DNA of 64,000 nucleotides from Pseudanabaena sp. M085S1SP2A07QC (GTDB lineage Bacteria; Cyanobacteriota; Cyanobacteriia; Pseudanabaenales; Pseudanabaenaceae). The position numbers and the translations under genes are program-made. Below the pieces are notes generated by a model, which saw only the letters and a list, made by a program, of their open reading frames with translations, did not search any database and was not told the DNA's origin. Each line of letters begins with the position of its first letter. The stretch's first letter is position 1. Of this stretch, positions 1-64,000 are shown piece by piece. Where the stretch lies: the NCBI GenBank assembly GCA_020404895.1, contig JADBWK010000064.1:1-64000 (forward strand), given 5' to 3'.

Positions 1-130
1 CCCTGAGAAGGGGAGGGCTAGGGTGGGGTTACTTACACTTTCAATAAACCCCCTCTAACTCCCCCTTAGCAGGGGGAGAACCAGAAATCTTGTTCCCTCC
101 CCTGAGAAGGGGAGGGCTAGGGTGGGGTAG
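1..130. repeat. Dispersed GC-rich cyanobacterial repeat; unit ccctgagaaggggagggctagggtggggt occurs twice (about 1-29 and 100-128) around a ccccctctaactcccccttagcagggggag unit
   Basis: Direct repeat visible; related sequence recurs inside hsdR (3364-3456). Confidence 0.8.
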
Positions 131-154
131 GATTCTTTTTAAAGACACAGCACA

Positions 155-538
155 ATGAACCATATTTTTAATAAAGCCGAATACAAACCACGCCGCCAAG
201 CACTCCGCAGCAACATGACCGAACCCGAAGAAAAGCTATGGCAAATCTTGCGTGGCAAACAAATGGGCGTAAAATTCCGCAGACAGCATGGCATCGGGCA
301 TTACATCGCTGATTTTTATTGCCCTGAATTAAAGCTAGTCATCGAGGTTGATGGTGACAGTCATAGGTCAGCCGATGCACAAGCCTATGACACAGTACGG
401 CATGATTTTATGGTTTCATTAGGCATCATCACCTTACGGTTCACCAATGATGAAGTGATGCACAATATCGAAGGCATTCATCAGCATCTGACGCAATACC
501 TTAACACCGTGGAGAAATCGGATAATGAAAAAACATAA
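155..538 (+). CDS. DUF559 domain (Vsr/MutH-like endonuclease fold) protein
   Basis: Motifs [45 protein letters not shown]. Confidence 0.85.
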
Positions 539-832
539 ATTAGATAAATTGACACCTGTACATCCTGGCGAAGTCCTTTTAGAAGAATTTCTCAAGCCAA
601 TGAATCTGAGCCAAAATCAGGTTGCTCTAGCCTTACGTGTACCTGCACGTCGAATTAATGAAATTATTCACGTAAACGTAGAATTACGGCGGATACAGCG
701 CTACGTTTAGCCTATTATTTCAACATGTCCGCCAAGTTTTGGTTGGGCTTGCAAATGGATTATGATCTGGACATAGCTGAAGATGCACTAGGAGAACAAT
801 TAAAAGTGGAGGTTTGTTCCGTGCAAGGCTAG
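525..832 (+). pseudogene. higA: HigA-family antitoxin (HTH/XRE), disrupted by a 1-nt deletion near 672
   Basis: N-terminal part [37 protein letters not shown] is in frame 1; adding one g after cac gives [53 protein letters not shown] ending at 832. Confidence 0.85.
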
Positions 833-863
833 GCGGAGCAGAAGTTTTTAGAGGACAAAAAAA

Positions 864-914
864 ATGACCAACTACAACGCGATCGCCGAATCCAATAACT
901 TTATCGTGCTGGAG
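864..914 (+). pseudogene. 5'-end remnant of an hsdR gene ([17 protein letters not shown])
   Basis: 44/51 nt identical to the start of the intact hsdR at 1662-1712; differences mostly synonymous. Confidence 0.85.
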
Positions 915-969
915 CGAATCAATGAGGCTATACTAAAAATCAGATTTTACTGTCACAGGTGGGATAAAG

Positions 970-1218
970 ATGAAAACTATGATTAGTCAATATCAAGTTC
1001 GTTTATTTCATAATGGACGCAATCAAACTTTAAATATTCCTCATGCTTTTGAAATATCTAGTAATGATGTAGTAATTCGGAAAGAAGGTGAGAAATTGAT
1101 TATTGAGCCATTTAAGAAAAAATCTTTATTGGAATTGTTGGCAACTCTTCCAGATATTGATGAGGATTTTCCAGATATTGATGAAGGGTTAATGCCACTT
1201 GATGATATTCGATTTTAG
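970..1218 (+). CDS. vapB: VapB-type (AbrB-like) antitoxin
   Basis: AbrB-like N-terminus and acidic C-terminus, immediately upstream of a PIN-domain gene. Confidence 0.75.
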   Translation: MKTMISQYQVRLFHNGRNQTLNIPHAFEISSNDVVIRKEGEKLIIEPFKKKSLLELLATLPDIDEDFPDIDEGLMPLDDIRF

Positions 1219-1220
1219 TT

Positions 1221-1622
1221 ATGACTTATCTCTATCTGTTGGATACAAATATTGTTTCAGATTTGGTGAAGCATCCATCTGGAAAAATTGCTCAACGCAT
1301 TACTGAAGTTGGAGAGGCGAGGATATGCACAAGTATTGTTGTTGCTGCGGAGTTAAGGTTTGGGGCAGAAAAGAATGAGTCACTACGTTTAAAGCATCAA
1401 GTAAATCAAATTCTTGAGGTAATTACAGTGTTGCCACTTGAGTCACCAATTGAGTTTCACTATGCTGAGATTCGGGCATATTTAGAAAGGGAGGGAATAC
1501 CAATTGGTGCAAATGATTTGCTGATTGCGGCACATGGTTTAGCTTTGAATTTAACAGTTGTTACAGCGAATGTGCGTGAGTTTTCGCGTGTGCCAAATTT
1601 GGTTGTGGAAAATTGGCTATGA
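1221..1622 (+). CDS. vapC: VapC-type PIN-domain toxin
   Basis: YLLDTNIVSDLVKHP, AAELRFGAEK, IGANDLLIAAHGLALNLTVVTANVREFSRV. Confidence 0.9.
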   Translation: MTYLYLLDTNIVSDLVKHPSGKIAQRITEVGEARICTSIVVAAELRFGAEKNESLRLKHQVNQILEVITVLPLESPIEFHYAEIRAYLEREGIPIGANDLLIAAHGLALNLTVVTANVREFSRVPNLVVENWL

Positions 1623-1661
1623 AAAACTCAAACGAAATTTTATCTAAAAAGAAACCGAATC

Positions 1662-4600
1662 ATGACCGACTACAATGCGATCGCTGAATCCAATAACTTC
1701 ATCATTCTGGAACAATACAGCAAGCAATCAAGAGTTAAGGAAAGCTACCAAAGCGAATACGACTTAGAGGGTGAGTTTATTCAGGATTTAGTTAATCAAG
1801 GCTATCAATACCTGCCCAGCATAACCAACCCCCAAGCCATGCTAGCCAACGTGCGGGAGCAGTTGCAGACGCTGAATAATGTGCAGTTTTCCGAAGGCGA
1901 ATGGCAGCGCTTTGTAGAAACCTTTTTAGATAAACCTAGCGACAGCATTATCGATAAAACCCGCAAAATCCATGACGACTATATCCATGATTTTACATTT
2001 GATGATGGTCGCATTCAAAACATCTATCTCCTCGACAAAAAGAACCTTGCCCGTAATAAAGTCCAAGTCATCAAGCAATTTGAACAAAAGGGTAAACAAG
2101 CCAACCGCTACGATGTCACCATCTTGGTAAACGGCTTACCCCTCGTACAAATAGAACTAAAAAAACGCGGCGTAGCAATTCGGGAAGCCTTTAACCAAGT
2201 GCATCGCTACAGCAAAGAAAGCTTTAACGCCGAACATTCCCTATATAAATATTTGCAACTATTTGTTATTTCCAACGGAACCAATACCCGCTACTTTGCC
2301 AACACCACCCAGCGCAATAAAAATAGCTTTGACTTCACCATGAATTGGGCGAAAGCCGATAACAACCTGATCAAAGACCTGAAAGACTTTACCGCCACCT
2401 TTTTCCAGAAAAATACCCTGCTCAGTGTCCTGTTGCAGTATTCAGTCTTTGATACGAGTAACACCTTACTGGTGATGCGCCCCTACCAGATTGCCGCCAC
2501 CGAGCGCATCCTATGGAAAATCAACAGCGCCTACCAAGCCAAACAATGGAGCAAAATTGAGGGCGGCGGCTACATCTGGCATACCACAGGCTCAGGCAAA
2601 ACCCTAACCAGCTTTAAAGCGGCGCGGCTGGCGACGGAGCTAGATTTTATCGACAAAGTGTTTTTTGTGGTCGATCGCAAAGACCTCGACTTCCAAACCA
2701 TGAAAGAATACCAGCGCTTTTCGCCCGATAGCGTCAATGGATCCGACAGCACTGCGAAGCTGAAGCTTAATCTGGATAAAGACGATAACAAAATCATCGT
2801 CACCACGATCCAGAAGCTGAATAACCTGATGAAAACCGAAAGCGACCTAGCCATCTACAACAAGCAGGTCGTGTTTATTTTTGATGAATGCCATCGCAGC
2901 CAGTTTGGTGAGGCTCAGAAGAACTTACGGAAAAAATTCAAGAAGTTTTATCAGTTTGGATTCACTGGCACGCCCATTTTTCCGCAAAACGCCCTAGGCG
3001 CAGACACCACCGCCAGCGTGTTTGGTCGTGAGCTACATTCCTATGTGATCACCGACGCAATCCGTGATGAAAAAGTACTGAAGTTCAAGGTCGATTACAA
3101 CGATGTGCGCCCAAAATTCAAAGCCATTGAAACCGAGCAGGACGAGCAGAAGCTAAACGCCGCCGAAAACAAACAAGCCCTATTACACCCCAATCGTATC
3201 CGCGAGATTGCTCAATACATCTTAAATAATTTCCATCAGAAAACCCACCGCTTACAAGGCAGCGCTTATCAAGCCAGTAAGGGCTTTAATGCCCTGTTTG
3301 CCGTGAGCAGTGTGGATGCTGCCAAGCTGTATTACGAAACATTTAAGCAATTACAATCTCAAGAACCCCCTCTAACTCCCCCTTTGAAAGGGGGAGAACC
3401 AGACTCAGTAAGCATCCCCCCTGTTAAGGGGGGACTGAGGGGGGTACAAAAACCCCTAAAAATCGCCACCATTTTCTCCTTTGCCGCCAATGAAGAACAG
3501 GGTGCAGTGGGAGAGATATCGGATGAAGGCTTTGATGTATCAGCCATGAACAGCAGCGCCAAAGAATTTTTAAGTGTGGCGATCGCTGACTATAACGCCC
3601 TGTTTACAACCAACTTCAGCGTCGATAACAACGGTTTCCAAAACTACTACCGCGATCTTGCCAAGCAAGTAAAAGCCAAAGAAATTGACCTGCTGATCGT
3701 GGTGGGTATGTTCCTGACTGGTTTTGATGCGCCTACACTCAACACCCTATTTGTGGACAAAAACCTACGCTATCACGGATTGCTGCAAGCCTATTCCCGC
3801 ACCAACCGCATTTATGATGCCACCAAAACCTTTGGCAATATCGTCACCTTCCGCGATTTAGAACAAGCCACCATCGATGCCATTACACTGTTTGGCGATA
3901 AAAACACCAAAAACGTGGTGCTAGAAAAAAGCTACAGGGAATACATGGGCGGCTTTACCGATGTGGTGACGGGTGAAGCTCGGCGCGGCTTTGTGGAAGT
4001 AGTCACGGAATTAGAGCAGCGTTTCCCCAACCCCGACGAGATTGTTTTAGAAAAAGACAAAAAAGACTTTACGAAACTATTTGGTGAATATTTGCGCGTG
4101 GAAAATGTGCTGCAAAACTACGATGAATTTGCCAGCCTGAGAGCCTTGCAATATGTCGATCTGAATGACCCGACGGCGGTTGAAGCCTTTAAAGCGGCAC
4201 ATTATTTAAGTGATGAAGCCCTGACGACATTGCAAACAATCAAGGTTCCGAGCGATCGCACCATTCAAGATTACCGCTCCACTTACAACGATATCCGCGA
4301 CTGGTTGCGCCGTGAAAAAAGGGAAGGTGAAAAAGAAAAATCGGCGATCGATTGGGATGATGTGGTGTTTGAAGTGGATTTGCTGAAATCCCAAGAGATC
4401 AATCTGGATTACATTCTTGAGCTGATTTTTGAGCAGAATAAAAAGAATAAAAGTAAAAGTGAATTGATCGAAGAAGTGCGCCGCTTGATTCGAGCCAGTC
4501 TGGGTAATCGAGCCAAAGAAAGCCTGATTGTGGATTTCATTAATCAAACCAATCTCGATGAGATGGCAGATAAAGCCAGTATCATTGATACCTTCTATAA

Positions 4601-4853
4601 ATTTGCCCAAGCCGAGCAAACCCGCGAAGCAGATGAGTTGATTCGTTCAGAAGGCTTGAAGGTCGAAGAAGCCAAGCGTTATATCAGTGCCTCCCTGAAG
4701 CGCGAGTTCGCCAGCGAGAATGGGACTGAGTTAAATTCAACCCTGCCGAAAATGAGTCCGCTTAATCCACAGTACAAATCCAAGAAGCAGAGCGTTTTCC
4801 AAAAAATCGCGGCGTTTGTTGAGAAGTTTAAAGGCGTAGGCGGGCAGATTTAA
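1662..4853 (+). CDS. hsdR: Type I restriction endonuclease subunit R (HsdR)
   Basis: TTGSGKT Walker [20 protein letters not shown] motifs; HSDR_N region [16 protein letters not shown]. Confidence 0.95.
3364..3456 (+). repeat. GC-rich dispersed repeat inserted in frame in hsdR ([28 protein letters not shown])
   Basis: Nucleotide resemblance to repeat at 1-130 (ccccctctaactccccctt...agggggagaaccaga). Confidence 0.8.
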
Positions 4854-4976
4854 GAATGCCTATGCGTGAAAAAACGGAAAGCAAACCGTTATACCAAAAC
4901 GAAAGACCCGACAAAGCTGGGGCGGTGCAAATAAAGCATCAATTCTGGTTTTATACTTAGTATTTTACTTATTTGC

Positions 4977-5325
4977 TTGTCCCTTTGCAAAATGGTAATG
5001 ACCATTCACCAATCTTGTCGAAGAATTAGCCCCACTCGCCCTAGCAGCCTAAATCGCGAACTCAAAACTGAAATACGCATATTTGTTATGGGCAATGAGT
5101 CTCAGCCATATCGACTATTCTCTAATCTCATCGCCAAGGCGATCGCTAATAGGCATCGCGGGAATATTCAAGTAATACCAAAGCACAAAATGGCTACGCC
5201 ATTTTGTGCTTTTAAAACCCTTACAGGCCGTAGTTTTTAATTCACAGAAGTGTTGTCACACTTTTGTGAATTAAAAACTAGCGAATTAGGAAAAGGTAGC
5301 GAATTTATTGTTTGTTTTAAGTCAG
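4977..5325 (+). pseudogene. Degraded histidine kinase C-terminal remnant, interrupted by a composite hairpin repeat
   Basis: VMGNESQPYRLFSNLIAKAIA...GNIQV resembles a HATPase N-box; ELGKGSEFIVCF* follows after the repeat. Confidence 0.6.
5180..5280. repeat. Composite double-hairpin repeat, copy 1
   Basis: aaagcacaaaatggc-tac-gccattttgtgcttt followed by tagtttttaattcacagaagtg...cacttttgtgaattaaaaacta; related copies at 14653 and 55889. Confidence 0.9.
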
Positions 5326-5332
5326 TTTAACA

Positions 5333-5412
5333 AGCCCCCTAAATCCCCCAATTCTGGGGGACTTTGAAAAATTTCTATTTTCTTGTCCCCCCAGAATTAG
5401 GGGCTAGGGGGC
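5333..5412. repeat. Inverted GC-rich repeat (gccccctaaatcccccaattctggggg / ccccccagaattaggggctagggggc)
   Basis: Visible inverted repeat. Confidence 0.75.
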
Positions 5413-5476
5413 GATTGATTGTTGATTTGACTAGTTTTTATGACTACACCACAGCCTTTATCTAGACAAGACAGGA

Positions 5477-6433
5477 TTATGAACTCAGCGCCATCAATTC
5501 AGGATCTTGGAATAGAGGCGTACTCAAATAACGTTCGCCAAAACTAGGCTGAATCATCACCACCATTTTGCCTGCATTCTCAGGACGCTTCGCGATCTGC
5601 ACGGCAGCATAGAGCGCCGCCCCACTGGAAATTCCTGAGAGCAGTCCTTCTTCACGCGCTAATCTGCGACCATATGCGATCGCTTGATCATCAGTCACAG
5701 GAATAATCTCATCAATCAGTTCTGTTTTGAGAACTTCAGGGATAAATCCCGCGCCGATGCCTTGGATTTTGTGGGGACCTGGGCGACTGCCTGCCAAGAC
5801 TTGACTGTTGGCTGGCTCAACTGCGATCGCCTTAAACGAAGGCTTACGCGATTTAATCACTTCAGCAATCCCTGTAATCGTTCCACCAGTGCCAACGCCC
5901 GAAATCAGGAAGTCAATCTCTCCGTCGGTATCTGCCCAAATCTCTTCAGCAGTGGTCTTGCGATGAATCGCAGGATTAGAAGGATTGCGGAACTGCTGCA
6001 ACATATAAGCATCAGGAGTGCTTTCACTAATTTCTTTAGCGCGACGAATTGCGCCGCCCATGCCTTCAGTGCCAGGGGTAAGTTCGAGGGTAGCTCCATA
6101 GGCGCGTAGCATTGATCGACGTTCCATACTCATGGTTTCGGGCATGGTCAGAATTAATTTATAACCCTTCGCGGCTGCTACCATCGCCAGTGCAATCCCT
6201 GTATTACCCGATGTTGGCTCGACCAAAATCGTCTTATTGGGCGAAATCAAGCCCTGTTCTTCAGCTTCTTGGATCATGTTCACCCCGATCCGATCCTTAA
6301 CTGAGGCGGCGGGATTCATGCCCTCTAGCTTAACAATAATTCGTGCCACGCAGCCCTCAGCTTTGGGGATACGCTGCAATTCGACTAGTGGGGTACGTCC
6401 GACTAATTCGGTTATGTTATTAGCGATTTTCAT
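5477..6433 (-). CDS. cysK: Cysteine synthase; likely start at [17 protein letters not shown]
   Basis: Typical [23 protein letters not shown] and GTGGTITG motifs; the supplied ORF extends further upstream to 6553. Confidence 0.93.
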
Positions 6434-6653
6434 AGATAAATGCTTAAAGGATGACGGGTAAATGAGCTTGTAGTCAACTTTAGAACATTTTGCAGACTTC
6501 AAATTTTGAGATAAATTAAGCAGATCGCCGCTTTTATCTCCCAAAGGCTGCACAGACTAACCCTTTTCGGCTTTAATATGGTTATCGCGATCGCAAAAAA
6601 ATTTCACAACATCATCACAAACTTATTAATTAATTAATATTAAATAAACTCCT

Positions 6654-7061
6654 ATGGCTGCTACTTTAAAAGATTTTTTAGAAGAATGTCACACCCTCGG
6701 CTTAGTCCGCCTCATCGTCACCAGTGATGCGGGCGTGTTGGAAGCTAGGGTAAATATCGAGAAGCTTTTTTACGCAGAACTCCCCAAGGGCAAGTATGCA
6801 AATATGCATTCTGAGCATATCGAGTTTCATCTAAACATGGACAAAATCACCGATGTCCGCTTTGAAACCGCTGAAGCCAAACGCGGCAATTTCACCACCT
6901 ATGCTGTCCGTTTCCTCGATGCTGACGATAAGGCGCAGATGAGTGCTTTCCTGCAATGGGGTAAACCAGGGGAATATGCCGCAGGTCAAATCGAAGCATG
7001 GGATGCTCTCAGAAACAAGTACGGTGAAACATGGAAGCCTGCGCCTGTAGAGAGTGTATAG
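6654..7061 (+). CDS. Conserved hypothetical protein (possible ChuX/HutX-like fold)
   Basis: Intact 135-aa ORF; family assignment weak. Confidence 0.5.
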   Translation: MAATLKDFLEECHTLGLVRLIVTSDAGVLEARVNIEKLFYAELPKGKYANMHSEHIEFHLNMDKITDVRFETAEAKRGNFTTYAVRFLDADDKAQMSAFLQWGKPGEYAAGQIEAWDALRNKYGETWKPAPVESV

Positions 7062-7140
7062 GTCATAATTGTTGTTATTGTTTTCGGTGATTCTTTTTGG
7101 TTCTCATGCAAGAAGAGAGGCAACTCCTGAATCAGATATT

Positions 7141-7233
7141 TAGGACTTACGCAAAAGAACTGGCCGTAGGGGCAATTCATGAATTGACCCTACGGCAAAA
7201 TGAGGCTTTCAGGGCATTTTTGCGTAAGTCCTA
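7141..7233. mobile_element. MITE A copy 1 (TIR taggacttacgcaaaa)
   Basis: Terminal inverted repeats taggacttacgcaaaa/ttttgcgtaagtccta and internal gtaggggcaattcatgaattg palindrome. Confidence 0.85.
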
Positions 7234-7307
7234 TTTATTTTTTATACTTTAACCTCATCTGGACTCTTTCCTCGAAAGACTCTTCTGTTATGCCTTTCAA
7301 AGATTTA

Positions 7308-7458
7308 CTGATGTTACGTGGAAGTTGCTAAAACCCTCACCCCTAGCCCCTCTCCCAAAGGGAGAGGGGGACAAGAGTTTTCTGGATTTTGCTCCCCCTC
7401 TCCTCTCTGGGAGAGGGGGCTGGGGGGTGAGGGCAATCTTCATTCCACGTAACATCAG
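7308..7458. mobile_element. MITE B (TIR ctgatgttacgtggaa, 6-bp TSD gattta)
   Basis: 16-bp TIRs; gattta at 7302-7307 and 7459-7464; internal GC-rich inverted repeats. Confidence 0.85.
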
Positions 7459-7633
7459 GATTTAGTCTCAGCCGTCCGCAATGGTGTTCTATAGTAATTT
7501 TCATCGGGGTAAAGTTACTACCCAAAACAACCCTTAACAGACTAAATATATTGTCTTATTGACACTAGAATACGCCTTCAGGAGTTGATCGCGACTCCCA
7601 AAAGCATTACTTGTTATAGATTCTCCAGCCTAT

Positions 7634-7706
7634 GAACGCAAATGGACTCGAACCATCGACCCCCACGATGTCAACGTGGTGCTCTAACCAACTGAGCTAT
7701 GCGTTC
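7634..7706 (-). tRNA. tRNA-Val (anticodon GAC)
   Basis: Reverse complement gaacgca-ta-gctcagttggttagagc-a-ccacg-ttGACat-cgtgg-gggtc-gatggttcgagtccatt-tgcgttc folds as a cloverleaf. Confidence 0.92.
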
Positions 7707-7850
7707 TGATGGATTATTAACATAACACAATGGAACGTGATGTGCAACTCAGAAATAGCAAAAAATAGGGCAACCGCACATGATTCTTAACAATCAAGGA
7801 GACTTAGACAGTGACTAGTAGAGTGTCAACAACAAACTAACAGATAATAA

Positions 7851-8334
7851 TTGGGAGATCTAATAGTTAAAAATATGCCAGCCAAGAAGTATATAGTAGC
7901 ACTGACAAAAGAAGAACAAAAAAGCTTAGAAGATCTGCCAAAAACAGGAAAAGCTGCCGCCGCCAAAATAAATCATGCCAAAATCCTGCTCAAAGCGGAT
8001 TTAAACCGAGACGAAGGAGGATGGAAAGATCAGGCGATAAGTATAGCGCTTGACACCAGTATCAGCACCATCGAACAAGTGAGGCAAAGCTTTGTCGAAG
8101 AAGGATTAGAGGCAGCATTAAATCCCCGTCCACGCACGGCAACCCCCAAAAAGTTGGATAGAGAAATAGAAGCGCATTTAATCGCTATGGCTTGTTCAGA
8201 ATCACTTGAAGGAAGCAAGTCGTTGGACATTACGCTTGTTAGCAGACAAGATAGTGTCATTAGTCTATGTAAACAGTATTTCCCGTAAAAGTATCGGATA
8301 AGTGTCAAAAAAAACGAACTTAAGCCTTGGTTAT
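7851..8334 (+). pseudogene. IS630-family transposase N-terminal remnant with frameshift and stop
   Basis: HTH region of IS630 ORF; an alternative frame reads RWTLRLLADKIVSLVYVNSISRKSI, then KKTNLSLG. Confidence 0.75.
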
Positions 8335-8544
8335 TTTGCTTGTGTTGCTGACGCGATCGCTGCCGCCGAGAAATTATCAACCAAGATGAAATGGCATCAA
8401 CTCGACCATATTCAGGCAATTGAAAAGCCACTTTATGCAAAACGGGGTAAGCCAAAGCCTGATGCTATACCCACCAGCATTAGTTATCGGATTACCGCGA
8501 CGGTGTTTCCTATGGACTCAGAAATCTTGGCTCAGAGACAATGA
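8320..8544 (+). pseudogene. C-terminal remnant of a second IS transposase (IS1634/IS4-like), fused to the IS630 remnant
   Basis: EKLSTKMKWHQLDHIQAIEKPLYAKRGKPKPDAIPTSISYRITATV. Confidence 0.5.
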
Positions 8545-8926
8545 AACCACTCTCAATTCTTTTCGCTGCAATTGCTTATCTTGTAGTTTTGCTAATGGGA
8601 TATATGGCTGGGGGGTATATACTTTCTGCTTACAATGTAAATCATTTTATTTTGATCGGCAACTACTTAGTTACCTTGAGATTAGCCCAAACAGGATCAC
8701 CATCAATTAGTTTAGCGATCGCTTGGATTTCCCTGTGGATTTGGGGTGCTTCATTTGGCGAAAACAAGATAGAAGACATGAAGTTAAAGGCTTTGCAAAA
8801 TTTGCTAACGTCGTGGCTGCGATATTATTGATTATTGCGATGAGTCTACTTATTAGTGCAGTTACAATCTTAATTCTCTATCTTCTTAAGTCCGCTTTAG
8901 GCATTGATTTTTTAAAGGTCATATAA
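8541..8926 (+). pseudogene. Small membrane protein, possibly frameshifted near 8730-8830
   Basis: Two overlapping hydrophobic ORFs (8541-8831 and 8723-8926) that look like one split protein. Confidence 0.4.
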
Positions 8927-8953
8927 CTGAATTTCTATTCAAAAAATAAAAGC

Positions 8954-9751
8954 TCATAGCTTAGTGCCGCATACCTTACAGAATTCTGCATCCATGTCAT
9001 GTAAGGACAGTTCACAGCCAGAACAGATAGACTCTTTCATCACATCATTTTCGCGATCGCTTTGGTTGGCAGTTTGCACCAATCGCTTAAATAACTCACC
9101 TAGCTGAACTGGGATCAGCGCAATACCAGTGAGAACCATGATCACTGTCGTCAGTTTACCCGCGTCGGACTTAGGCATGACGTCGCTATAGCCCACAGTA
9201 GTCATCGTAAAAATTGAAAAATAGAAAGCATCAAGAAAGGTATGAAACTTGGGATTGCTAGGATGTTCGATTTGGTAGACCAAACCTGAAAAGACAAACA
9301 CGATCGCTAATAATGTGAAGAGTATCCTAAATAAAATGGCAATATCTTCAGTCTTATGGGCAAATAGCGTTCGCGACTCCACCAACCGAATCAAGCGCAA
9401 AATCCGAAACCAGCGCAATAGCCGAATAAACGTCACATCGATCGCTCCCAAAAAGAATGGCAAAATCGCGACTAGATCGATAATTGCATAGAGGCTAAAT
9501 AGATGTTTGAGTTTCTCTTCGGCACAAATCAACCTCAAAAAATATTCAAAGACAAACACACCAAGAATGATGTCATCTAGCAAATTGAGACGGTGGCGTG
9601 TAACATCGGATATTTCGTAGGTTTGAGCGACAAAACTGATCGCAGAGGCAAGCACAAGGATGGCGATCGCGATATTGATTAGTTTGCCAACGGGTGTAGC
9701 AAGATCATCAAGATAAAAGTTAATCTTCTGGCTGATTTTCTGTCTTAACAT
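8954..9751 (-). CDS. Voltage-gated-type K+ channel with C-terminal zinc-ribbon-like CxxC...CxxC
   Basis: TMTTVGYSDVMP selectivity filter; RLLRWFRILRLIRL S4-like; SICSGCELSLHDMDAEFCKVCGTKL. Confidence 0.9.
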   Translation of the reverse strand: MLRQKISQKINFYLDDLATPVGKLINIAIAILVLASAISFVAQTYEISDVTRHRLNLLDDIILGVFVFEYFLRLICAEEKLKHLFSLYAIIDLVAILPFFLGAIDVTFIRLLRWFRILRLIRLVESRTLFAHKTEDIAILFRILFTLLAIVFVFSGLVYQIEHPSNPKFHTFLDAFYFSIFTMTTVGYSDVMPKSDAGKLTTVIMVLTGIALIPVQLGELFKRLVQTANQSDRENDVMKESICSGCELSLHDMDAEFCKVCGTKL

Positions 9752-9790
9752 AACGAATTAAATAATACCAAATTGCAGATTCCAAAAAAA

Positions 9791-9845
9791 CAAAGCCCAA
9801 AAATTAAAGGTGGCGCTCCGCAACACCTTTAATTTTCGGGCTTTG
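9791..9845. repeat. Long locus-specific palindrome (22-bp arms, 1 mismatch) between divergent genes
   Basis: caaagcccaaaaattaaaggtg...cacctttaattttcgggctttg. Confidence 0.85.
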
Positions 9846-9894
9846 CGACAAGCTATAATCAAATATCTCCAGCCACAGATTAATTTAGGAAACC

Positions 9895-11259
9895 ATGCTA
9901 CTACAGGGACAAAAAATCACGCTTACCATCGACGATCTAGCTGATAGCGGCGATGGGGTGGGACGTTATGAAAATATCGCCATCTTTGTTCCCAATAGTG
10001 TTCCTGGCGATCGCATTACCGCAAAATTAGAATTTGTGAAAAAGAACTTTGCTCACGCCAGCATCGAGAAAATTCTTTCACCTTCAAGCGATCGCGTCTA
10101 TCCTAAATGCATCGTTGCCGATAAATGTGGCGGTTGTCAATGGCAAACTGTGGGCTATCCTGCACAGTTGCGAACTAAGCAAAATATTGTCTTACAAGCT
10201 TTACAACGCATCGGTGGTTTTGATGCTGAGATGTTAGAAGCACTCATTTCACCGATTGTGGGCGCGAAGGAAAGTTTACACTATCGCAACAAAGTTACCT
10301 ATCCTTTGGCAACTGGACGCGATGGTAATATCAGGGCGGGATATTATCAAAAGGGAACCCATAAAATTGTCAATCTCAATCAATGCCCAGCCCAAGATAT
10401 CCGACTCGATCCGATGTTGGAAGAAATTAAGCGCGATATTCATAACCAATGTTGGGAAATCTACGATGAGAAAACGCACACGGGGCTATTGCGTCATCTA
10501 GGGCTACGCATTGGTCGCAATACAGGTGAAGTCTTGATTACTCTAGTGACAAGAGATTGGGATGTCCCGAACTTGAATGTATTTGCCCAAACTTGGTTAG
10601 ATCGCTATCCTAAAGTTATGGGTGTAATTCTCAATTGCAATCCTGATAGAACCAATGCAATTATGGGACGAGAGAGCCGTTGCATCGTAGGGAAGGATTA
10701 TCTCTTAGAGAAATTTGCGGGTTTAACTTTCCGTTTGCGAGGCGATACCTTCTTTCAGGTCTATACTGAGCAAGCAGAAAAGATGCTAAAAATTATTGAA
10801 GCAGAACTTGATCTAAAAGGAACCGAAATCCTCTTAGATGCCTATGCAGGAATTGGCACGATCGCATTACCTTTGGCGGAGCAAGTCAAACAGGCGATCG
10901 CGATCGAAATCCAGCCACAGGCTACTGCACAGGGCAAACTCAATGCTGAACTCAATGGCATTGACAATGTCGTTTTTCATACTGGCAAAGTCGAAGAATT
11001 AATCAGTACACTCAATCTGCAACCTGACATCGTGATCCTCGATCCACCACGCAAAGGTTGCGAACCTAATGTAATTGATTATCTCCGCGAAAATCCTCCC
11101 GATCGCCTTGTCTATGTCAGTTGCAATCCCGCCACCCAAGCGCGAGATTTAAAATTATTATGCGATGGCGATCGCTATCAAATCACCCGCATTCAACCCA
11201 TAGACTTTTTCCCCCAAACCTCTCACGTTGAGGCGATCGCCTTTCTTGAAAAGTCGTAA
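9895..11259 (+). CDS. rlmD: 23S rRNA (uracil-5-)-methyltransferase
   Basis: TRAM domain; CVADKCGGCQWQ; ILDPPRKGCEPNVI; YVSCNPATQARDL. Confidence 0.93.
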   Translation: MLLQGQKITLTIDDLADSGDGVGRYENIAIFVPNSVPGDRITAKLEFVKKNFAHASIEKILSPSSDRVYPKCIVADKCGGCQWQTVGYPAQLRTKQNIVLQALQRIGGFDAEMLEALISPIVGAKESLHYRNKVTYPLATGRDGNIRAGYYQKGTHKIVNLNQCPAQDIRLDPMLEEIKRDIHNQCWEIYDEKTHTGLLRHLGLRIGRNTGEVLITLVTRDWDVPNLNVFAQTWLDRYPKVMGVILNCNPDRTNAIMGRESRCIVGKDYLLEKFAGLTFRLRGDTFFQVYTEQAEKMLKIIEAELDLKGTEILLDAYAGIGTIALPLAEQVKQAIAIEIQPQATAQGKLNAELNGIDNVVFHTGKVEELISTLNLQPDIVILDPPRKGCEPNVIDYLRENPPDRLVYVSCNPATQARDLKLLCDGDRYQITRIQPIDFFPQTSHVEAIAFLEKS

Positions 11260-11292
11260 ATCAAAAAATCCTTGTTGCGCTAGAATAAGCCA

Positions 11293-12459
11293 ATGACTAC
11301 TAGAAATCTAGAAAACATCACAATTCATCAATTCCGAGGTCTAAAAGAACTTGAGCTAAAAGACCTCGGACAAATTAATTTGCTTGTTGGTGTTAATAAT
11401 TCAGGTAAAACTAGCGTACTTGAAGCTTTATCAATTTACTGCAATTCCCTAGATTTACGGAATTGGATAATTACTGCGACAGCAAGAGAAGGAAATCCAC
11501 TTACTACTTCTCCAACTCCAATTCTCACTTCACTACGATGGCTATTTGCGCAAGAGAAACACCAAACAGGCATTATTTTTATATCGGGAGATGGTCAATT
11601 TGCTGTCAAGAAGATCAAAGTAACATATGAAGAAATTGAAGGTATGTTTTCTCAAAAGCAATCAGCACGATTTAATAGTTTAGAAAAGCTTGCAGAACTA
11701 ATCGGAACAGAATATAAGTTAACTAATGAAGAAGATGTTTTACAGTTAAAGAAAGGATTAAGTTTAAAAATCGAATTAAATGATGATCAATCCAAGTTGT
11801 TAGATGATAAATCTTCTCATTTTATTAAAACCTACCAAATCTGGGAAAATGATTTTCTTTTATCTTCTGATGAAATTATAGACGAATACATATTACTAAA
11901 ATCTATTATTACAACGACTTCACATTGTTCAAATATTGGTCAAATTAAGTTATTGTCAGATGCTAGTTTTCACAATTTCAAAGCTGATGTATTAGATTTA
12001 TTAAGTCAGATGGATTCAAATATTTCTGATGTAGAAATTCTTGCTGACCCAAAGTCAACAGATTTTTATGCAGGTATTTATATTCAACATAAAAGGCTTG
12101 GGTTGGTTCCTTTAAGTTCATTTGGTGATGGTGTGCGGCGATTACTTCATATTGCCTTAAAGCTAGCAAGTGTGAAAGGTGGAATTTTATTAATTGATGA
12201 ACTAGAAGCAACAATTCATACAGAAGCCTTACAAAATTCTTTTCAATGGTTAGCGAAATGGAGCAAGGAAATGAATGTACAAATCTTTGCGACTACCCAT
12301 AGCCTTGAAGCTGTTGATGCTTTATTAGCAGTAAATGAAAGCGCATCAGATTTAGTGCTTTACAGACTTGAGCCAAAAGAAAATCTAACAAAAGTAATTA
12401 GACACGATTGGAGTCGATTAAAGCGCCTACGAGAAAATTTGGGTATGGAGGTTCGTTGA
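11293..12459 (+). CDS. AAA ATPase (OLD/AAA_15/21-like)
   Basis: GVNNSGKTSVLEAL Walker A, ILLIDELEATIHTEAL Walker B, QIFATTHSLEAVDAL. Confidence 0.9.
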   Translation: MTTRNLENITIHQFRGLKELELKDLGQINLLVGVNNSGKTSVLEALSIYCNSLDLRNWIITATAREGNPLTTSPTPILTSLRWLFAQEKHQTGIIFISGDGQFAVKKIKVTYEEIEGMFSQKQSARFNSLEKLAELIGTEYKLTNEEDVLQLKKGLSLKIELNDDQSKLLDDKSSHFIKTYQIWENDFLLSSDEIIDEYILLKSIITTTSHCSNIGQIKLLSDASFHNFKADVLDLLSQMDSNISDVEILADPKSTDFYAGIYIQHKRLGLVPLSSFGDGVRRLLHIALKLASVKGGILLIDELEATIHTEALQNSFQWLAKWSKEMNVQIFATTHSLEAVDALLAVNESASDLVLYRLEPKENLTKVIRHDWSRLKRLRENLGMEVR

Positions 12460-13241
12460 TGGATCGGCGCTGTGTGTTGATAATCGTTGAAGGTAACCAT
12501 GACCAAGCCTTTGTAGCAAAAGTTTTTCGCAAATTACTAGATTTTTCTTCTTGGAATCAGGAAACAGAATCACTAGAACCCTTATGGCAAGCACTTGTTC
12601 CTTCTTACAATCCTAAAAAGACAAAAAAGTATTACACAAGGCTGAATATGCCAACCATTGTGAATACCAATTATTTGTCAATAGCTATCTATGTTGGGGA
12701 AGGGAGTAATTTGCTAGAAAACTTGATTGGAGAAAACACTAGCGTTCTTCAGAATATCAGTGATGCTTTATCTAATCTCAATCCTGATGCTTTTTCAGGT
12801 TTTGGAATAATTCTTGATGCCGATAAAAAGACTCCTGATGAAATAGCTAAAAAATATTGCAAGAAATTAAAAGAATATTTTCCAAACTTTCCCAATCAGC
12901 CTGGCACTGTAGTGAAAGGTTCACCGAATTTAGGAATATACATACTGCCAAATAATTCAGATCAGGGGGTATTAGATACGTTGCTTTGTGAGTGTGGCGA
13001 GATTGCCTATCCAATTCATATGCAAAGAGCTAAGGACTATATTAATCAGTTCTCTGAGATAAAGTGGAAGAGATTTGACAAAGATAAGGCAACTATAGCA
13101 ACAGTAGCAAGTGTTCTTAAACCTGGTAAAACCAATAACACAAGTATTTCTGATAATGAGTGGGTTAGTAATGATACTGCTCAGCAGATTCCTGCGATCC
13201 AATCTTTAGTAGATTTTTTAAGAAATTTGATAGAAATTTAG
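12459..13241 (+). CDS. TOPRIM-like DUF3226-type protein, 1-nt overlap with upstream ATPase
   Basis: MDRRCVLIIVEGNHDQAF (E motif), GFGIILDADKKT (DxD); TGATG overlap. Confidence 0.75.
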   Translation: MDRRCVLIIVEGNHDQAFVAKVFRKLLDFSSWNQETESLEPLWQALVPSYNPKKTKKYYTRLNMPTIVNTNYLSIAIYVGEGSNLLENLIGENTSVLQNISDALSNLNPDAFSGFGIILDADKKTPDEIAKKYCKKLKEYFPNFPNQPGTVVKGSPNLGIYILPNNSDQGVLDTLLCECGEIAYPIHMQRAKDYINQFSEIKWKRFDKDKATIATVASVLKPGKTNNTSISDNEWVSNDTAQQIPAIQSLVDFLRNLIEI

Positions 13242-13252
13242 GTGTACAAGTT

Positions 13253-13348
13253 GATGGTGATCGCTATCAACTTATGAGCATTCAACCTATCAATTTCTTC
13301 CCGCAAACTTCCCATGTCGAAGCGATCGCTTTTCTTACAAAGTATTAA
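13253..13348 (+). pseudogene. Displaced 3'-end remnant of rlmD (DGDRYQLMSIQPINFFPQTSHVEAIAFLTKY*)
   Basis: 74/96 nt and 25/31 aa identical to rlmD 3' end at 11164-11259. Confidence 0.92.
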
Positions 13349-13366
13349 CAGCAATTCCTGAGCAGA

Positions 13367-13429
13367 CCAAGACAAGAGATTTTTTTAAAGTGTTGCTTTG
13401 CAACACTTTAAAAAAATCTCTTGTCTTGG
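13367..13429. terminator. Perfect 30-bp-arm palindrome with ttt loop; probable original rlmD terminator
   Basis: ccaagacaagagatttttttaaagtgttgc-ttt-gcaacactttaaaaaaatctcttgtcttgg. Confidence 0.85.
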
Positions 13430-13513
13430 ATTTGAGCGCAAAGCGCTGTAAATGGCGGTTATCGAACTCAGGTAATGTTATGTTAGAAAACCTGTCTTTA
13501 AGTATTTTTTGTA

Positions 13514-14596
13514 ATGTCTAAAAACTATAAAATCACCCTTCTCCCTGGGGACGGGATTGGTCCCGAAATTATGAAGGTAGCGGTGGCAGTGCTACAGGCG
13601 ATCGCACCCAAATTTGGGATTACCTTTGCTTTCGAGACATCTCTAGTTGGCGGTGCAGCGATCGATGCAACGGGACATCCTTTGCCTGAAGAAACCTTAC
13701 AGCTTTGCAAAAATAGTGATGCAGTTTTACTAGCCGCAGTTGGTGGCGAAAAGTGGGACACGATGCCATCAAATTTGCGCCCTGAACAAGCTTTACTAGG
13801 CTTGCGTGGTGGCATGGGCTTATTTGCCAATTTGCGCCCTGCTCAGATTTTGCCCCAGTTAATTGATGCATCGACCTTGAAACGTGAAGTGGTTGAAGGC
13901 GTAGATATTCTAGTAGTACGAGAACTTACAGGCGGCATTTATTTTGGCAAACCCAAGGGGATCGTCACCGATGAAAATGGTGTACGTCGTGGTTTTAATA
14001 CGATGGTTTATACCGAGCCAGAAATTGATCGCATTGCCAGAGTTGCCTTTGAGGCTGCTCAAAAACGTCGTGGTTCTGTCTGTTCAGTTGATAAATCCAA
14101 TGTCTTGGAAGTGTCGCAGCTATGGCGCGATCGCGTGACTAGTATTTCTAGCGAATATCCTGATGTGAAATTGTCCCACATGTATGTGGATAATGCCGCT
14201 ATGCAGATCATTCGCAATCCCAAACAGTTTGATGTAATCCTAACTAGCAATCTATTTGGCGATATTCTCTCCGATGCGGCAGCAATGTTAACAGGTAGCA
14301 TTGGCATGTTGCCATCAGCTAGCCTCGGTGAAACAGGGAAACCTGGAGTATATGAGCCTGTGCATGGTTCTGCTCCTGATATTGCTGGTAAAGATTTGGC
14401 AAATCCTTTAGCTCAAGTTTTAAGTGCGGCAATGATGTTGCGCTATGCCTTTAATGAAGGAGAGGCTGCCGATGCGATCGAGTTGGCGGTGAATAAGGTT
14501 CTCGATTCTGGCAAACGTACAGGCGACATCATGGCGGATGGTTGCGAAAGATTAGGCTGTATCGCTATGGGAGAGGCGTTGCTAGCCGCGCTGTAA
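13514..14596 (+). CDS. leuB: 3-isopropylmalate dehydrogenase
   Basis: [37 protein letters not shown]-type motifs. Confidence 0.96.
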
Positions 14597-14638
14597 AAAG
14601 AGAGGTGTCGCGATGCGACACCTCTCTTTTTACAGCGC
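14588..14638. terminator. Perfect 24-bp-arm palindrome containing the leuB stop codon
   Basis: gcgctgtaaaaagagaggtgtcgc-gat-gcgacacctctctttttacagcgc; stop at 14594-14596. Confidence 0.9.
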
Positions 14639-14652
14639 TTTGCAATCAAACC

Positions 14653-14745
14653 AAAACAGAAAATGGCTACGCCATTTTCTGTTTTTAAATCCCTTACAGG
14701 GTTTGGCTTTTAATTCACAGAAGTGTTGTCACACTTTTGTGAATT
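14653..14745. repeat. Composite double-hairpin repeat, copy 2
   Basis: aaaacagaaaatggc-tac-gccattttctgtttt ... aattcacagaagtgttgtcacacttttgtgaatt. Confidence 0.9.
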
Positions 14746-14838
14746 GGTATAACTGCTGTCCTCACTCAACTACAGCACAGATTTTGCAGGCTTAATAGTG
14801 TTGTGCCTACAATACTTAAGCCTGCAATTACCAATCAA

Positions 14839-14901
14839 CCAAACCAAGAAAAATTTTAAAAGCATTGCCTTGCAATGCTTTTAAAATTTTTCTTGGTTTG
14901 G
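14839..14901. terminator. Perfect 30-bp-arm palindrome overlapping the 3' end of the NACHT gene
   Basis: ccaaaccaagaaaaattttaaaagcattgc-ctt-gcaatgcttttaaaatttttcttggtttgg. Confidence 0.9.
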
Positions 14902-17220
14902 GTTTGAGAGTAAAGCGCTGTGGGTTATTGGTAATAGCAAACTTTGCTCGATCGCTTGTCTGACAGGTTGACGCACATAGCAATCACTTTCAAGGCATTC
15001 GACTAAAAGACGATTAGCATTACAGTATTGACGTAAATGCTCAAGTTGATGGGGAGTGAGATTCCAAATTTGACCAATATTACGATTGTTGATCGTCTGT
15101 TGACGCAGGTTATTAGCCCAATCCTCCCATTTGATCTCGCTATCAGCATCTTCAGGACAAGCTTCAATTAGTTCTGTTAAAGCATCTGCCAATTGCGAAT
15201 CGACAGCTTCTTGGGCATATTCCAGAGCAAGACTAAGATCTAGTTCTAAATCAAGTCCCAGATCTTCCCCATCTTTAGTTTCTAAGGCTCTTGCCAGATC
15301 AAAAGCGAGATCAACATTGAGATTACGATTTTGACAAAGATCAAGATCAAGTACTAGGCTCCGCGCTAAGACATTAGCCAAGTTGTGAGGAGAACTCTGG
15401 GCGATCGCACGTCCAAGAGTTAGATAGAAAGCCCGTACTGATTGAATACGATCGGTCACTTGAACAGATTCTGCTTTTTGGTTAACCCATTGCAACAAAC
15501 TTTGTAATTGAGGATCACTAGCTAACAGGCGATCACAATACTCTTTCATCAATATTAGCAACTCGTCGGCTGATCGCATCATACCGACGGCAAGGCGCAA
15601 AATATCATGCCAACGTTGATCAGTAATTTTAGTCGCTAGCAATGTCAATGTATCTTGGCTGCCATTATAAACAAACTCTCTCGCTGCTAAATATTCATGA
15701 AAAGTTAAATGCGAAAAAGAATAAATTCCCTTAGCTCGTTCTACAAACAACCCATGCTGTGATTCAATCGCCCTGATAATTGCTGCACTATCGAGTTGCA
15801 AAGCATCCTCATCGGTATTTGCTTTTGGTAAATTACGAATATATTCAGTAATATAGCTTTCCAGATCGACTTGCCGAAAAAAGTAATCTCCTTGATAAAA
15901 TGTTGTGCAAGCAACTTGGGCTAACAAATCTTCTTTACGTTGCATCGACAAATTTTTATAAATTTGATGCCGTTCAATATTGCGTTTGGCATCCCATTTT
16001 TTAAGCAGTACGTCCAACCCTTCTCGATAGAGCTCTGAACGGTTAGTAGGGAAATCACCAAATTCATCGAACACTAAACACAATAGAGTCAGCAGTAACG
16101 GATTAGTAGCCAATTCTTGAATAGGGCGATTGTCTTCTACTTTTCGCAAAAAAATCTCAATATGTCGGGAATTATTAAGAAACCAACGCTGGGCAAATTG
16201 CGAAATTTGCAATGGTTGGAAGTTCGCAACTTCGACTTCAGTGAACTTCTCAAATATATATTCCTGCGATCCCAAGCGACTGGTAATCACAAAACGATTG
16301 GTATAGAATTGCTCCGAAAAACTCCGTAAATCTTCAAGCACACGATGCAAATCATTTTCGCGAACTTCATCCAGTCCATCTAAAAATAGAATCGCTCGAC
16401 CTTGTTGTAGAAGCTGTTTAACATTTGCCTCATTACTAATGTTATAAGCGCATAAGTCTTGAGAGATATAATCTAATAACAGTGGCTGAGATTCTGCGCC
16501 TGCATACTGACGCAATGTCACAAAAATTGGAACCAAATCACTAAAGATATCGCCTTGCGAACATTTCAGGGCTGTATATTTTAATAGCGTCGTTTTCCCT
16601 GCACCTGGTTTACCTAGCAGCATCAGTTTACTGTAGCGATTTAGAGCTTCCATACTAGAAATACGATCTTCATTGATGAGTCCCATCTCAATGCGATCGC
16701 GTCCATGATAAGTAGCCAAAAAATCAGCAATTCCCAAACGACGGCGGCTGGTAATTTTTTCTAAAACATCTGTACCTGTATAAATATTTTCCAGATCAAT
16801 CGGATGCGACATATCCAACACTCGCATGGTAGCACAGCGCTCTTGGATTAGTTGACGACTGCGATGGCGTAGTTGCTGCACCAGTTCTTCAATGTTGATG
16901 TCCGAGGCTACACCTTGACTAGATATAGATTGGGTCGCAAGAAATAGGTTTTGCTCATTTTGTGAACTGGTTTCTGCGTCTAAAAAATTTTGCAAAATAT
17001 GTAAGAGACGATTATTTTTGCCAGGTCCCTTACCACTAATGTCAAATTTTCGATAAATTTCTCCCATCCGCTTGCGATAGGCTTCTTCAGAAATGCCTAA
17101 AAAGCTAGCAACTTCACGATCTTCACGATCTTCCCCAAATCGCAATAGGAAAACACTTTCCTGATCAGCAGAAAGCTGATGGGTTTGCGCCATTCGCATC
17201 AGAAATTTTTGGGGAAACAT
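14881..17220 (-). CDS. NACHT-type STAND NTPase with N-terminal HTH-like region
   Basis: LMLLGKPGAGKTTLLKYTALKC, AILFLDGLDEV, SHLTFHEYLAAREFV. Confidence 0.88.
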   Translation of the reverse strand: MFPQKFLMRMAQTHQLSADQESVFLLRFGEDREDREVASFLGISEEAYRKRMGEIYRKFDISGKGPGKNNRLLHILQNFLDAETSSQNEQNLFLATQSISSQGVASDINIEELVQQLRHRSRQLIQERCATMRVLDMSHPIDLENIYTGTDVLEKITSRRRLGIADFLATYHGRDRIEMGLINEDRISSMEALNRYSKLMLLGKPGAGKTTLLKYTALKCSQGDIFSDLVPIFVTLRQYAGAESQPLLLDYISQDLCAYNISNEANVKQLLQQGRAILFLDGLDEVRENDLHRVLEDLRSFSEQFYTNRFVITSRLGSQEYIFEKFTEVEVANFQPLQISQFAQRWFLNNSRHIEIFLRKVEDNRPIQELATNPLLLTLLCLVFDEFGDFPTNRSELYREGLDVLLKKWDAKRNIERHQIYKNLSMQRKEDLLAQVACTTFYQGDYFFRQVDLESYITEYIRNLPKANTDEDALQLDSAAIIRAIESQHGLFVERAKGIYSFSHLTFHEYLAAREFVYNGSQDTLTLLATKITDQRWHDILRLAVGMMRSADELLILMKEYCDRLLASDPQLQSLLQWVNQKAESVQVTDRIQSVRAFYLTLGRAIAQSSPHNLANVLARSLVLDLDLCQNRNLNVDLAFDLARALETKDGEDLGLDLELDLSLALEYAQEAVDSQLADALTELIEACPEDADSEIKWEDWANNLRQQTINNRNIGQIWNLTPHQLEHLRQYCNANRLLVECLESDCYVRQPVRQAIEQSLLLPITHSALLSNPNQEKF

Positions 17221-17266
17221 AAGTTTATTATCTTAAGGGAAATAGCCTTTAGGGGCGCTTTCTTTA

Positions 17267-18148
17267 TCATAAATGCCGATCGCACCATGCATCAATATCC
17301 GCTAGTAAGCGATCGCCTATTTCCCAAGGCAATAAATGGGCGGTATTTGGGTAAGAGATAAATTCACAATTAGGCAATAATTTTGCAGTTTCTAATGTTG
17401 ATGCTGCTGTGATATGGCGATCTTGCTCTGCGGCGATCACAAGGCAGGGGATTTGGATTTTAGCTAAATCACCAGTACGATCATATCCCAGCCTTAGTGC
17501 TTGCGTTAATGCTTGTTGAGCATAGCGCGAAGTTTGTAAATAGGCTTTTGCACCCGTATGAGAAATCTGATCGTAGGCTCCTTGAGTATGCTGCTGAATT
17601 AAATATTTAATCAGCGATCGCTTACCAAACCACTCAATAGGCCCGCGCTGCTTTGGCGCAATCCAATGCCAAGCAACGGCAATTACTAAATTTACATATT
17701 CCCACCAAGCAACTTTTGGTAAACTGCTACGCGGTTTGGCAGCTGTGGCAACTAAAATCAAGCCTGCTATTTTCGGAGCAGTTTTTTTGGGAATAGGAGT
17801 GAATTGGTTTTGAGATAAATTCTGCTGCTCAGCAGCTCGCAACGCCAACTCTAACGCCAAGATCCCACCTAAAGACCATCCTAAAATCAGATATTCCGTT
17901 TCTAGATGCTCATTCAATAAGTCTTGCTGCTCAGATTGGAGATCTCTTTTCAAAAGATCCCAGAGATCTTGTATGTGATCTAACATTGTGAAGCTCATAG
18001 TTGCCTTACAATTTCCATAACCACGCAAGTCAGGCGAGATCGCCCTAATACCTTGAGCATGAAAGTATTGAGCGAAGATCTGCATTGCTTCGCTATTTCC
18101 AGGATGTCCGTGTAGGCATAAAACTTTTAATCTGTGATCGCTAATCAT
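17267..18148 (-). CDS. Alpha/beta hydrolase
   Basis: LCLHGHPGN, GWSLGGILALELA, NTAHLLPWE. Confidence 0.85.
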   Translation of the reverse strand: MISDHRLKVLCLHGHPGNSEAMQIFAQYFHAQGIRAISPDLRGYGNCKATMSFTMLDHIQDLWDLLKRDLQSEQQDLLNEHLETEYLILGWSLGGILALELALRAAEQQNLSQNQFTPIPKKTAPKIAGLILVATAAKPRSSLPKVAWWEYVNLVIAVAWHWIAPKQRGPIEWFGKRSLIKYLIQQHTQGAYDQISHTGAKAYLQTSRYAQQALTQALRLGYDRTGDLAKIQIPCLVIAAEQDRHITAASTLETAKLLPNCEFISYPNTAHLLPWEIGDRLLADIDAWCDRHL

Positions 18149-18341
18149 CCGAAATACATTTGAAATAAATCAAGTCTTACTTACCTTAACTTGGCAATGA
18201 CGCAGACTTCACAGGATCTCGACGCTTTCAATCTCCCAAAAGAAAAAAGCGTCAGTCAAATAATTACCAAACCCATCAATATTATTTCAGTTTATGAAAT
18301 AATCCCTGACTTGACTTATGCGAGTCTTATAGCAATATCAA

Positions 18342-18542
18342 ATGGTGCAACTACTAGATTCTGAATGTGGAATCGCCAAAGTTCCACTGTTTAATCAAGT
18401 TACAAACAGGAAATGTCGAATTAGTGAAATTGCCGATTGGTTTCAGCAACATATTATTCGGGCTGCACTCAAACTCGATAAGTTAACTGAAAATCATACT
18501 AGCGATCGCGAAGCACTGGGTTTATTGGGTGCGTTACGCTGA
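18342..18542 (+). pseudogene. Fragment of PatA/DUF4388-type domain, paralogous to part of the 18755 ORF
   Basis: VQLLDSECGIAKVPLFNQVTNRKCRISEIADWFQQHIIRAALKLDKLTE vs VQLIDAANLLARVGNDNFPLFAKVTTGQYRICAIADTFKQPIYRTALLLDKLAQ. Confidence 0.65.
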
Positions 18543-18754
18543 CGCTAAAACACCCTACTTCACTGAATGTTAAGATAAAACTAAGTAGAATTGCTTAGAC
18601 GCAGTATAGCAATAACCCGAATACAATTTGGGATAATGTATCTAAGGAAACCAATCGAATTTGGCTGTAGTTGCTACGATCTATAACTATGCGATCCGTT
18701 TTTTTGTAATAATTATAGTATTTTCCCCATCCAAGTGCCTCCCAGTCAAAAAAC

Positions 18755-19969
18755 ATGATTGCTATGACAGGTTCCTTGCCTAACTCAGACCTTGTGTCTA
18801 ACAACTTGACGGACGGACAAGTAGTGAGGAATGCCACATTACATATCCTTTTAGCTGCTATGCGCGTCATGAGTCGTTCTACGGGAGTGATCCGCGTAGA
18901 GACAAAATATCATCGGTGGAAATTATTACTTACGGGTGGAGGACTAGTATTAGCAGAAGAAGAAGGGCAAGTCATGCCCACATTGGTTCGCAAATACAAC
19001 AGCAAAGGCATTAATTTTTCGCGTATTCCTGAATGGGAGCAGCGTCAAAATAATCGACCTTACTGTTATCCTTTTGTGAGCAATGTTTACAAAAAACATC
19101 CCGAAATTACTAAGGAAGTTTTAAAAGAAGTTATCTTAGAAAATTTGTTGTCTTTGCATTTAGAGGATGGATTCTCTTTTGTATGGAAGCCCGCCGAAGA
19201 GCTGCAAATTAATCTACCTGTTTGGCAGTTATCGGTAATCGAAAATAGTATCGCCAATGAAGTAAGGCAATGGCAAAAATTTGATTGTGTAAAACATCCT
19301 TACCAATTAGTGCAACTTATTGATGCGGCTAATTTACTGGCAAGAGTGGGCAACGATAATTTCCCGCTCTTTGCTAAGGTGACCACGGGGCAATATCGAA
19401 TCTGTGCGATCGCCGATACTTTTAAACAGCCGATTTATCGCACAGCCTTATTGCTAGACAAGTTAGCACAAAAAAATATTGTGTCAATTGTGCCACTGGA
19501 AGAGCGGAAGTCTGACAGTAATATTGGCGTTCGGCAAAATGTATCTGCACCAAAAAATGTCAAAGATGAACCTAGGGTTTTTATCGTTGATGACTCACCT
19601 GTTTTATTGCAACAAATGCAAAGACTGTTAATTAGTTGGGGTTATCAAGTTGATTTTACTGATGATGCTGAAGCAGCTACTGACAGAATCTTAGAATACA
19701 AGCCGACTATTGTTTTTATTGATATAAATATGCCAAGTCTAAATGGCTTTGATTTGATCAAACAAATTCGTCGTCAACGGGAATTAGCTTCGTTATCTTT
19801 GGTATTAGTTACTGCTGAGAACAGTATGACTAATAACTTTAGGGCAAGATGGGCAAATTGTCGTTTCCTAGCCAAGCCAAGATCATCATCTGACACTCCA
19901 AAATTTCGCGACGAATTACGTAACTTATTAAGGGAGCTTGCGCCTTTGTCAACAGACACCCTAGTCTAG
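18755..19969 (+). CDS. PatA/PixG-type response regulator (DUF4388 + REC)
   Basis: C-terminal REC domain RVFIVDDSPVLLQQMQRLL...KPTIVFIDINMPSLNGFDLIKQIR; PatA-like N-terminal region. Confidence 0.85.
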   Translation: MIAMTGSLPNSDLVSNNLTDGQVVRNATLHILLAAMRVMSRSTGVIRVETKYHRWKLLLTGGGLVLAEEEGQVMPTLVRKYNSKGINFSRIPEWEQRQNNRPYCYPFVSNVYKKHPEITKEVLKEVILENLLSLHLEDGFSFVWKPAEELQINLPVWQLSVIENSIANEVRQWQKFDCVKHPYQLVQLIDAANLLARVGNDNFPLFAKVTTGQYRICAIADTFKQPIYRTALLLDKLAQKNIVSIVPLEERKSDSNIGVRQNVSAPKNVKDEPRVFIVDDSPVLLQQMQRLLISWGYQVDFTDDAEAATDRILEYKPTIVFIDINMPSLNGFDLIKQIRRQRELASLSLVLVTAENSMTNNFRARWANCRFLAKPRSSSDTPKFRDELRNLLRELAPLSTDTLV

Positions 19970-20213
19970 GAAATAGTTATATCAGTACTATGATGCTTGT
20001 TTCATAAGCTATAAAGCAACCAAGAACATTTTGGTTTAAATCCATTAATTTGTACAAGTACTGACAGTTTTTTTACGTATCCTCAAGATATTAGAAAAGC
20101 TAAGTTAAGGACAGATAAAAGTAATTGTCAGATAATTGTCAGATTCACATTTATCCTAAATTAATCGTAAGTAACCGCATTTATTTAACAATATACAATT
20201 CAAGGCAAGAATT

Positions 20214-20591
20214 ATGAGCGAGCATTTTTTAATAATTGATGATTCCGCAATTCAGAGGCATTTGTTAAGTTCTTTCTTAAAAGATTTTGGGCATACAGTA
20301 GATTTCTGTGAATCGACTATTGGCGCTTTAGATAAAATCATCAACAATTCCTATACAGCTATTTTCTTAGACATTGTATTGCCAGATCAAGATGGTTATA
20401 AGTTTTTGCGAGAACTGCGATCGCAACATCAACTTGCCGATCAGTACGTGATTTTGTGCTCAACCAAAAGTACCAAACTCGAGATTGACTATGGACTAAA
20501 ACGTGCTAAAGCTAATGACTATTTGCCCAAACCAGTTAGTCGAGAGTCATTGTCTGAAGTTTTGAATAAGTTGCCCCAACGAGTGAAATGA
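20214..20591 (+). CDS. CheY/PixH-like response regulator
   Basis: FLIIDDSAIQRHLL, IFLDIVLPDQDGY, DYLPKP. Confidence 0.9.
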   Translation: MSEHFLIIDDSAIQRHLLSSFLKDFGHTVDFCESTIGALDKIINNSYTAIFLDIVLPDQDGYKFLRELRSQHQLADQYVILCSTKSTKLEIDYGLKRAKANDYLPKPVSRESLSEVLNKLPQRVK

Positions 20592-21172
20592 GCATTTCTG
20601 AGATGAGCCAAGCCAGCGCAGCTGAGCCACTACTTGATCAGCTATTCGCACCGAGTAACCGATATATTGTGGCAAAAGTTGGCGATCGCACAGTTAATTT
20701 TCCCGACAAATTAGTTTCGGAAATTATTATTATTGATCGCAATGCAATTGTTGCTTTACCCTTTTATGAAACTGCAATCATTGGGGTAATGCATCATCAA
20801 GCAAATGTAATGCCTTTACTGTTATTACGATTGCTAATGGGGGAACAACGCACTTTAATCACGGAATCTTTGACGGTGGTGAGACTGAGTAAACTTGCCG
20901 ACAATTTGGGCAACAAAAATCTGGGTGGGGTTGGGGTAATTGTAGATCGGGTAATCGGTAGCCTTACTATTGATGAGCATCAAGATCAGCTTCAGCAATC
21001 TTCAGATGTAGATCAGCTAACGTTTTCATCGATCACCGATGCTAAATATGCAAAAAAAATAAGTCAAACAGTAGCGAATATTAAGGAGACCGAGTATACT
21101 CCCATTGAAATTATCCTATCAAGTATTCCTAGTCATATTTGGCAACCTCAACGCTGGCAGATATCTAAGTAG
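20588..21172 (+). CDS. CheW/PixI-like coupling protein
   Basis: Gene order and CheW-like sequence (IGVMHHQANVMPLLLLRLL). Confidence 0.75.
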   Translation: MSISEMSQASAAEPLLDQLFAPSNRYIVAKVGDRTVNFPDKLVSEIIIIDRNAIVALPFYETAIIGVMHHQANVMPLLLLRLLMGEQRTLITESLTVVRLSKLADNLGNKNLGGVGVIVDRVIGSLTIDEHQDQLQQSSDVDQLTFSSITDAKYAKKISQTVANIKETEYTPIEIILSSIPSHIWQPQRWQISK

Positions 21173-21288
21173 TACTTGCACTGATATGTACCGTAGTTTG
21201 AAACTTCATACTATTTGGCTACATGATTAGGGCGAGTATAGTGTAGGATGATTTTCACAAAAATGCTACGATCCTTTCCCTATAGCGA

Positions 21289-24200
21289 ATGCATATGGCA
21301 AGCACATCTAAAAGAACCCCAGCGACTTCTTCAGGCAAGAGCAATCAGGCATCTTCAAAGCGATCGCCTAAATCGCCAAACGCCCCCAAACCTAATAAGT
21401 CAAGAGGCTCAATGGGACTGGGATTGCTGCTGATTGCGATCGGCACATCGCTAATAGGCTTAGGTGGCCTAGGATATTGGTTTTATCAAGAATTACTAAG
21501 TAGTGCTCGACGAGAAGTTGATACATCGGCTGAAGCGCAGGCTCGTCAAATCGACGCTAGGCTCTCAGATGTTAAGACGACAGTTGATGAAGTTGCAGGT
21601 GGGGCAAAGATCCTATCCCAGCAACCTTCAAAGCCCAAAGGCTATGAACCATATCAACGTCTGATTGTCGATGGATTACAAAACAAGAAATCCATCGCAG
21701 GTATGGGGGTTGCCTCAAATGACAACTTACTATTTGCTCCAGCTAAGCCTCTTGTCCCCTATGTATGGAGGGAACAGTCAGGCTTAAAGACTGAAACGGC
21801 TGGTCAAAAGCTGGTAGCCCCAAATGATAAATTTTTGTCTGGAGATCGCCCTGATATTCAAAAAGCGTCATTTTATCAAGACACTCTTAAGGGCCAGTCC
21901 GCTTGGTCACAGCCCTATACCGCATTGGGTAAGACATTAATCACTTACAGTGCTCCCATCAGCGATGGACAGAAAGTAGTGGGGATTGTCAATGCCGATG
22001 CGATCGCTAGTGAGCTTTTGTCATTAGTAGATACTGCTTCATATCAAGATACTAGCAATGAAAGCAAGATTGGCTTTGTCGTGGCTAATAGCAGTGGCAA
22101 AGTAGTTACGGCTTCCTATAAGTTTCAGGCAACGCAAACCCAAAACCCAGCGATCGCTGAGGCTCTCACGAGCCTCGTTCAACAAGCTAAAGCTAAACCG
22201 TCAGGAATTGTCCAAACTGGTGGAAATCTCTGGGCATACCGCAAAATCGAAGGCAGCGATTTGCTATTTGCAGCCCAGTTGCCCGAATCAGAAATCACCA
22301 ATAAGCTAATGCTTCCAGTCGGTGTTGCGGCTGTTAGTATCAGTGCGATTTTGGCGATCGCCATATTATTATTCGTCAACAGGCTCAAAAATCGACTTAA
22401 GCCCCTTACCGAAGAATGCGATCGCTACTTGAGTCAGCTAGGAAATTCAGGTGTAAATATTGCACCAGGTAAAGATGAAATTGATCATCTTGGAATCTCG
22501 CTTAAGAATACCTTCCAACAGGTAAAAAACAATGAAATTAGTTTGCGTAACGGATTGAACCAAACATTATCATCATCGAATGATGATATATCGGCAGTAG
22601 AACAGCTCCAGCAAAATTTCGTAGAAACGGAGTTGATGGAGGCTGAAGTGGGCAACCTATTAGATGTTGTCTCATCTATGGAAGAGGGTGATCTCACAAT
22701 TGAGGCTCAAGTAAGTGATCGCGCTACAGGACTGGTCGCCGACACCCTTAACCGTCTTTGCGAAAAACTCGTAGAGATCATCTCCAGTGTCTTAGGTACA
22801 GCCAAACAGGTAGTCCAAGGTGCAGCCGATCTTGAAGAATTAGCCAAAACTGTCGTGTTAAACACCGCCGAACAAGCACAGTCAGTTGCGCAAGGACAAG
22901 CTCTAACGGAACAAGTTGCTGCTATCGCTGAGAGATCTTCAGCACAGGTAAACGATGCGAACCAATCACTTCAGGAAGTACGCGACACAGTAGCGTCTGG
23001 ACAAATGGCGATCATTGCCCTGACTGACAGTATTAGCGTCTTACAAACGGGTTCAGCCCAAATCGTCCAACGCATGAAAACATTGGGCGAATTCGTGGGT
23101 CTTGCAGAGCAATTTGTCCAAGATCAAGGTCAAATCGCTTCTTTGACTCAAGTTCTGGCGCTCAATGCTACCCTTGTCGCCGCTCGTGCTGCTGAACAAA
23201 AAGATCCTAAGCAATTTGCTGGTGTAGCTCGTGAATTTGAGTCGATCGCAGGGCAAGTTAATGATTTGGCAACTCAAACCAATGATGGCTTGACGGTGCT
23301 GCAACAGCGTACATCTCAAATCCAAACCGTAGTAACTGCGATCGATGCTGAAGTTCAGAATTTAAGTGGACTTGTTGCTGGTTTTACATCAGGAGTAGAG
23401 TCATCGCAATCTGCGTTCAATAGTATTCAAATAGCTACAGAAGAAGTTGTCCAAATTGGACAAGCTATTACTGAATCTAGTACCGAAATTGCTGAAGCAG
23501 CAGGCTCTACAGCTAGCTATATGAGTGAAATTGCTCAGTTAGCTGATCGCACAGCCGACCTGACTCGATCGGCTCGACAACAAGCTGAAACGATGGGAAA
23601 TCAAGCCCAGCGACTATTGCAAGGCATTCAGTTCTTCCGTCTGCCCGAATCATCTGGAGGGCTAACCCATAAGACATCTGTCAATAGTTTGTTGGATGTC
23701 TCAACAGAGTCAAGCAATACCGAGACTAATAATTTGGGTGTAGTTGTACCTGCGATCGCGGCAGCAACAGCGGTAACAGCAGTCAGCTTTTCTCCATCAG
23801 AATCATCTTTAGCAAATACATATGAAGCTGAGGAAGATAACACAGCCACCGATAATAAATATCTTGAAAATCTACTTGATGACGGTGTTAGCAGCGATCT
23901 GATCGATGATAATGCTGTTGAATCTCTGAAAGAACAAAGCTTTGATTCTATTTCAGAAAATTTCATGTCTGGAGGTATTACAGACAAGCAAAATCCAGAT
24001 TCAGCGACCTATCCTAACCTCACAGATATCTCTCTAATCGAAGAATCTCTCCTTGCGGATCTTAAACATGAAGTCTATGACGACGATAGTTCGTTTGACG
24101 AATTTTCTCCCCTTGACGATACTGAGGCAACTCTAAAAAATCAGCTAGATGGAGTGAATGAATCTTCGATCATTGAAGCTTCAAGTGATCATCTGATTGT

Positions 24201-26787
24201 TTCTGCTACATCTTCATTTTCAGAAAATATAGCTGGTGGCACTGTGTCACCACTTGCTGAAGATGCAAATCTGAACTTACCAACTTTTGTTGATTTTTCA
24301 ATTCCAGATATGGATGATGACTTCATCATCCCCAAAATGAATATAGAATCTACCCTAGACAATTCCAATTCATTTTTTGATAGCGATAATTCAATACTAG
24401 CTCCTGAAGTTAATCAAGCAGATTTTGATCCACTTGCTATGGATACTCAAACAGCAGAGGATGCCGATGAAGCTGCGATCGCAAATAGTGACAATGTATT
24501 TGAGTTAACTGAATCACAAGATTACGATCAATTCACAACCAACAACGTGATTAATGAGTCATTAGAAGAATCTGTAGAAAGTTCTTCCAATGAAGTTTTT
24601 GGCGATTCTTTTGAGATGCCTTTTGATGAGTCATTATTTGATGAAGACTTGGATGAAGCTGTTAATGATTCGGTGCATCACCAATTTGCTGTTGCTGAAG
24701 ATATTGAGGAGCCGATCCCAGAGCCCGTAAATAATGAATTAAATTATGAACTATCTGACCAAGATGTCAACAATTCATTTGATTTTGGACAACCAGTAGA
24801 TATTTATTCAAATAATCTTGAGAATCAAGGCGAATTATCTGAATTTCCTGCTCAAATCCCCGATATTTATCTTGAGGATTCTTCAGATGATGAATTTTCA
24901 GAAGTGTTTAATTTTGAAATCGGTGATGACCCAATAACAAAAGATTTATCTGAGCAGCCATCTACAGAGTTCACCTTTGAAATTGATGAAAGCTTATCGA
25001 CGGAATCATCTGATTTAGGGGCTGATTCAAAACCATTTGATTTTTCTACAGATCTTCAAGAAGCTTCTTTTGCTCCAGAAATAGCGATCGCATCAGAAAC
25101 AGATATACAATTATCGCCAGTGCTAGATCTATACGATCAGCAGTTAGGATATATTTCTGATGAACTGTCTGAAGATTTCTCTTTTGAGATAGAAGAGGAT
25201 CTGTCAACTGACCAAATGGACTTAGGTAATGACGACTTTGATTCAGCATTTACAATGTCACAACCTGAAATCGAGGACATTAGCTTATCATCCTTTCCAG
25301 AAAGTGAATCAGAGCTAGCTTTTCCTTCATTGATTGATGAAATTGAAAATCCAGAAGCTCAGTCTTCGGAAGCAATCTGGGAAACAGACGATATCGCCTC
25401 AGTTTTTGGCAAAATCCCGAACTTTCAGGAAGATTTGGCTGAAGATTCTTCATTTATAATTGATAATCTTAATACAACTTTTGTCCTACCAGACTTGTCG
25501 AGTGTGGCAGAGACTAGTGATGCATTGATGGGTGAAGAATTTAACTTTGACATAACTGATGACGATTCCAACTTTAATATTTTCACAAATCCTTTGGAAA
25601 GAGTTGTCGAGTATTTAGTGAGTGACTCAGGGCTTAATAACAGTGAAGATCCCCCCGACTCTGTCTCTGATGCAATCTCGCAAACTGACTTGATCGCACC
25701 AGATTTAGAAGAGATTGGAGTCCTTGAAGAAAATTTGGCTGAAAGTCAGCCTTCTTCTGTGGCTGACAGCTTTAGTTCGGTCTTTGCTCTGCCAGACTTA
25801 TCGCTGATGGAAGAATCTGACGAAGCATTAATGGATGAAGCCTTTGACTTTGGCATGTCTGATGACCATGATAATGCGGATAATTTTGGCGTTTCAATAA
25901 ATTCATTGGAGGAAGAACCTGCTATAGCTTCTGATGAAGATTTGCTGAATGAATCAGGCGTAGATTTATCCTCAGTATTTAATGACAATTTAGAGCAAGG
26001 TGCAGAATTAAGCTATCAAGAATTTATCAATAATTCTGAATCCAATTTTGATATTGATGATAATACCTCAACCTTCGCAGAGCTAACTGGAGGCTTGGAA
26101 TCGGAGGACGAATCGATCAAGTTTAGTGAAATCATGGATGCAGGAAACTTCACAGACGACGCTTTAGAAGAGTCAGTTATATTTGAGGCGATCGCAGATG
26201 AAACAAACGATCTAGATTTAGAATCTTCAGCAGATTCTCTAGACTTGGGTATTTCTCAGACTAGTAACTTGGGGTTAGACTCGGAATTTATGGAGTCCTT
26301 TCCCGATCTTTCTCTGGATTTTTCAGATAATTGGCTTGATAAGGTGGATGAAGATAGTGATCTAAGTAGTGCAAAATTTGCTGACTCAGATGACGATATA
26401 TCTATTGGATATCCATCTGAAGATGAAGTTAAGACTATGCCAGATGGCGAAATCTATGGGTTTGCTGACAATCTGCTGGACAGTCTCATGGATGAAGCTG
26501 ATGAAGAGTTTGCAAGTCTATCGATGGATTTACCAGACTTGCAAACATTACCTTACTTGTCTAACTTTAACGAACATTCTGTAGAGACTGAAGATAGCAA
26601 TAGTGAATTAGAAAGTGATATTGAATTTGATTTCTCTGCATTTGATTTGCCGATAGAAGATTCGATTAATTCAGCTAGAGCCGAAATCGAAGATTTTCTG
26701 TCAGGTAGTTTAGACATTGAGGAAGATAGAATTCAGAAAAAGAATCCTCCTAAGCTAGTTGAAACAGACAACTCAGGCTCAGTCTAA
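21289..26787 (+). CDS. PixJ/PilJ-like methyl-accepting chemotaxis protein with a long acidic C-terminal tail
   Basis: Two TM segments, HAMP-like and MCP signalling region LTQVLALNATLVAARAAEQKDPKQFAGVAREFESIAGQV; residues from about 800 to 1832 are D/E/S/F-rich. Confidence 0.85.
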   Translation: MHMASTSKRTPATSSGKSNQASSKRSPKSPNAPKPNKSRGSMGLGLLLIAIGTSLIGLGGLGYWFYQELLSSARREVDTSAEAQARQIDARLSDVKTTVDEVAGGAKILSQQPSKPKGYEPYQRLIVDGLQNKKSIAGMGVASNDNLLFAPAKPLVPYVWREQSGLKTETAGQKLVAPNDKFLSGDRPDIQKASFYQDTLKGQSAWSQPYTALGKTLITYSAPISDGQKVVGIVNADAIASELLSLVDTASYQDTSNESKIGFVVANSSGKVVTASYKFQATQTQNPAIAEALTSLVQQAKAKPSGIVQTGGNLWAYRKIEGSDLLFAAQLPESEITNKLMLPVGVAAVSISAILAIAILLFVNRLKNRLKPLTEECDRYLSQLGNSGVNIAPGKDEIDHLGISLKNTFQQVKNNEISLRNGLNQTLSSSNDDISAVEQLQQNFVETELMEAEVGNLLDVVSSMEEGDLTIEAQVSDRATGLVADTLNRLCEKLVEIISSVLGTAKQVVQGAADLEELAKTVVLNTAEQAQSVAQGQALTEQVAAIAERSSAQVNDANQSLQEVRDTVASGQMAIIALTDSISVLQTGSAQIVQRMKTLGEFVGLAEQFVQDQGQIASLTQVLALNATLVAARAAEQKDPKQFAGVAREFESIAGQVNDLATQTNDGLTVLQQRTSQIQTVVTAIDAEVQNLSGLVAGFTSGVESSQSAFNSIQIATEEVVQIGQAITESSTEIAEAAGSTASYMSEIAQLADRTADLTRSARQQAETMGNQAQRLLQGIQFFRLPESSGGLTHKTSVNSLLDVSTESSNTETNNLGVVVPAIAAATAVTAVSFSPSESSLANTYEAEEDNTATDNKYLENLLDDGVSSDLIDDNAVESLKEQSFDSISENFMSGGITDKQNPDSATYPNLTDISLIEESLLADLKHEVYDDDSSFDEFSPLDDTEATLKNQLDGVNESSIIEASSDHLIVSATSSFSENIAGGTVSPLAEDANLNLPTFVDFSIPDMDDDFIIPKMNIESTLDNSNSFFDSDNSILAPEVNQADFDPLAMDTQTAEDADEAAIANSDNVFELTESQDYDQFTTNNVINESLEESVESSSNEVFGDSFEMPFDESLFDEDLDEAVNDSVHHQFAVAEDIEEPIPEPVNNELNYELSDQDVNNSFDFGQPVDIYSNNLENQGELSEFPAQIPDIYLEDSSDDEFSEVFNFEIGDDPITKDLSEQPSTEFTFEIDESLSTESSDLGADSKPFDFSTDLQEASFAPEIAIASETDIQLSPVLDLYDQQLGYISDELSEDFSFEIEEDLSTDQMDLGNDDFDSAFTMSQPEIEDISLSSFPESESELAFPSLIDEIENPEAQSSEAIWETDDIASVFGKIPNFQEDLAEDSSFIIDNLNTTFVLPDLSSVAETSDALMGEEFNFDITDDDSNFNIFTNPLERVVEYLVSDSGLNNSEDPPDSVSDAISQTDLIAPDLEEIGVLEENLAESQPSSVADSFSSVFALPDLSLMEESDEALMDEAFDFGMSDDHDNADNFGVSINSLEEEPAIASDEDLLNESGVDLSSVFNDNLEQGAELSYQEFINNSESNFDIDDNTSTFAELTGGLESEDESIKFSEIMDAGNFTDDALEESVIFEAIADETNDLDLESSADSLDLGISQTSNLGLDSEFMESFPDLSLDFSDNWLDKVDEDSDLSSAKFADSDDDISIGYPSEDEVKTMPDGEIYGFADNLLDSLMDEADEEFASLSMDLPDLQTLPYLSNFNEHSVETEDSNSELESDIEFDFSAFDLPIEDSINSARAEIEDFLSGSLDIEEDRIQKKNPPKLVETDNSGSV

Positions 26788-26838
26788 CTAAAAGTAAGAG
26801 AACGCGAAAAGCGCGTTCTCTTACTTTTAGTTAGACTG
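26780..26838. terminator. 27-bp-arm palindrome spanning the stop codons of both convergent genes
   Basis: cagtctaactaaaagtaagagaacgcg-aaaag-cgcgttctcttacttttagttagactg. Confidence 0.92.
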
Positions 26839-27798
26839 TATAGAAACAAATCCTAGTCTTTGAACAATCTGCTGCCCTTGAGTCGAAAGTGCAAACTCAA
26901 TAAATTGCTTAGAGACAGGACTAGTGGTCTTTTTTACACCTAAAAACAGACTGCGGTTAATTGGATATTTACCAGCTTTAACTGCATTAGTATCTGTAGG
27001 CAGAACTCCATCGATCGCAATAATTCTCACAATTTCTTGCTTCTCTACCTGTGAAACTGTGGCATAACTGATCCCGTTATCACCTAGATCTCGGAGAATT
27101 GCTGTTGTTTCGTCTTGTTTCCATGTAATAAAGTTAGGGCTATCTGGCGCGAAACTTTGACCGAGTAAAACTATATCTTGAAAAGCTTCTCTAGTTCCGC
27201 TTGTGGTAGCGCGATTAATCACTCTAATTGGTTGATTTGCCCCGCCAACCTGTGACCAGTTAGTAATTTTACCCAGATAGATATCTCGTACTTGATCCTT
27301 TGTCAAATTACCCTTAAATGGATTATTTATACCAACTACTAATGCGATCGAATCTTTAGCGATCGGCACTAATTGTATACCTGCTTGGGCTTCGGCAGCT
27401 TTGAGCGGACGAGAAGTCGCTGCGATCGCGATGCTACCATCAATGAGATTTTTCAATCCCTGATTTGAACCAGTTGGATTACCATCAGGAACTCCATAGG
27501 CGCTCGGTATGTTTGGATTAACTTGGCTAAAGTCATTACGCAGGGCTTTAATCAGAGCAACCATTGCCGTACTGCCATCTATTCCCAAAATACTAGGATT
27601 GGGCAGAGATGTATCAAGGTTTAAGTTTGTTGATGTTATTACGGGCGGGGTTGGTTGTGCTGATGAATCTGGTGTTGCCGTGGTAGCTGGTACTACTGTT
27701 GATTTTTGTTGTGAAAAAAACCAGTAGCCTCCGCCAGCAATCCCTGCTGTGACTAGCATCGACAATACTAAAACTGTAGTTTCTTTACCCTGTGACAT
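26827..27798 (-). CDS. Phosphate ABC transporter substrate-binding (PstS-like) protein
   Basis: IYLGKITNWSQVGGANQPIRVINRATTSGTREAFQ. Confidence 0.88.
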   Translation of the reverse strand: MSQGKETTVLVLSMLVTAGIAGGGYWFFSQQKSTVVPATTATPDSSAQPTPPVITSTNLNLDTSLPNPSILGIDGSTAMVALIKALRNDFSQVNPNIPSAYGVPDGNPTGSNQGLKNLIDGSIAIAATSRPLKAAEAQAGIQLVPIAKDSIALVVGINNPFKGNLTKDQVRDIYLGKITNWSQVGGANQPIRVINRATTSGTREAFQDIVLLGQSFAPDSPNFITWKQDETTAILRDLGDNGISYATVSQVEKQEIVRIIAIDGVLPTDTNAVKAGKYPINRSLFLGVKKTTSPVSKQFIEFALSTQGQQIVQRLGFVSIQSN

Positions 27799-27903
27799 AG
27801 ATCTAAATCTCTAAAACATCTGGCACAACTGTAGCGTAAATTCTGATTGAAGTTTAAAAAGAGGAAAAATAGCATAAAGTAAAACCTTTTAGATTTTTCA
27901 ACA

Positions 27904-29148
27904 CTATGCACTATTTTGTTCAATACTATTTAATAAATCAATTAGGCTTTGTCCAATAGCATAGGCTAGATTAACAGGAACAGCATTACCAATTTGTTTG
28001 TATTGACTTGTCAATGCTCCAGCAAATTCCCATTCATCAGGAAAAGTTTGAATTCTCGCATATTCCCTTACAGTCAGAGGTCGTGTCTCTTCGGGATGAC
28101 ATCTTTCTGTTTGTTTTTGTGCGGGAGAACAGGTCAGAGTTAAACTTGGTTGATCCCAAGCCAGTCTTCTTGCAATTCCTGTTTTACCACCCCCCAAAAA
28201 ATAACTTTTTTGCATGTATTCTCTTTGCAAATCATCTGGTAAATCCCGCCAATAACCACCTTGAGGTATAAGGTCTAATATTTCCTTTTTCTTTTTGGCG
28301 TAAGTTTGACCTTGGGAAATTGGTACATCTGTTGGATACAATTCACCAGCTTTGAGAGCATCTCTAAGCACCATAATTTTTGTGTAAGGTGTGGGCCATT
28401 TAAAATCAGCAAACTCAACTAAATCATTTCTAATGCCAATTAAAAATAAACGTTCTCTCTTTTGAGGAACTCGATAAAAGATAGCTTTTAAAACTTGTGG
28501 TTCAATCAGTGTATAACCTAGTTCATGAATAATAGATTTCATTGCGGCTAAAGTTCGACCATCATCATGCTTTAATAATCCGCGTACATTTTCACCTAAA
28601 AATACTTTGGGTTGTAATTCTTTAATAGCTCTAGCAAATTCAAAAAATAATGTGCCTCTCGCATCTTCAAATCCCAGTTTATTTCCTGCATAAGAAAATG
28701 CTTGACAAGGAAATCCGCCTGCTAGCAAATCTACATTAGCAAATTCTTTGAAATCTACATTTTTAACATCACCTTCAATTACATGCCAATTTGGACGATT
28801 AATGCGTAAAGTGTTACAAGCATTTTTATCGAATTCATTCAAAGCAATCGCATTAAAACCTGCACATTCTAGCCCGACAGCAAGTCCACCAGCACCAGCA
28901 AAAAGCTCTATTGAATTAAAAGTTCTAATAGATTTAAAAATGGTTGTGTTGCCTTCTAGATTTTGAGAAAAGATATTTCTAATTTCTTCAAAATGAAGTA
29001 ACTCAGACACTTTATATTCTTTTTTCTTAGTAATTGAATTGAATACAGGTATTATTTTTTGATTTTTCTCCCATTTCAATAATGTCGATTTTGAAACCGA
29101 TGTGATATCTGCCAAGAGTTCTGCTGGAATAAATTGCGTATCAAACAT
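27904..29148 (-). CDS. DNA (cytosine-5) methyltransferase with N-terminal HTH
   Basis: ELFAGAGGLAVGLECAGF, DLLAGGFPCQAFSYAG, GENVRGLLKHD, RERLFLIGIR, QIGNAVPVNLA. Confidence 0.95.
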   Translation of the reverse strand: MFDTQFIPAELLADITSVSKSTLLKWEKNQKIIPVFNSITKKKEYKVSELLHFEEIRNIFSQNLEGNTTIFKSIRTFNSIELFAGAGGLAVGLECAGFNAIALNEFDKNACNTLRINRPNWHVIEGDVKNVDFKEFANVDLLAGGFPCQAFSYAGNKLGFEDARGTLFFEFARAIKELQPKVFLGENVRGLLKHDDGRTLAAMKSIIHELGYTLIEPQVLKAIFYRVPQKRERLFLIGIRNDLVEFADFKWPTPYTKIMVLRDALKAGELYPTDVPISQGQTYAKKKKEILDLIPQGGYWRDLPDDLQREYMQKSYFLGGGKTGIARRLAWDQPSLTLTCSPAQKQTERCHPEETRPLTVREYARIQTFPDEWEFAGALTSQYKQIGNAVPVNLAYAIGQSLIDLLNSIEQNSA

Positions 29149-29884
29149 GAAAGCTGTCGAAACCTGCGTATTTTTTAAAAGATAGTAAAAATAGACTTTT
29201 TAATAAATTGTTGTCAATTGCTTTGAGTTCTTGAATAACACAATTGGATTCTTTCTCAAAATCACTACTGTTTACAATATCATCAATCACTAGCGGTAAA
29301 TTTTCGCATAATTTTTTAAAAGCTGTGCGATCACCTGTGACTAGCTCATAAAATTTATCGATAGAAACTCGACGAATTCGTTGATCCGACATGGGAACAC
29401 CGTCTAAGCTAATTTGCCAAGCTATATCTTGACTCTTCGTTGCGATCACCTCTACCAAAATACACTTAGCTCTTTCATTAGATAATAGAGTCTTCATCAT
29501 CCTCATATATGTTTTCTGTGAGGATGATGAATTCATGGTATTGTGCTTGTTTTTCATTTCTACATAACAGCAAGTCTCTTCATTAACTATGTCATATCCT
29601 GAAATTGGTATATGCCATCCACTACCGATATAGCGAAATATATTTTGATGAAAATATCCGATATGATTTGTATTCGATTTGTCTACTTGTCTGACAACTT
29701 CATATTCGATTACATCATCAATACTTTTACCATAAACTTTAGAATCAAATGTCAACTTAATGGGATCTATTAAATTTTTATTAAACTCCAATAAGTTAAC
29801 TTTAAACCTATATTTATCAACAGTTTCTTTGACATGATTATAAAAGTCCTCATTGTTAATAAAACCAAGATTATAATCTCTCAT
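29141..29884 (-). CDS. Type II restriction endonuclease, Eco47II-like
   Basis: HIGYFHQNIFRYIGSGWHIP...YVEMKNKHNTMNSSSSQKTYM; overlaps the methyltransferase start. Confidence 0.8.
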   Translation of the reverse strand: MRDYNLGFINNEDFYNHVKETVDKYRFKVNLLEFNKNLIDPIKLTFDSKVYGKSIDDVIEYEVVRQVDKSNTNHIGYFHQNIFRYIGSGWHIPISGYDIVNEETCCYVEMKNKHNTMNSSSSQKTYMRMMKTLLSNERAKCILVEVIATKSQDIAWQISLDGVPMSDQRIRRVSIDKFYELVTGDRTAFKKLCENLPLVIDDIVNSSDFEKESNCVIQELKAIDNNLLKSLFLLSFKKYAGFDSFHV

Positions 29885-30026
29885 TTTTTTAATTCTAAAG
29901 AAATTTGGTGATCCGGCTCTTAATTCTAAGCTATTTTGAAATAATGCTACTCTGAACTTTTCTTTGGGAAATTCAAAACCTCTATGAGCTAAGATCTATA
30001 CTAGCAGTAGTAACCATAGACGTGAC

Positions 30027-31379
30027 GTGTTTCAAAAAATCCGATTCCAAGCGAACCAAATTTGGCGACATCAAGTGGTGGCGCTCCTTGCCAATCTCAA
30101 AGTCGCGATCGCCCTTTTATTATGCATAGCCCTATTTAGCATCCTCGGCACGGTGATCGAGCAGGGACAAACTATTGACTTTTATCGTGAAAATTATCCC
30201 GAACATCCAGCCCTATTTGGATTTTTGTCGTATAAGGTGATTTTGGCGTTCGGATTAGAACATGTCTATGGAAGCTGGTGGTTTCTCTCACTGTTAATTT
30301 TATTTGGTACAAGCCTCACTGCTTGCACCTTCAATCGTCAATTGCCAATTCTCAAAGCCTCTAAGCGTTGGTTTTATTACACCAAGCCACAAAGTTTTGC
30401 CAAACTTCCACTTGCCACCGAAATTATTGGCGGCAATCTTAATAATTTAGCGAGATCGCTACAAAGCAAAAATTACAAGGTTTATCAAACTGATGATCGT
30501 CTGTATGCGCGTAAAGGGCTGATTGGGAGAGTTGGACCAATTATTGTCCATGCAAGTATGTTATTAGTTTTAATCGGTTCAATTTGGGGGGCATTAACTG
30601 GGTTCACCGCCCAAGAAATGGTTCCCAGTGGGGAAACATTTCAAGTTAAGAATATTACCGAGGCAGGGGCTTGGTCAGCCAAGCGAGTTCCTAAAGATTG
30701 GTCAGTGCGGGTCAATCGTTTTTGGATTGATTACACCCCCAAGGGAAGTATTGATCAGTTCTATTCAGACTTGTCAGTTCTTGATAATGACGGTAAAGAA
30801 GTCGATCGCCAAACTATCCATGTGAATAAACCACTTAAATACAAGGGTGTTACCTTCTATCAAGCAAATTGGGATATTCACGCGGTCAAATTTACGTTTA
30901 ACAATAGCCCAATCCTACAATTACCCGTTAGGAAGTTAGAATCTCAAAATGGCGGTCATCAAGTTTGGGGAACATGGATTCCTACCAAACCCGATCTCAG
31001 TGCTGGGATTACGCTCATTACTCCCGATTTACAAGGTACTTTCCTAATCTATGACGAGAAGGGAAATCTCCTGACTACGGTTCGTACCAATGGCAGTGCC
31101 GAAGTTAATGGGGTAACTTTTACTTTAAAAGAAGCGATCGGTAGTACAGGTTTACAAATTAAAGCTGATCCAGGGATTCCCATCGTTTATGCAGGATTTG
31201 GATTGTTGATGCTAGGGGTGATAATGAGCTACGTTAGTCACTCGCAGGTATGGGCTTTGCAAGTTGGCGATCGCCTTTATGTTGGGGGCAAAACTAATCG
31301 CGCTCAAGTTAGCTTTGAGTCAGAACTAATTGATGTTACGAACGTAGCTGATCAGGGTGCGAGTGTGAGTTTTGCTTAG
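30027..31379 (+). CDS. ccs1: Cytochrome c biogenesis protein ResB/Ccs1
   Basis: ResB family sequence; [21 protein letters not shown]. Confidence 0.92.
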
Positions 31380-31383
31380 TACC

Positions 31384-31418
31384 AAGTAAGTGGCGGTGCA
31401 AAGCGCCACCACTTACTT
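31384..31418. terminator. Imperfect palindrome downstream of ccs1
   Basis: aagtaagtggcggtgcaaagcgccaccacttactt. Confidence 0.75.
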
Positions 31419-31467
31419 ATCTTTTGGATTTAGATTTGACATAGCCATACTCTTGCATTGCTATAAA

Positions 31468-33060
31468 TTAACGGACAGGTAAACAGATTGTATTTGTGAT
31501 CGTACAATTAATACCTTGAAATTCCTTGCAGACTTGTTTAGCGGTATTTTCAGCTACAGTTATATCTTCTGACCAGCCTGAGCCAGCCGCTCCATTAGAA
31601 CTCTCCGCAAGAGATATACAGGCATTTTTTGCCGAGATTAACACTTGACAATCGCCTGAAGTGGATGAGCTTTCACATTCACTTAAAGCCCTCGTTTCAG
31701 CTGCTTTTCGGGAAGCATAATTCCAAGAGTATCCTTTAGATTGAGTCGAAGGAGAACGCGCGATCGCACCAAAACTTGGAATAGCGGGATTGGTAGTTGC
31801 AACTACAGGCGGGGGCTCTGGAGCCAATATTGCTGTTTCTGTAGGTTCTGGGCTGGGCGGAGTAGTCGATGAAGCAATAGGAGAACTTGTTGCCGCTTTT
31901 GTGACTTCAGTTTGAGGATTATTATCAGGAGGGCGATTAGTTAGTTTTGGAATTAGAATTGCTGTGGCGATCGCCGCTGAAACTGATATCACGGCAGTTA
32001 AGGCGATCCATAGAAATGGCTGGAATTTTGAGAAGGCTGGATTAGGAGCGGAGACTGTAACATGGGGAGTTGTAACAGGAGATTGCGGCGTTGTGGGGAT
32101 GAATTGGGGTGTGGCAGGAGCAGATACAGGAACAGTAACTTTGTTTGTATTGGAAATTATTGTTGGTGATGAGTCAGTTGTAGAGGATGGATAAGCGATC
32201 ACTTCAGTTGGTGCAATATTATTAATATTAGTGGCTCCAAGAGATTGCATCGCATGTAAAGCCTCGATCGCAGATTTATAGCGCTGACTAAAATGGTAAA
32301 ACACCATATTTTGTAATATCTCAGCAAAAGCATCGCTAACTTGTACGCGATCGCGCCACAAAATCTCGCCTGTATTAGCATCTTCTTGCAAACTATCAGG
32401 AGCAATTCCTGTAAGCACTTGAATACCAATCATCCCGACAGCATAAACATCGCTACTAAGTCGAGGTTTTCCCCTTGCTTGTTCGCTAGGCATATATCCT
32501 GGGGAGCCAATACTTACCGTAACATCAGTATTACCTTGTGAGTCAGTGCCTAGAGCGGTGATGTCTTTAACTGCGCCAAAGTCAATGAGGACAATTTTGC
32601 CATCCTGTTTGCGGCGCATGAGGTTCGCAAGTTTAATATCGCGATGAATGACATTATTTTGATGGACAAATGATAGAACTTCTAAAATCTCCAGTAATAA
32701 AGTAATCGTGGCACTTTCTGATAAACGCTGCCCAATGGGAATTTCGTCGGCGAGGCTAGACCCTTCCACAAATTCTTGTACTAAAAAGAATTCATTGTTT
32801 TCTTCAAAGTGAGCAAATAGCTTAGGGATCTGTGGATGAGCATTTCCTAATTTATAAAGATACTCCGCTTCGCGTTCAAACAGGCTTTTGGCGATCGGCA
32901 GAATATTTGGGCTAGTATCCTTGGGTTTGAGTTGTTTAACAACACAGGTGGGATGACCTGGTAAATCTGTGTCTTGAGACAGATAAGTGTCGCCAAATCC
33001 TCCACTTCCCAGAACTTTGAGGATTTTGTAGCGATTCCTTAATGTTTTACCTACTAACAT
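31468..33060 (-). CDS. Serine/threonine protein kinase with TM and C-terminal DUF4189-like domain
   Basis: VLGSGGFGDTYLSQD, VIHRDIKLANLMRR, IDFGAVKD; C-terminal FGAIARSPS...WNYASRKAAETRALSEC. Confidence 0.9.
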   Translation of the reverse strand: MLVGKTLRNRYKILKVLGSGGFGDTYLSQDTDLPGHPTCVVKQLKPKDTSPNILPIAKSLFEREAEYLYKLGNAHPQIPKLFAHFEENNEFFLVQEFVEGSSLADEIPIGQRLSESATITLLLEILEVLSFVHQNNVIHRDIKLANLMRRKQDGKIVLIDFGAVKDITALGTDSQGNTDVTVSIGSPGYMPSEQARGKPRLSSDVYAVGMIGIQVLTGIAPDSLQEDANTGEILWRDRVQVSDAFAEILQNMVFYHFSQRYKSAIEALHAMQSLGATNINNIAPTEVIAYPSSTTDSSPTIISNTNKVTVPVSAPATPQFIPTTPQSPVTTPHVTVSAPNPAFSKFQPFLWIALTAVISVSAAIATAILIPKLTNRPPDNNPQTEVTKAATSSPIASSTTPPSPEPTETAILAPEPPPVVATTNPAIPSFGAIARSPSTQSKGYSWNYASRKAAETRALSECESSSTSGDCQVLISAKNACISLAESSNGAAGSGWSEDITVAENTAKQVCKEFQGINCTITNTICLPVR

Positions 33061-33215
33061 AGTTACCTTCCAAGTTACATAGCTATTGGACAGAAGCCTT
33101 CGTAGATCAATATGAGCAATTCATATATTGCTCATATCTCCACAATCAAATAGGATTGCTTTAGATTTAAGCTTAACAAACAGAGTTATGATTGCACTAT
33201 AGCTTTAGCCATTCT

Positions 33216-33270
33216 TAAAACCAAAATATGAGAGGCGGCGCAATGCGCCGCCTCTCATATTTTGGTTTTA
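33216..33270. repeat. Perfect 26-bp-arm palindrome between divergent genes
   Basis: taaaaccaaaatatgagaggcggcgc-aat-gcgccgcctctcatattttggtttta. Confidence 0.9.
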
Positions 33271-33313
33271 GAAGCTATACTGTGCTGAGTTAAAAGCTGA
33301 ATTTAGATATTGA

Positions 33314-33973
33314 ATGCAAAATAACAAAGAGATTAAAAAAGCGATTGTATTAGGGGTTTCTGGGGCATCTGGCATGATTTATGCTGTGCGATCGCTCAAA
33401 TTTTTATTAAATAATCATTACAACGTCGATCTGGTGGCTTCTAAGGCGGCGATGATGGTTTGGCAATCGGAAAATAATGTTGCCATGCCAAGTAATTTGC
33501 GATCGCAAGAACAGTTTTGGCGCGATCGCAGTGAAACTCATGATGGCAAGTTAGTTTGCCATCAATTTGCCGATGTGGGAGCGACGATCGCTAGTGGTTC
33601 ATTTCGGACATTGGGAATGCTGGTAATTCCTTGCAGTATGGCAACGGTGGCGAAGATTGCTCATGGATTAAGTTCTGATTTGTTAGAGCGGGCTGCGGAT
33701 GTCCATCTCAAAGAAGGACGAAGATTGGTAATCGTACCGCGTGAAACCCCCTTAAGCTTGATCCATTTGCGAAATCTTACCGCTTTAGCGGAAGCAGGTG
33801 CGAGAATTGTCCCAGCGATTCCTGCTTGGTATCACAACCCTCAGTCGATCAATGATTTGGTAGATTTTGTGATTGCTAGAGCGCTCGATCAACTAGATAT
33901 TGACGCAGATTTAATCCAGCGCTGGCAGGGTAGAATGCCTTCTAATATGGTCACAGGAGATGCTGAACTATGA
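33314..33973 (+). CDS. ubiX: UbiX family flavin prenyltransferase
   Basis: LGVSGASGMIYAVR, IPCSMATVAKIAHGLSSDLLERAADVHLKE. Confidence 0.93.
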   Translation: MQNNKEIKKAIVLGVSGASGMIYAVRSLKFLLNNHYNVDLVASKAAMMVWQSENNVAMPSNLRSQEQFWRDRSETHDGKLVCHQFADVGATIASGSFRTLGMLVIPCSMATVAKIAHGLSSDLLERAADVHLKEGRRLVIVPRETPLSLIHLRNLTALAEAGARIVPAIPAWYHNPQSINDLVDFVIARALDQLDIDADLIQRWQGRMPSNMVTGDAEL

Positions 33974-34503
33974 CGAGATCGCATTTTTCTCAAATCGCAA
34001 ATGCTGTTAACAAGAAATCTTCAGGTGCGATCACCATCACGCAACTTGTGATTTTAGGGATTGTGATCACCTTACTTGCAGCTATCTTTGTCCAAAATTT
34101 ACAGCCTCTGGTACAGATTTTCTTTTTAGGTCAAAAGACGATCGCTATTCCTCTGAGTGTTGCCATGTTAGCTGCATTTGTTGTTGGTGGATTTCTATCA
34201 TTTGTGATTAATGCGATCGCTTCTTGGCGGCATAATCTCTTAATTCGTCGCGCTGTGATTGCCTCTGGAGCTGGTCAAGAGAAGCAAGAACAGGTCAAAG
34301 CCAATCCATCTCAGTACAAAGAAGAATTTGTTGAGGAAGAAGAAGAATTTGATGAAGAGGAAGAAGAGTATGATGAAGAGGAAGAATACGAAGATGATGA
34401 TCCTGATACCGTTCCCTATGGCGATCGCCCAAATATGAAATCTAAAAATTCACATCAAGTTAAACGCGATCGTCCTCCCCTTGACGCAAAATTTATCAAG
34501 TAA
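33970..34503 (+). CDS. LapA/DUF1049-like membrane protein with acidic tract
   Basis: Two TM helices followed by EEFVEEEEEFDEEEEEYDEEEEYEDDD. Confidence 0.65.
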   Translation: MTRSHFSQIANAVNKKSSGAITITQLVILGIVITLLAAIFVQNLQPLVQIFFLGQKTIAIPLSVAMLAAFVVGGFLSFVINAIASWRHNLLIRRAVIASGAGQEKQEQVKANPSQYKEEFVEEEEEFDEEEEEYDEEEEYEDDDPDTVPYGDRPNMKSKNSHQVKRDRPPLDAKFIK

Positions 34504-34618
34504 GTTGGTGAGTAAACAAGCGCAATTAGCAGGTAGCCAGCACAAACTATCCTTGCTCGCACAAAAAAAGTCGGAGATCTAAACCTATCAGTTATCAAAG
34601 TAAAGCTGCTAAAGACTA

Positions 34619-36100
34619 ATGAGTTCTTATCTATCTATATTTTTGTTGTTATTGATAGTATTACGATACATCTTTTGGCTATTTGCCCCACCAAATCCTG
34701 ATGAAGCTTACTATTGGCTATGGGGGCAGCATTTAGACTTTTCCTACTACGATCATCCACCATTGCAAGCATGGTTACAGGGATGGATAACTGCATGGTT
34801 TGGCAAATCTCTCCTCACCTTGCGATCGCTAAATCTCGTTACTAGCAGCGTCTTCTTTTATACCTATTACTGCATTCTCCAATATCTTTATCAAGAAAGA
34901 GCCAATCGTTATATTTGGTGGGTGATTCTCGCAGTCATGGCTTCACCGTTATATAACATGATGCTTTCCTTGGCATGGCATGACCATTTAGCGATCGCTC
35001 TTAGTCTTGTTGGTGCATATCTATGCATTCGCTTTCTCGATGAATATTTAAGCAATGGCAAAGGAGCAAATTGGCGACTATATGGCAGCGCGATCGCCCT
35101 CTCCCTAGCCCATATCACTAAATATAATTCGCTGTTTATGACATTGGGCTTATTAGCTGCGATCGCCTCAGATTCACAATTAAGAAGATTATTTAAAGAT
35201 ATCCGATTGTGGTTAAGTGTTGGTATTAGTGCGATCGCTTTTTTACCCGTATTTTATTGGAACTACAGCAATAATTTTGTATCCTTCCGTTTCTATGCAA
35301 ATCGTAGTGTCGATAGTGGCTCCCTAATCATGCGATTGTTAGAACCACTGGGCTTTATTGGTATTTCCCTATTAATGCTTTCGCCATTTTTAGCATGGTT
35401 GCTCTGGCGAGGTTTTTGCAAGGCAAATGGACTATACAAAAGAGTAGCGTTTTGGACATTTATCACTTCTACAGGTTTATTGATGGTAGTGTCGATATTT
35501 TCTACAGCGCTCTATTATTGGAATATTCATGCTTATTTATTGCTATTTCCATTATTGCCATTAGCATATTTCCCTCACCCCCCAGCCACCTCTTCCTCTG
35601 GGAGAGGTGGAGAAAATCTGCAAATTTTTTATGGAGCAGAAGTCTTTGGAATATTATTCGCAATTTTATTTGTGTGGAATTCCTGTATGTTCCCAGTGAG
35701 TGCCATATTTGGGAAGGATGGCGATCAAGATGGTAGGATGATCTACGGATGGCATGAGGTGGCTACTGAAGTACAGAAAGTCAGCAATACTTTGCCAGAA
35801 AAGCCTTTGTTAATTACTTCTGATTATCGTTCGGCAGCAGCACTTGCCTATGAGATGGGAAATCCTGATGTGACTGCTATATCTAAGCGGATTAGTCAAT
35901 TTACAATTTGGAACCTAGAGAATGCAGCACAACAGAATGGTAAAAATGCCATCTTAATTTCTGACCAATGGTATCCCCTTCCCGATGAAGCGATCGCTCA
36001 TTTTGATCAGGTCATTCCGATTAGTAATGTACAGATTCATCGATTTGGTTTGCATTTGAAGACCTATGAAATTGCGATCGGGCAAAATTACAAACTATAA
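34619..36100 (+). CDS. Glycosyltransferase family 39-type membrane protein
   Basis: PNPDEAYYWLWGQHLDFSYYDHPPLQAWL. Confidence 0.88.
   Translation: MSSYLSIFLLLLIVLRYIFWLFAPPNPDEAYYWLWGQHLDFSYYDHPPLQAWLQGWITAWFGKSLLTLRSLNLVTSSVFFYTYYCILQYLYQERANRYIWWVILAVMASPLYNMMLSLAWHDHLAIALSLVGAYLCIRFLDEYLSNGKGANWRLYGSAIALSLAHITKYNSLFMTLGLLAAIASDSQLRRLFKDIRLWLSVGISAIAFLPVFYWNYSNNFVSFRFYANRSVDSGSLIMRLLEPLGFIGISLLMLSPFLAWLLWRGFCKANGLYKRVAFWTFITSTGLLMVVSIFSTALYYWNIHAYLLLFPLLPLAYFPHPPATSSSGRGGENLQIFYGAEVFGILFAILFVWNSCMFPVSAIFGKDGDQDGRMIYGWHEVATEVQKVSNTLPEKPLLITSDYRSAAALAYEMGNPDVTAISKRISQFTIWNLENAAQQNGKNAILISDQWYPLPDEAIAHFDQVIPISNVQIHRFGLHLKTYEIAIGQNYKL
35571..35620 (+). repeat. GC-rich dispersed repeat inserted in frame in the GT39 gene (HPPATSSSGRGGEN)
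   Basis: ccctcaccccccagccacctcttcctctgggagaggtggaga, similar to the interior of MITE B at 7340-7430. Confidence 0.7.
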
Positions 36101-36175
36101 AATGTGTGTATTGCCTTGAAACATATACATTAGATCGGTTATGGTTATTTTTGTCCTAATGCTATCAATAAACAT

Positions 36176-37447
36176 ATGGCTCACATTGGTCTAATCTGCG
36201 TCCCTGCCACAGGACATCTCAACCCAATGATAACTCTTGGATATGAACTAAAGAAAAGAGGTCATCAAGTAACTGTAATTAACGTTTTGGATGCTAAGGA
36301 AAAAGCAAAAAATGCAGGATTAGATTTTAAAGTTTATGCTGAACATACTTGTCCACTAGGATTTACGCCAGACTCTTTAGTCAAAATGGGTGAACTAAGT
36401 GGAATGGATGCATTTCGCTACACAATTGAGTTGTTTCAGCAAGGTGCAATTAGGATGATGAAAGAAGGGATTGATGCAGTTCGTAATGCTCATGTTGACT
36501 TGCTTTTGATTGACCAAGCCTCTTTTGGGGCTTCCAGTGTTGCAGAATATTTAGAGATTCCCTTCATTAGTGTCAGTTGCGCCCTTATGTTAAATCGTGA
36601 CGAATTCGTTCCGCCTCTTAATTTCGGATGGATTTATTCAGATAGTCTTTGGGCTAGACTGCGTAACCAAATTGGCTATAAATTGCTAGATCGCCTAGTC
36701 AAACCAATTGTAGAAACTATTAACGAGTATAGGCGGTCATGGAATCTCTCTCCTTTTATCCACGCTAATGATGCCTATTCTAAATTAGCTCAAATTTGTC
36801 AGCAGCCTGTAGAATTTGAGTTTCCTAGGCAGCAGTTACCAGATTGCTTCCATTTCACAGGCTCTTTTCATAATCCCTTAAGTCGAGCGACTGTTGATTT
36901 CCCTTACGAAAAATTGAATGGAAAACCATTAATCTATGCTTCAATGGGAACTATTCAAAATCGATTGCTCAGTATTTTTAACCAAATCGCAGAAGCCTGC
37001 CAAGACTTGGATGCTCAACTAATTATTTCGTTGGGAGGGTCGGCTGAGCCTGACAGTTTACCTAACTTTGCTGGAGATCCGATTGTAGTCAAATATGCTC
37101 CGCAGCTAGAGATTCTTCAAAAAGCTCAGCTTACTATTACTCATGCTGGACTAAATACAGTATTAGAATCGTTGAGTTGTGGTGTACCGATGGTTGCCAT
37201 TCCGATCGCCAATGATCAACCAGGCGTAGCATCTCGAATAGCTTGGACGGAGACAGGTGTAGTTATTCCTGTGAAGAAATTAACCGTTCCTAAATTACGA
37301 AATGCTGTTCAAACAGTGTTGACACAACCAAAATATCGAGATAACGCTAAAAAGATGCAATTGGCTATGCGAAAAGCTGGTGGAGTCAATCTAGCTGCTG
37401 ATATTGTTGAAAAAGTGATTGCCACGGGTAAACCTGTAGCGCGAATT

Positions 37448-37453
<6 letters not shown>
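36176..37453 (+). CDS. UDP-glucuronosyl/glucosyltransferase-like glycosyltransferase (MGT/CrtX-like)
   Basis: VPATGHLNPMITLGYELKKRGH; THAGLNTVLESLSCGVPMVAIPIANDQPGVASRI. Confidence 0.88.
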
Positions 37454-37859
<406 letters not shown>

Positions 37860-37891
37860 TCACTTTGTGCTCAAACCCAAGCCAAGAAATT

Positions 37892-37945
37892 TTTTGAAAG
37901 TGTTGCAAAGCAACACTTTCAAAATTGTGACGCAAAGCGTCACAA
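37892..37945. terminator. Two adjacent palindromes downstream of dapF
   Basis: ttttgaaagtgttgc-aaa-gcaacactttcaaaa then ttgtgacgc-aaa-gcgtcacaa. Confidence 0.85.
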
Positions 37946-37959
37946 TAGCCGCAGCTAAT

Positions 37960-38805
37960 TTACAATTCGTTCTTTGCTGAACCTGTAAACACAAGAGTTG
38001 CGGGGCCAGTCATCAAGATGCGATCGCTTTCTTCTGACCACTGGATTTTAAGATCGCCTCCAGGAAGATTTACCGTACAGGTGCGATCGCAAAGATCATT
38101 TAAAACGCCAGCTACAACTGTCGCGCAAGCACCCGTCCCACAAGCCAGAGTTGCTCCTGCGCCGCGTTCCCATACACGCATTTTCACATAGCTGCGATTA
38201 ACGACTTCCACAAATTCGGTATTTGTACGTTTTGGGAAAACAGGATGATGTTCAAAGAGAACGCCAATTTCTGCTAGAGGAATTGTATCAACATCATCAA
38301 CAAAGGTCATACAGTGGGGATTACCCATGCTCACCGTTGTGACATTCCAAGTCTTGCCACCAACTTCAAGTGGAACATTGATAACCTTGTGATCGCTGTC
38401 TCTTAAAGTCGTCGGAATCTCGGTCGCGGTCAAAAATGGCTTGCCCATGTCCACAGTTACCTGTCCATCCGCATCCATTTGTGGCACAATCAAACCTGCC
38501 CCAGTTTGAATCTGATACTTGCTGTCAGTAGTTGGAATATTCAAGTCCTGCATAAATTTAGCTAAGCAGCGAATTCCATTGCCGCACATCTCTGGCTCAG
38601 AACCATCGGAATTAAAAATCCGCATCCGATGCTCTCCATTAGCTTCAGCTAACAGAAAAATGACTCCATCTGCGCCAATACCAAAATTGCGATCGCACCA
38701 TTTGACAGCCTGCTCAGAGGTGAGAATTGGTTCGGCACTGTGACGGTTATCGATCAGGATAAAATCGTTACCTAAGCCGTGATATTTACTAAATGCGATC
38801 GACAT
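37960..38805 (-). CDS. dapF: Diaminopimelate epimerase
   Basis: [49 protein letters not shown]. Confidence 0.96.
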
Positions 38806-38834
38806 GGATTAATTTAATATATTTTTGAATATTA

Positions 38835-38926
38835 TAGGACTTACGCAAAAATGCTTGAAACCTGCATTTTATCGTAGGGGCAATTCATGAATTGCCCCTA
38901 CATTTCGTCCTTTTGCGTAAGTCCTA
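38835..38926. mobile_element. MITE A copy 2, 5-bp TSD tatta
   Basis: taggacttacgcaaaa...ttttgcgtaagtccta flanked by tatta on both sides. Confidence 0.9.
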
Positions 38927-39132
38927 TATTATATCGATCTGCGCCGCAAATCTCTTGCTATAGCCACTTGTTTATTGGAAATGACTGCACTACGCACCGC
39001 CATCTACTTTTTACAGTTTTCAGTTTGCCATGAACTGAATCAACGTAACTGATAATGTTACAAGAAGATTGTAGTGCTGATTTTTATCTCCAAGCATAGG
39101 CATTTTGTACCGATATTACACAGAAAAACATT

Positions 39133-39579
39133 ATGACAGTTGAATTTCCATCCTTTACCCATACTTTATTAGCTGCCAAAAAATCTAAAGGCTTAAGCTT
39201 TGCTGACCTCGAAAAGTTAATTGGACATGATGAAGTTTGGATTGCTTCTCTTTTTTATGGTCAAAATAGCACTAGTGTTGAAGAAGCAACCACAATCGCT
39301 GATGCACTAGGTCTGGGTGAGGATATCGTCGCCGCTTTGAGTTCCTATCCTAGCAAAGGCTTAGGGCCAGTCGTGCCAACCGATCCATTGATCTACCGCT
39401 TCTATGAAATCATGCAGGTCTATGGCTATCCGATCAAAGAAATCATCCATGAGAAGTTTGGCGATGGCATCATGAGCGCTATTGATTTCACGCTGGACAT
39501 TGAAAAAGTAGAAGATCCTAAAGGCGATCGCGTCAAAGTAACGATGAACGGCAAGTTCCTTCCTTATAAAAAGTGGTAA
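39133..39579 (+). CDS. cynS: Cyanate hydratase (cyanase)
   Basis: Full-length cyanase motifs: [23 protein letters not shown]. Confidence 0.95.
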
Positions 39580-39581
39580 AG

Positions 39582-39616
39582 AATAAAGAAGGCGGGCAAA
39601 GCCCGCCTTCTTTATT
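39582..39616. terminator. Perfect 16-bp-arm palindrome between convergent genes, containing the downstream gene's stop
   Basis: aataaagaaggcgggc-aaa-gcccgccttctttatt. Confidence 0.9.
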
Positions 39617-39998
39617 GCATTAATTCGATCAGTAATCCATCAGGATCAGCAATAAAAGCAACTTGATAGGTGCGATCGCCTATAGTTTGTTCTCTCGGAG
39701 GCAATAATAATTTGATCTTCCCTAATTTATTAACAAGGGATTGCAAAAAAGCTTCCAAATTTTCCACATGAAACGATAGGTGATAGTAACCCACATAATG
39801 CTCATCACCAAAAGCATTAGAGACATTCTTTGGCTCAGGCACTTGCATTAGTTCGAGATTAGTTCCAGCACCATGCATCCAACAAGCCAGCGTAATCCCC
39901 GCCGTAAAGCGCTCAGTCACCTCAAAGCCTAATGCTTCATAAAAGGCGATCGCTCGAAAAATATCCGCAGTTTTAATCGAGGTATGGTGATGTTGCAT
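39612..39998 (-). CDS. VOC/glyoxalase family protein
   Basis: HHTSIKTADIFRAIAFYEALGFEV, IADPDGLLIELMQ. Confidence 0.85.
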   Translation of the reverse strand: MQHHHTSIKTADIFRAIAFYEALGFEVTERFTAGITLACWMHGAGTNLELMQVPEPKNVSNAFGDEHYVGYYHLSFHVENLEAFLQSLVNKLGKIKLLLPPREQTIGDRTYQVAFIADPDGLLIELMQ

Positions 39999-40008
39999 AG
40001 TAATCTAG

Positions 40009-40755
40009 CTAAGCTTTTTTGGGTTTGAACAAAGAATCTTTAGTGACACACCAAACGAAATGAGGCAGTGAGAGCATTCGCTTCCATCTCCAAGGCTCTT
40101 GGTAGAGACGATATAGCCACTCTAGATTGTTGTTGCTAAACCACTCAGGAGCACGAGTTTTTGTGCCAGCCCAGACATCAAAACTACCACCTACACCAAT
40201 CCACACAGCACTGGGACTAAGATGGCGATATTTCTGAATCCATAGCTCTTGGCGCGGTACACCTAAACCGACAAGAATCAGCTCTGGTTGAGAGCTTTGC
40301 AACTGCTCACAGACTTGCTGCTCCAGTACTTCATCAAAATAACCATGATGGGTTCCCGCGATCGCAATATCAGCCCATTTTTGTTGCCAAATATCGACAA
40401 CATTATCGACAACATTAGGAGCACCACCAAGCAAAAAGATCCGCCATTGTTTCTTAGCTGCAATCTCCACAACTTGCTCGGATAGTTCGATGCCTGGGCA
40501 ACGATTAATTTTTTCACCTTGCGATCGCAGGTATAGCACAATGCCAGCTCCATCTGGTACAACTAACTCAGCTTGTTGAATGACTTTAGCCAAATCAGAG
40601 TTTTTACGAGCCTGCATTGTCATTTCAGCATTCAGCGTCACAACATGAGCACCTTGATTGGCTTGTAATTTTTGGACAAGCCAATCTCTATAGTTTTCAT
40701 GGATATGAACGGGCATCTCAAGGACAGCAAACTGACGCAAAATAACTTTCTCCAA
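40009..40755 (-). CDS. WecG/TagA/CpsF family glycosyltransferase
   Basis: VVPDGAGIVLYLRSQG, GVPRQELWIQKYR, GVGGSFDVWAG. Confidence 0.92.
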   Translation of the reverse strand: MEKVILRQFAVLEMPVHIHENYRDWLVQKLQANQGAHVVTLNAEMTMQARKNSDLAKVIQQAELVVPDGAGIVLYLRSQGEKINRCPGIELSEQVVEIAAKKQWRIFLLGGAPNVVDNVVDIWQQKWADIAIAGTHHGYFDEVLEQQVCEQLQSSQPELILVGLGVPRQELWIQKYRHLSPSAVWIGVGGSFDVWAGTKTRAPEWFSNNNLEWLYRLYQEPWRWKRMLSLPHFVWCVTKDSLFKPKKA

Positions 40756-40838
40756 ATACTGCGTAATTATCAGTTTATCATTTTATAATGACCGAAGGTA
40801 TATTGAACGCAAAGCGCTGTAGGTTCATTTGAAAACCG

Positions 40839-41753
40839 CTACGTTGTTTTGCGCTTGAAGAGAATATTCTCACTGACTATCTGACAGTAGGAATTTAGCC
40901 ATAAGAGGGAGATTTGAGATATCTGTCCAGATTCTAAACTGACAATAGAGAAGTTACGATATTCTCCGTCATTATTTTTGACAATTCTCGGTGCACAAGC
41001 AGCATTTAGAAAAGTCGTCCCCATGTCGTTAGTCGCAATCACCTCACGAGTTCGGTGGGAATTGAGGCGTAAACTATGATGCATATGTCCAAAGGTAGCC
41101 AAAGGAACTGTTTTTCTCATTTGATAGGATTGGGAGAGTGCCTCTGCAAAATCAGGATCACCATAGTCACCGCCGCCGATTTTCCAATCTTTGCCGCAAA
41201 TAGAATGCTCCTCACTACCCAATCCATAGGGACCATTGTGACCTAAAAATATTATGTTTTCGTAAGCCGCGTTGGTAACAGATTCAGTAATGCGTTGAGT
41301 TGATTCCATAAAGTTTTTAATGTTATAGCGATCGCGATAAAAAGCTTCTTTTTTCCATTTAGAGCTTCCCCAACTAAAGGGACGTGCCCCAACTACTGAG
41401 AGCTTTAATTCAGGAAAGTCTAGCCAACTGTAGCCGACATGCATTCCGCCTAAAATATCTAATTGCTGCTGCACACGATCTTCCTTAGTGCGATCGTAGG
41501 GACAGTTGTTTTTTTTAGAGTTTTTGTTATTATCTGAGGTACTGTACCAAGCGTCATGATTGCCTAAAATAACTGCTTTCGGCATATCGAGATTGGCGAT
41601 CGCTCTGACAACTTCTACTGACTCATTACCAAAGTCACCAACAAATAGAACTAAGTCAATTCCCAAAGACTGAAGAGCTAAGCGATCTTCAACAGGCTGC
41701 CATAAATCATGAACATCCCCAACAACAGCTATTTTAATTGACGAATCCGACAT
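40839..41753 (-). CDS. Calcineurin-like metallophosphoesterase
   Basis: VVGDVHDLW, FVGDFGNE, ILGNHDAWY, GHNGPYGL, FGHMHHSL. Confidence 0.9.
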   Translation of the reverse strand: MSDSSIKIAVVGDVHDLWQPVEDRLALQSLGIDLVLFVGDFGNESVEVVRAIANLDMPKAVILGNHDAWYSTSDNNKNSKKNNCPYDRTKEDRVQQQLDILGGMHVGYSWLDFPELKLSVVGARPFSWGSSKWKKEAFYRDRYNIKNFMESTQRITESVTNAAYENIIFLGHNGPYGLGSEEHSICGKDWKIGGGDYGDPDFAEALSQSYQMRKTVPLATFGHMHHSLRLNSHRTREVIATNDMGTTFLNAACAPRIVKNNDGEYRNFSIVSLESGQISQISLLWLNSYCQIVSENILFKRKTT

Positions 41754-41900
41754 GACCTAATTGCTAAAAAAGGATGTTACCTCACTATCATAAATAAAAA
41801 ATGTATTTAGCAGCCTGTTGGGGAAACCTATTTTCTTCATTTGGGAATGCTTTGCCCAAAATTTCACAACGCAGGGTCAAGTTGTCTGTAAAAGCATAGA

Positions 41901-41961
41901 GGGCTTAGCATTTGCGGATCGATTTTTTTGTGATGGATTTTGTGGCGCAAATGCTAAGCCC
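41901..41961. repeat. Hairpin repeat gggcttagcatttgcg...cgcaaatgctaagccc
   Basis: 16-bp perfect arms. Confidence 0.85.
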
Positions 41962-42099
41962 CTACGAGCGTACTGTGGTAAATCACGACGCGAATAAATT
42001 GTGACATTAACAAATTCCACGTAACATCAGGTAATAAAAGCAGTGCTTTTTTTCCCTGCTTTTTTCCTGATTCATTAAAATCCAAGAACTATTAAGAGA

Positions 42100-43035
42100 A
42101 TGCCGAAAAAAGTCTTTATAACAGGTGCTAGTGGTTGTGTTGGTCATTATTTGATCGAGATGCTTTTAGCCAAAACTGATTACGAGCTATATCTGCTAGT
42201 GCGCGATCGCAGCAAATTGCAAATTGATATTAGCGATCTCCCTAACGTGCATGTCATCGAAGATCCGATGCAGAATATCGGTAATCACAAAGACTTACTT
42301 CGCACGATGGAATTTGTTGTCAGTACCGCTGCTGCTTGGGGGGGAGAAGAAGCTTTTGTGGTTAATCGTGATAAAACCATTGAGCTGTTTTCGATGCTCG
42401 ACCCGCAGGTGTGCGAACGTGCTATCTATTTCTCCACAGCCAGTATTCTGGATTCCCATAATCAGATTATTCCTGAGGCAGGGCAAATTGGCACACCATA
42501 TATTGCCTCGAAACATGCTTGTCTTGAAGCTGTAGAAAATTCAATAATTCGCGATCGCTTGATTACCATTTTCCCTACTCTAGTTTTTGGTGGTGCTCCT
42601 GACAAACCCTATTCCCATCTTTCCAAAGGACTGAAGGATATTCTTAAATATGTACCCTATGCAAGATTCTTAAAGGCTGATGGTAGTTTCCATTTTGTCC
42701 ATGCGATCGATATTGCACAAGTGGTTACTCATCTCCTGACTGCGCCTTCAGTGCCATCGTCTCCTGCTCGTCTAGTTTTAGGAATGCAGAAATTGACTGC
42801 TGAAGGCCTAGTTGCTCAATTCTGTGAATATTTGAATTTAAAGGTTGGCTGGCAATTGAGTTTAAATCCATTCCTAATCGATGCCGTGATCAAATTATTC
42901 CGTATCGAAGTCGCCGCATGGGATCGCTTTTGTATTGCCCAACGCCATTTCACCTATGACATCGTTGCTCCAGAAACCTTCGGTTTGACGTCAAAATATC
43001 CCCGCCTAGCAAATTTACTTGCAGAAGTTAAATAA
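42100..43035 (+). CDS. NAD(P)-dependent epimerase/reductase (SDR extended)
   Basis: VFITGASGCVGHYLIEMLL; YIASKHACLE. Confidence 0.88.
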   Translation: MPKKVFITGASGCVGHYLIEMLLAKTDYELYLLVRDRSKLQIDISDLPNVHVIEDPMQNIGNHKDLLRTMEFVVSTAAAWGGEEAFVVNRDKTIELFSMLDPQVCERAIYFSTASILDSHNQIIPEAGQIGTPYIASKHACLEAVENSIIRDRLITIFPTLVFGGAPDKPYSHLSKGLKDILKYVPYARFLKADGSFHFVHAIDIAQVVTHLLTAPSVPSSPARLVLGMQKLTAEGLVAQFCEYLNLKVGWQLSLNPFLIDAVIKLFRIEVAAWDRFCIAQRHFTYDIVAPETFGLTSKYPRLANLLAEVK

Positions 43036-43077
43036 ATAAAAAAGCTTCCCTTTGGGAAGCTTTTTTATTTATTTAAC
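43027..43077. terminator. Perfect 24-bp-arm palindrome containing both convergent stop codons
   Basis: gttaaataaataaaaaagcttccc-ttt-gggaagcttttttatttatttaac. Confidence 0.93.
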
Positions 43078-45214
43078 CAAGCTTTTTAGAACGATTGGCT
43101 CGCAAATCTTGCTTTCTCTTTCTGGCTTGGGCGCGGCGATCTCTTGGAGTTGGTAGATTAGCGGGTGGCTCGACAATCTTTACCTCATTAATAAAGACCA
43201 AGCGGGCATCAACAGGTTGATTGAGAGTATCTGTGATTTTTACAGCTTCAAAATCAGCATCGATCGCTGCAAATTCAGTCTCGTTCAGCCAAGCATGATA
43301 CTTCTTACGGAATTTAGGTTGTTGCTTCAGTTCCTGTTGCAACTGTTCGAGGGAGCCTTCTGTCCATTGATAGTAAAGATTTTTACTACGGATTTGGGTT
43401 TTTGTCTCGGAAGTTTGTTGAGCAAGAGGATTATTTGCCCAAGGAATCCGATGATCCCATGTGGCAAGCCCACCTGCGCGATCGCTTTCTAGCAATCTCT
43501 CTAAAATTTGCAGATCAGAATGCTCAGTCACCCGTTCTGGGAAACGGCAAAAGCTCTTAGTGAGGTCAGTTTGAGATGCTTTCAGGAGATTCATAATATT
43601 GCCTTGAGCATAGCCGATCGCAGTTTGCCGATCGCGTAAAGTCTCCAGCAAGCTATGCAATTCGCGCTGCAAAGTATCGACAGTGCCATAGTAAGCCAAG
43701 AGGCGATTGGTAAGTGGTTGCAAAATATGACGAATCTGGGTTTCGCGAATGTAGTCTTCGGCGCGATGTTGGACGAGAGCATAACTCATTAAGAATTCAG
43801 GACTACGCTCAATTGCCGCATTGTAAGCCATATCGACCAAGCGATCGGTCATATATTCCATAACTACAGGCTGCTGCGTGAAGCTGTTGGCATTCTTCTC
43901 AATCAGCGATCGCCAGCGCAAAGAAATTACTGATTCCAAAATTTGTGATTTAGAAATCATTGGCACAATATCTTGACGCAGATTGTCAGTAGTAATCGGT
44001 TCACGCTCGATTGCTAGCCAATACATCACCTGTTGCTCACGTTCTGAAAGGCGGCCATACTGTTGATCAAGCAGATAACGGATATCCCCAAACACATTCG
44101 CCTCTTGGTCGAGAAATTCTTGAATGTCACCATCGAACATGCTGTTGATCGAACGTGACACTACTGTCAATGCGAGGGGATTGCCACAATAGAAGTCGAT
44201 CAATTTCCGAGTTGCCGAAGCGCTCGCCAAATCTGGTTGAAACATTTGTCTCGCTTCTTCTTTTAAGCCAGTCAATTGCAAAGAACGTACCATGCGATCG
44301 CTGCTGTCGGGAGGCAACACATCATGGGGTTTTTCGCGGCTGGTCAGAATCAAGCAACTTTGATGACGCACTTCCCCAACTTGACGAAATAACTCGCCAT
44401 AGCCTTCATAGCCTTCGTTATACTGTCCCGTAATTTCGCCACTGCGAAGGATTGACTCAACATTGTCCAACACAATCAAGCAGCGTGATTGCTTCAGTAC
44501 AGGAATGAATAGTCCCAAGAGACTGTTTAGATCTTGAGGCAAAGTAGAGATCGCTTGATTTGTCAAAAAGCAGACCAATTCTGCAAGCAGCGTTTCTACA
44601 GTTGGCGCATTACGTAGGGATTTCCAAGCGATCAGCGTAAATTCAGATTGCACTTGTTCCGCAAGCTTGGTGGCAAAGGCAGTTTTCCCGATCCCGCCCA
44701 TACCGAATACTCCTAAAAGACGGCAGCGATCGCTAGTTATCCAATTTTTGCCCGTAGCAAGTTCTTGGGTACGACCATAAAAAATTGATGTATCGATCGC
44801 ATTGCCCCAATCACAGCGCTTAGCATTCATATCGATGATTGGTTCCGCATTGTGAGGATTAACAAGACTCAATGGATTGTGAGGATTGTGAGCGATCGTC
44901 TGGGTTGATTCCTGTGGAGTATCTGGAGTTTGAAAATTTTTGGATTGAGTCCTTACCACGACTTGCAGATTGTGCTTTGTAACCCTCTCCTCAAAAGCAT
45001 CTGACAAGATCTTCCACAGACGATAACCAACATCACGAATATATGAGGAGTCATATCCGCAAACCTCAGCAATCTCAGAATAAGTCCTGCCATCCCATGT
45101 TTGGCGAAATACTTGCTCCTGAATATTACTCAAGCGCTTGTTTTGTAAGGCTTTATCAACAATTGCGATCGCGTCTTCAATAGTCATCGTGGTCATGCTC
45201 GTAACTCCTCTCAA
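43073..45214 (-). CDS. NB-ARC-type STAND NTPase with N-terminal HTH (vMAP-like) and atypical C-terminus
   Basis: GVFGMGGIGKTAFATKLAEQV, CLIVLDNVESIL, EREQQVMYWLAIEREPIT. Confidence 0.88.
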   Translation of the reverse strand: MRGVTSMTTMTIEDAIAIVDKALQNKRLSNIQEQVFRQTWDGRTYSEIAEVCGYDSSYIRDVGYRLWKILSDAFEERVTKHNLQVVVRTQSKNFQTPDTPQESTQTIAHNPHNPLSLVNPHNAEPIIDMNAKRCDWGNAIDTSIFYGRTQELATGKNWITSDRCRLLGVFGMGGIGKTAFATKLAEQVQSEFTLIAWKSLRNAPTVETLLAELVCFLTNQAISTLPQDLNSLLGLFIPVLKQSRCLIVLDNVESILRSGEITGQYNEGYEGYGELFRQVGEVRHQSCLILTSREKPHDVLPPDSSDRMVRSLQLTGLKEEARQMFQPDLASASATRKLIDFYCGNPLALTVVSRSINSMFDGDIQEFLDQEANVFGDIRYLLDQQYGRLSEREQQVMYWLAIEREPITTDNLRQDIVPMISKSQILESVISLRWRSLIEKNANSFTQQPVVMEYMTDRLVDMAYNAAIERSPEFLMSYALVQHRAEDYIRETQIRHILQPLTNRLLAYYGTVDTLQRELHSLLETLRDRQTAIGYAQGNIMNLLKASQTDLTKSFCRFPERVTEHSDLQILERLLESDRAGGLATWDHRIPWANNPLAQQTSETKTQIRSKNLYYQWTEGSLEQLQQELKQQPKFRKKYHAWLNETEFAAIDADFEAVKITDTLNQPVDARLVFINEVKIVEPPANLPTPRDRRAQARKRKQDLRANRSKKLG

Positions 45215-46092
45215 TTAATGTCTCAGTGAATGTCTCGATATCGGATTAGTAATGGCGAAAGCAGGACTGAATTTTAAAATTCAAATTTTAGAACTCAAAC
45301 AAACAATCTAAGTTAATGATTACTTGTTTGAAATTGTCTTAATACCTGACGTTATCTAGTAATTAAATTAGCTATCTATAGATGATGACTAATCACAGCA
45401 ATTACAGATGAATTAATAAACATATTCTTGTTTTTTCACGCTAGATAAATAACATATTTTCTTGTATTTGCAATGGATTTTCCTAACTTTTTGTTAGATC
45501 CTGATTTAGTCTGACATTGGTTAATGGATGTAGCAATTTTTTCTTGTCTTTTCTGATGTATCTACATAAACAAGGCTTTACAGATGCCAAACAAGCAGAA
45601 AATACAGCCAATCTAACCATAAATTATTGTTTTTGCTAACAAAATATTTAATTATCTTGTTTTGATTTTCTACAGAATAACAGCGACTGAGACAGGATTT
45701 TTTAAATGAAAAATATTTTTGAATTAATGCAATTGCAGTTTATAAATTAGTAAATAAATAGTGAGCTATTTTTCACTTTATATAGGTGCAAAATTTTAAC
45801 CATATTCCTAATCAGTCTTTGTGATTTTATTCATGTATTTACTGACAAAAAATACTATTTTTTCTGGTGTCCAAATTGAAATTTGGATTGTATGCTGTTT
45901 GCCAACAAAGGTTATGTAGTTGATTTATACAGCTTCAATCCCTTTGCAACATTCGTCAAACTCACTTACCCTCACATAAAGAAATATTTAACTCTTGTAC
46001 CACTGGTAAGTATATATAGCAATAGGAAATTCTTGTTTTCCGACAAAAAACGACTTTTCCTCATATAACCTCACAAGTAGAGGCATTGAAAC

Positions 46093-46488
46093 ATGAGCGC
46101 CCCCCATCATTTGCCCCAACGTCACCTTAATTTAATATCGAGTTATCCTCGCCAAACATCAAAATTTGGCGTTCGACCCAGTATTGCCGATCTCTTTTCG
46201 CAATTACTATCTGACATCGAGTCATTTTTATTGGCTTGCACCCATGAGGAGATGTGTAGCTTTTGGAATGCGATCGCCAATCTTCGCCAATACTTACAGA
46301 AAAACACTAATTCTTCAGAAGTTCCGCACTTTCTAAATGGTAGAAAGCAGCAGCGAGACTTTTGCCGCATTTTAGAGGTGTTAGCAGATTTACCCTATCC
46401 GCAATTGCACCTATCGTCGCAATTGCCTGAACGCACAGGCGATCATCGCCAGCATTATGTTTATCCTCACTTAGTAACACAGCGATAA
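46093..46488 (+). CDS. Hypothetical protein, paralogue of the next ORF
   Basis: LFSQLLSDIESFLLACTHEEMCSFWNAI. Confidence 0.55.
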   Translation: MSAPHHLPQRHLNLISSYPRQTSKFGVRPSIADLFSQLLSDIESFLLACTHEEMCSFWNAIANLRQYLQKNTNSSEVPHFLNGRKQQRDFCRILEVLADLPYPQLHLSSQLPERTGDHRQHYVYPHLVTQR

Positions 46489-46498
46489 GGGAGGATAT

Positions 46499-46885
46499 AT
46501 GCAAAGTGATGCTTTCCCTACACCACCGATCTATGTACATCAGTTTCAACCTCGGTTGGTAAAAAATGATTTCGAGCCTCAACAAGAAGGCGATAGTGAT
46601 CATCTACGCAATCTACTAGATGAGATTGAGATCCTGATGTCAGACTGCTCCACCGAAGAATCTCGATCTTTCTGGTCAGCAACTGATCGGATCAAGATCA
46701 AACATCGGGTCATTGCATCAATGCAAATGATTGAAAGCTTGTTTCTTGACTTAGCCATAGCTTCAACACAAGATCCAGAGATGATTTCCGCTGTTTCAGC
46801 AAGCCTTCGCTACACTAGCACTTCTCAATTCGGTCATTCAGAGCAGCTTGCAATCCCAGACTTTCTCAAGCAACGAGCTTGTTGA
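46499..46885 (+). CDS. Hypothetical protein, paralogue of the previous ORF
   Basis: LRNLLDEIEILMSDCSTEESRSFWSAT. Confidence 0.55.
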   Translation: MQSDAFPTPPIYVHQFQPRLVKNDFEPQQEGDSDHLRNLLDEIEILMSDCSTEESRSFWSATDRIKIKHRVIASMQMIESLFLDLAIASTQDPEMISAVSASLRYTSTSQFGHSEQLAIPDFLKQRAC

Positions 46886-47026
46886 GTTTTTGCAGTATTG
46901 ATGCCGATTTAATTTGGCTAAATAGCTTAAAAAAGCATAAAATCAGTTAAAAACCATTTTTATTACTTATAAATATCTGTAGCCCGAAAAAACTGGTTTA
47001 AATCATTTATAAAAAAGGTAAACATC

Positions 47027-47209
47027 ATGAAATTATTGTTTTCTGTTCTTTCAGCCTCCGTTTTGCTATTCCAATTTACGTATAGTGCATCTGCATATTC
47101 CCAAGACCCTCGCAGTTGTAGTGACCCTCGCACCCAATATCCGTCAAATCCCCCTTGTCAAAAACAGCAAAACTTACTTAACGTTTATTACAACAGAGTT
47201 AACTATTAA
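47027..47209 (+). CDS. Small secreted peptide with signal sequence
   Basis: MKLLFSVLSASVLLFQFTYSASAYS signal peptide; just upstream of 47230 ORF. Confidence 0.5.
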   Translation: MKLLFSVLSASVLLFQFTYSASAYSQDPRSCSDPRTQYPSNPPCQKQQNLLNVYYNRVNY

Positions 47210-47229
47210 TCAGACAGAGCAAAACAGTT

Positions 47230-47880
47230 ATGAGAAGGAAGCAGTTTCTTCAATTTGGAGCTGGCGCGATCGCGATGTTCTCATTGGATCGCCTCGGTAG
47301 AAATGCTGCTCAAGCTCAAGATTTTGCTGATTTTGCTAAAATGTCTAATCGCCAAAAATTATGTTCTCCTGTCCTCTCGGGAAGCATTGATCGGATCATG
47401 GGGGATGGGAATACTTCTGAAGTCCAACTCTTACGACTCTTACGCCTAAATAAAGCCCCTTTAAATCTTTATGGGGATATACCAACGATCTATCGGGAAG
47501 AAGCGACGATCGAGGGTGTTAACTATGACATCGCTTTTTGTCAGATGTGCTTAGAAACGGGATTTCTGCAATTTGACGGTGATGTTCAACCCGAACAGAA
47601 TAATTTTGGTGGTATTGGCGCGATCGGCAATGGAGCTAGGGGTGATAGCTTTAGCGATCGGCGCATTGGTATCAGAGCCCAGATCCAACATCTCAAGGCA
47701 TACGCCACTACCAAGCCTTTGGTACAGCCACTAGTTGATCCAAGGTTTGGTTTAGTGAAGCGAGGTACTGCGCCTTTGGTGGGGCAGCTTGCAGGACGAT
47801 GGGCTGAGGATACCAACTATGACAAAAAAATTATGTCAATTCTCCGTCGGCTCTACGAGTTGGCTGGTTTTTTTGCCTAA
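47230..47880 (+). CDS. Exported glucosaminidase-domain protein
   Basis: Signal sequence; EATIEGVNYDIAFCQMCLETGFLQFDGDVQPEQNNFGGIGA. Confidence 0.75.
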   Translation: MRRKQFLQFGAGAIAMFSLDRLGRNAAQAQDFADFAKMSNRQKLCSPVLSGSIDRIMGDGNTSEVQLLRLLRLNKAPLNLYGDIPTIYREEATIEGVNYDIAFCQMCLETGFLQFDGDVQPEQNNFGGIGAIGNGARGDSFSDRRIGIRAQIQHLKAYATTKPLVQPLVDPRFGLVKRGTAPLVGQLAGRWAEDTNYDKKIMSILRRLYELAGFFA

Positions 47881-47940
47881 AACCCCAAAAGGATGAGGTG
47901 GCGCTTTGCGCCGCCTCATCCTTTTGGGGTTTTAGGCAAA
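47872..47940. terminator. 33-bp-arm palindrome (1 mismatch) starting inside the last codons of the 47230 gene
   Basis: tttgcctaaaaccccaaaaggatgaggtggcgc-ttt-gcgccgcctcatccttttggggttttaggcaaa. Confidence 0.92.
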
Positions 47941-47953
47941 TCGTTAACAATAG

Positions 47954-48047
47954 TAGGACTTACGCAACAATACTCTGAAACCCGCATTTCATAGTAGGGG
48001 CAATTCATGAATTGCCCCTACTATGAAATGATTTTGCGTAAGTCCTA
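47954..48047. mobile_element. MITE A copy 3, 5-bp TSD aatag
   Basis: taggacttacgcaa...ttttgcgtaagtccta flanked by aatag on both sides. Confidence 0.9.
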
Positions 48048-48151
48048 AATAGAATTGAGATATCAAATTTGAAATGCTGAGCATTAAGCATTTATTGATT
48101 CCTCCGCTAAAATCTGTTCGACACCTCCACTATAAAACTTTTATTTTTAGC

Positions 48152-48772
48152 ATGGAAAAACACGAACAAATCACGATCGCAGAATATCAACTTACCGCAG
48201 AGTCATATCGTGTTGGCACATGGGATCACGATGTATCGCAAAATCGTGAGGCTCTAATCACAGCAATGCCTAGAGTGCCAGGTAAGATTTTGGATCTGGG
48301 TTGTGGTCCTGGACGAGATCTAGTTGCATTTCAGGCTATGGGGCACGAAGTAACGGGACTAGATGCCACTCCCTCATTTGTGGAAATGGCAAAACAGTCG
48401 GCTGGTTGTACAGTCTGGGAGCAGAGTTTTTTAAGTCTAGATCTACCCAGTAATTACTTTGATGGAATCTTTGCCAATGCTTCACTAATCCATGTACCTA
48501 GAGCAGACATGCTGCGGGTGTTAAAGAATTTACATAATGCTTTGTGCGATCGCGGAATCTTAGTGATGTCGATGGTGCGGGGAAATTACGAAGGTTTTTC
48601 CGAAAGACCTACGGGTTATCGCTATGTAAGTGGCTGGGAATATGAAACATTAGCGCCAAAACTTGTAGAAGCCCAATTTCAAATTCTGACGCATTATTAC
48701 CGACCTACTGGAGTTGCGATCGAAAATCAATCATGGTTAGTCCTCGTTGCCAAAAAAGCGATCGTCCAATAA
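48152..48772 (+). CDS. Class I SAM-dependent methyltransferase (likely start at MEKHEQI; ORF begins 48074)
   Basis: ILDLGCGPGRDLVAFQAMGHEVTGLD. Confidence 0.85.
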   Translation: MEKHEQITIAEYQLTAESYRVGTWDHDVSQNREALITAMPRVPGKILDLGCGPGRDLVAFQAMGHEVTGLDATPSFVEMAKQSAGCTVWEQSFLSLDLPSNYFDGIFANASLIHVPRADMLRVLKNLHNALCDRGILVMSMVRGNYEGFSERPTGYRYVSGWEYETLAPKLVEAQFQILTHYYRPTGVAIENQSWLVLVAKKAIVQ

Positions 48773-48868
48773 GCGAATGGGTTAGTGTCATGAATCATTC
48801 GCATCATCCAAAAGAAAAAAGCGTTGAAGAATACAGCAGTTATAGGAAATACATCGGAATTAGAAGTT

Positions 48869-49621
48869 TTACAAATAAGCGATCGCACATAAACTCAGCG
48901 CCTCAGTCCACTCCACGATCGCACCATAGGTATCGCCAGTATGTCCACCGAGTTGACGATTAAACCATGCACCGATTAGCCAAGTAAAGCTAAAGCCAAT
49001 TACCGTTAAACCAATCCCTAAATAAAATGAGTTGTAAAAATAAGCGATCGCAAAATTACCAGTCGTTAATAAAATCGCGACTAGCCACACTTGCCAATGG
49101 TGCAAATCCTCTTGATGAAATTTGCCCTTGCCGATCGCTTTGATGTAGGGATAAGCCATAATCGCGCGAAGCTGTCCCCATCTTGCCCAAGCCCAAATGC
49201 TTGTTAAAATCCAAAATCGCCGATCCTTAATTGCGGCGAGAGCAACAACTTTTAATAACAAAATCGTAATTCCTGCGATCGCGCCAAACGCACCCGTATT
49301 ACTATCCGACATCACCTCAAGGCGACGATTAGGATCGGTGACGGCAAGTCCATCGGCTGTATCCATTGCGCCATCGAGATGTAAACCGCCTGTGATTAAT
49401 AATCCTAATAAAATCGTGAGTAGCGATCGCAGATATATAAATTCTGGTGCGGGTTTAATTATTCCTAAACCAAAGTCGAGAGAGGCGATCGCGCTGCCGA
49501 TCAAAATGCCGATCAGTGGCGCATAGAGAGCAATTCCTCGAAAATCTAGCGTTCCTTGCGGACGTAAAGGCAAACAAGTATAAAAAATTAGCGCCGCTTG
49601 AAATTTTCGCCAATGCTGCAT
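48869..49621 (-). CDS. cobS: Adenosylcobinamide-GDP ribazoletransferase
   Basis: LLITGGLHLDGAMDTADGL, MSDSNTGAFG. Confidence 0.93.
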   Translation of the reverse strand: MQHWRKFQAALIFYTCLPLRPQGTLDFRGIALYAPLIGILIGSAIASLDFGLGIIKPAPEFIYLRSLLTILLGLLITGGLHLDGAMDTADGLAVTDPNRRLEVMSDSNTGAFGAIAGITILLLKVVALAAIKDRRFWILTSIWAWARWGQLRAIMAYPYIKAIGKGKFHQEDLHHWQVWLVAILLTTGNFAIAYFYNSFYLGIGLTVIGFSFTWLIGAWFNRQLGGHTGDTYGAIVEWTEALSLCAIAYL

Positions 49622-49715
49622 TTTAGAAAACCCATAAACTTAGAGGGAGCATAAAGCGCCATTTCTAATTTATGGGTTTTCTGTATCTTAGGTACGAAAA
49701 AATGGGAAATTTACC

Positions 49716-51053
49716 TTGAAGAAAGCTAGATTAGTTAGGATAGAGAAAATATTTTTATATAAAAAAGTTTGCATAGACAGCATGATAAAACAGCGTCGTA
49801 TTTGGTCTTGGCTCGTAATTAGTTTGGTAGCGATCGCAGTGCAGTTTTTCTGGATGGGTGGCGCAAATGCTGCGGTGACAGACTATTTGCAAGAACAAAA
49901 ATTTCTGACTAATGTCTGGCAAATCGTTAATCGTTCTTACGTGGACGCTGATTTTAATCATCAAAACTGGTACAAAGTGCGCCGCCAGTTTATCAACCGT
50001 AAATTTAACAGTCGAGAAGATACCTATACGGCGATTAGGGAAATGTTAGCAACCTTGGATGACCCTTTCACAAGGTTTCTGGAGCCTGACAAGTTTAAAA
50101 GTATGCAAACCAGCACATCAGGCGAGCTAACAGGTGTGGGTTTACAAATCTCTGTCGATGAGCCTGATAACAATGTGACCGTAATTTCGCCAATCGAAGG
50201 TTCGCCTGCGGATGTGGCGGGTGTGCGATCGCGCGATCGCATTGTTGCCATTGACAACATTCCGACTAAGGGTTTGAGTCTTGATGAATGTGCGACCAGA
50301 ATGCGTGGCAAGATTGGTTCTGAGGTCAAGCTGAGTCTCGAACGCACTCTGGCTGATGGTAAGGGCTTAGAAAAACTGGATGTGGTAATTAAACGCGATC
50401 GCATTGCAGTTACGCCCATCATCGCCAAGCTCAACCAAGAAGCAAACCATAAGGTTGGCTATATCCGCTTAAATCAGTTCAATGGCAATGCCTCAGCAGA
50501 TATGGAAAAGATGCTGAAGAAGTTTGAAGTTGAAGGTGCGGATCGTTATGTTCTCGATTTGCGCGGTAACCCTGGTGGTCTATTTGATGCAGGTTTACAG
50601 ATTGCGCGGATGTGGATTCCTGAAGGAACTGTAGTTTATACCGTTGATCGGCATGGAGTACAGGAGAGTTTTGAAGCTAAAGGCGATGCGATTACGACAG
50701 ACCCTCTAGCGGTGCTGACTGACGGCGGTAGCGCTAGTGCTAGTGAGATTCTGGCTGGTGCTTTGCAGGAAAATGATCGCGCTCAACTAGTTGGGACAAA
50801 GACCTATGGTAAGGGCTTAATTCAATCTCTATATGAATTGGAGGATGGCGCAGGTTTGGCGGTGACGATCGCTAAATATGAGACTCCATTGCACCACAAT
50901 ATCCATAAGCGTGGCATTATTCCGAATGTGGAAGTTGCACTGACGGAGCCAATTACTCGTAAACAGCTTGGCACAAGTGAAGATCCACAATATGTAGCAG
51001 CTTTATCAGTTCTGGATGGAACTTATAAAAATGTAATTGCGAAGTCTGAATAA
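49716..51053 (+). CDS. ctpA: C-terminal processing peptidase, S41 family
   Basis: PDZ domain; VLDLRGNPGGLFDAGLQIA; VLTDGGSASASEILAGALQ; GTKTYGKGLIQS. Confidence 0.93.
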   Translation: MKKARLVRIEKIFLYKKVCIDSMIKQRRIWSWLVISLVAIAVQFFWMGGANAAVTDYLQEQKFLTNVWQIVNRSYVDADFNHQNWYKVRRQFINRKFNSREDTYTAIREMLATLDDPFTRFLEPDKFKSMQTSTSGELTGVGLQISVDEPDNNVTVISPIEGSPADVAGVRSRDRIVAIDNIPTKGLSLDECATRMRGKIGSEVKLSLERTLADGKGLEKLDVVIKRDRIAVTPIIAKLNQEANHKVGYIRLNQFNGNASADMEKMLKKFEVEGADRYVLDLRGNPGGLFDAGLQIARMWIPEGTVVYTVDRHGVQESFEAKGDAITTDPLAVLTDGGSASASEILAGALQENDRAQLVGTKTYGKGLIQSLYELEDGAGLAVTIAKYETPLHHNIHKRGIIPNVEVALTEPITRKQLGTSEDPQYVAALSVLDGTYKNVIAKSE

Positions 51054-51067
51054 TCTCCCTAGTGACA

Positions 51068-51109
51068 AAAAAATGTAGGGGCAATTCATGAATTGCCCCT
51101 ACATTTTTT
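51068..51109. terminator. Perfect 42-bp palindrome derived from the MITE A core, between convergent ctpA and thiO
   Basis: aaaaaatgtaggggcaattca|tgaattgcccctacatttttt. Confidence 0.85.
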
Positions 51110-51116
51110 GTGTTTT

Positions 51117-52151
51117 CTACACATCGTTAAAAACCTCTAGGCTTATGCCATCCACGATAAAATCTGTAATCAGCTTAGCTGTAATCGGTGCAAAGAGAAT
51201 CCCATTACGATAGTGACCAGTCGCTAAAACTAGATTTTCATAATCACTTGCTCCTAAAAGTGGAATCTCATGGGGAGCATGAGGACGAAATCCCCACCAT
51301 GTCTCGATGATCGACATATCGGCGATCGCAGGATATACAGCAATGGCTCCATTTAATAACTGGGCGATCCCTGCGGCAGTATTGCCCTGCGAGAAGCCAT
51401 TATCTTCAACCGTTGCACCGATCACAATCGTTCCATCTTGTCGCGGCACAATGTAGCAACTTGGCGCATAAATTACCTTTTGTAATTTGCGATCGCTATC
51501 AAATACCGAAAGCATTTGCCCTTTAATGGGCTTAATCGGCAAAGGCATTAGCGATCGCGTCCACGCACCTGTTGCGAGAACATAGCGATCGCCTTGCAAT
51601 TTACCAGCGCTAGTATCGAGATGTGTCACGCGATTGCGATCTTGCCCAATTTGATAAACCGTGGTTCCTTCCAAAATCTTGATCGATAGAGATCGAGCTG
51701 CCGCTAGTAATGCTTGTGTGAGTTTGCGATTATTTACTTGTCCATCTTCAGGCAACCAGAGAGAGCCTAAAACAGATTTTCCCAGCCCAGATTGGCGCTT
51801 AAGAGATTCTTCACGGCTGATATATTGAGGATGTTTAGAGATAACTTGGCGATCGCTTTCTTCTAAAACTGGCGCAATTATTCCACAACACCAATATCCA
51901 CAGTCTTGCCCTGATAATCGCATCAAGTTCGCAATCCATTGTGGATACATTTCTCGGCTACGAATACCAAAATCTAAGAGATTACCTTCTAGGCGTTCTG
52001 CTTCGGGGGCTAGCATTCCTGCTGCTGCCCATGTTGCCCCAATTCCGCATAGATCGCGCTCAACTATAGTGACATTTGCGCCTTTTTGAGAAAGGGCGAT
52101 CGCTATTGATAAGCCGATAATGCCACCACCAATTACTAAAACATCAGACAT
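51117..52151 (-). CDS. thiO: Glycine oxidase
   Basis: VLVIGGGIIGLSIAIALSQKGANVTIVE; ATGHYRNGILFAPITA. Confidence 0.92.
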   Translation of the reverse strand: MSDVLVIGGGIIGLSIAIALSQKGANVTIVERDLCGIGATWAAAGMLAPEAERLEGNLLDFGIRSREMYPQWIANLMRLSGQDCGYWCCGIIAPVLEESDRQVISKHPQYISREESLKRQSGLGKSVLGSLWLPEDGQVNNRKLTQALLAAARSLSIKILEGTTVYQIGQDRNRVTHLDTSAGKLQGDRYVLATGAWTRSLMPLPIKPIKGQMLSVFDSDRKLQKVIYAPSCYIVPRQDGTIVIGATVEDNGFSQGNTAAGIAQLLNGAIAVYPAIADMSIIETWWGFRPHAPHEIPLLGASDYENLVLATGHYRNGILFAPITAKLITDFIVDGISLEVFNDV

Positions 52152-52223
52152 TCCATTTCGCTCAATTCAGAATAATTAATTCAGCAATGCTGCGGTGGGC
52201 GTAGCTCTTTGCAACATTTTTGG

Positions 52224-52264
52224 ATTTTTTTAAAAGTATTGCGAAGCAATACTTTTAAAAAAAT
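52224..52264. terminator. Perfect 19-bp-arm palindrome, loop gaa
   Basis: attttttttaaaagtattgc-type arm, gcgaagc apex, gcaatacttttaaaaaaat. Confidence 0.8.
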
Positions 52265-52289
52265 TTGGGTTTTACTACAGCGCATAGCG

Positions 52290-52943
52290 CTATATTTCAC
52301 AACGAGTTGCCACTACAGCATAAAACGGATCGCTACTTGCCATGCCAAACATCGCTAAAAAGGGAGAACTAGGTGGCACATTTGCGACTAGTTCAGGCCG
52401 GGTAAAGCCTTGTGGAACCGAGGCAAAATACTTGAATACTAACTTAGTGCGATCGCTTGCTTCAGCATCACGCCATGCTTGAATTGCCTTCTGATAAAAC
52501 ATCCGATTTGAGAAGCTAATAATCGCAATACCACCAACTTTTAGAATACGATGAATTTCCGCAAATATAGCTTCTGGATATTGTAAATACTGCACTGAGA
52601 CTGTGTTCAATACTGCATCAAAAGATTGATCATCAAAGGGTAATAATTGCTGTTTATTGAGGTTTTGGACAAAGTAATGATTCAGCCGAGGGTTTCTAGC
52701 CAACTCTTCAGCATTCAGTCCATGTCCTTCTATATGAGCAAATTTCATTTCGCAGGGCAGATGCGAAACCCAGCTACTCATCAGATCGAGAACGCGTGTA
52801 TTTGGCTGTAAGCGTTGACGATAAAGCTCTGTAAGTTGCTGAATAAAGCAATCGTCTACATGGGTGACAAAGCGCGGATAGTCATAGAACAGCGCATCAT
52901 CGGAGTTATCAAGTTTTGTACGTTGTTCTGAAGCGAGTTGCAT
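52290..52943 (-). CDS. SAM-dependent methyltransferase
   Basis: RVLDLMSSWVSHLP; FDAVLNTVSVQYLQYPEAIFAEIHRILKVGG. Confidence 0.85.
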   Translation of the reverse strand: MQLASEQRTKLDNSDDALFYDYPRFVTHVDDCFIQQLTELYRQRLQPNTRVLDLMSSWVSHLPCEMKFAHIEGHGLNAEELARNPRLNHYFVQNLNKQQLLPFDDQSFDAVLNTVSVQYLQYPEAIFAEIHRILKVGGIAIISFSNRMFYQKAIQAWRDAEASDRTKLVFKYFASVPQGFTRPELVANVPPSSPFLAMFGMASSDPFYAVVATRCEI

Positions 52944-52989
52944 AGGTAGTTATAGCCAGAGATACCAATCCAATCATACTCAAATTTTA

Positions 52990-53435
52990 GGTGACGCTAA
53001 AGAGGTAGTGATAAAAAATCAGCTTTGGTTATTAGTCATAGAACTAAGTACAGGACAAAAAGCTTGAAACGCTCTCCCAGCAAGGACTTGAGTTAATAGA
53101 CTCAAAAGCCTTGCCTAGTAACGGTTTCAGGGGATTTTGGCGTTCTATTTTTGATTTTTTGTCCTGTACTTAGGTCATAGAATCAAAACGAAGCGATACG
53201 AAGCAATTTTGCTGTAACAAGAGCGATTCCACAAGCTTTAGCTCATATGTTGAGTAATTCGGAAACCGTGCAATCAACATTTGGCATGATTACCAATGGG
53301 AATGAATTTTTATTTTTGAAAACTGCACAAAATGAGTATGCCAATTCACGGTTATTCTCTTTAGTAAACCCAAATAATGAGCTTTATGAAGTATTACAAA
53401 TACTAAAACAGCTAGCCTCAAAAATATGTGTGTGA
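52990..53435 (+). pseudogene. Restriction-enzyme R subunit N-terminal (HSDR_N-like) remnant interrupted by MITE C
   Basis: VIKNQLWLLVIESKRS before/after MITE; AIPQALAHMLSNSETVQSTFGMITNGNEFLFLK after frameshift. Confidence 0.65.
53044..53173. mobile_element. MITE C (130 bp, 18-bp perfect TIRs, 9-bp TSD gtcatagaa)
   Basis: ctaagtacaggacaaaaa...tttttgtcctgtacttag; gtcatagaa immediately on both sides. Confidence 0.95.
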
Positions 53436-53518
53436 GCTCTACGATCGTATGTTTTTTGGGTTCAGTTGCTCGAAAACTGTTGTAAATGTGATAGAGCTGT
53501 AGTATAGACAAGGACTAT

Positions 53519-54742
53519 ATGCGATCGCCAAAGCGAATGAATCGTAAATTTTGGATTATTGCCCTCATTTCTTTTATTAACTCCCTGAGTTTTACGATTC
53601 TGATCCCTGTGTTGTACCAGTATGGTAGACAGTTCAAATTAGATGATTTTCAGACTAGCTTACTATTTGCGATTTATGCGATCGCCCAATTTTTTGCTAC
53701 TCCAATTATCGGGAAACTATCTGATCGCTTTGGACGCAAACCACTATTAATCATCAGTTTGGCGGGGACAGTAGTTGCAAATCTGATGGCTGGAACAGCA
53801 GCAAGTGCTGCCGTCTTATTTTTCGCAAGATTTCTTGATGGCATCACAGGCGGTAACGCCTCAGTTGCTCAAGCTGTAATTTCTGATGTTACTACTCCTG
53901 AGAACCGTGCTAAAGCCTTTGGCATTAATGGAGCAGCCTTTGGTTTAGGTTTTATTCTTGGACCTGCAATCAGTTTACTTGCCCAGAAAGTTGCGCTGAA
54001 TACTCCTATAGGCAAATCCTTTGGAGCATCTTTTTTGGTGTCGGGAACAATCGCAGCGATCGCTTTACTTCTGACAATATTTCTTCTGCCAGAAACTCTC
54101 AAAACTAAGGCAAAAAAAGCACAAAACATCTTCGATCTTGGCTTAGAGAGACTGATCACAGGCTTGTTTATGCCCAAAATCGGGATTTTATTGATTATTA
54201 ATTTTCTAACGGGTATGACATTTACGCTGTTTACATTCGCATTTCAGCCCTATTTTCTGACAGTTCTCAAACAGAATAGCGATGGTTTAGCTTTAATGTT
54301 TTTGCTGTTTGGGGTTCTAGGTGTACTTATGCAGACTTTAGGCATTTCTCAAATGACAAAACATCTGCAACTAGTTCAGATTCTCTTTTTAGGATTATTC
54401 ATCCGTAGTCTTTCCTTCGTTTTGATGCCAATTTGGGAAGATGTACATTATTTTGTCACCGTTTGCGTTCTTTTCTCATTACTAAACTCAGTTGTGCAAC
54501 CGATGATCAGTGCGTTGATTTCCCTCCATACTAGCCCTGAAGAACAGGGCACAATTTTAGGGATAAACTCATCCTATCTGAGTATATCCAATGCTTTTGG
54601 ACCCATAATTGCAGGATTAGTTGTTAATCAAAACTATCCTTCTTCCTATGGCTACCCACTATATTTAGCAGGAATTTGCACTTTTCTAGTCCTAATTTTT
54701 GCAATTATAAAACGTAAAAGCTATGCAGTAAAGGCAATTTAA
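53519..54742 (+). CDS. MFS transporter (TetA-like)
   Basis: GKLSDRFGRKPLLIISL; DGITGGNASVAQAVISDVT. Confidence 0.92.
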   Translation: MRSPKRMNRKFWIIALISFINSLSFTILIPVLYQYGRQFKLDDFQTSLLFAIYAIAQFFATPIIGKLSDRFGRKPLLIISLAGTVVANLMAGTAASAAVLFFARFLDGITGGNASVAQAVISDVTTPENRAKAFGINGAAFGLGFILGPAISLLAQKVALNTPIGKSFGASFLVSGTIAAIALLLTIFLLPETLKTKAKKAQNIFDLGLERLITGLFMPKIGILLIINFLTGMTFTLFTFAFQPYFLTVLKQNSDGLALMFLLFGVLGVLMQTLGISQMTKHLQLVQILFLGLFIRSLSFVLMPIWEDVHYFVTVCVLFSLLNSVVQPMISALISLHTSPEEQGTILGINSSYLSISNAFGPIIAGLVVNQNYPSSYGYPLYLAGICTFLVLIFAIIKRKSYAVKAI

Positions 54743-54791
54743 CTTTGCAGGTATAGAGGTAATTGCCTCTACACCTACAAACAAAGCTCTA

Positions 54792-55751
54792 CTATGCTAG
54801 TGACAACTCGCCAATAGCTTCTAATCGGCTATATTTACCAGTAGAAAGAAATGATTCTTCTAAACTTTGAGCAACTGTAGGATTAATCCATCCTAATTGT
54901 TTTAACAAATGGATAGAAACCGCATTTTTTGCTCTTTTAGAGCCATCCATCACTTTGATCGCTAGCCCTAATCCTTGTCCAATTCGTCCAATACATTGCA
55001 CTCCTTCTGCACCAGATTTGCTGATAATTTCACCATTACTGAGGCGCATGAGTTCCGTGTCGAATTGACCATTTCCAGACACCATATCAGGATGTCTGGT
55101 CATCGCACGGGTAATACGTTCCAGGTGTAATTGATCATGAGTGGATAGTAGAGCATAGAGTCGGGCAAGTTGACCAATTTCTAATAGATAAGTGGGAACT
55201 CCACAATCGTCATGGGCGCAGATAAATTCGGCAGCAGGCATATGCAAGAGCTCAGCCATTGTATTGAGTACAAGTTGCTGTACTGGATGATGGCGATCCA
55301 TATAGGAGGAAATCTGCCATCCTTGCTGTTTACATATAGCGATCATGCCTGCGTGCTTGCCAGAGCAATTATGCTGAAGAGGACTTTTTTGGCATTCTGG
55401 TACTGGACATTGCAATGCGCTTGGCTCCACATCGCATCGCCAAAGAATGCTAAAAACTTGTCTGGCTTGAGCGATCGTCCCTTGGTGTGAACCACAAATA
55501 ATCGCAAGATCAGTTTCTGAGAGGTTAAATCGCTCCTGTGCACCAGTAATAGAGACTGGTAGAGCCTGAATTGGCTTGAGGCAAGAACGGGCAAAGGTGG
55601 TCGTCTGAGGATCTCCTGCTGCCGAGAGAATTCGACCTCTTGTATCAACGACGGCCGCTTGGCAAGAGTGTACAGACTCAACTATGCCTTCGCGTAGCAA
55701 TTGGACGGTAATTTTGTTAGCAGAGAAACGATTGCGCTTGCCAAGGTTCAT
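54792..55751 (-). CDS. Asparaginase (AnsA-II/PF06089-like)
   Basis: LREGIVESVHSCQAAVVD, CGSHQGT, NCSGKHAGM, DDCGVPTY, GNGQFDTELM. Confidence 0.88.
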   Translation of the reverse strand: MNLGKRNRFSANKITVQLLREGIVESVHSCQAAVVDTRGRILSAAGDPQTTTFARSCLKPIQALPVSITGAQERFNLSETDLAIICGSHQGTIAQARQVFSILWRCDVEPSALQCPVPECQKSPLQHNCSGKHAGMIAICKQQGWQISSYMDRHHPVQQLVLNTMAELLHMPAAEFICAHDDCGVPTYLLEIGQLARLYALLSTHDQLHLERITRAMTRHPDMVSGNGQFDTELMRLSNGEIISKSGAEGVQCIGRIGQGLGLAIKVMDGSKRAKNAVSIHLLKQLGWINPTVAQSLEESFLSTGKYSRLEAIGELSLA

Positions 55752-55794
55752 ATATTAATGCTTTAGGATCGCCATTAACATCTTACGGTAATTC

Positions 55795-55847
55795 AAAAAG
55801 CAAAAACAAAAGGCGGCGCTTAGTACCGCCTTTTGTTTTTGCTTTTT
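55795..55847. repeat. 22-bp-arm palindrome
   Basis: aaaaagcaaaaacaaaaggcgg-cgcttagta-ccgccttttgtttttgcttttt. Confidence 0.9.
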
Positions 55848-55888
55848 TACTGAAAGAGTTGCTTTGGGTTTGAGCGCTCTGGAATTGC

Positions 55889-55987
55889 TGTAACCCCAAA
55901 ACACAAAATGGTGTTGCCATTTTGTGTTTTGGGGTTACAGGGTTTGGTTTTTAATTCACAGAATTGTTGTCACACTTTTGTGAATTA
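55889..55987. repeat. Composite double-hairpin repeat, copy 3
   Basis: tgtaaccccaaaacacaaaatgg...ccattttgtgttttggggttaca then ttttaattcacagaattgttgtcacacttttgtgaatta. Confidence 0.9.
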
Positions 55988-56017
55988 TAGCAACGTAAGA
56001 GATAGATAGGACAATTC

Positions 56018-56064
56018 AAAACCCAAAAGATGGCAGAGCTTCGCTCTGCCATCTTTTGGGTTTT
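56018..56064. repeat. Perfect 22-bp-arm palindrome
   Basis: aaaacccaaaagatggcagagc-ttc-gctctgccatcttttgggtttt. Confidence 0.92.
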
Positions 56065-56104
56065 ATGTCCTAAGCAAAGCTTACATTGCTATAGTATAAG
56101 TAAT

Positions 56105-56147
56105 CAATATTAGAGAGGTGACGCTTCGCGTCACCTCTCTAATATTG
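56105..56147. repeat. Perfect 20-bp-arm palindrome
   Basis: caatattagagaggtgacgc-ttc-gcgtcacctctctaatattg. Confidence 0.92.
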
Positions 56148-56247
56148 GTCTTTAGATAATGCAAATTGCTGGTTTTGAGTTATTTTTTAGGAAAAGCATC
56201 TGAAAAAATGTTAGTTTTTTGTAGAGCGATTTTTAAATCTGAAATAA

Positions 56248-57087
56248 ATGTCGATGGAGCCAGTCCGATCTCTGATCAAAAATAGTAGCAATGTGGTTAC
56301 GCCTTTGCTAGAACTGCGTGATGTTCACAAAAGTTTTGGTTCCAATGCTGTACTAAATGGGGTCGATCTCACTGTGTATTCAGGGGAAGCGATCGCCATC
56401 ATTGGCCCCTCTGGTACTGGTAAATCGACAATCTTAAGGATTATTTGCGGTCTCCTTGCCCCTGAGCAAGGTGAACTCTACATCAATGGCAACCTAGTAT
56501 CTTCTGAAGAGGATATCCAAGAAGGGGGCTATGGATTAAACATTGGTATGGTGTTTCAAAACGCTGCACTATTTGACTCGCTTACAGTTGCAGAAAATGT
56601 GGGCTTTTCACTATTTGAACATTCTCGTTTGTCACGTCGTGAAATTTATCGACTGGTCGAACATAAACTTGCACTCGTGGGTTTAGAGAATATTAGTGAT
56701 CGCTATCCTAGCCAACTATCAGGCGGGATGCGAAAACGTGTTAGTTTTGCTCGCGCCATTATGGATGACCCCACTGCGAAAACACAAACCAAAAAAGTAC
56801 TGCTCTATGATGAACCCACCGCAGGACTTGATCCTGTGTCTTCGACAATTATCGAAGACTTGATGCGATCGCTACGAGAGCAACAGGTCTGTGATAGTTA
56901 TATTGTCGTCACTCACCAAGACAGCACGATCCGTCGTACTGCCAATCGCTTGATCGTTCTTTACCGTGGATTGGTTCGCTACGCAGGAAACGTGAGTACA
57001 ATTGATACTGCTGACAATCCATATGTCAGGCAATTTTTTAGCGGTAGTACCGAAGGTCCAATTCAACTTTTGACTAGGGAGGTGTAA
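56248..57087 (+). CDS. ABC transporter ATP-binding protein (MlaF/TGD3-like)
   Basis: GPSGTGKSTILRII, LSGGMRKRVSFARAI, LLYDEPTAGLDP. Confidence 0.93.
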   Translation: MSMEPVRSLIKNSSNVVTPLLELRDVHKSFGSNAVLNGVDLTVYSGEAIAIIGPSGTGKSTILRIICGLLAPEQGELYINGNLVSSEEDIQEGGYGLNIGMVFQNAALFDSLTVAENVGFSLFEHSRLSRREIYRLVEHKLALVGLENISDRYPSQLSGGMRKRVSFARAIMDDPTAKTQTKKVLLYDEPTAGLDPVSSTIIEDLMRSLREQQVCDSYIVVTHQDSTIRRTANRLIVLYRGLVRYAGNVSTIDTADNPYVRQFFSGSTEGPIQLLTREV

Positions 57088-57092
57088 GACTT

Positions 57093-58421
57093 GTGCAGCG
57101 AAAAACATTACGCGACGGTGCGCTTGGCTTATTTATCATCGGTGGAGTAGTTGCCTTTGGTGGCGCTTTATTATGGTTGCGCGGGTTGCAACTAAGTAGC
57201 TCTAAGTTTACATTTACGATCAAAATAGCTGATGCAAGTGGTCTAAATAATGGCTCAGTTGTCAGATTTCGTGGTGTGGAAGTAGGTCGGGTTACAGCGT
57301 TGACTGCCCAAACAGAGGGTGTTGATGTCCAAGTGAGTATTGAAAACTCTGGATTAATTATTCCGAAGAACTCGATCGCCGAAACTAATCAAAGTGGTTT
57401 TCTGGGGAATACTAATATTGATATTTTTCCGCCTCAAGATAAATTAGCAATTGATCCCAAGATGAATCCGATCGCTAAGGATTGCAATGCCGATCTGATT
57501 ATTTGCCAAGGTGGAGAGATTGAAGGAATTCGCGGCGTAAGCTTCATCGCATTGCTCAAAGATTCGAGTGCTACATTACGCAAAATCAACGATCAAAATT
57601 TAGTCGATAACCTCAATGAAACTCTAGTTGCAGCCAAAGCTACTGCAAAAAGCATCCAAAAATTGACGGATTCTGCGAGTAAAGTGATCGGTACATTTGA
57701 GGGGCAAATCGTTAAATTTGGCGATACAGCGGACGCAATTAGTGGAGCAGCCACTAAGGTTGGCAATGTCGCAAATAGTGCCCAAGATTTAATCGAGGTC
57801 AATCGCGAAAAACTAGCGCAAACCCTTGATGGCATTGCCGCTACTTCCAATGAAGCGAGAGCTTTACTGGCTAGTGCCAAGCCTTTATTGAGTGATGGTA
57901 AGATCATCGCAAATTTACAGCAACTAGCCGAAAATGCTGCTGAAACATCAGCAAACCTTCGGAAAGTATCTGGTGAGTTAAACAATCCTGCCACGATGTC
58001 GGCATTGCGTGAAACCCTCGATTCAGCAAGGGCAACTTTTGCCAACGCCAAGAAGATTACCGCCGATCTTGATGAACTAACGGGAGATCCCAAGCTGCGC
58101 AGCAATATTCGTAATTTGATCAATGGTTTAGGTGGACTACTTTCCAATGCTCCAAATCTGGACACCATAGCACCAACGGCGACTAATGCACGTCCTAGCG
58201 AACCTGCTACAAGCGATCGCCCTAAATCACCAGCAACCGTAGAAGTTGCTCGAAATAAAGTAATTAAATCTACTACAGAGGATGATCGCTTCAAACGAGA
58301 AAAATCCCTTGACTCTAAAAAAGTGAAGATCAACAGTCCCAAACCTAGCAGCACAATTGTGAAGTCAGAATCATTTCCTACGACAGATTTACCCAATTCC
58401 GATAAATCAAGCAATCCATGA
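57093..58421 (+). CDS. MlaD/MCE family (TGD2-like) protein
   Basis: DASGLNNGSVVRFRGVEVGRVTAL; directly downstream of the MlaF-like gene. Confidence 0.92.
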   Translation: MQRKTLRDGALGLFIIGGVVAFGGALLWLRGLQLSSSKFTFTIKIADASGLNNGSVVRFRGVEVGRVTALTAQTEGVDVQVSIENSGLIIPKNSIAETNQSGFLGNTNIDIFPPQDKLAIDPKMNPIAKDCNADLIICQGGEIEGIRGVSFIALLKDSSATLRKINDQNLVDNLNETLVAAKATAKSIQKLTDSASKVIGTFEGQIVKFGDTADAISGAATKVGNVANSAQDLIEVNREKLAQTLDGIAATSNEARALLASAKPLLSDGKIIANLQQLAENAAETSANLRKVSGELNNPATMSALRETLDSARATFANAKKITADLDELTGDPKLRSNIRNLINGLGGLLSNAPNLDTIAPTATNARPSEPATSDRPKSPATVEVARNKVIKSTTEDDRFKREKSLDSKKVKINSPKPSSTIVKSESFPTTDLPNSDKSSNP

Positions 58422-58852
58422 ACTTACTACCTAGTCAAGTCTGGCTGTTGATTGGTATAGCTCTTTGTGTTGTTGAGCTACTAGTTCCATTGCCAACTTT
58501 TCTAATTGCAGGGGCTATGGGGATAGCTGCGTTGTTAGTAGCCGCGATCTCGTTGCTATTACCTATTCCTGCGTTGCAAATCTTGGCTTGGATGATGATC
58601 TCAGCAATGTTAGCTGTGGTTTCTAGGCGATTCATTCCTAAGGATTCACATCAACTGAAAGAGGCTAGTGAGGGGATTACGCTCACAGAAATACCCGCAG
58701 GAGAAACTGGACGAGTCAAGTATGAGGGTGGTTCATGGAAAGCAAGATGTGATAATCCGCAAATTGCGATCGCTGCCAATCAAACAGTAATCGTGCTAAG
58801 GCGAAAAGGTACAACATTGATAGTTGTTCCTGAAAATTGGCTGAGCAATTAA
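58418..58852 (+). CDS. NfeD family protein
   Basis: Hydrophobic N-terminus and C-terminal OB-like region GETGRVKYEGGSWKAR. Confidence 0.85.
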   Translation: MNLLPSQVWLLIGIALCVVELLVPLPTFLIAGAMGIAALLVAAISLLLPIPALQILAWMMISAMLAVVSRRFIPKDSHQLKEASEGITLTEIPAGETGRVKYEGGSWKARCDNPQIAIAANQTVIVLRRKGTTLIVVPENWLSN

Positions 58853-58865
58853 GTAAAAGAAATTA

Positions 58866-58916
58866 CATAAACAGAGAAGGTTACGCCCCAATGGGGTGCA
58901 ACCTTCTCTGTTTATG
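58866..58916. terminator. 25-bp-arm palindrome (2 mismatches) downstream of nfeD-like gene
   Basis: cataaacagagaaggttacgcccca-a-tggggtgcaaccttctctgtttatg. Confidence 0.85.
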
Positions 58917-59009
58917 TTTGTAATTGTCGTTTTTTGCTTGTGTAGAGATTGCCATAAACATGCGACAAATATTAAGAAAAAAATAATTTTCAACTTAAAC
59001 ACCCAAAAG

Positions 59010-59072
59010 TTTTCCACAGACTTTTCCACAGATATTGTGGCTTTATCCACAGATAACTATTAGTTTTCCACA
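59010..59072 (+). other. Cluster of four perfect DnaA boxes (TTTTCCACA x3, TTATCCACA x1), same orientation
   Basis: Boxes start at 59010, 59022, 59043 and 59064; AT-rich region follows at about 59140-59230. Confidence 0.85.
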
Positions 59073-59355
59073 GGTGTTTTTATAAGTATGGATACTTGTG
59101 CCTTACTGATTAAGGATTCGTTAATAGAATGAACACTTCACTTGGGAAAACTTTTTAAACTCACTTATTATAAATAAATGTAAATTAAAATACCTCAAAA
59201 CACTGATTCTATCAAAACAATTTCAGTATTTTGTCATCACCACTTAATATTCCGTTACGTTGACAAGATCCATAGATACACGCACAATTAAAGCCCGACC
59301 GCTGAAAATGGTTGCGTCATTTCTATCAAACTTGTTTAAAAGTTGAGGTTTCAGC

Positions 59356-59592
59356 ATGAGTACGACCGTCAGTATATTGGCAGAAATTCCTGAAGAATTA
59401 CACGAAACCCTCAAAAACTACTTAGAGTCACATCCCGACTGGGATCAAGATCGCGTATTTGCCGCAGCATTATCTTTATTTCTATTGCAAAATGGCGGGA
59501 ATGATCGCCATGGCTTATCCCATAATGCATCCCATAGTTATCGCAGCACCGCCAAAGTTTATCTAAATGCTTTATTTCAGCACTCAGTATAA
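59356..59592 (+). CDS. DUF2811-like small protein
   Basis: VSILAEIPEELHETLKNYLESHPDWDQDRVFAAALSLFLLQNG. Confidence 0.8.
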   Translation: MSTTVSILAEIPEELHETLKNYLESHPDWDQDRVFAAALSLFLLQNGGNDRHGLSHNASHSYRSTAKVYLNALFQHSV

Positions 59593-59749
59593 AAGCGGCT
59601 TTCCTCAGAAGAGCCAATTGTGCGTCTTGTAGCACCTCAGTCGCTAAATACACACAATTGGTTTATTGACTTTCAAAGCTTGTACTAAACTATAAGAGCT
59701 TAGTTGTACTAGACTAAAAATTGCTCAATTGATCAAAGCGCTCTAAGCT

Positions 59750-61189
59750 ATGTCCCTCAAGCCATCCTCCGAAGCTAATCCCCCTTTAGATGTCCTTGTC
59801 GTTGGGGCAGGAATATCAGGATTAACGATCGCTCATGAACTAGCGATCGCTAAACAATATCGTGTCTTGGTTGCGGAAGCTCAGGATCGTGTGGGTGGGG
59901 CAATAACAAGTGCTAAAAATAACGAAGGCTATCAATGGGAAGAAGGACCAAATAGTTTTCAGCCTGCTCCTGAACTATTACGTTTAGCCGTACAAGTTGG
60001 ACTCAAGGATGAATTGGTACTAGCCGATGGCAAATTACCCCGTTTCGTTTTTCTAAATGGCAAGTTAAACGCCTTACCCATGAGTCCACCTAGTGCGATC
60101 GCCTCCAATATTTTGACTTGGGGAGGAAAAACTCGGCTAGCTATTGGTGCGCTTGGCTTTGCCCGTCCAGCTATGGCTGGAGAAGAATCTGTCGATCAAT
60201 TCTTTTCTCGTCTATTAGGTAAACAAGCTGTTGAAAGATTAGTTGCACCGTTTATATCAGGGGTATACGCAGGAGATCCAAAGAAACTAAGTGCTAGTGC
60301 GGCTTTCTCGAAGATTTTTCGTTTAGAAAATAACTATAACGGGCTGCTAGCAGGAGCAATTCTTTCTGCTAAAGAACGTAAAGCCCAGAAGCTTTCTGAT
60401 CCGAATCTTCCCAAAGTTAAAACTGGTGAACTGGGATCATTTCGTGAAGGCATTAAGATGTTGCCTGAAGCAATCGCCACTAAGCTAAGAGAAAAAGGTG
60501 CGGTCGTCAAACAGCAATGGACTTTGCGATCGCTGGAAAAGCAAGGCGAAGTCTATATTTCTAAGTTCAATACACCAACGGGTGAAGAAACTTTGGCATC
60601 GCGATCGGTAGTTCTCAGTACCCCTGCTTATATCACCGCAAAACTTTTACAGGATTATTTACCAGCAGCTAGCCAAGCTTTAAATGAGATTTTCTATCCG
60701 ACTGTTGCTTGCGTGGTACTTGCCTACCCTAAGAGCGAATTTGCCTATGATATGAAAGGCTTTGGTAATCTGATCCCCCGCACTCAAGGGGTAAGAACTT
60801 TAGGCACGATCTGGTCTTCGAGCCTATTTGCTGGACGTGCTCCAGAAGGTTGGCAACTATTACTAAACTTTATCGGCGGGACGCTTGATCCTGCGCTAGC
60901 CAAACTTTCAGAATCAGAAATCATTGCCGCCGTGCACCAAGATTTGAAAAAGACTATTCTCAGACCTAATACGAAAGTAGAACCGAAAGCGATCGCAGTT
61001 CATGTCTGGGATAAAGCGATCCCCCAATACGAAATCGGACATTTAGAACGAATCGCTATTGTGGAAGCCGAATTACAGAAATCTCAAGGACTTTATGTTA
61101 GTGCCAATTTTATTGGCGGTGTGGCTCTCGGCGACTGCATCAAGCGGAGTTTGCTAGAAGCCAATAAAATTGATGCATATCTAAAGTAA
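59750..61189 (+). CDS. hemG: Protoporphyrinogen oxidase (FAD-dependent)
   Basis: VVGAGISGLTIAHEL, AEAQDRVGGAITS, EEGPNSFQP. Confidence 0.94.
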   Translation: MSLKPSSEANPPLDVLVVGAGISGLTIAHELAIAKQYRVLVAEAQDRVGGAITSAKNNEGYQWEEGPNSFQPAPELLRLAVQVGLKDELVLADGKLPRFVFLNGKLNALPMSPPSAIASNILTWGGKTRLAIGALGFARPAMAGEESVDQFFSRLLGKQAVERLVAPFISGVYAGDPKKLSASAAFSKIFRLENNYNGLLAGAILSAKERKAQKLSDPNLPKVKTGELGSFREGIKMLPEAIATKLREKGAVVKQQWTLRSLEKQGEVYISKFNTPTGEETLASRSVVLSTPAYITAKLLQDYLPAASQALNEIFYPTVACVVLAYPKSEFAYDMKGFGNLIPRTQGVRTLGTIWSSSLFAGRAPEGWQLLLNFIGGTLDPALAKLSESEIIAAVHQDLKKTILRPNTKVEPKAIAVHVWDKAIPQYEIGHLERIAIVEAELQKSQGLYVSANFIGGVALGDCIKRSLLEANKIDAYLK

Positions 61190-61218
61190 AGTTAGTCCGA
61201 CGCTATCTTCCTATTAGG

Positions 61219-61271
61219 TATAGCCAAAAAGTAAAAGCCTCGCGCAGCGAGGCTTTTACTTTTTGGCTATA
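61219..61271. terminator. Perfect 25-bp-arm palindrome
   Basis: tatagccaaaaagtaaaagcctcgc-gca-gcgaggcttttactttttggctata. Confidence 0.92.
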
Positions 61272-61308
61272 GGAGAAAGAACATAGGAAGTTCACTTTTG
61301 AATTGATT

Positions 61309-61863
61309 CTAGGCAGCTAAAAGATATTCAGAACCTTGATTTTGGGCATCAAAGTGATTTATGAAATTGCTAACACTAGGGAACACAGCAAACAATTGAT
61401 CAATTCTTGTAATCTCAAATACAAGACGAACTGAAGGTTGTTGAGAACAGAGTAACAAATTACTCTTGTGGGATTGCATTAGCCTTAAACATGCTAAGAG
61501 TTTTTGTAAACCTTGACTATCAATAAATTCTACATTTTCCATGTCAACAATCAGAACAGGAACTTCTTTATTGTTCATCATGACATTAGCTGAAACCCAA
61601 GACTCAACTTTAACAAGAAGTTCAGATCCTGCTAGGCTATCGAAATTGCTATTGGTAAGTTTAATTGTAAAAGCGGATTCGCTATTTTGACCTTGGGCGA
61701 AGGATAGCTGACTAACTTTAGTGATTGTATCCATTGTTCTTCCTTTTAGCTTGTTTAAGAGGGTGATAGTTTGAATTTTAATGCCGAGCATCTGATTTAG
61801 AAGTGAATCTAGATTGCTTGACATCGCAGACTTATTTCTTTCTTCTTGAGTTCTATTATTCAC
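61309..61863 (-). CDS. STAS domain (anti-sigma factor antagonist-like) protein
   Basis: VLIVDMENVEFIDSQGLQKLLACLRLMQ. Confidence 0.85.
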   Translation of the reverse strand: MNNRTQEERNKSAMSSNLDSLLNQMLGIKIQTITLLNKLKGRTMDTITKVSQLSFAQGQNSESAFTIKLTNSNFDSLAGSELLVKVESWVSANVMMNNKEVPVLIVDMENVEFIDSQGLQKLLACLRLMQSHKSNLLLCSQQPSVRLVFEITRIDQLFAVFPSVSNFINHFDAQNQGSEYLLAA

Positions 61864-62121
61864 GCTTTTCTATTTTGAGAAACCATTAATAGATATATAA
61901 AGGTTAGTAAAAAGAAGTTAAAAAGTTATATAAAAGTTACTTTCCTCGTCTTGATATAAATTTCCTGAAAACCATGTGTCTATATATACCAAAACAAGGC
62001 TGTAATCCTTAAGACGAAACTCTCTCCCGTTAAACCAAGAAGTCTACTACGCCCATTTCAAGTATTACTCAGGCTTCTAGTTTTTTATTGTTTACAACAA
62101 CTATCGATCAAACTAACTACG

Positions 62122-62168
62122 AGAAATTTTGTAAAAGTGTTGTTTCGCAACACTTTTACAAAATTTCT
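62122..62168. terminator. Perfect 21-bp-arm palindrome downstream of rimO
   Basis: agaaattttgtaaaagtgttg-tttcg-caacacttttacaaaatttct. Confidence 0.88.
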
Positions 62169-62205
62169 GAGTTTGGGTTTGAGCGCAAAATGTTGTAGGT
62201 ACTTC

Positions 62206-63585
62206 CTAGACAATTTCACCAAATAGATCGTAATGATCGGCAGCAGTAACTTTGACAGGAAACATTGAGCCTAGAGTTGCTTTGCCAAGAGGATCGCGGA
62301 CATAGACCACACCATCAACATCAGGAGCAAATCTTGCTGATCGCCCAATGAGTTCACCTGTGCCTGGATTTTCCTGCTCGATCAACACATCAACGGTTTT
62401 ACCGATCTCTAACTGGTTATTCTTGAAAGAAATTTCCTGTTGAGCTGCCATGATGTGATCGCGGCGGTCTTGTTTGACTTCTTCGGGTAATTGGTTTGGC
62501 AAATCAAAGGCAGGTGTACCTTCTTCAGCCGAGAACGTAAATACACCGACATGATCAAATTCATGACGCTTCACAAATTCTAGTAAATGCTCAAACTGAT
62601 CCTCAGTTTCCCCAGGGAATCCAACAATGAAGGTAGTACGAGTAACAGCATTGGGAAGTGCTGCTTTGAGTTGCTCCATGATCTTGTCATTGATCCGCCC
62701 TTGCCAAGGACGATTCATGGCTCTTAGTACATCAGGATGTGAATGTTGCAAAGGTAAATCTAGATAAGGAACCACGTTATGAGTGGACTTCATCGCATTG
62801 ATTACTTTTGGAGTAAGTCCTGTGGGATAGGCGTAATGCATTCTGATCCAAGGCACATCTACTTGCCCAAGAGCGGTTAAAAGTTCGGCAAGTCGGGGCT
62901 GACCATAAATATCTAAACCATAATTAGTAGTAATTTGTGAAATCAAAATAATTTCTTTTACACCTTCACTGGCTAAGCGATCGCATTCAGTCACAATCGA
63001 CTCAATTGATCGCGATCGCTGATCGCCGCGTAAATGGGGAATGATGCAAAATGCACAACGATAGTCACAACCTTCAGCTACGCGGACATAGGCAACAGCT
63101 TCATTGGTGGTGCGATATCGCGGTACGGTGTCATCAGCGATATAGGTAGGGACTTGAGTAACTTCTTTGACTCGTTCGCCTTTCTCGGCACGTTCAATTA
63201 CATCAACAATTTTTTGATAGTCGCCAGTACCAACAAGGGCAACTGCTTCAGGAATTTCATCAAGTAGTTCTTGCTGAAAGTGTTGCGCCATACAGCCAGC
63301 GATGACGATACGCTTGCCCATATCGGCTAGCTCAACCAATGTCCTCACGGATTCTCGCCGCGCATCTTCGATAAAGCTACAGGTATTAACAATCACATAA
63401 TCGGCTAGTTCTTCGTTGCTATCGACTTGATAGCCTGCTTGAACTAGTAATCCCAGCATGTGTTCAGTATCGACGCGGTTCTTTTCACAACCCAAGTGAG
63501 AGAAAGCGATTGTGGGTTTGACGGGTTGAACCAGATTGACCATATTTGTATTAACGCAATTTTTGGCGCACAAAATTTCAGACAT
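62206..63585 (-). CDS. rimO: Ribosomal protein S12 methylthiotransferase
   Basis: [40 protein letters not shown]. Confidence 0.95.
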
Positions 63586-63641
63586 CCTAGCTTAACAAAA
63601 CTTAAGCACCATGCGATCGCAATGATTAAAACTTCAGCAAT

Positions 63642-64000
63642 TTAAAACTCAGAATTTTCGATCATGGGCTTTGCATTGCTTTTAACTCTCTCAGCGCAGC
63701 TTGTGGAAGTAGCTTGAACTAGTTTTGCCGTGGGTCCTAAAGTAACATCTTGATAAAGGCGATCAAATTCCCTTTGAAAATGCGCTGCTACAATCTCATT
63801 TTGAATGACAATTAAAACTTCATCGTTCGTATGATTTGCGGCTTTTGTCCAGTTGTGTGAACCTGTAAGAATTAAATTGCGATCAAGAATCGCAAACTTA
63901 TGATGCAAAGTATCTCCAGATACAAGATTGGGAATACCAACTGTTTTGATGGGTTGCTTCCATGCACTGCTTTTGCCTTTTTTACAATCTTGGGTGGATT
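63642..64000 (-). CDS. Phospholipase D-like nuclease, truncated by the window edge
   Basis: TLHHKFAILDRNLILTGSHNWTKAANHTNDEVLIVI (HxK...GSxN motif); frame stays open to the window end. Confidence 0.88.
   Translation of the reverse strand, partial: STQDCKKGKSSAWKQPIKTVGIPNLVSGDTLHHKFAILDRNLILTGSHNWTKAANHTNDEVLIVIQNEIVAAHFQREFDRLYQDVTLGPTAKLVQATSTSCAERVKSNAKPMIENSEF

What the first reader, a model, noticed from the sequence alone, without database searches (positions are those of the whole stretch)
26780..26838. One palindrome supplies the last codons and stops of two convergent genes (pixJ-like and pstS-like)
The 27-bp arms contain cagtctaactaa. On the + strand this is read as tca-gtc-taa (S V stop). 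On the - strand it is read in a different frame as cag-tct-aac-taa (Q S N stop). The C-terminal coding end of one gene is therefore an inverted copy of the other's.
Basis: seen in the sequence. Interest (0 to 1): 0.78.

Follow-up and report, generated by a model that had tools for sequence, protein, structure and literature searches.

The report
Hairpin copies one gene's end onto another
Between two head-on genes in a cyanobacterium (Pseudanabaena), a perfect DNA hairpin contains the ends of both genes; comparison with relatives indicates that a small copying error mirrored the end of one gene into the other, adding two amino acids, and at least two other gene pairs of this genome show the same kind of event.

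Summary
A 27-bp perfect inverted repeat (26780-26838, 5-nt loop) contains the last codons and stops of both convergent genes: an MCP-like gene ending S-V-stop and a PstS-like gene ending Q-S-N-stop, read in different frames. Relatives show which end is old. S-V-stop is ancestral (Salubria-1, UWO311, G017). PstS orthologues in the closest relatives stop where the window reads on, mostly ...Q-stop (CAG TAG). In the closest relative, Salubria-1, the same hairpin has a 4x4 internal loop. The window differs by four adjacent bases in the PstS arm (AGCC to CTAA) that exactly mirror the MCP arm. They erase the TAG, and reading continues two codons (S, N) to an in-frame TAA already there. This is the only run of four consecutive mismatches in 9,747 aligned bases outside one hypervariable block. 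Best explanation: template-switch (quasipalindrome) arm homogenisation of an intergenic hairpin, probably a bidirectional terminator. The pattern recurs: 5 of 35 sampled convergent pairs of this genome have perfect hairpins spanning both stops, against 0 of 70 in other cyanobacteria and E. coli. In two further cases one end is conserved and the other rewritten. The mechanism is known; its repeated rewriting of convergent bacterial gene ends appears to be a new variant.

The parts
26780..26806 (+). Left arm of the palindrome; holds the last codons and stop of the MCP-like gene (..CA GTC TAA); donor arm for the outer part
   Evidence: S-V-stop conserved in Salubria-1, UWO311 and G017
26807..26811 (.). 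Loop aaaag
26812..26838 (-). Right arm; read on the - strand it holds the PstS-like end CAG TCT AAC TAA
26831..26834 (-). Four-base patch (AGCC to CTAA on the - strand) that completes the palindrome, removes the ancestral TAG and creates codons S-N
   Evidence: Window versus Salubria-1 alignment; only run of 4 consecutive mismatches outside the 19.10-19.95 kb block
26784..26784 (+). T to C in the MCP arm (GTT to GTC, synonymous Val), matched by G in the PstS arm
21289..26787 (+). MCP-like (PDC sensor plus MCP signalling) gene, 1832 aa
26827..27798 (-). PstS-like phosphate/solute-binding protein gene, 323 aa
37448..37496 (.). Second palindrome (23-bp arms) containing both stops of convergent genes; left end derived, right (WPPG-stop) end conserved
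43027..43077 (.). Third palindrome (24-bp arms) containing both stops; conserved in UWO311 with one compensatory pair change
39582..39616 (.). Hairpin (16-bp arms) containing the stop of the right convergent gene only

Best explanation
The element is an intergenic stem-loop between convergent genes, most likely a bidirectional transcription terminator (inferred). It existed in the ancestor as an imperfect hairpin: inner stem CTAAAAGTAAGAGAACGCG, outer CAGT/ACTG pairs, and a 4x4 internal loop between them. In the window's lineage, DNA synthesis in the PstS arm switched template to the MCP arm across that loop (template-switch, or quasipalindrome-correction, mutation). Four mirrored bases were copied and the stem became perfect. 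The PstS stop TAG was lost, so the protein now runs two residues (S, N) further to a pre-existing in-frame TAA. Shown here: both sequence states, their polarity, the clustering of the change, and recurrence elsewhere. Inferred: a single template-switch event, the order of the synonymous T-to-C change in the donor arm, and the terminator role.
For: Salubria-1 (L064) has CAGTTTAACTAAAAGTAAGAGAACGCG on the MCP side and CAGTAGCCCTAAAAGTAAGAGAACGCG on the PstS side; the window's arms are identical to each other. PstS orthologues end at this point, mostly Q-stop, in the closest relatives. The patch is the only run of 4 mismatches in 9,747 sites at 3.7% divergence outside one block. Such a run is expected about 1e-4 times in the palindrome, and about 1e-6 times with all four bases matching the opposite arm. 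Same signature elsewhere: G000:C1:14992-15050, where the left end PESA-stop (CCTGAATCAGCATAA, with minor variation) is conserved in the left-gene relatives shown and the right gene is rewritten to QKA-stop in G000 and G008 (QKV-stop in G017); and window 37448-37496, where the right end PPG-stop is conserved in every orthologue shown and the left end changed to RIG-stop in G000 and G005. Orthologous hairpins carry exactly inverted loops, TTT/AAA, TTA/TAA and ATCC/GGAT, a footprint described for template switching (PMC8794818, PMC8604942). The hairpin sits between two convergent stops and is very stable on both strands.
Against: The final state of this palindrome is seen in one assembly only. 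The donor arm also changed (T to C), so two events are needed, or one event followed by a single-site conversion. Independent substitutions favoured by selection for pairing are not formally excluded. The terminator scan found no canonical stem plus U-tract, because the U-rich stretch lies inside the stem. No transcript data were available.
Confidence: 0.82

Rival explanations
1. Selection on a bidirectional terminator: independent point mutations that improve pairing were fixed one after another, with no templated copying.
For: Terminator stems are maintained by compensatory substitutions, and bidirectional ones are more constrained, in Bacillus cereus (PMC5381666). Paired changes are seen here too, e.g. 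A-T to G-C at 43027-43077.
Against: Four adjacent changes at 3.7% divergence with no other such run outside one block. Early steps would break the PstS stop for little stem gain. Loop inversions give no pairing benefit.
Confidence: 0.12
2. Chance: convergent genes happen to end in similar letters and the terminator lies over them.
For: The outer CAGT/ACTG match was already present in relatives. At 43027 both genes ancestrally end in GTTAA-like letters.
Against: 27 perfect pairs, z -10.7; 5 of 35 convergent pairs with both stops in a perfect hairpin; derived ends match the conserved end of the partner gene.
Confidence: 0.02
3. Assembly or sequencing artefact that folded one arm onto the other in this assembly.
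For: G000 is a 190-contig assembly and the exact final state is in no other genome held.
Against: Both frames stay open to plausible stops. Equivalent palindromes are shared by independent genomes (G000 and G017, with G008 imperfect; G000 and G005).
Confidence: 0.04

Closest known systems
Template-switch / quasipalindrome-correction mutation (Ripley model; yeast coding genes PMC8604942; RNA hairpins PMC8794818; E. coli reporters PMC7202029)
   Same: Imperfect inverted repeat becomes perfect through clustered changes matching the opposite arm; loop inversions; multi-codon effect in one step
   Different: Here the repeat lies between two convergent bacterial genes and contains both stops, so one gene's end is written into the other's C-terminus; it recurs at several gene pairs of one genome
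Bidirectional intrinsic terminators between convergent genes (e.g. B. cereus, PMC5381666)
   Same: Single stem-loop between convergent genes, symmetric A-rich/T-rich flanks around a G+C core, compensatory changes
   Different: Perfect arms of 23-28 bp reach through both stop codons into the coding sequence; no canonical unpaired U-tract
Coding palindromes in Nematomorpha mitochondria (PMC6649704, abstract only read)
   Same: Perfect inverted repeats overlapping protein-coding sequence on both arms
   Different: There the repeats lie inside genes and are far longer (up to 284 bp); here they join the ends of two convergent bacterial genes around a likely terminator

Membership tests
Template-switch (quasipalindrome correction) mutation | Ancestral imperfect inverted repeat at the same place | tested here: met
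   Salubria-1 and UWO311 carry the imperfect hairpin
Template-switch (quasipalindrome correction) mutation | Clustered substitutions, all complementary to the other arm | tested here: met
   Four of four adjacent bases, the only such run outside one block
Template-switch (quasipalindrome correction) mutation | Donor arm unchanged during the event | tested here: inconclusive
   Donor arm differs from Salubria-1 by one synonymous T to C; order unknown
Template-switch (quasipalindrome correction) mutation | Spacer/loop inversions at related hairpins | tested here: met
   TTT/AAA, TTA/TAA, ATCC/GGAT among orthologous hairpins, though not at the target itself
Template-switch (quasipalindrome correction) mutation | Single event demonstrated in a known pedigree | not testable with these tools
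   Needs mutation accumulation or dense strain sampling
Bidirectional intrinsic terminator | Stable stem-loop at both stops of convergent genes | tested here: met
Bidirectional intrinsic terminator | G+C-rich stem followed by an unpaired U-tract on each strand | tested here: not met
   Scan found none; the U-rich stretch is inside the extended stem
Bidirectional intrinsic terminator | Transcripts end there in both directions | not testable with these tools
   No RNA data
Dispersed repeat / MITE / REP element | Several copies in the genome | tested here: not met
   17-nt arm core found only at this place in 26 genomes

The most novel reading that the evidence does not exclude
In Pseudanabaena, hairpins at gene ends are hot spots of templated arm copying: stems grow outward through the stop codons and repeatedly overwrite the C-terminus of one convergent gene with the mirror image of its neighbour's end, making this a standing source of C-terminal change in the genus.
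Probability: 0.5. Interest if true: 0.68.

Novelty: new variant of a known kind. Interest (0 to 1): 0.5.

Why it matters
It is a natural case in which one short mutation both perfects an RNA hairpin and rewrites a protein end, with ancestor, donor and recipient all identifiable. It bears on how long perfect terminator stems arise without passing through many weak intermediates. The genus offers several parallel cases, so the rate and direction of such copying could be measured across strains.

Tried and rejected
Dispersed repeat element: rejected, since the arm core occurs only here. Full copying of the end including the TAA: rejected, since the TAA and the CAG already existed in Salubria-1. 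The L093 palindrome (G000:C2:18861-18913, both genes ending GAATTCGCATAA) as a further polarised case: not used, because the right gene also ends EFA-stop in G003 and G006 without the full palindrome, so direction is unresolved. At 43027 both ends were similar ancestrally, so direction is unresolved. One search by locus handle was not possible. The five-way MAFFT alignment did not align the distant relatives well across the hairpin and was used only for the three closest. Literature searches on Pseudanabaena palindromes, and on template switching at terminators of convergent genes, found nothing on this arrangement in the held library.

Full report
Observation. It folds at -44.5 kcal/mol on + and -44.1 on - (z -10.7 and -11.5). 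The + gene (21289-26787) ends TCA GTC TAA and the - gene (26827-27798) ends CAG TCT AAC TAA. Both final stops and last codons lie in the arms, in different frames. Pfam places the + protein with MCP-like sensors (the signalling domain is below its cut-off) and the - protein with PBP_like_2 phosphate-binding-type proteins.

Origin of the DNA. Relatives identify the genus as Pseudanabaena. The window lies in contig C152 of a 190-contig, 4.81-Mb genome. The closest relative found is Pseudanabaena sp. Salubria-1 (L064), about 95-97% identical over the neighbourhood; the next are UWO311 (G008, L063) and G017.

Which end is ancestral. PstS-like orthologues in the genus end at a stop directly after the position of the window's Q codon, for example ...SVQ-stop...PVQ-stop...PMQ-stop, or ...SVN-stop in G017. 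Only the window reads on to S-N. The MCP-like gene ends TCA GTT TAA in UWO311, G017 and Salubria-1, the same S-V-stop as the window's TCA GTC TAA. So the MCP end is old and the PstS end is new.

The intermediate. In Salubria-1 the MCP arm is CAGTTTAACTAAAAGTAAGAGAACGCG. The PstS arm, read on its own strand, is CAGTAGCCCTAAAAGTAAGAGAACGCG. The hairpin therefore already had the outer CAGT pairs and the whole inner stem, with a 4x4 internal loop between them. The window differs in that loop by AGCC to CTAA in the PstS arm and T to C in the MCP arm, and the stem becomes perfect. The ancestral PstS reading CAG TAG CCC TAA becomes CAG TCT AAC TAA: the TAG disappears and the next in-frame TAA, already there, takes over. 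Only the two added codons are mirror-copied material.

Is the cluster unusual? Over 11,403 aligned bases against Salubria-1, one block at about 19.15-19.89 kb is hypervariable. Outside it (19.10-19.95 kb excluded) there are 357 mismatches in 9,747 bases and exactly one run of four, at 26831-26834, inside the palindrome. Random placement gives a run of four anywhere in 49 of 2,000 shuffles. The expectation inside the 59-nt palindrome is 1e-4, and about 1e-6 if all four must match the opposite arm. These figures assume independent sites and are approximate.

Recurrence. In the window alone, hairpins at 37448-37496 and 43027-43077 also contain both stops of convergent genes, and one at 39582-39616 contains one of them. 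In 350 kb sampled from this genome, 20 of 35 convergent pairs have a hairpin with arms of at least 12 bp (median 20.5) and in 5 of 35 it contains both stops. The figures for both stops are 1 of 17 in G002, 0 of 22 in G022, 1 of 8 in the UWO311 contig (an orthologue of 43027) and 0 of 5 in G017. In three genomes of other cyanobacterial families the count is 0 of 47 and in 200 kb of E. coli MG1655 0 of 23, with no hairpin that long in these pairs. The sampled stretches include the window that prompted the question, so the 5 of 35 is not an unbiased rate (2 of the 5 lie outside the window's contig). Gene calls here are simple ORF picks, so these are estimates.

Polarity in other cases. At G000:C1:14992-15050 the left gene ends CCTGAATCAGCATAA (PESA-stop, with minor variation) in the left-gene relatives shown. 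The right gene ends LTQLQKA-stop in G000 and G008 (LTQLQKV-stop in G017), with its TGA inside the inverted copy of the left end, while other relatives end LTQLQKSKN-stop, LTQLQKVER-stop, LTQLQHK-stop or LTQFQTAL-stop. At window 37448-37496 the right gene ends WPPG-stop in all orthologues shown. The left gene ends ...GKPVARIG-stop in G000 and G005 with GGATAATG mirrored from the right end, while others end ...VLRN-stop...RIS-stop...RNH-stop or ...NRG-stop. Two further palindromes (G000:C2:18861-18913 and window 43027-43077) could not be polarised.

Loop inversions. Orthologous hairpins differ by exact inversion of the loop: TTT versus AAA at several loci, TTA versus TAA, and ATCC versus GGAT between L188 and L196. 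Inversion of the spacer leaves the arms unchanged and gives no pairing advantage, so selection on stem strength does not predict it. It is a described footprint of template switching (PMC8794818, PMC8604942).

Mechanism. The best reading is template-switch arm homogenisation of an intergenic stem-loop. The nascent strand copying the PstS arm paired with, or moved onto, the MCP arm and returned, writing four mirrored bases. The T-to-C change in the donor arm probably came first, being synonymous and then copied, but the order is not shown. The stem-loop itself is probably a bidirectional terminator by position, stability and symmetric A/T-rich flanks. That is inference: the pattern scan did not score it, probably because the U-rich part lies in the stem, and no transcript data exist.

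Known and new. Arm homogenisation by template switching is established in phage, E. coli and yeast, including coding genes, and compensatory change in bidirectional terminators is established in B. cereus (PMC8604942, PMC7202029, PMC5381666). I found no report in the held library of such events rewriting the C-terminus of convergent bacterial genes, or of a genus where hairpins regularly span both stops; that search is limited to open-licence papers. I therefore file it as a new variant of a known kind.

Limits. The target's final state rests on one assembly. The other cases shared between independent genomes show that the phenomenon is not an assembly error, but do not verify this site.

Noticed in passing
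window 27904-29884: An Eco47II-type restriction endonuclease gene and a C5-cytosine methyltransferase gene lie between the PstS-like gene and the next gene; Salubria-1 and UWO311 lack them there (alignment jumps from 27799 to 29990), so this looks like a recent insertion of a restriction-modification pair.
   Followed up: partly
window 19150-19890: Block highly diverged from Salubria-1 and UWO311 inside an otherwise 96-97% (Salubria-1) identical region; possibly recombination or a variable domain.
   Followed up: no
window 7163-7196, 38874-38901, 47985-48030, 51068-51109: Dispersed palindrome around GTAGGGGCAATTCATGAATTGCCCCTAC, at 7136-7238 and 38829-38932 inside longer inverted repeats with AGGACTTACGCAAAA; looks like a mobile miniature element.
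   Followed up: no
window 55795-56147: Four long perfect hairpins in a row (arms 20-24 bp) between divergent genes, where terminators are not expected.
   Followed up: no
L093:18861-18913 (G000:C2): Perfect palindrome in which both convergent genes end with the identical 12 letters GAATTCGCATAA in the same frame; in G022, G012, G005 and G039 the mirrored copy of the left end persists although the right gene is not directly adjacent.
   Followed up: partly
L188 and L196 (orthologous hairpins of G014 and G009): Loops ATCC and GGAT are exact inversions of one another with unchanged arms.
   Followed up: partly
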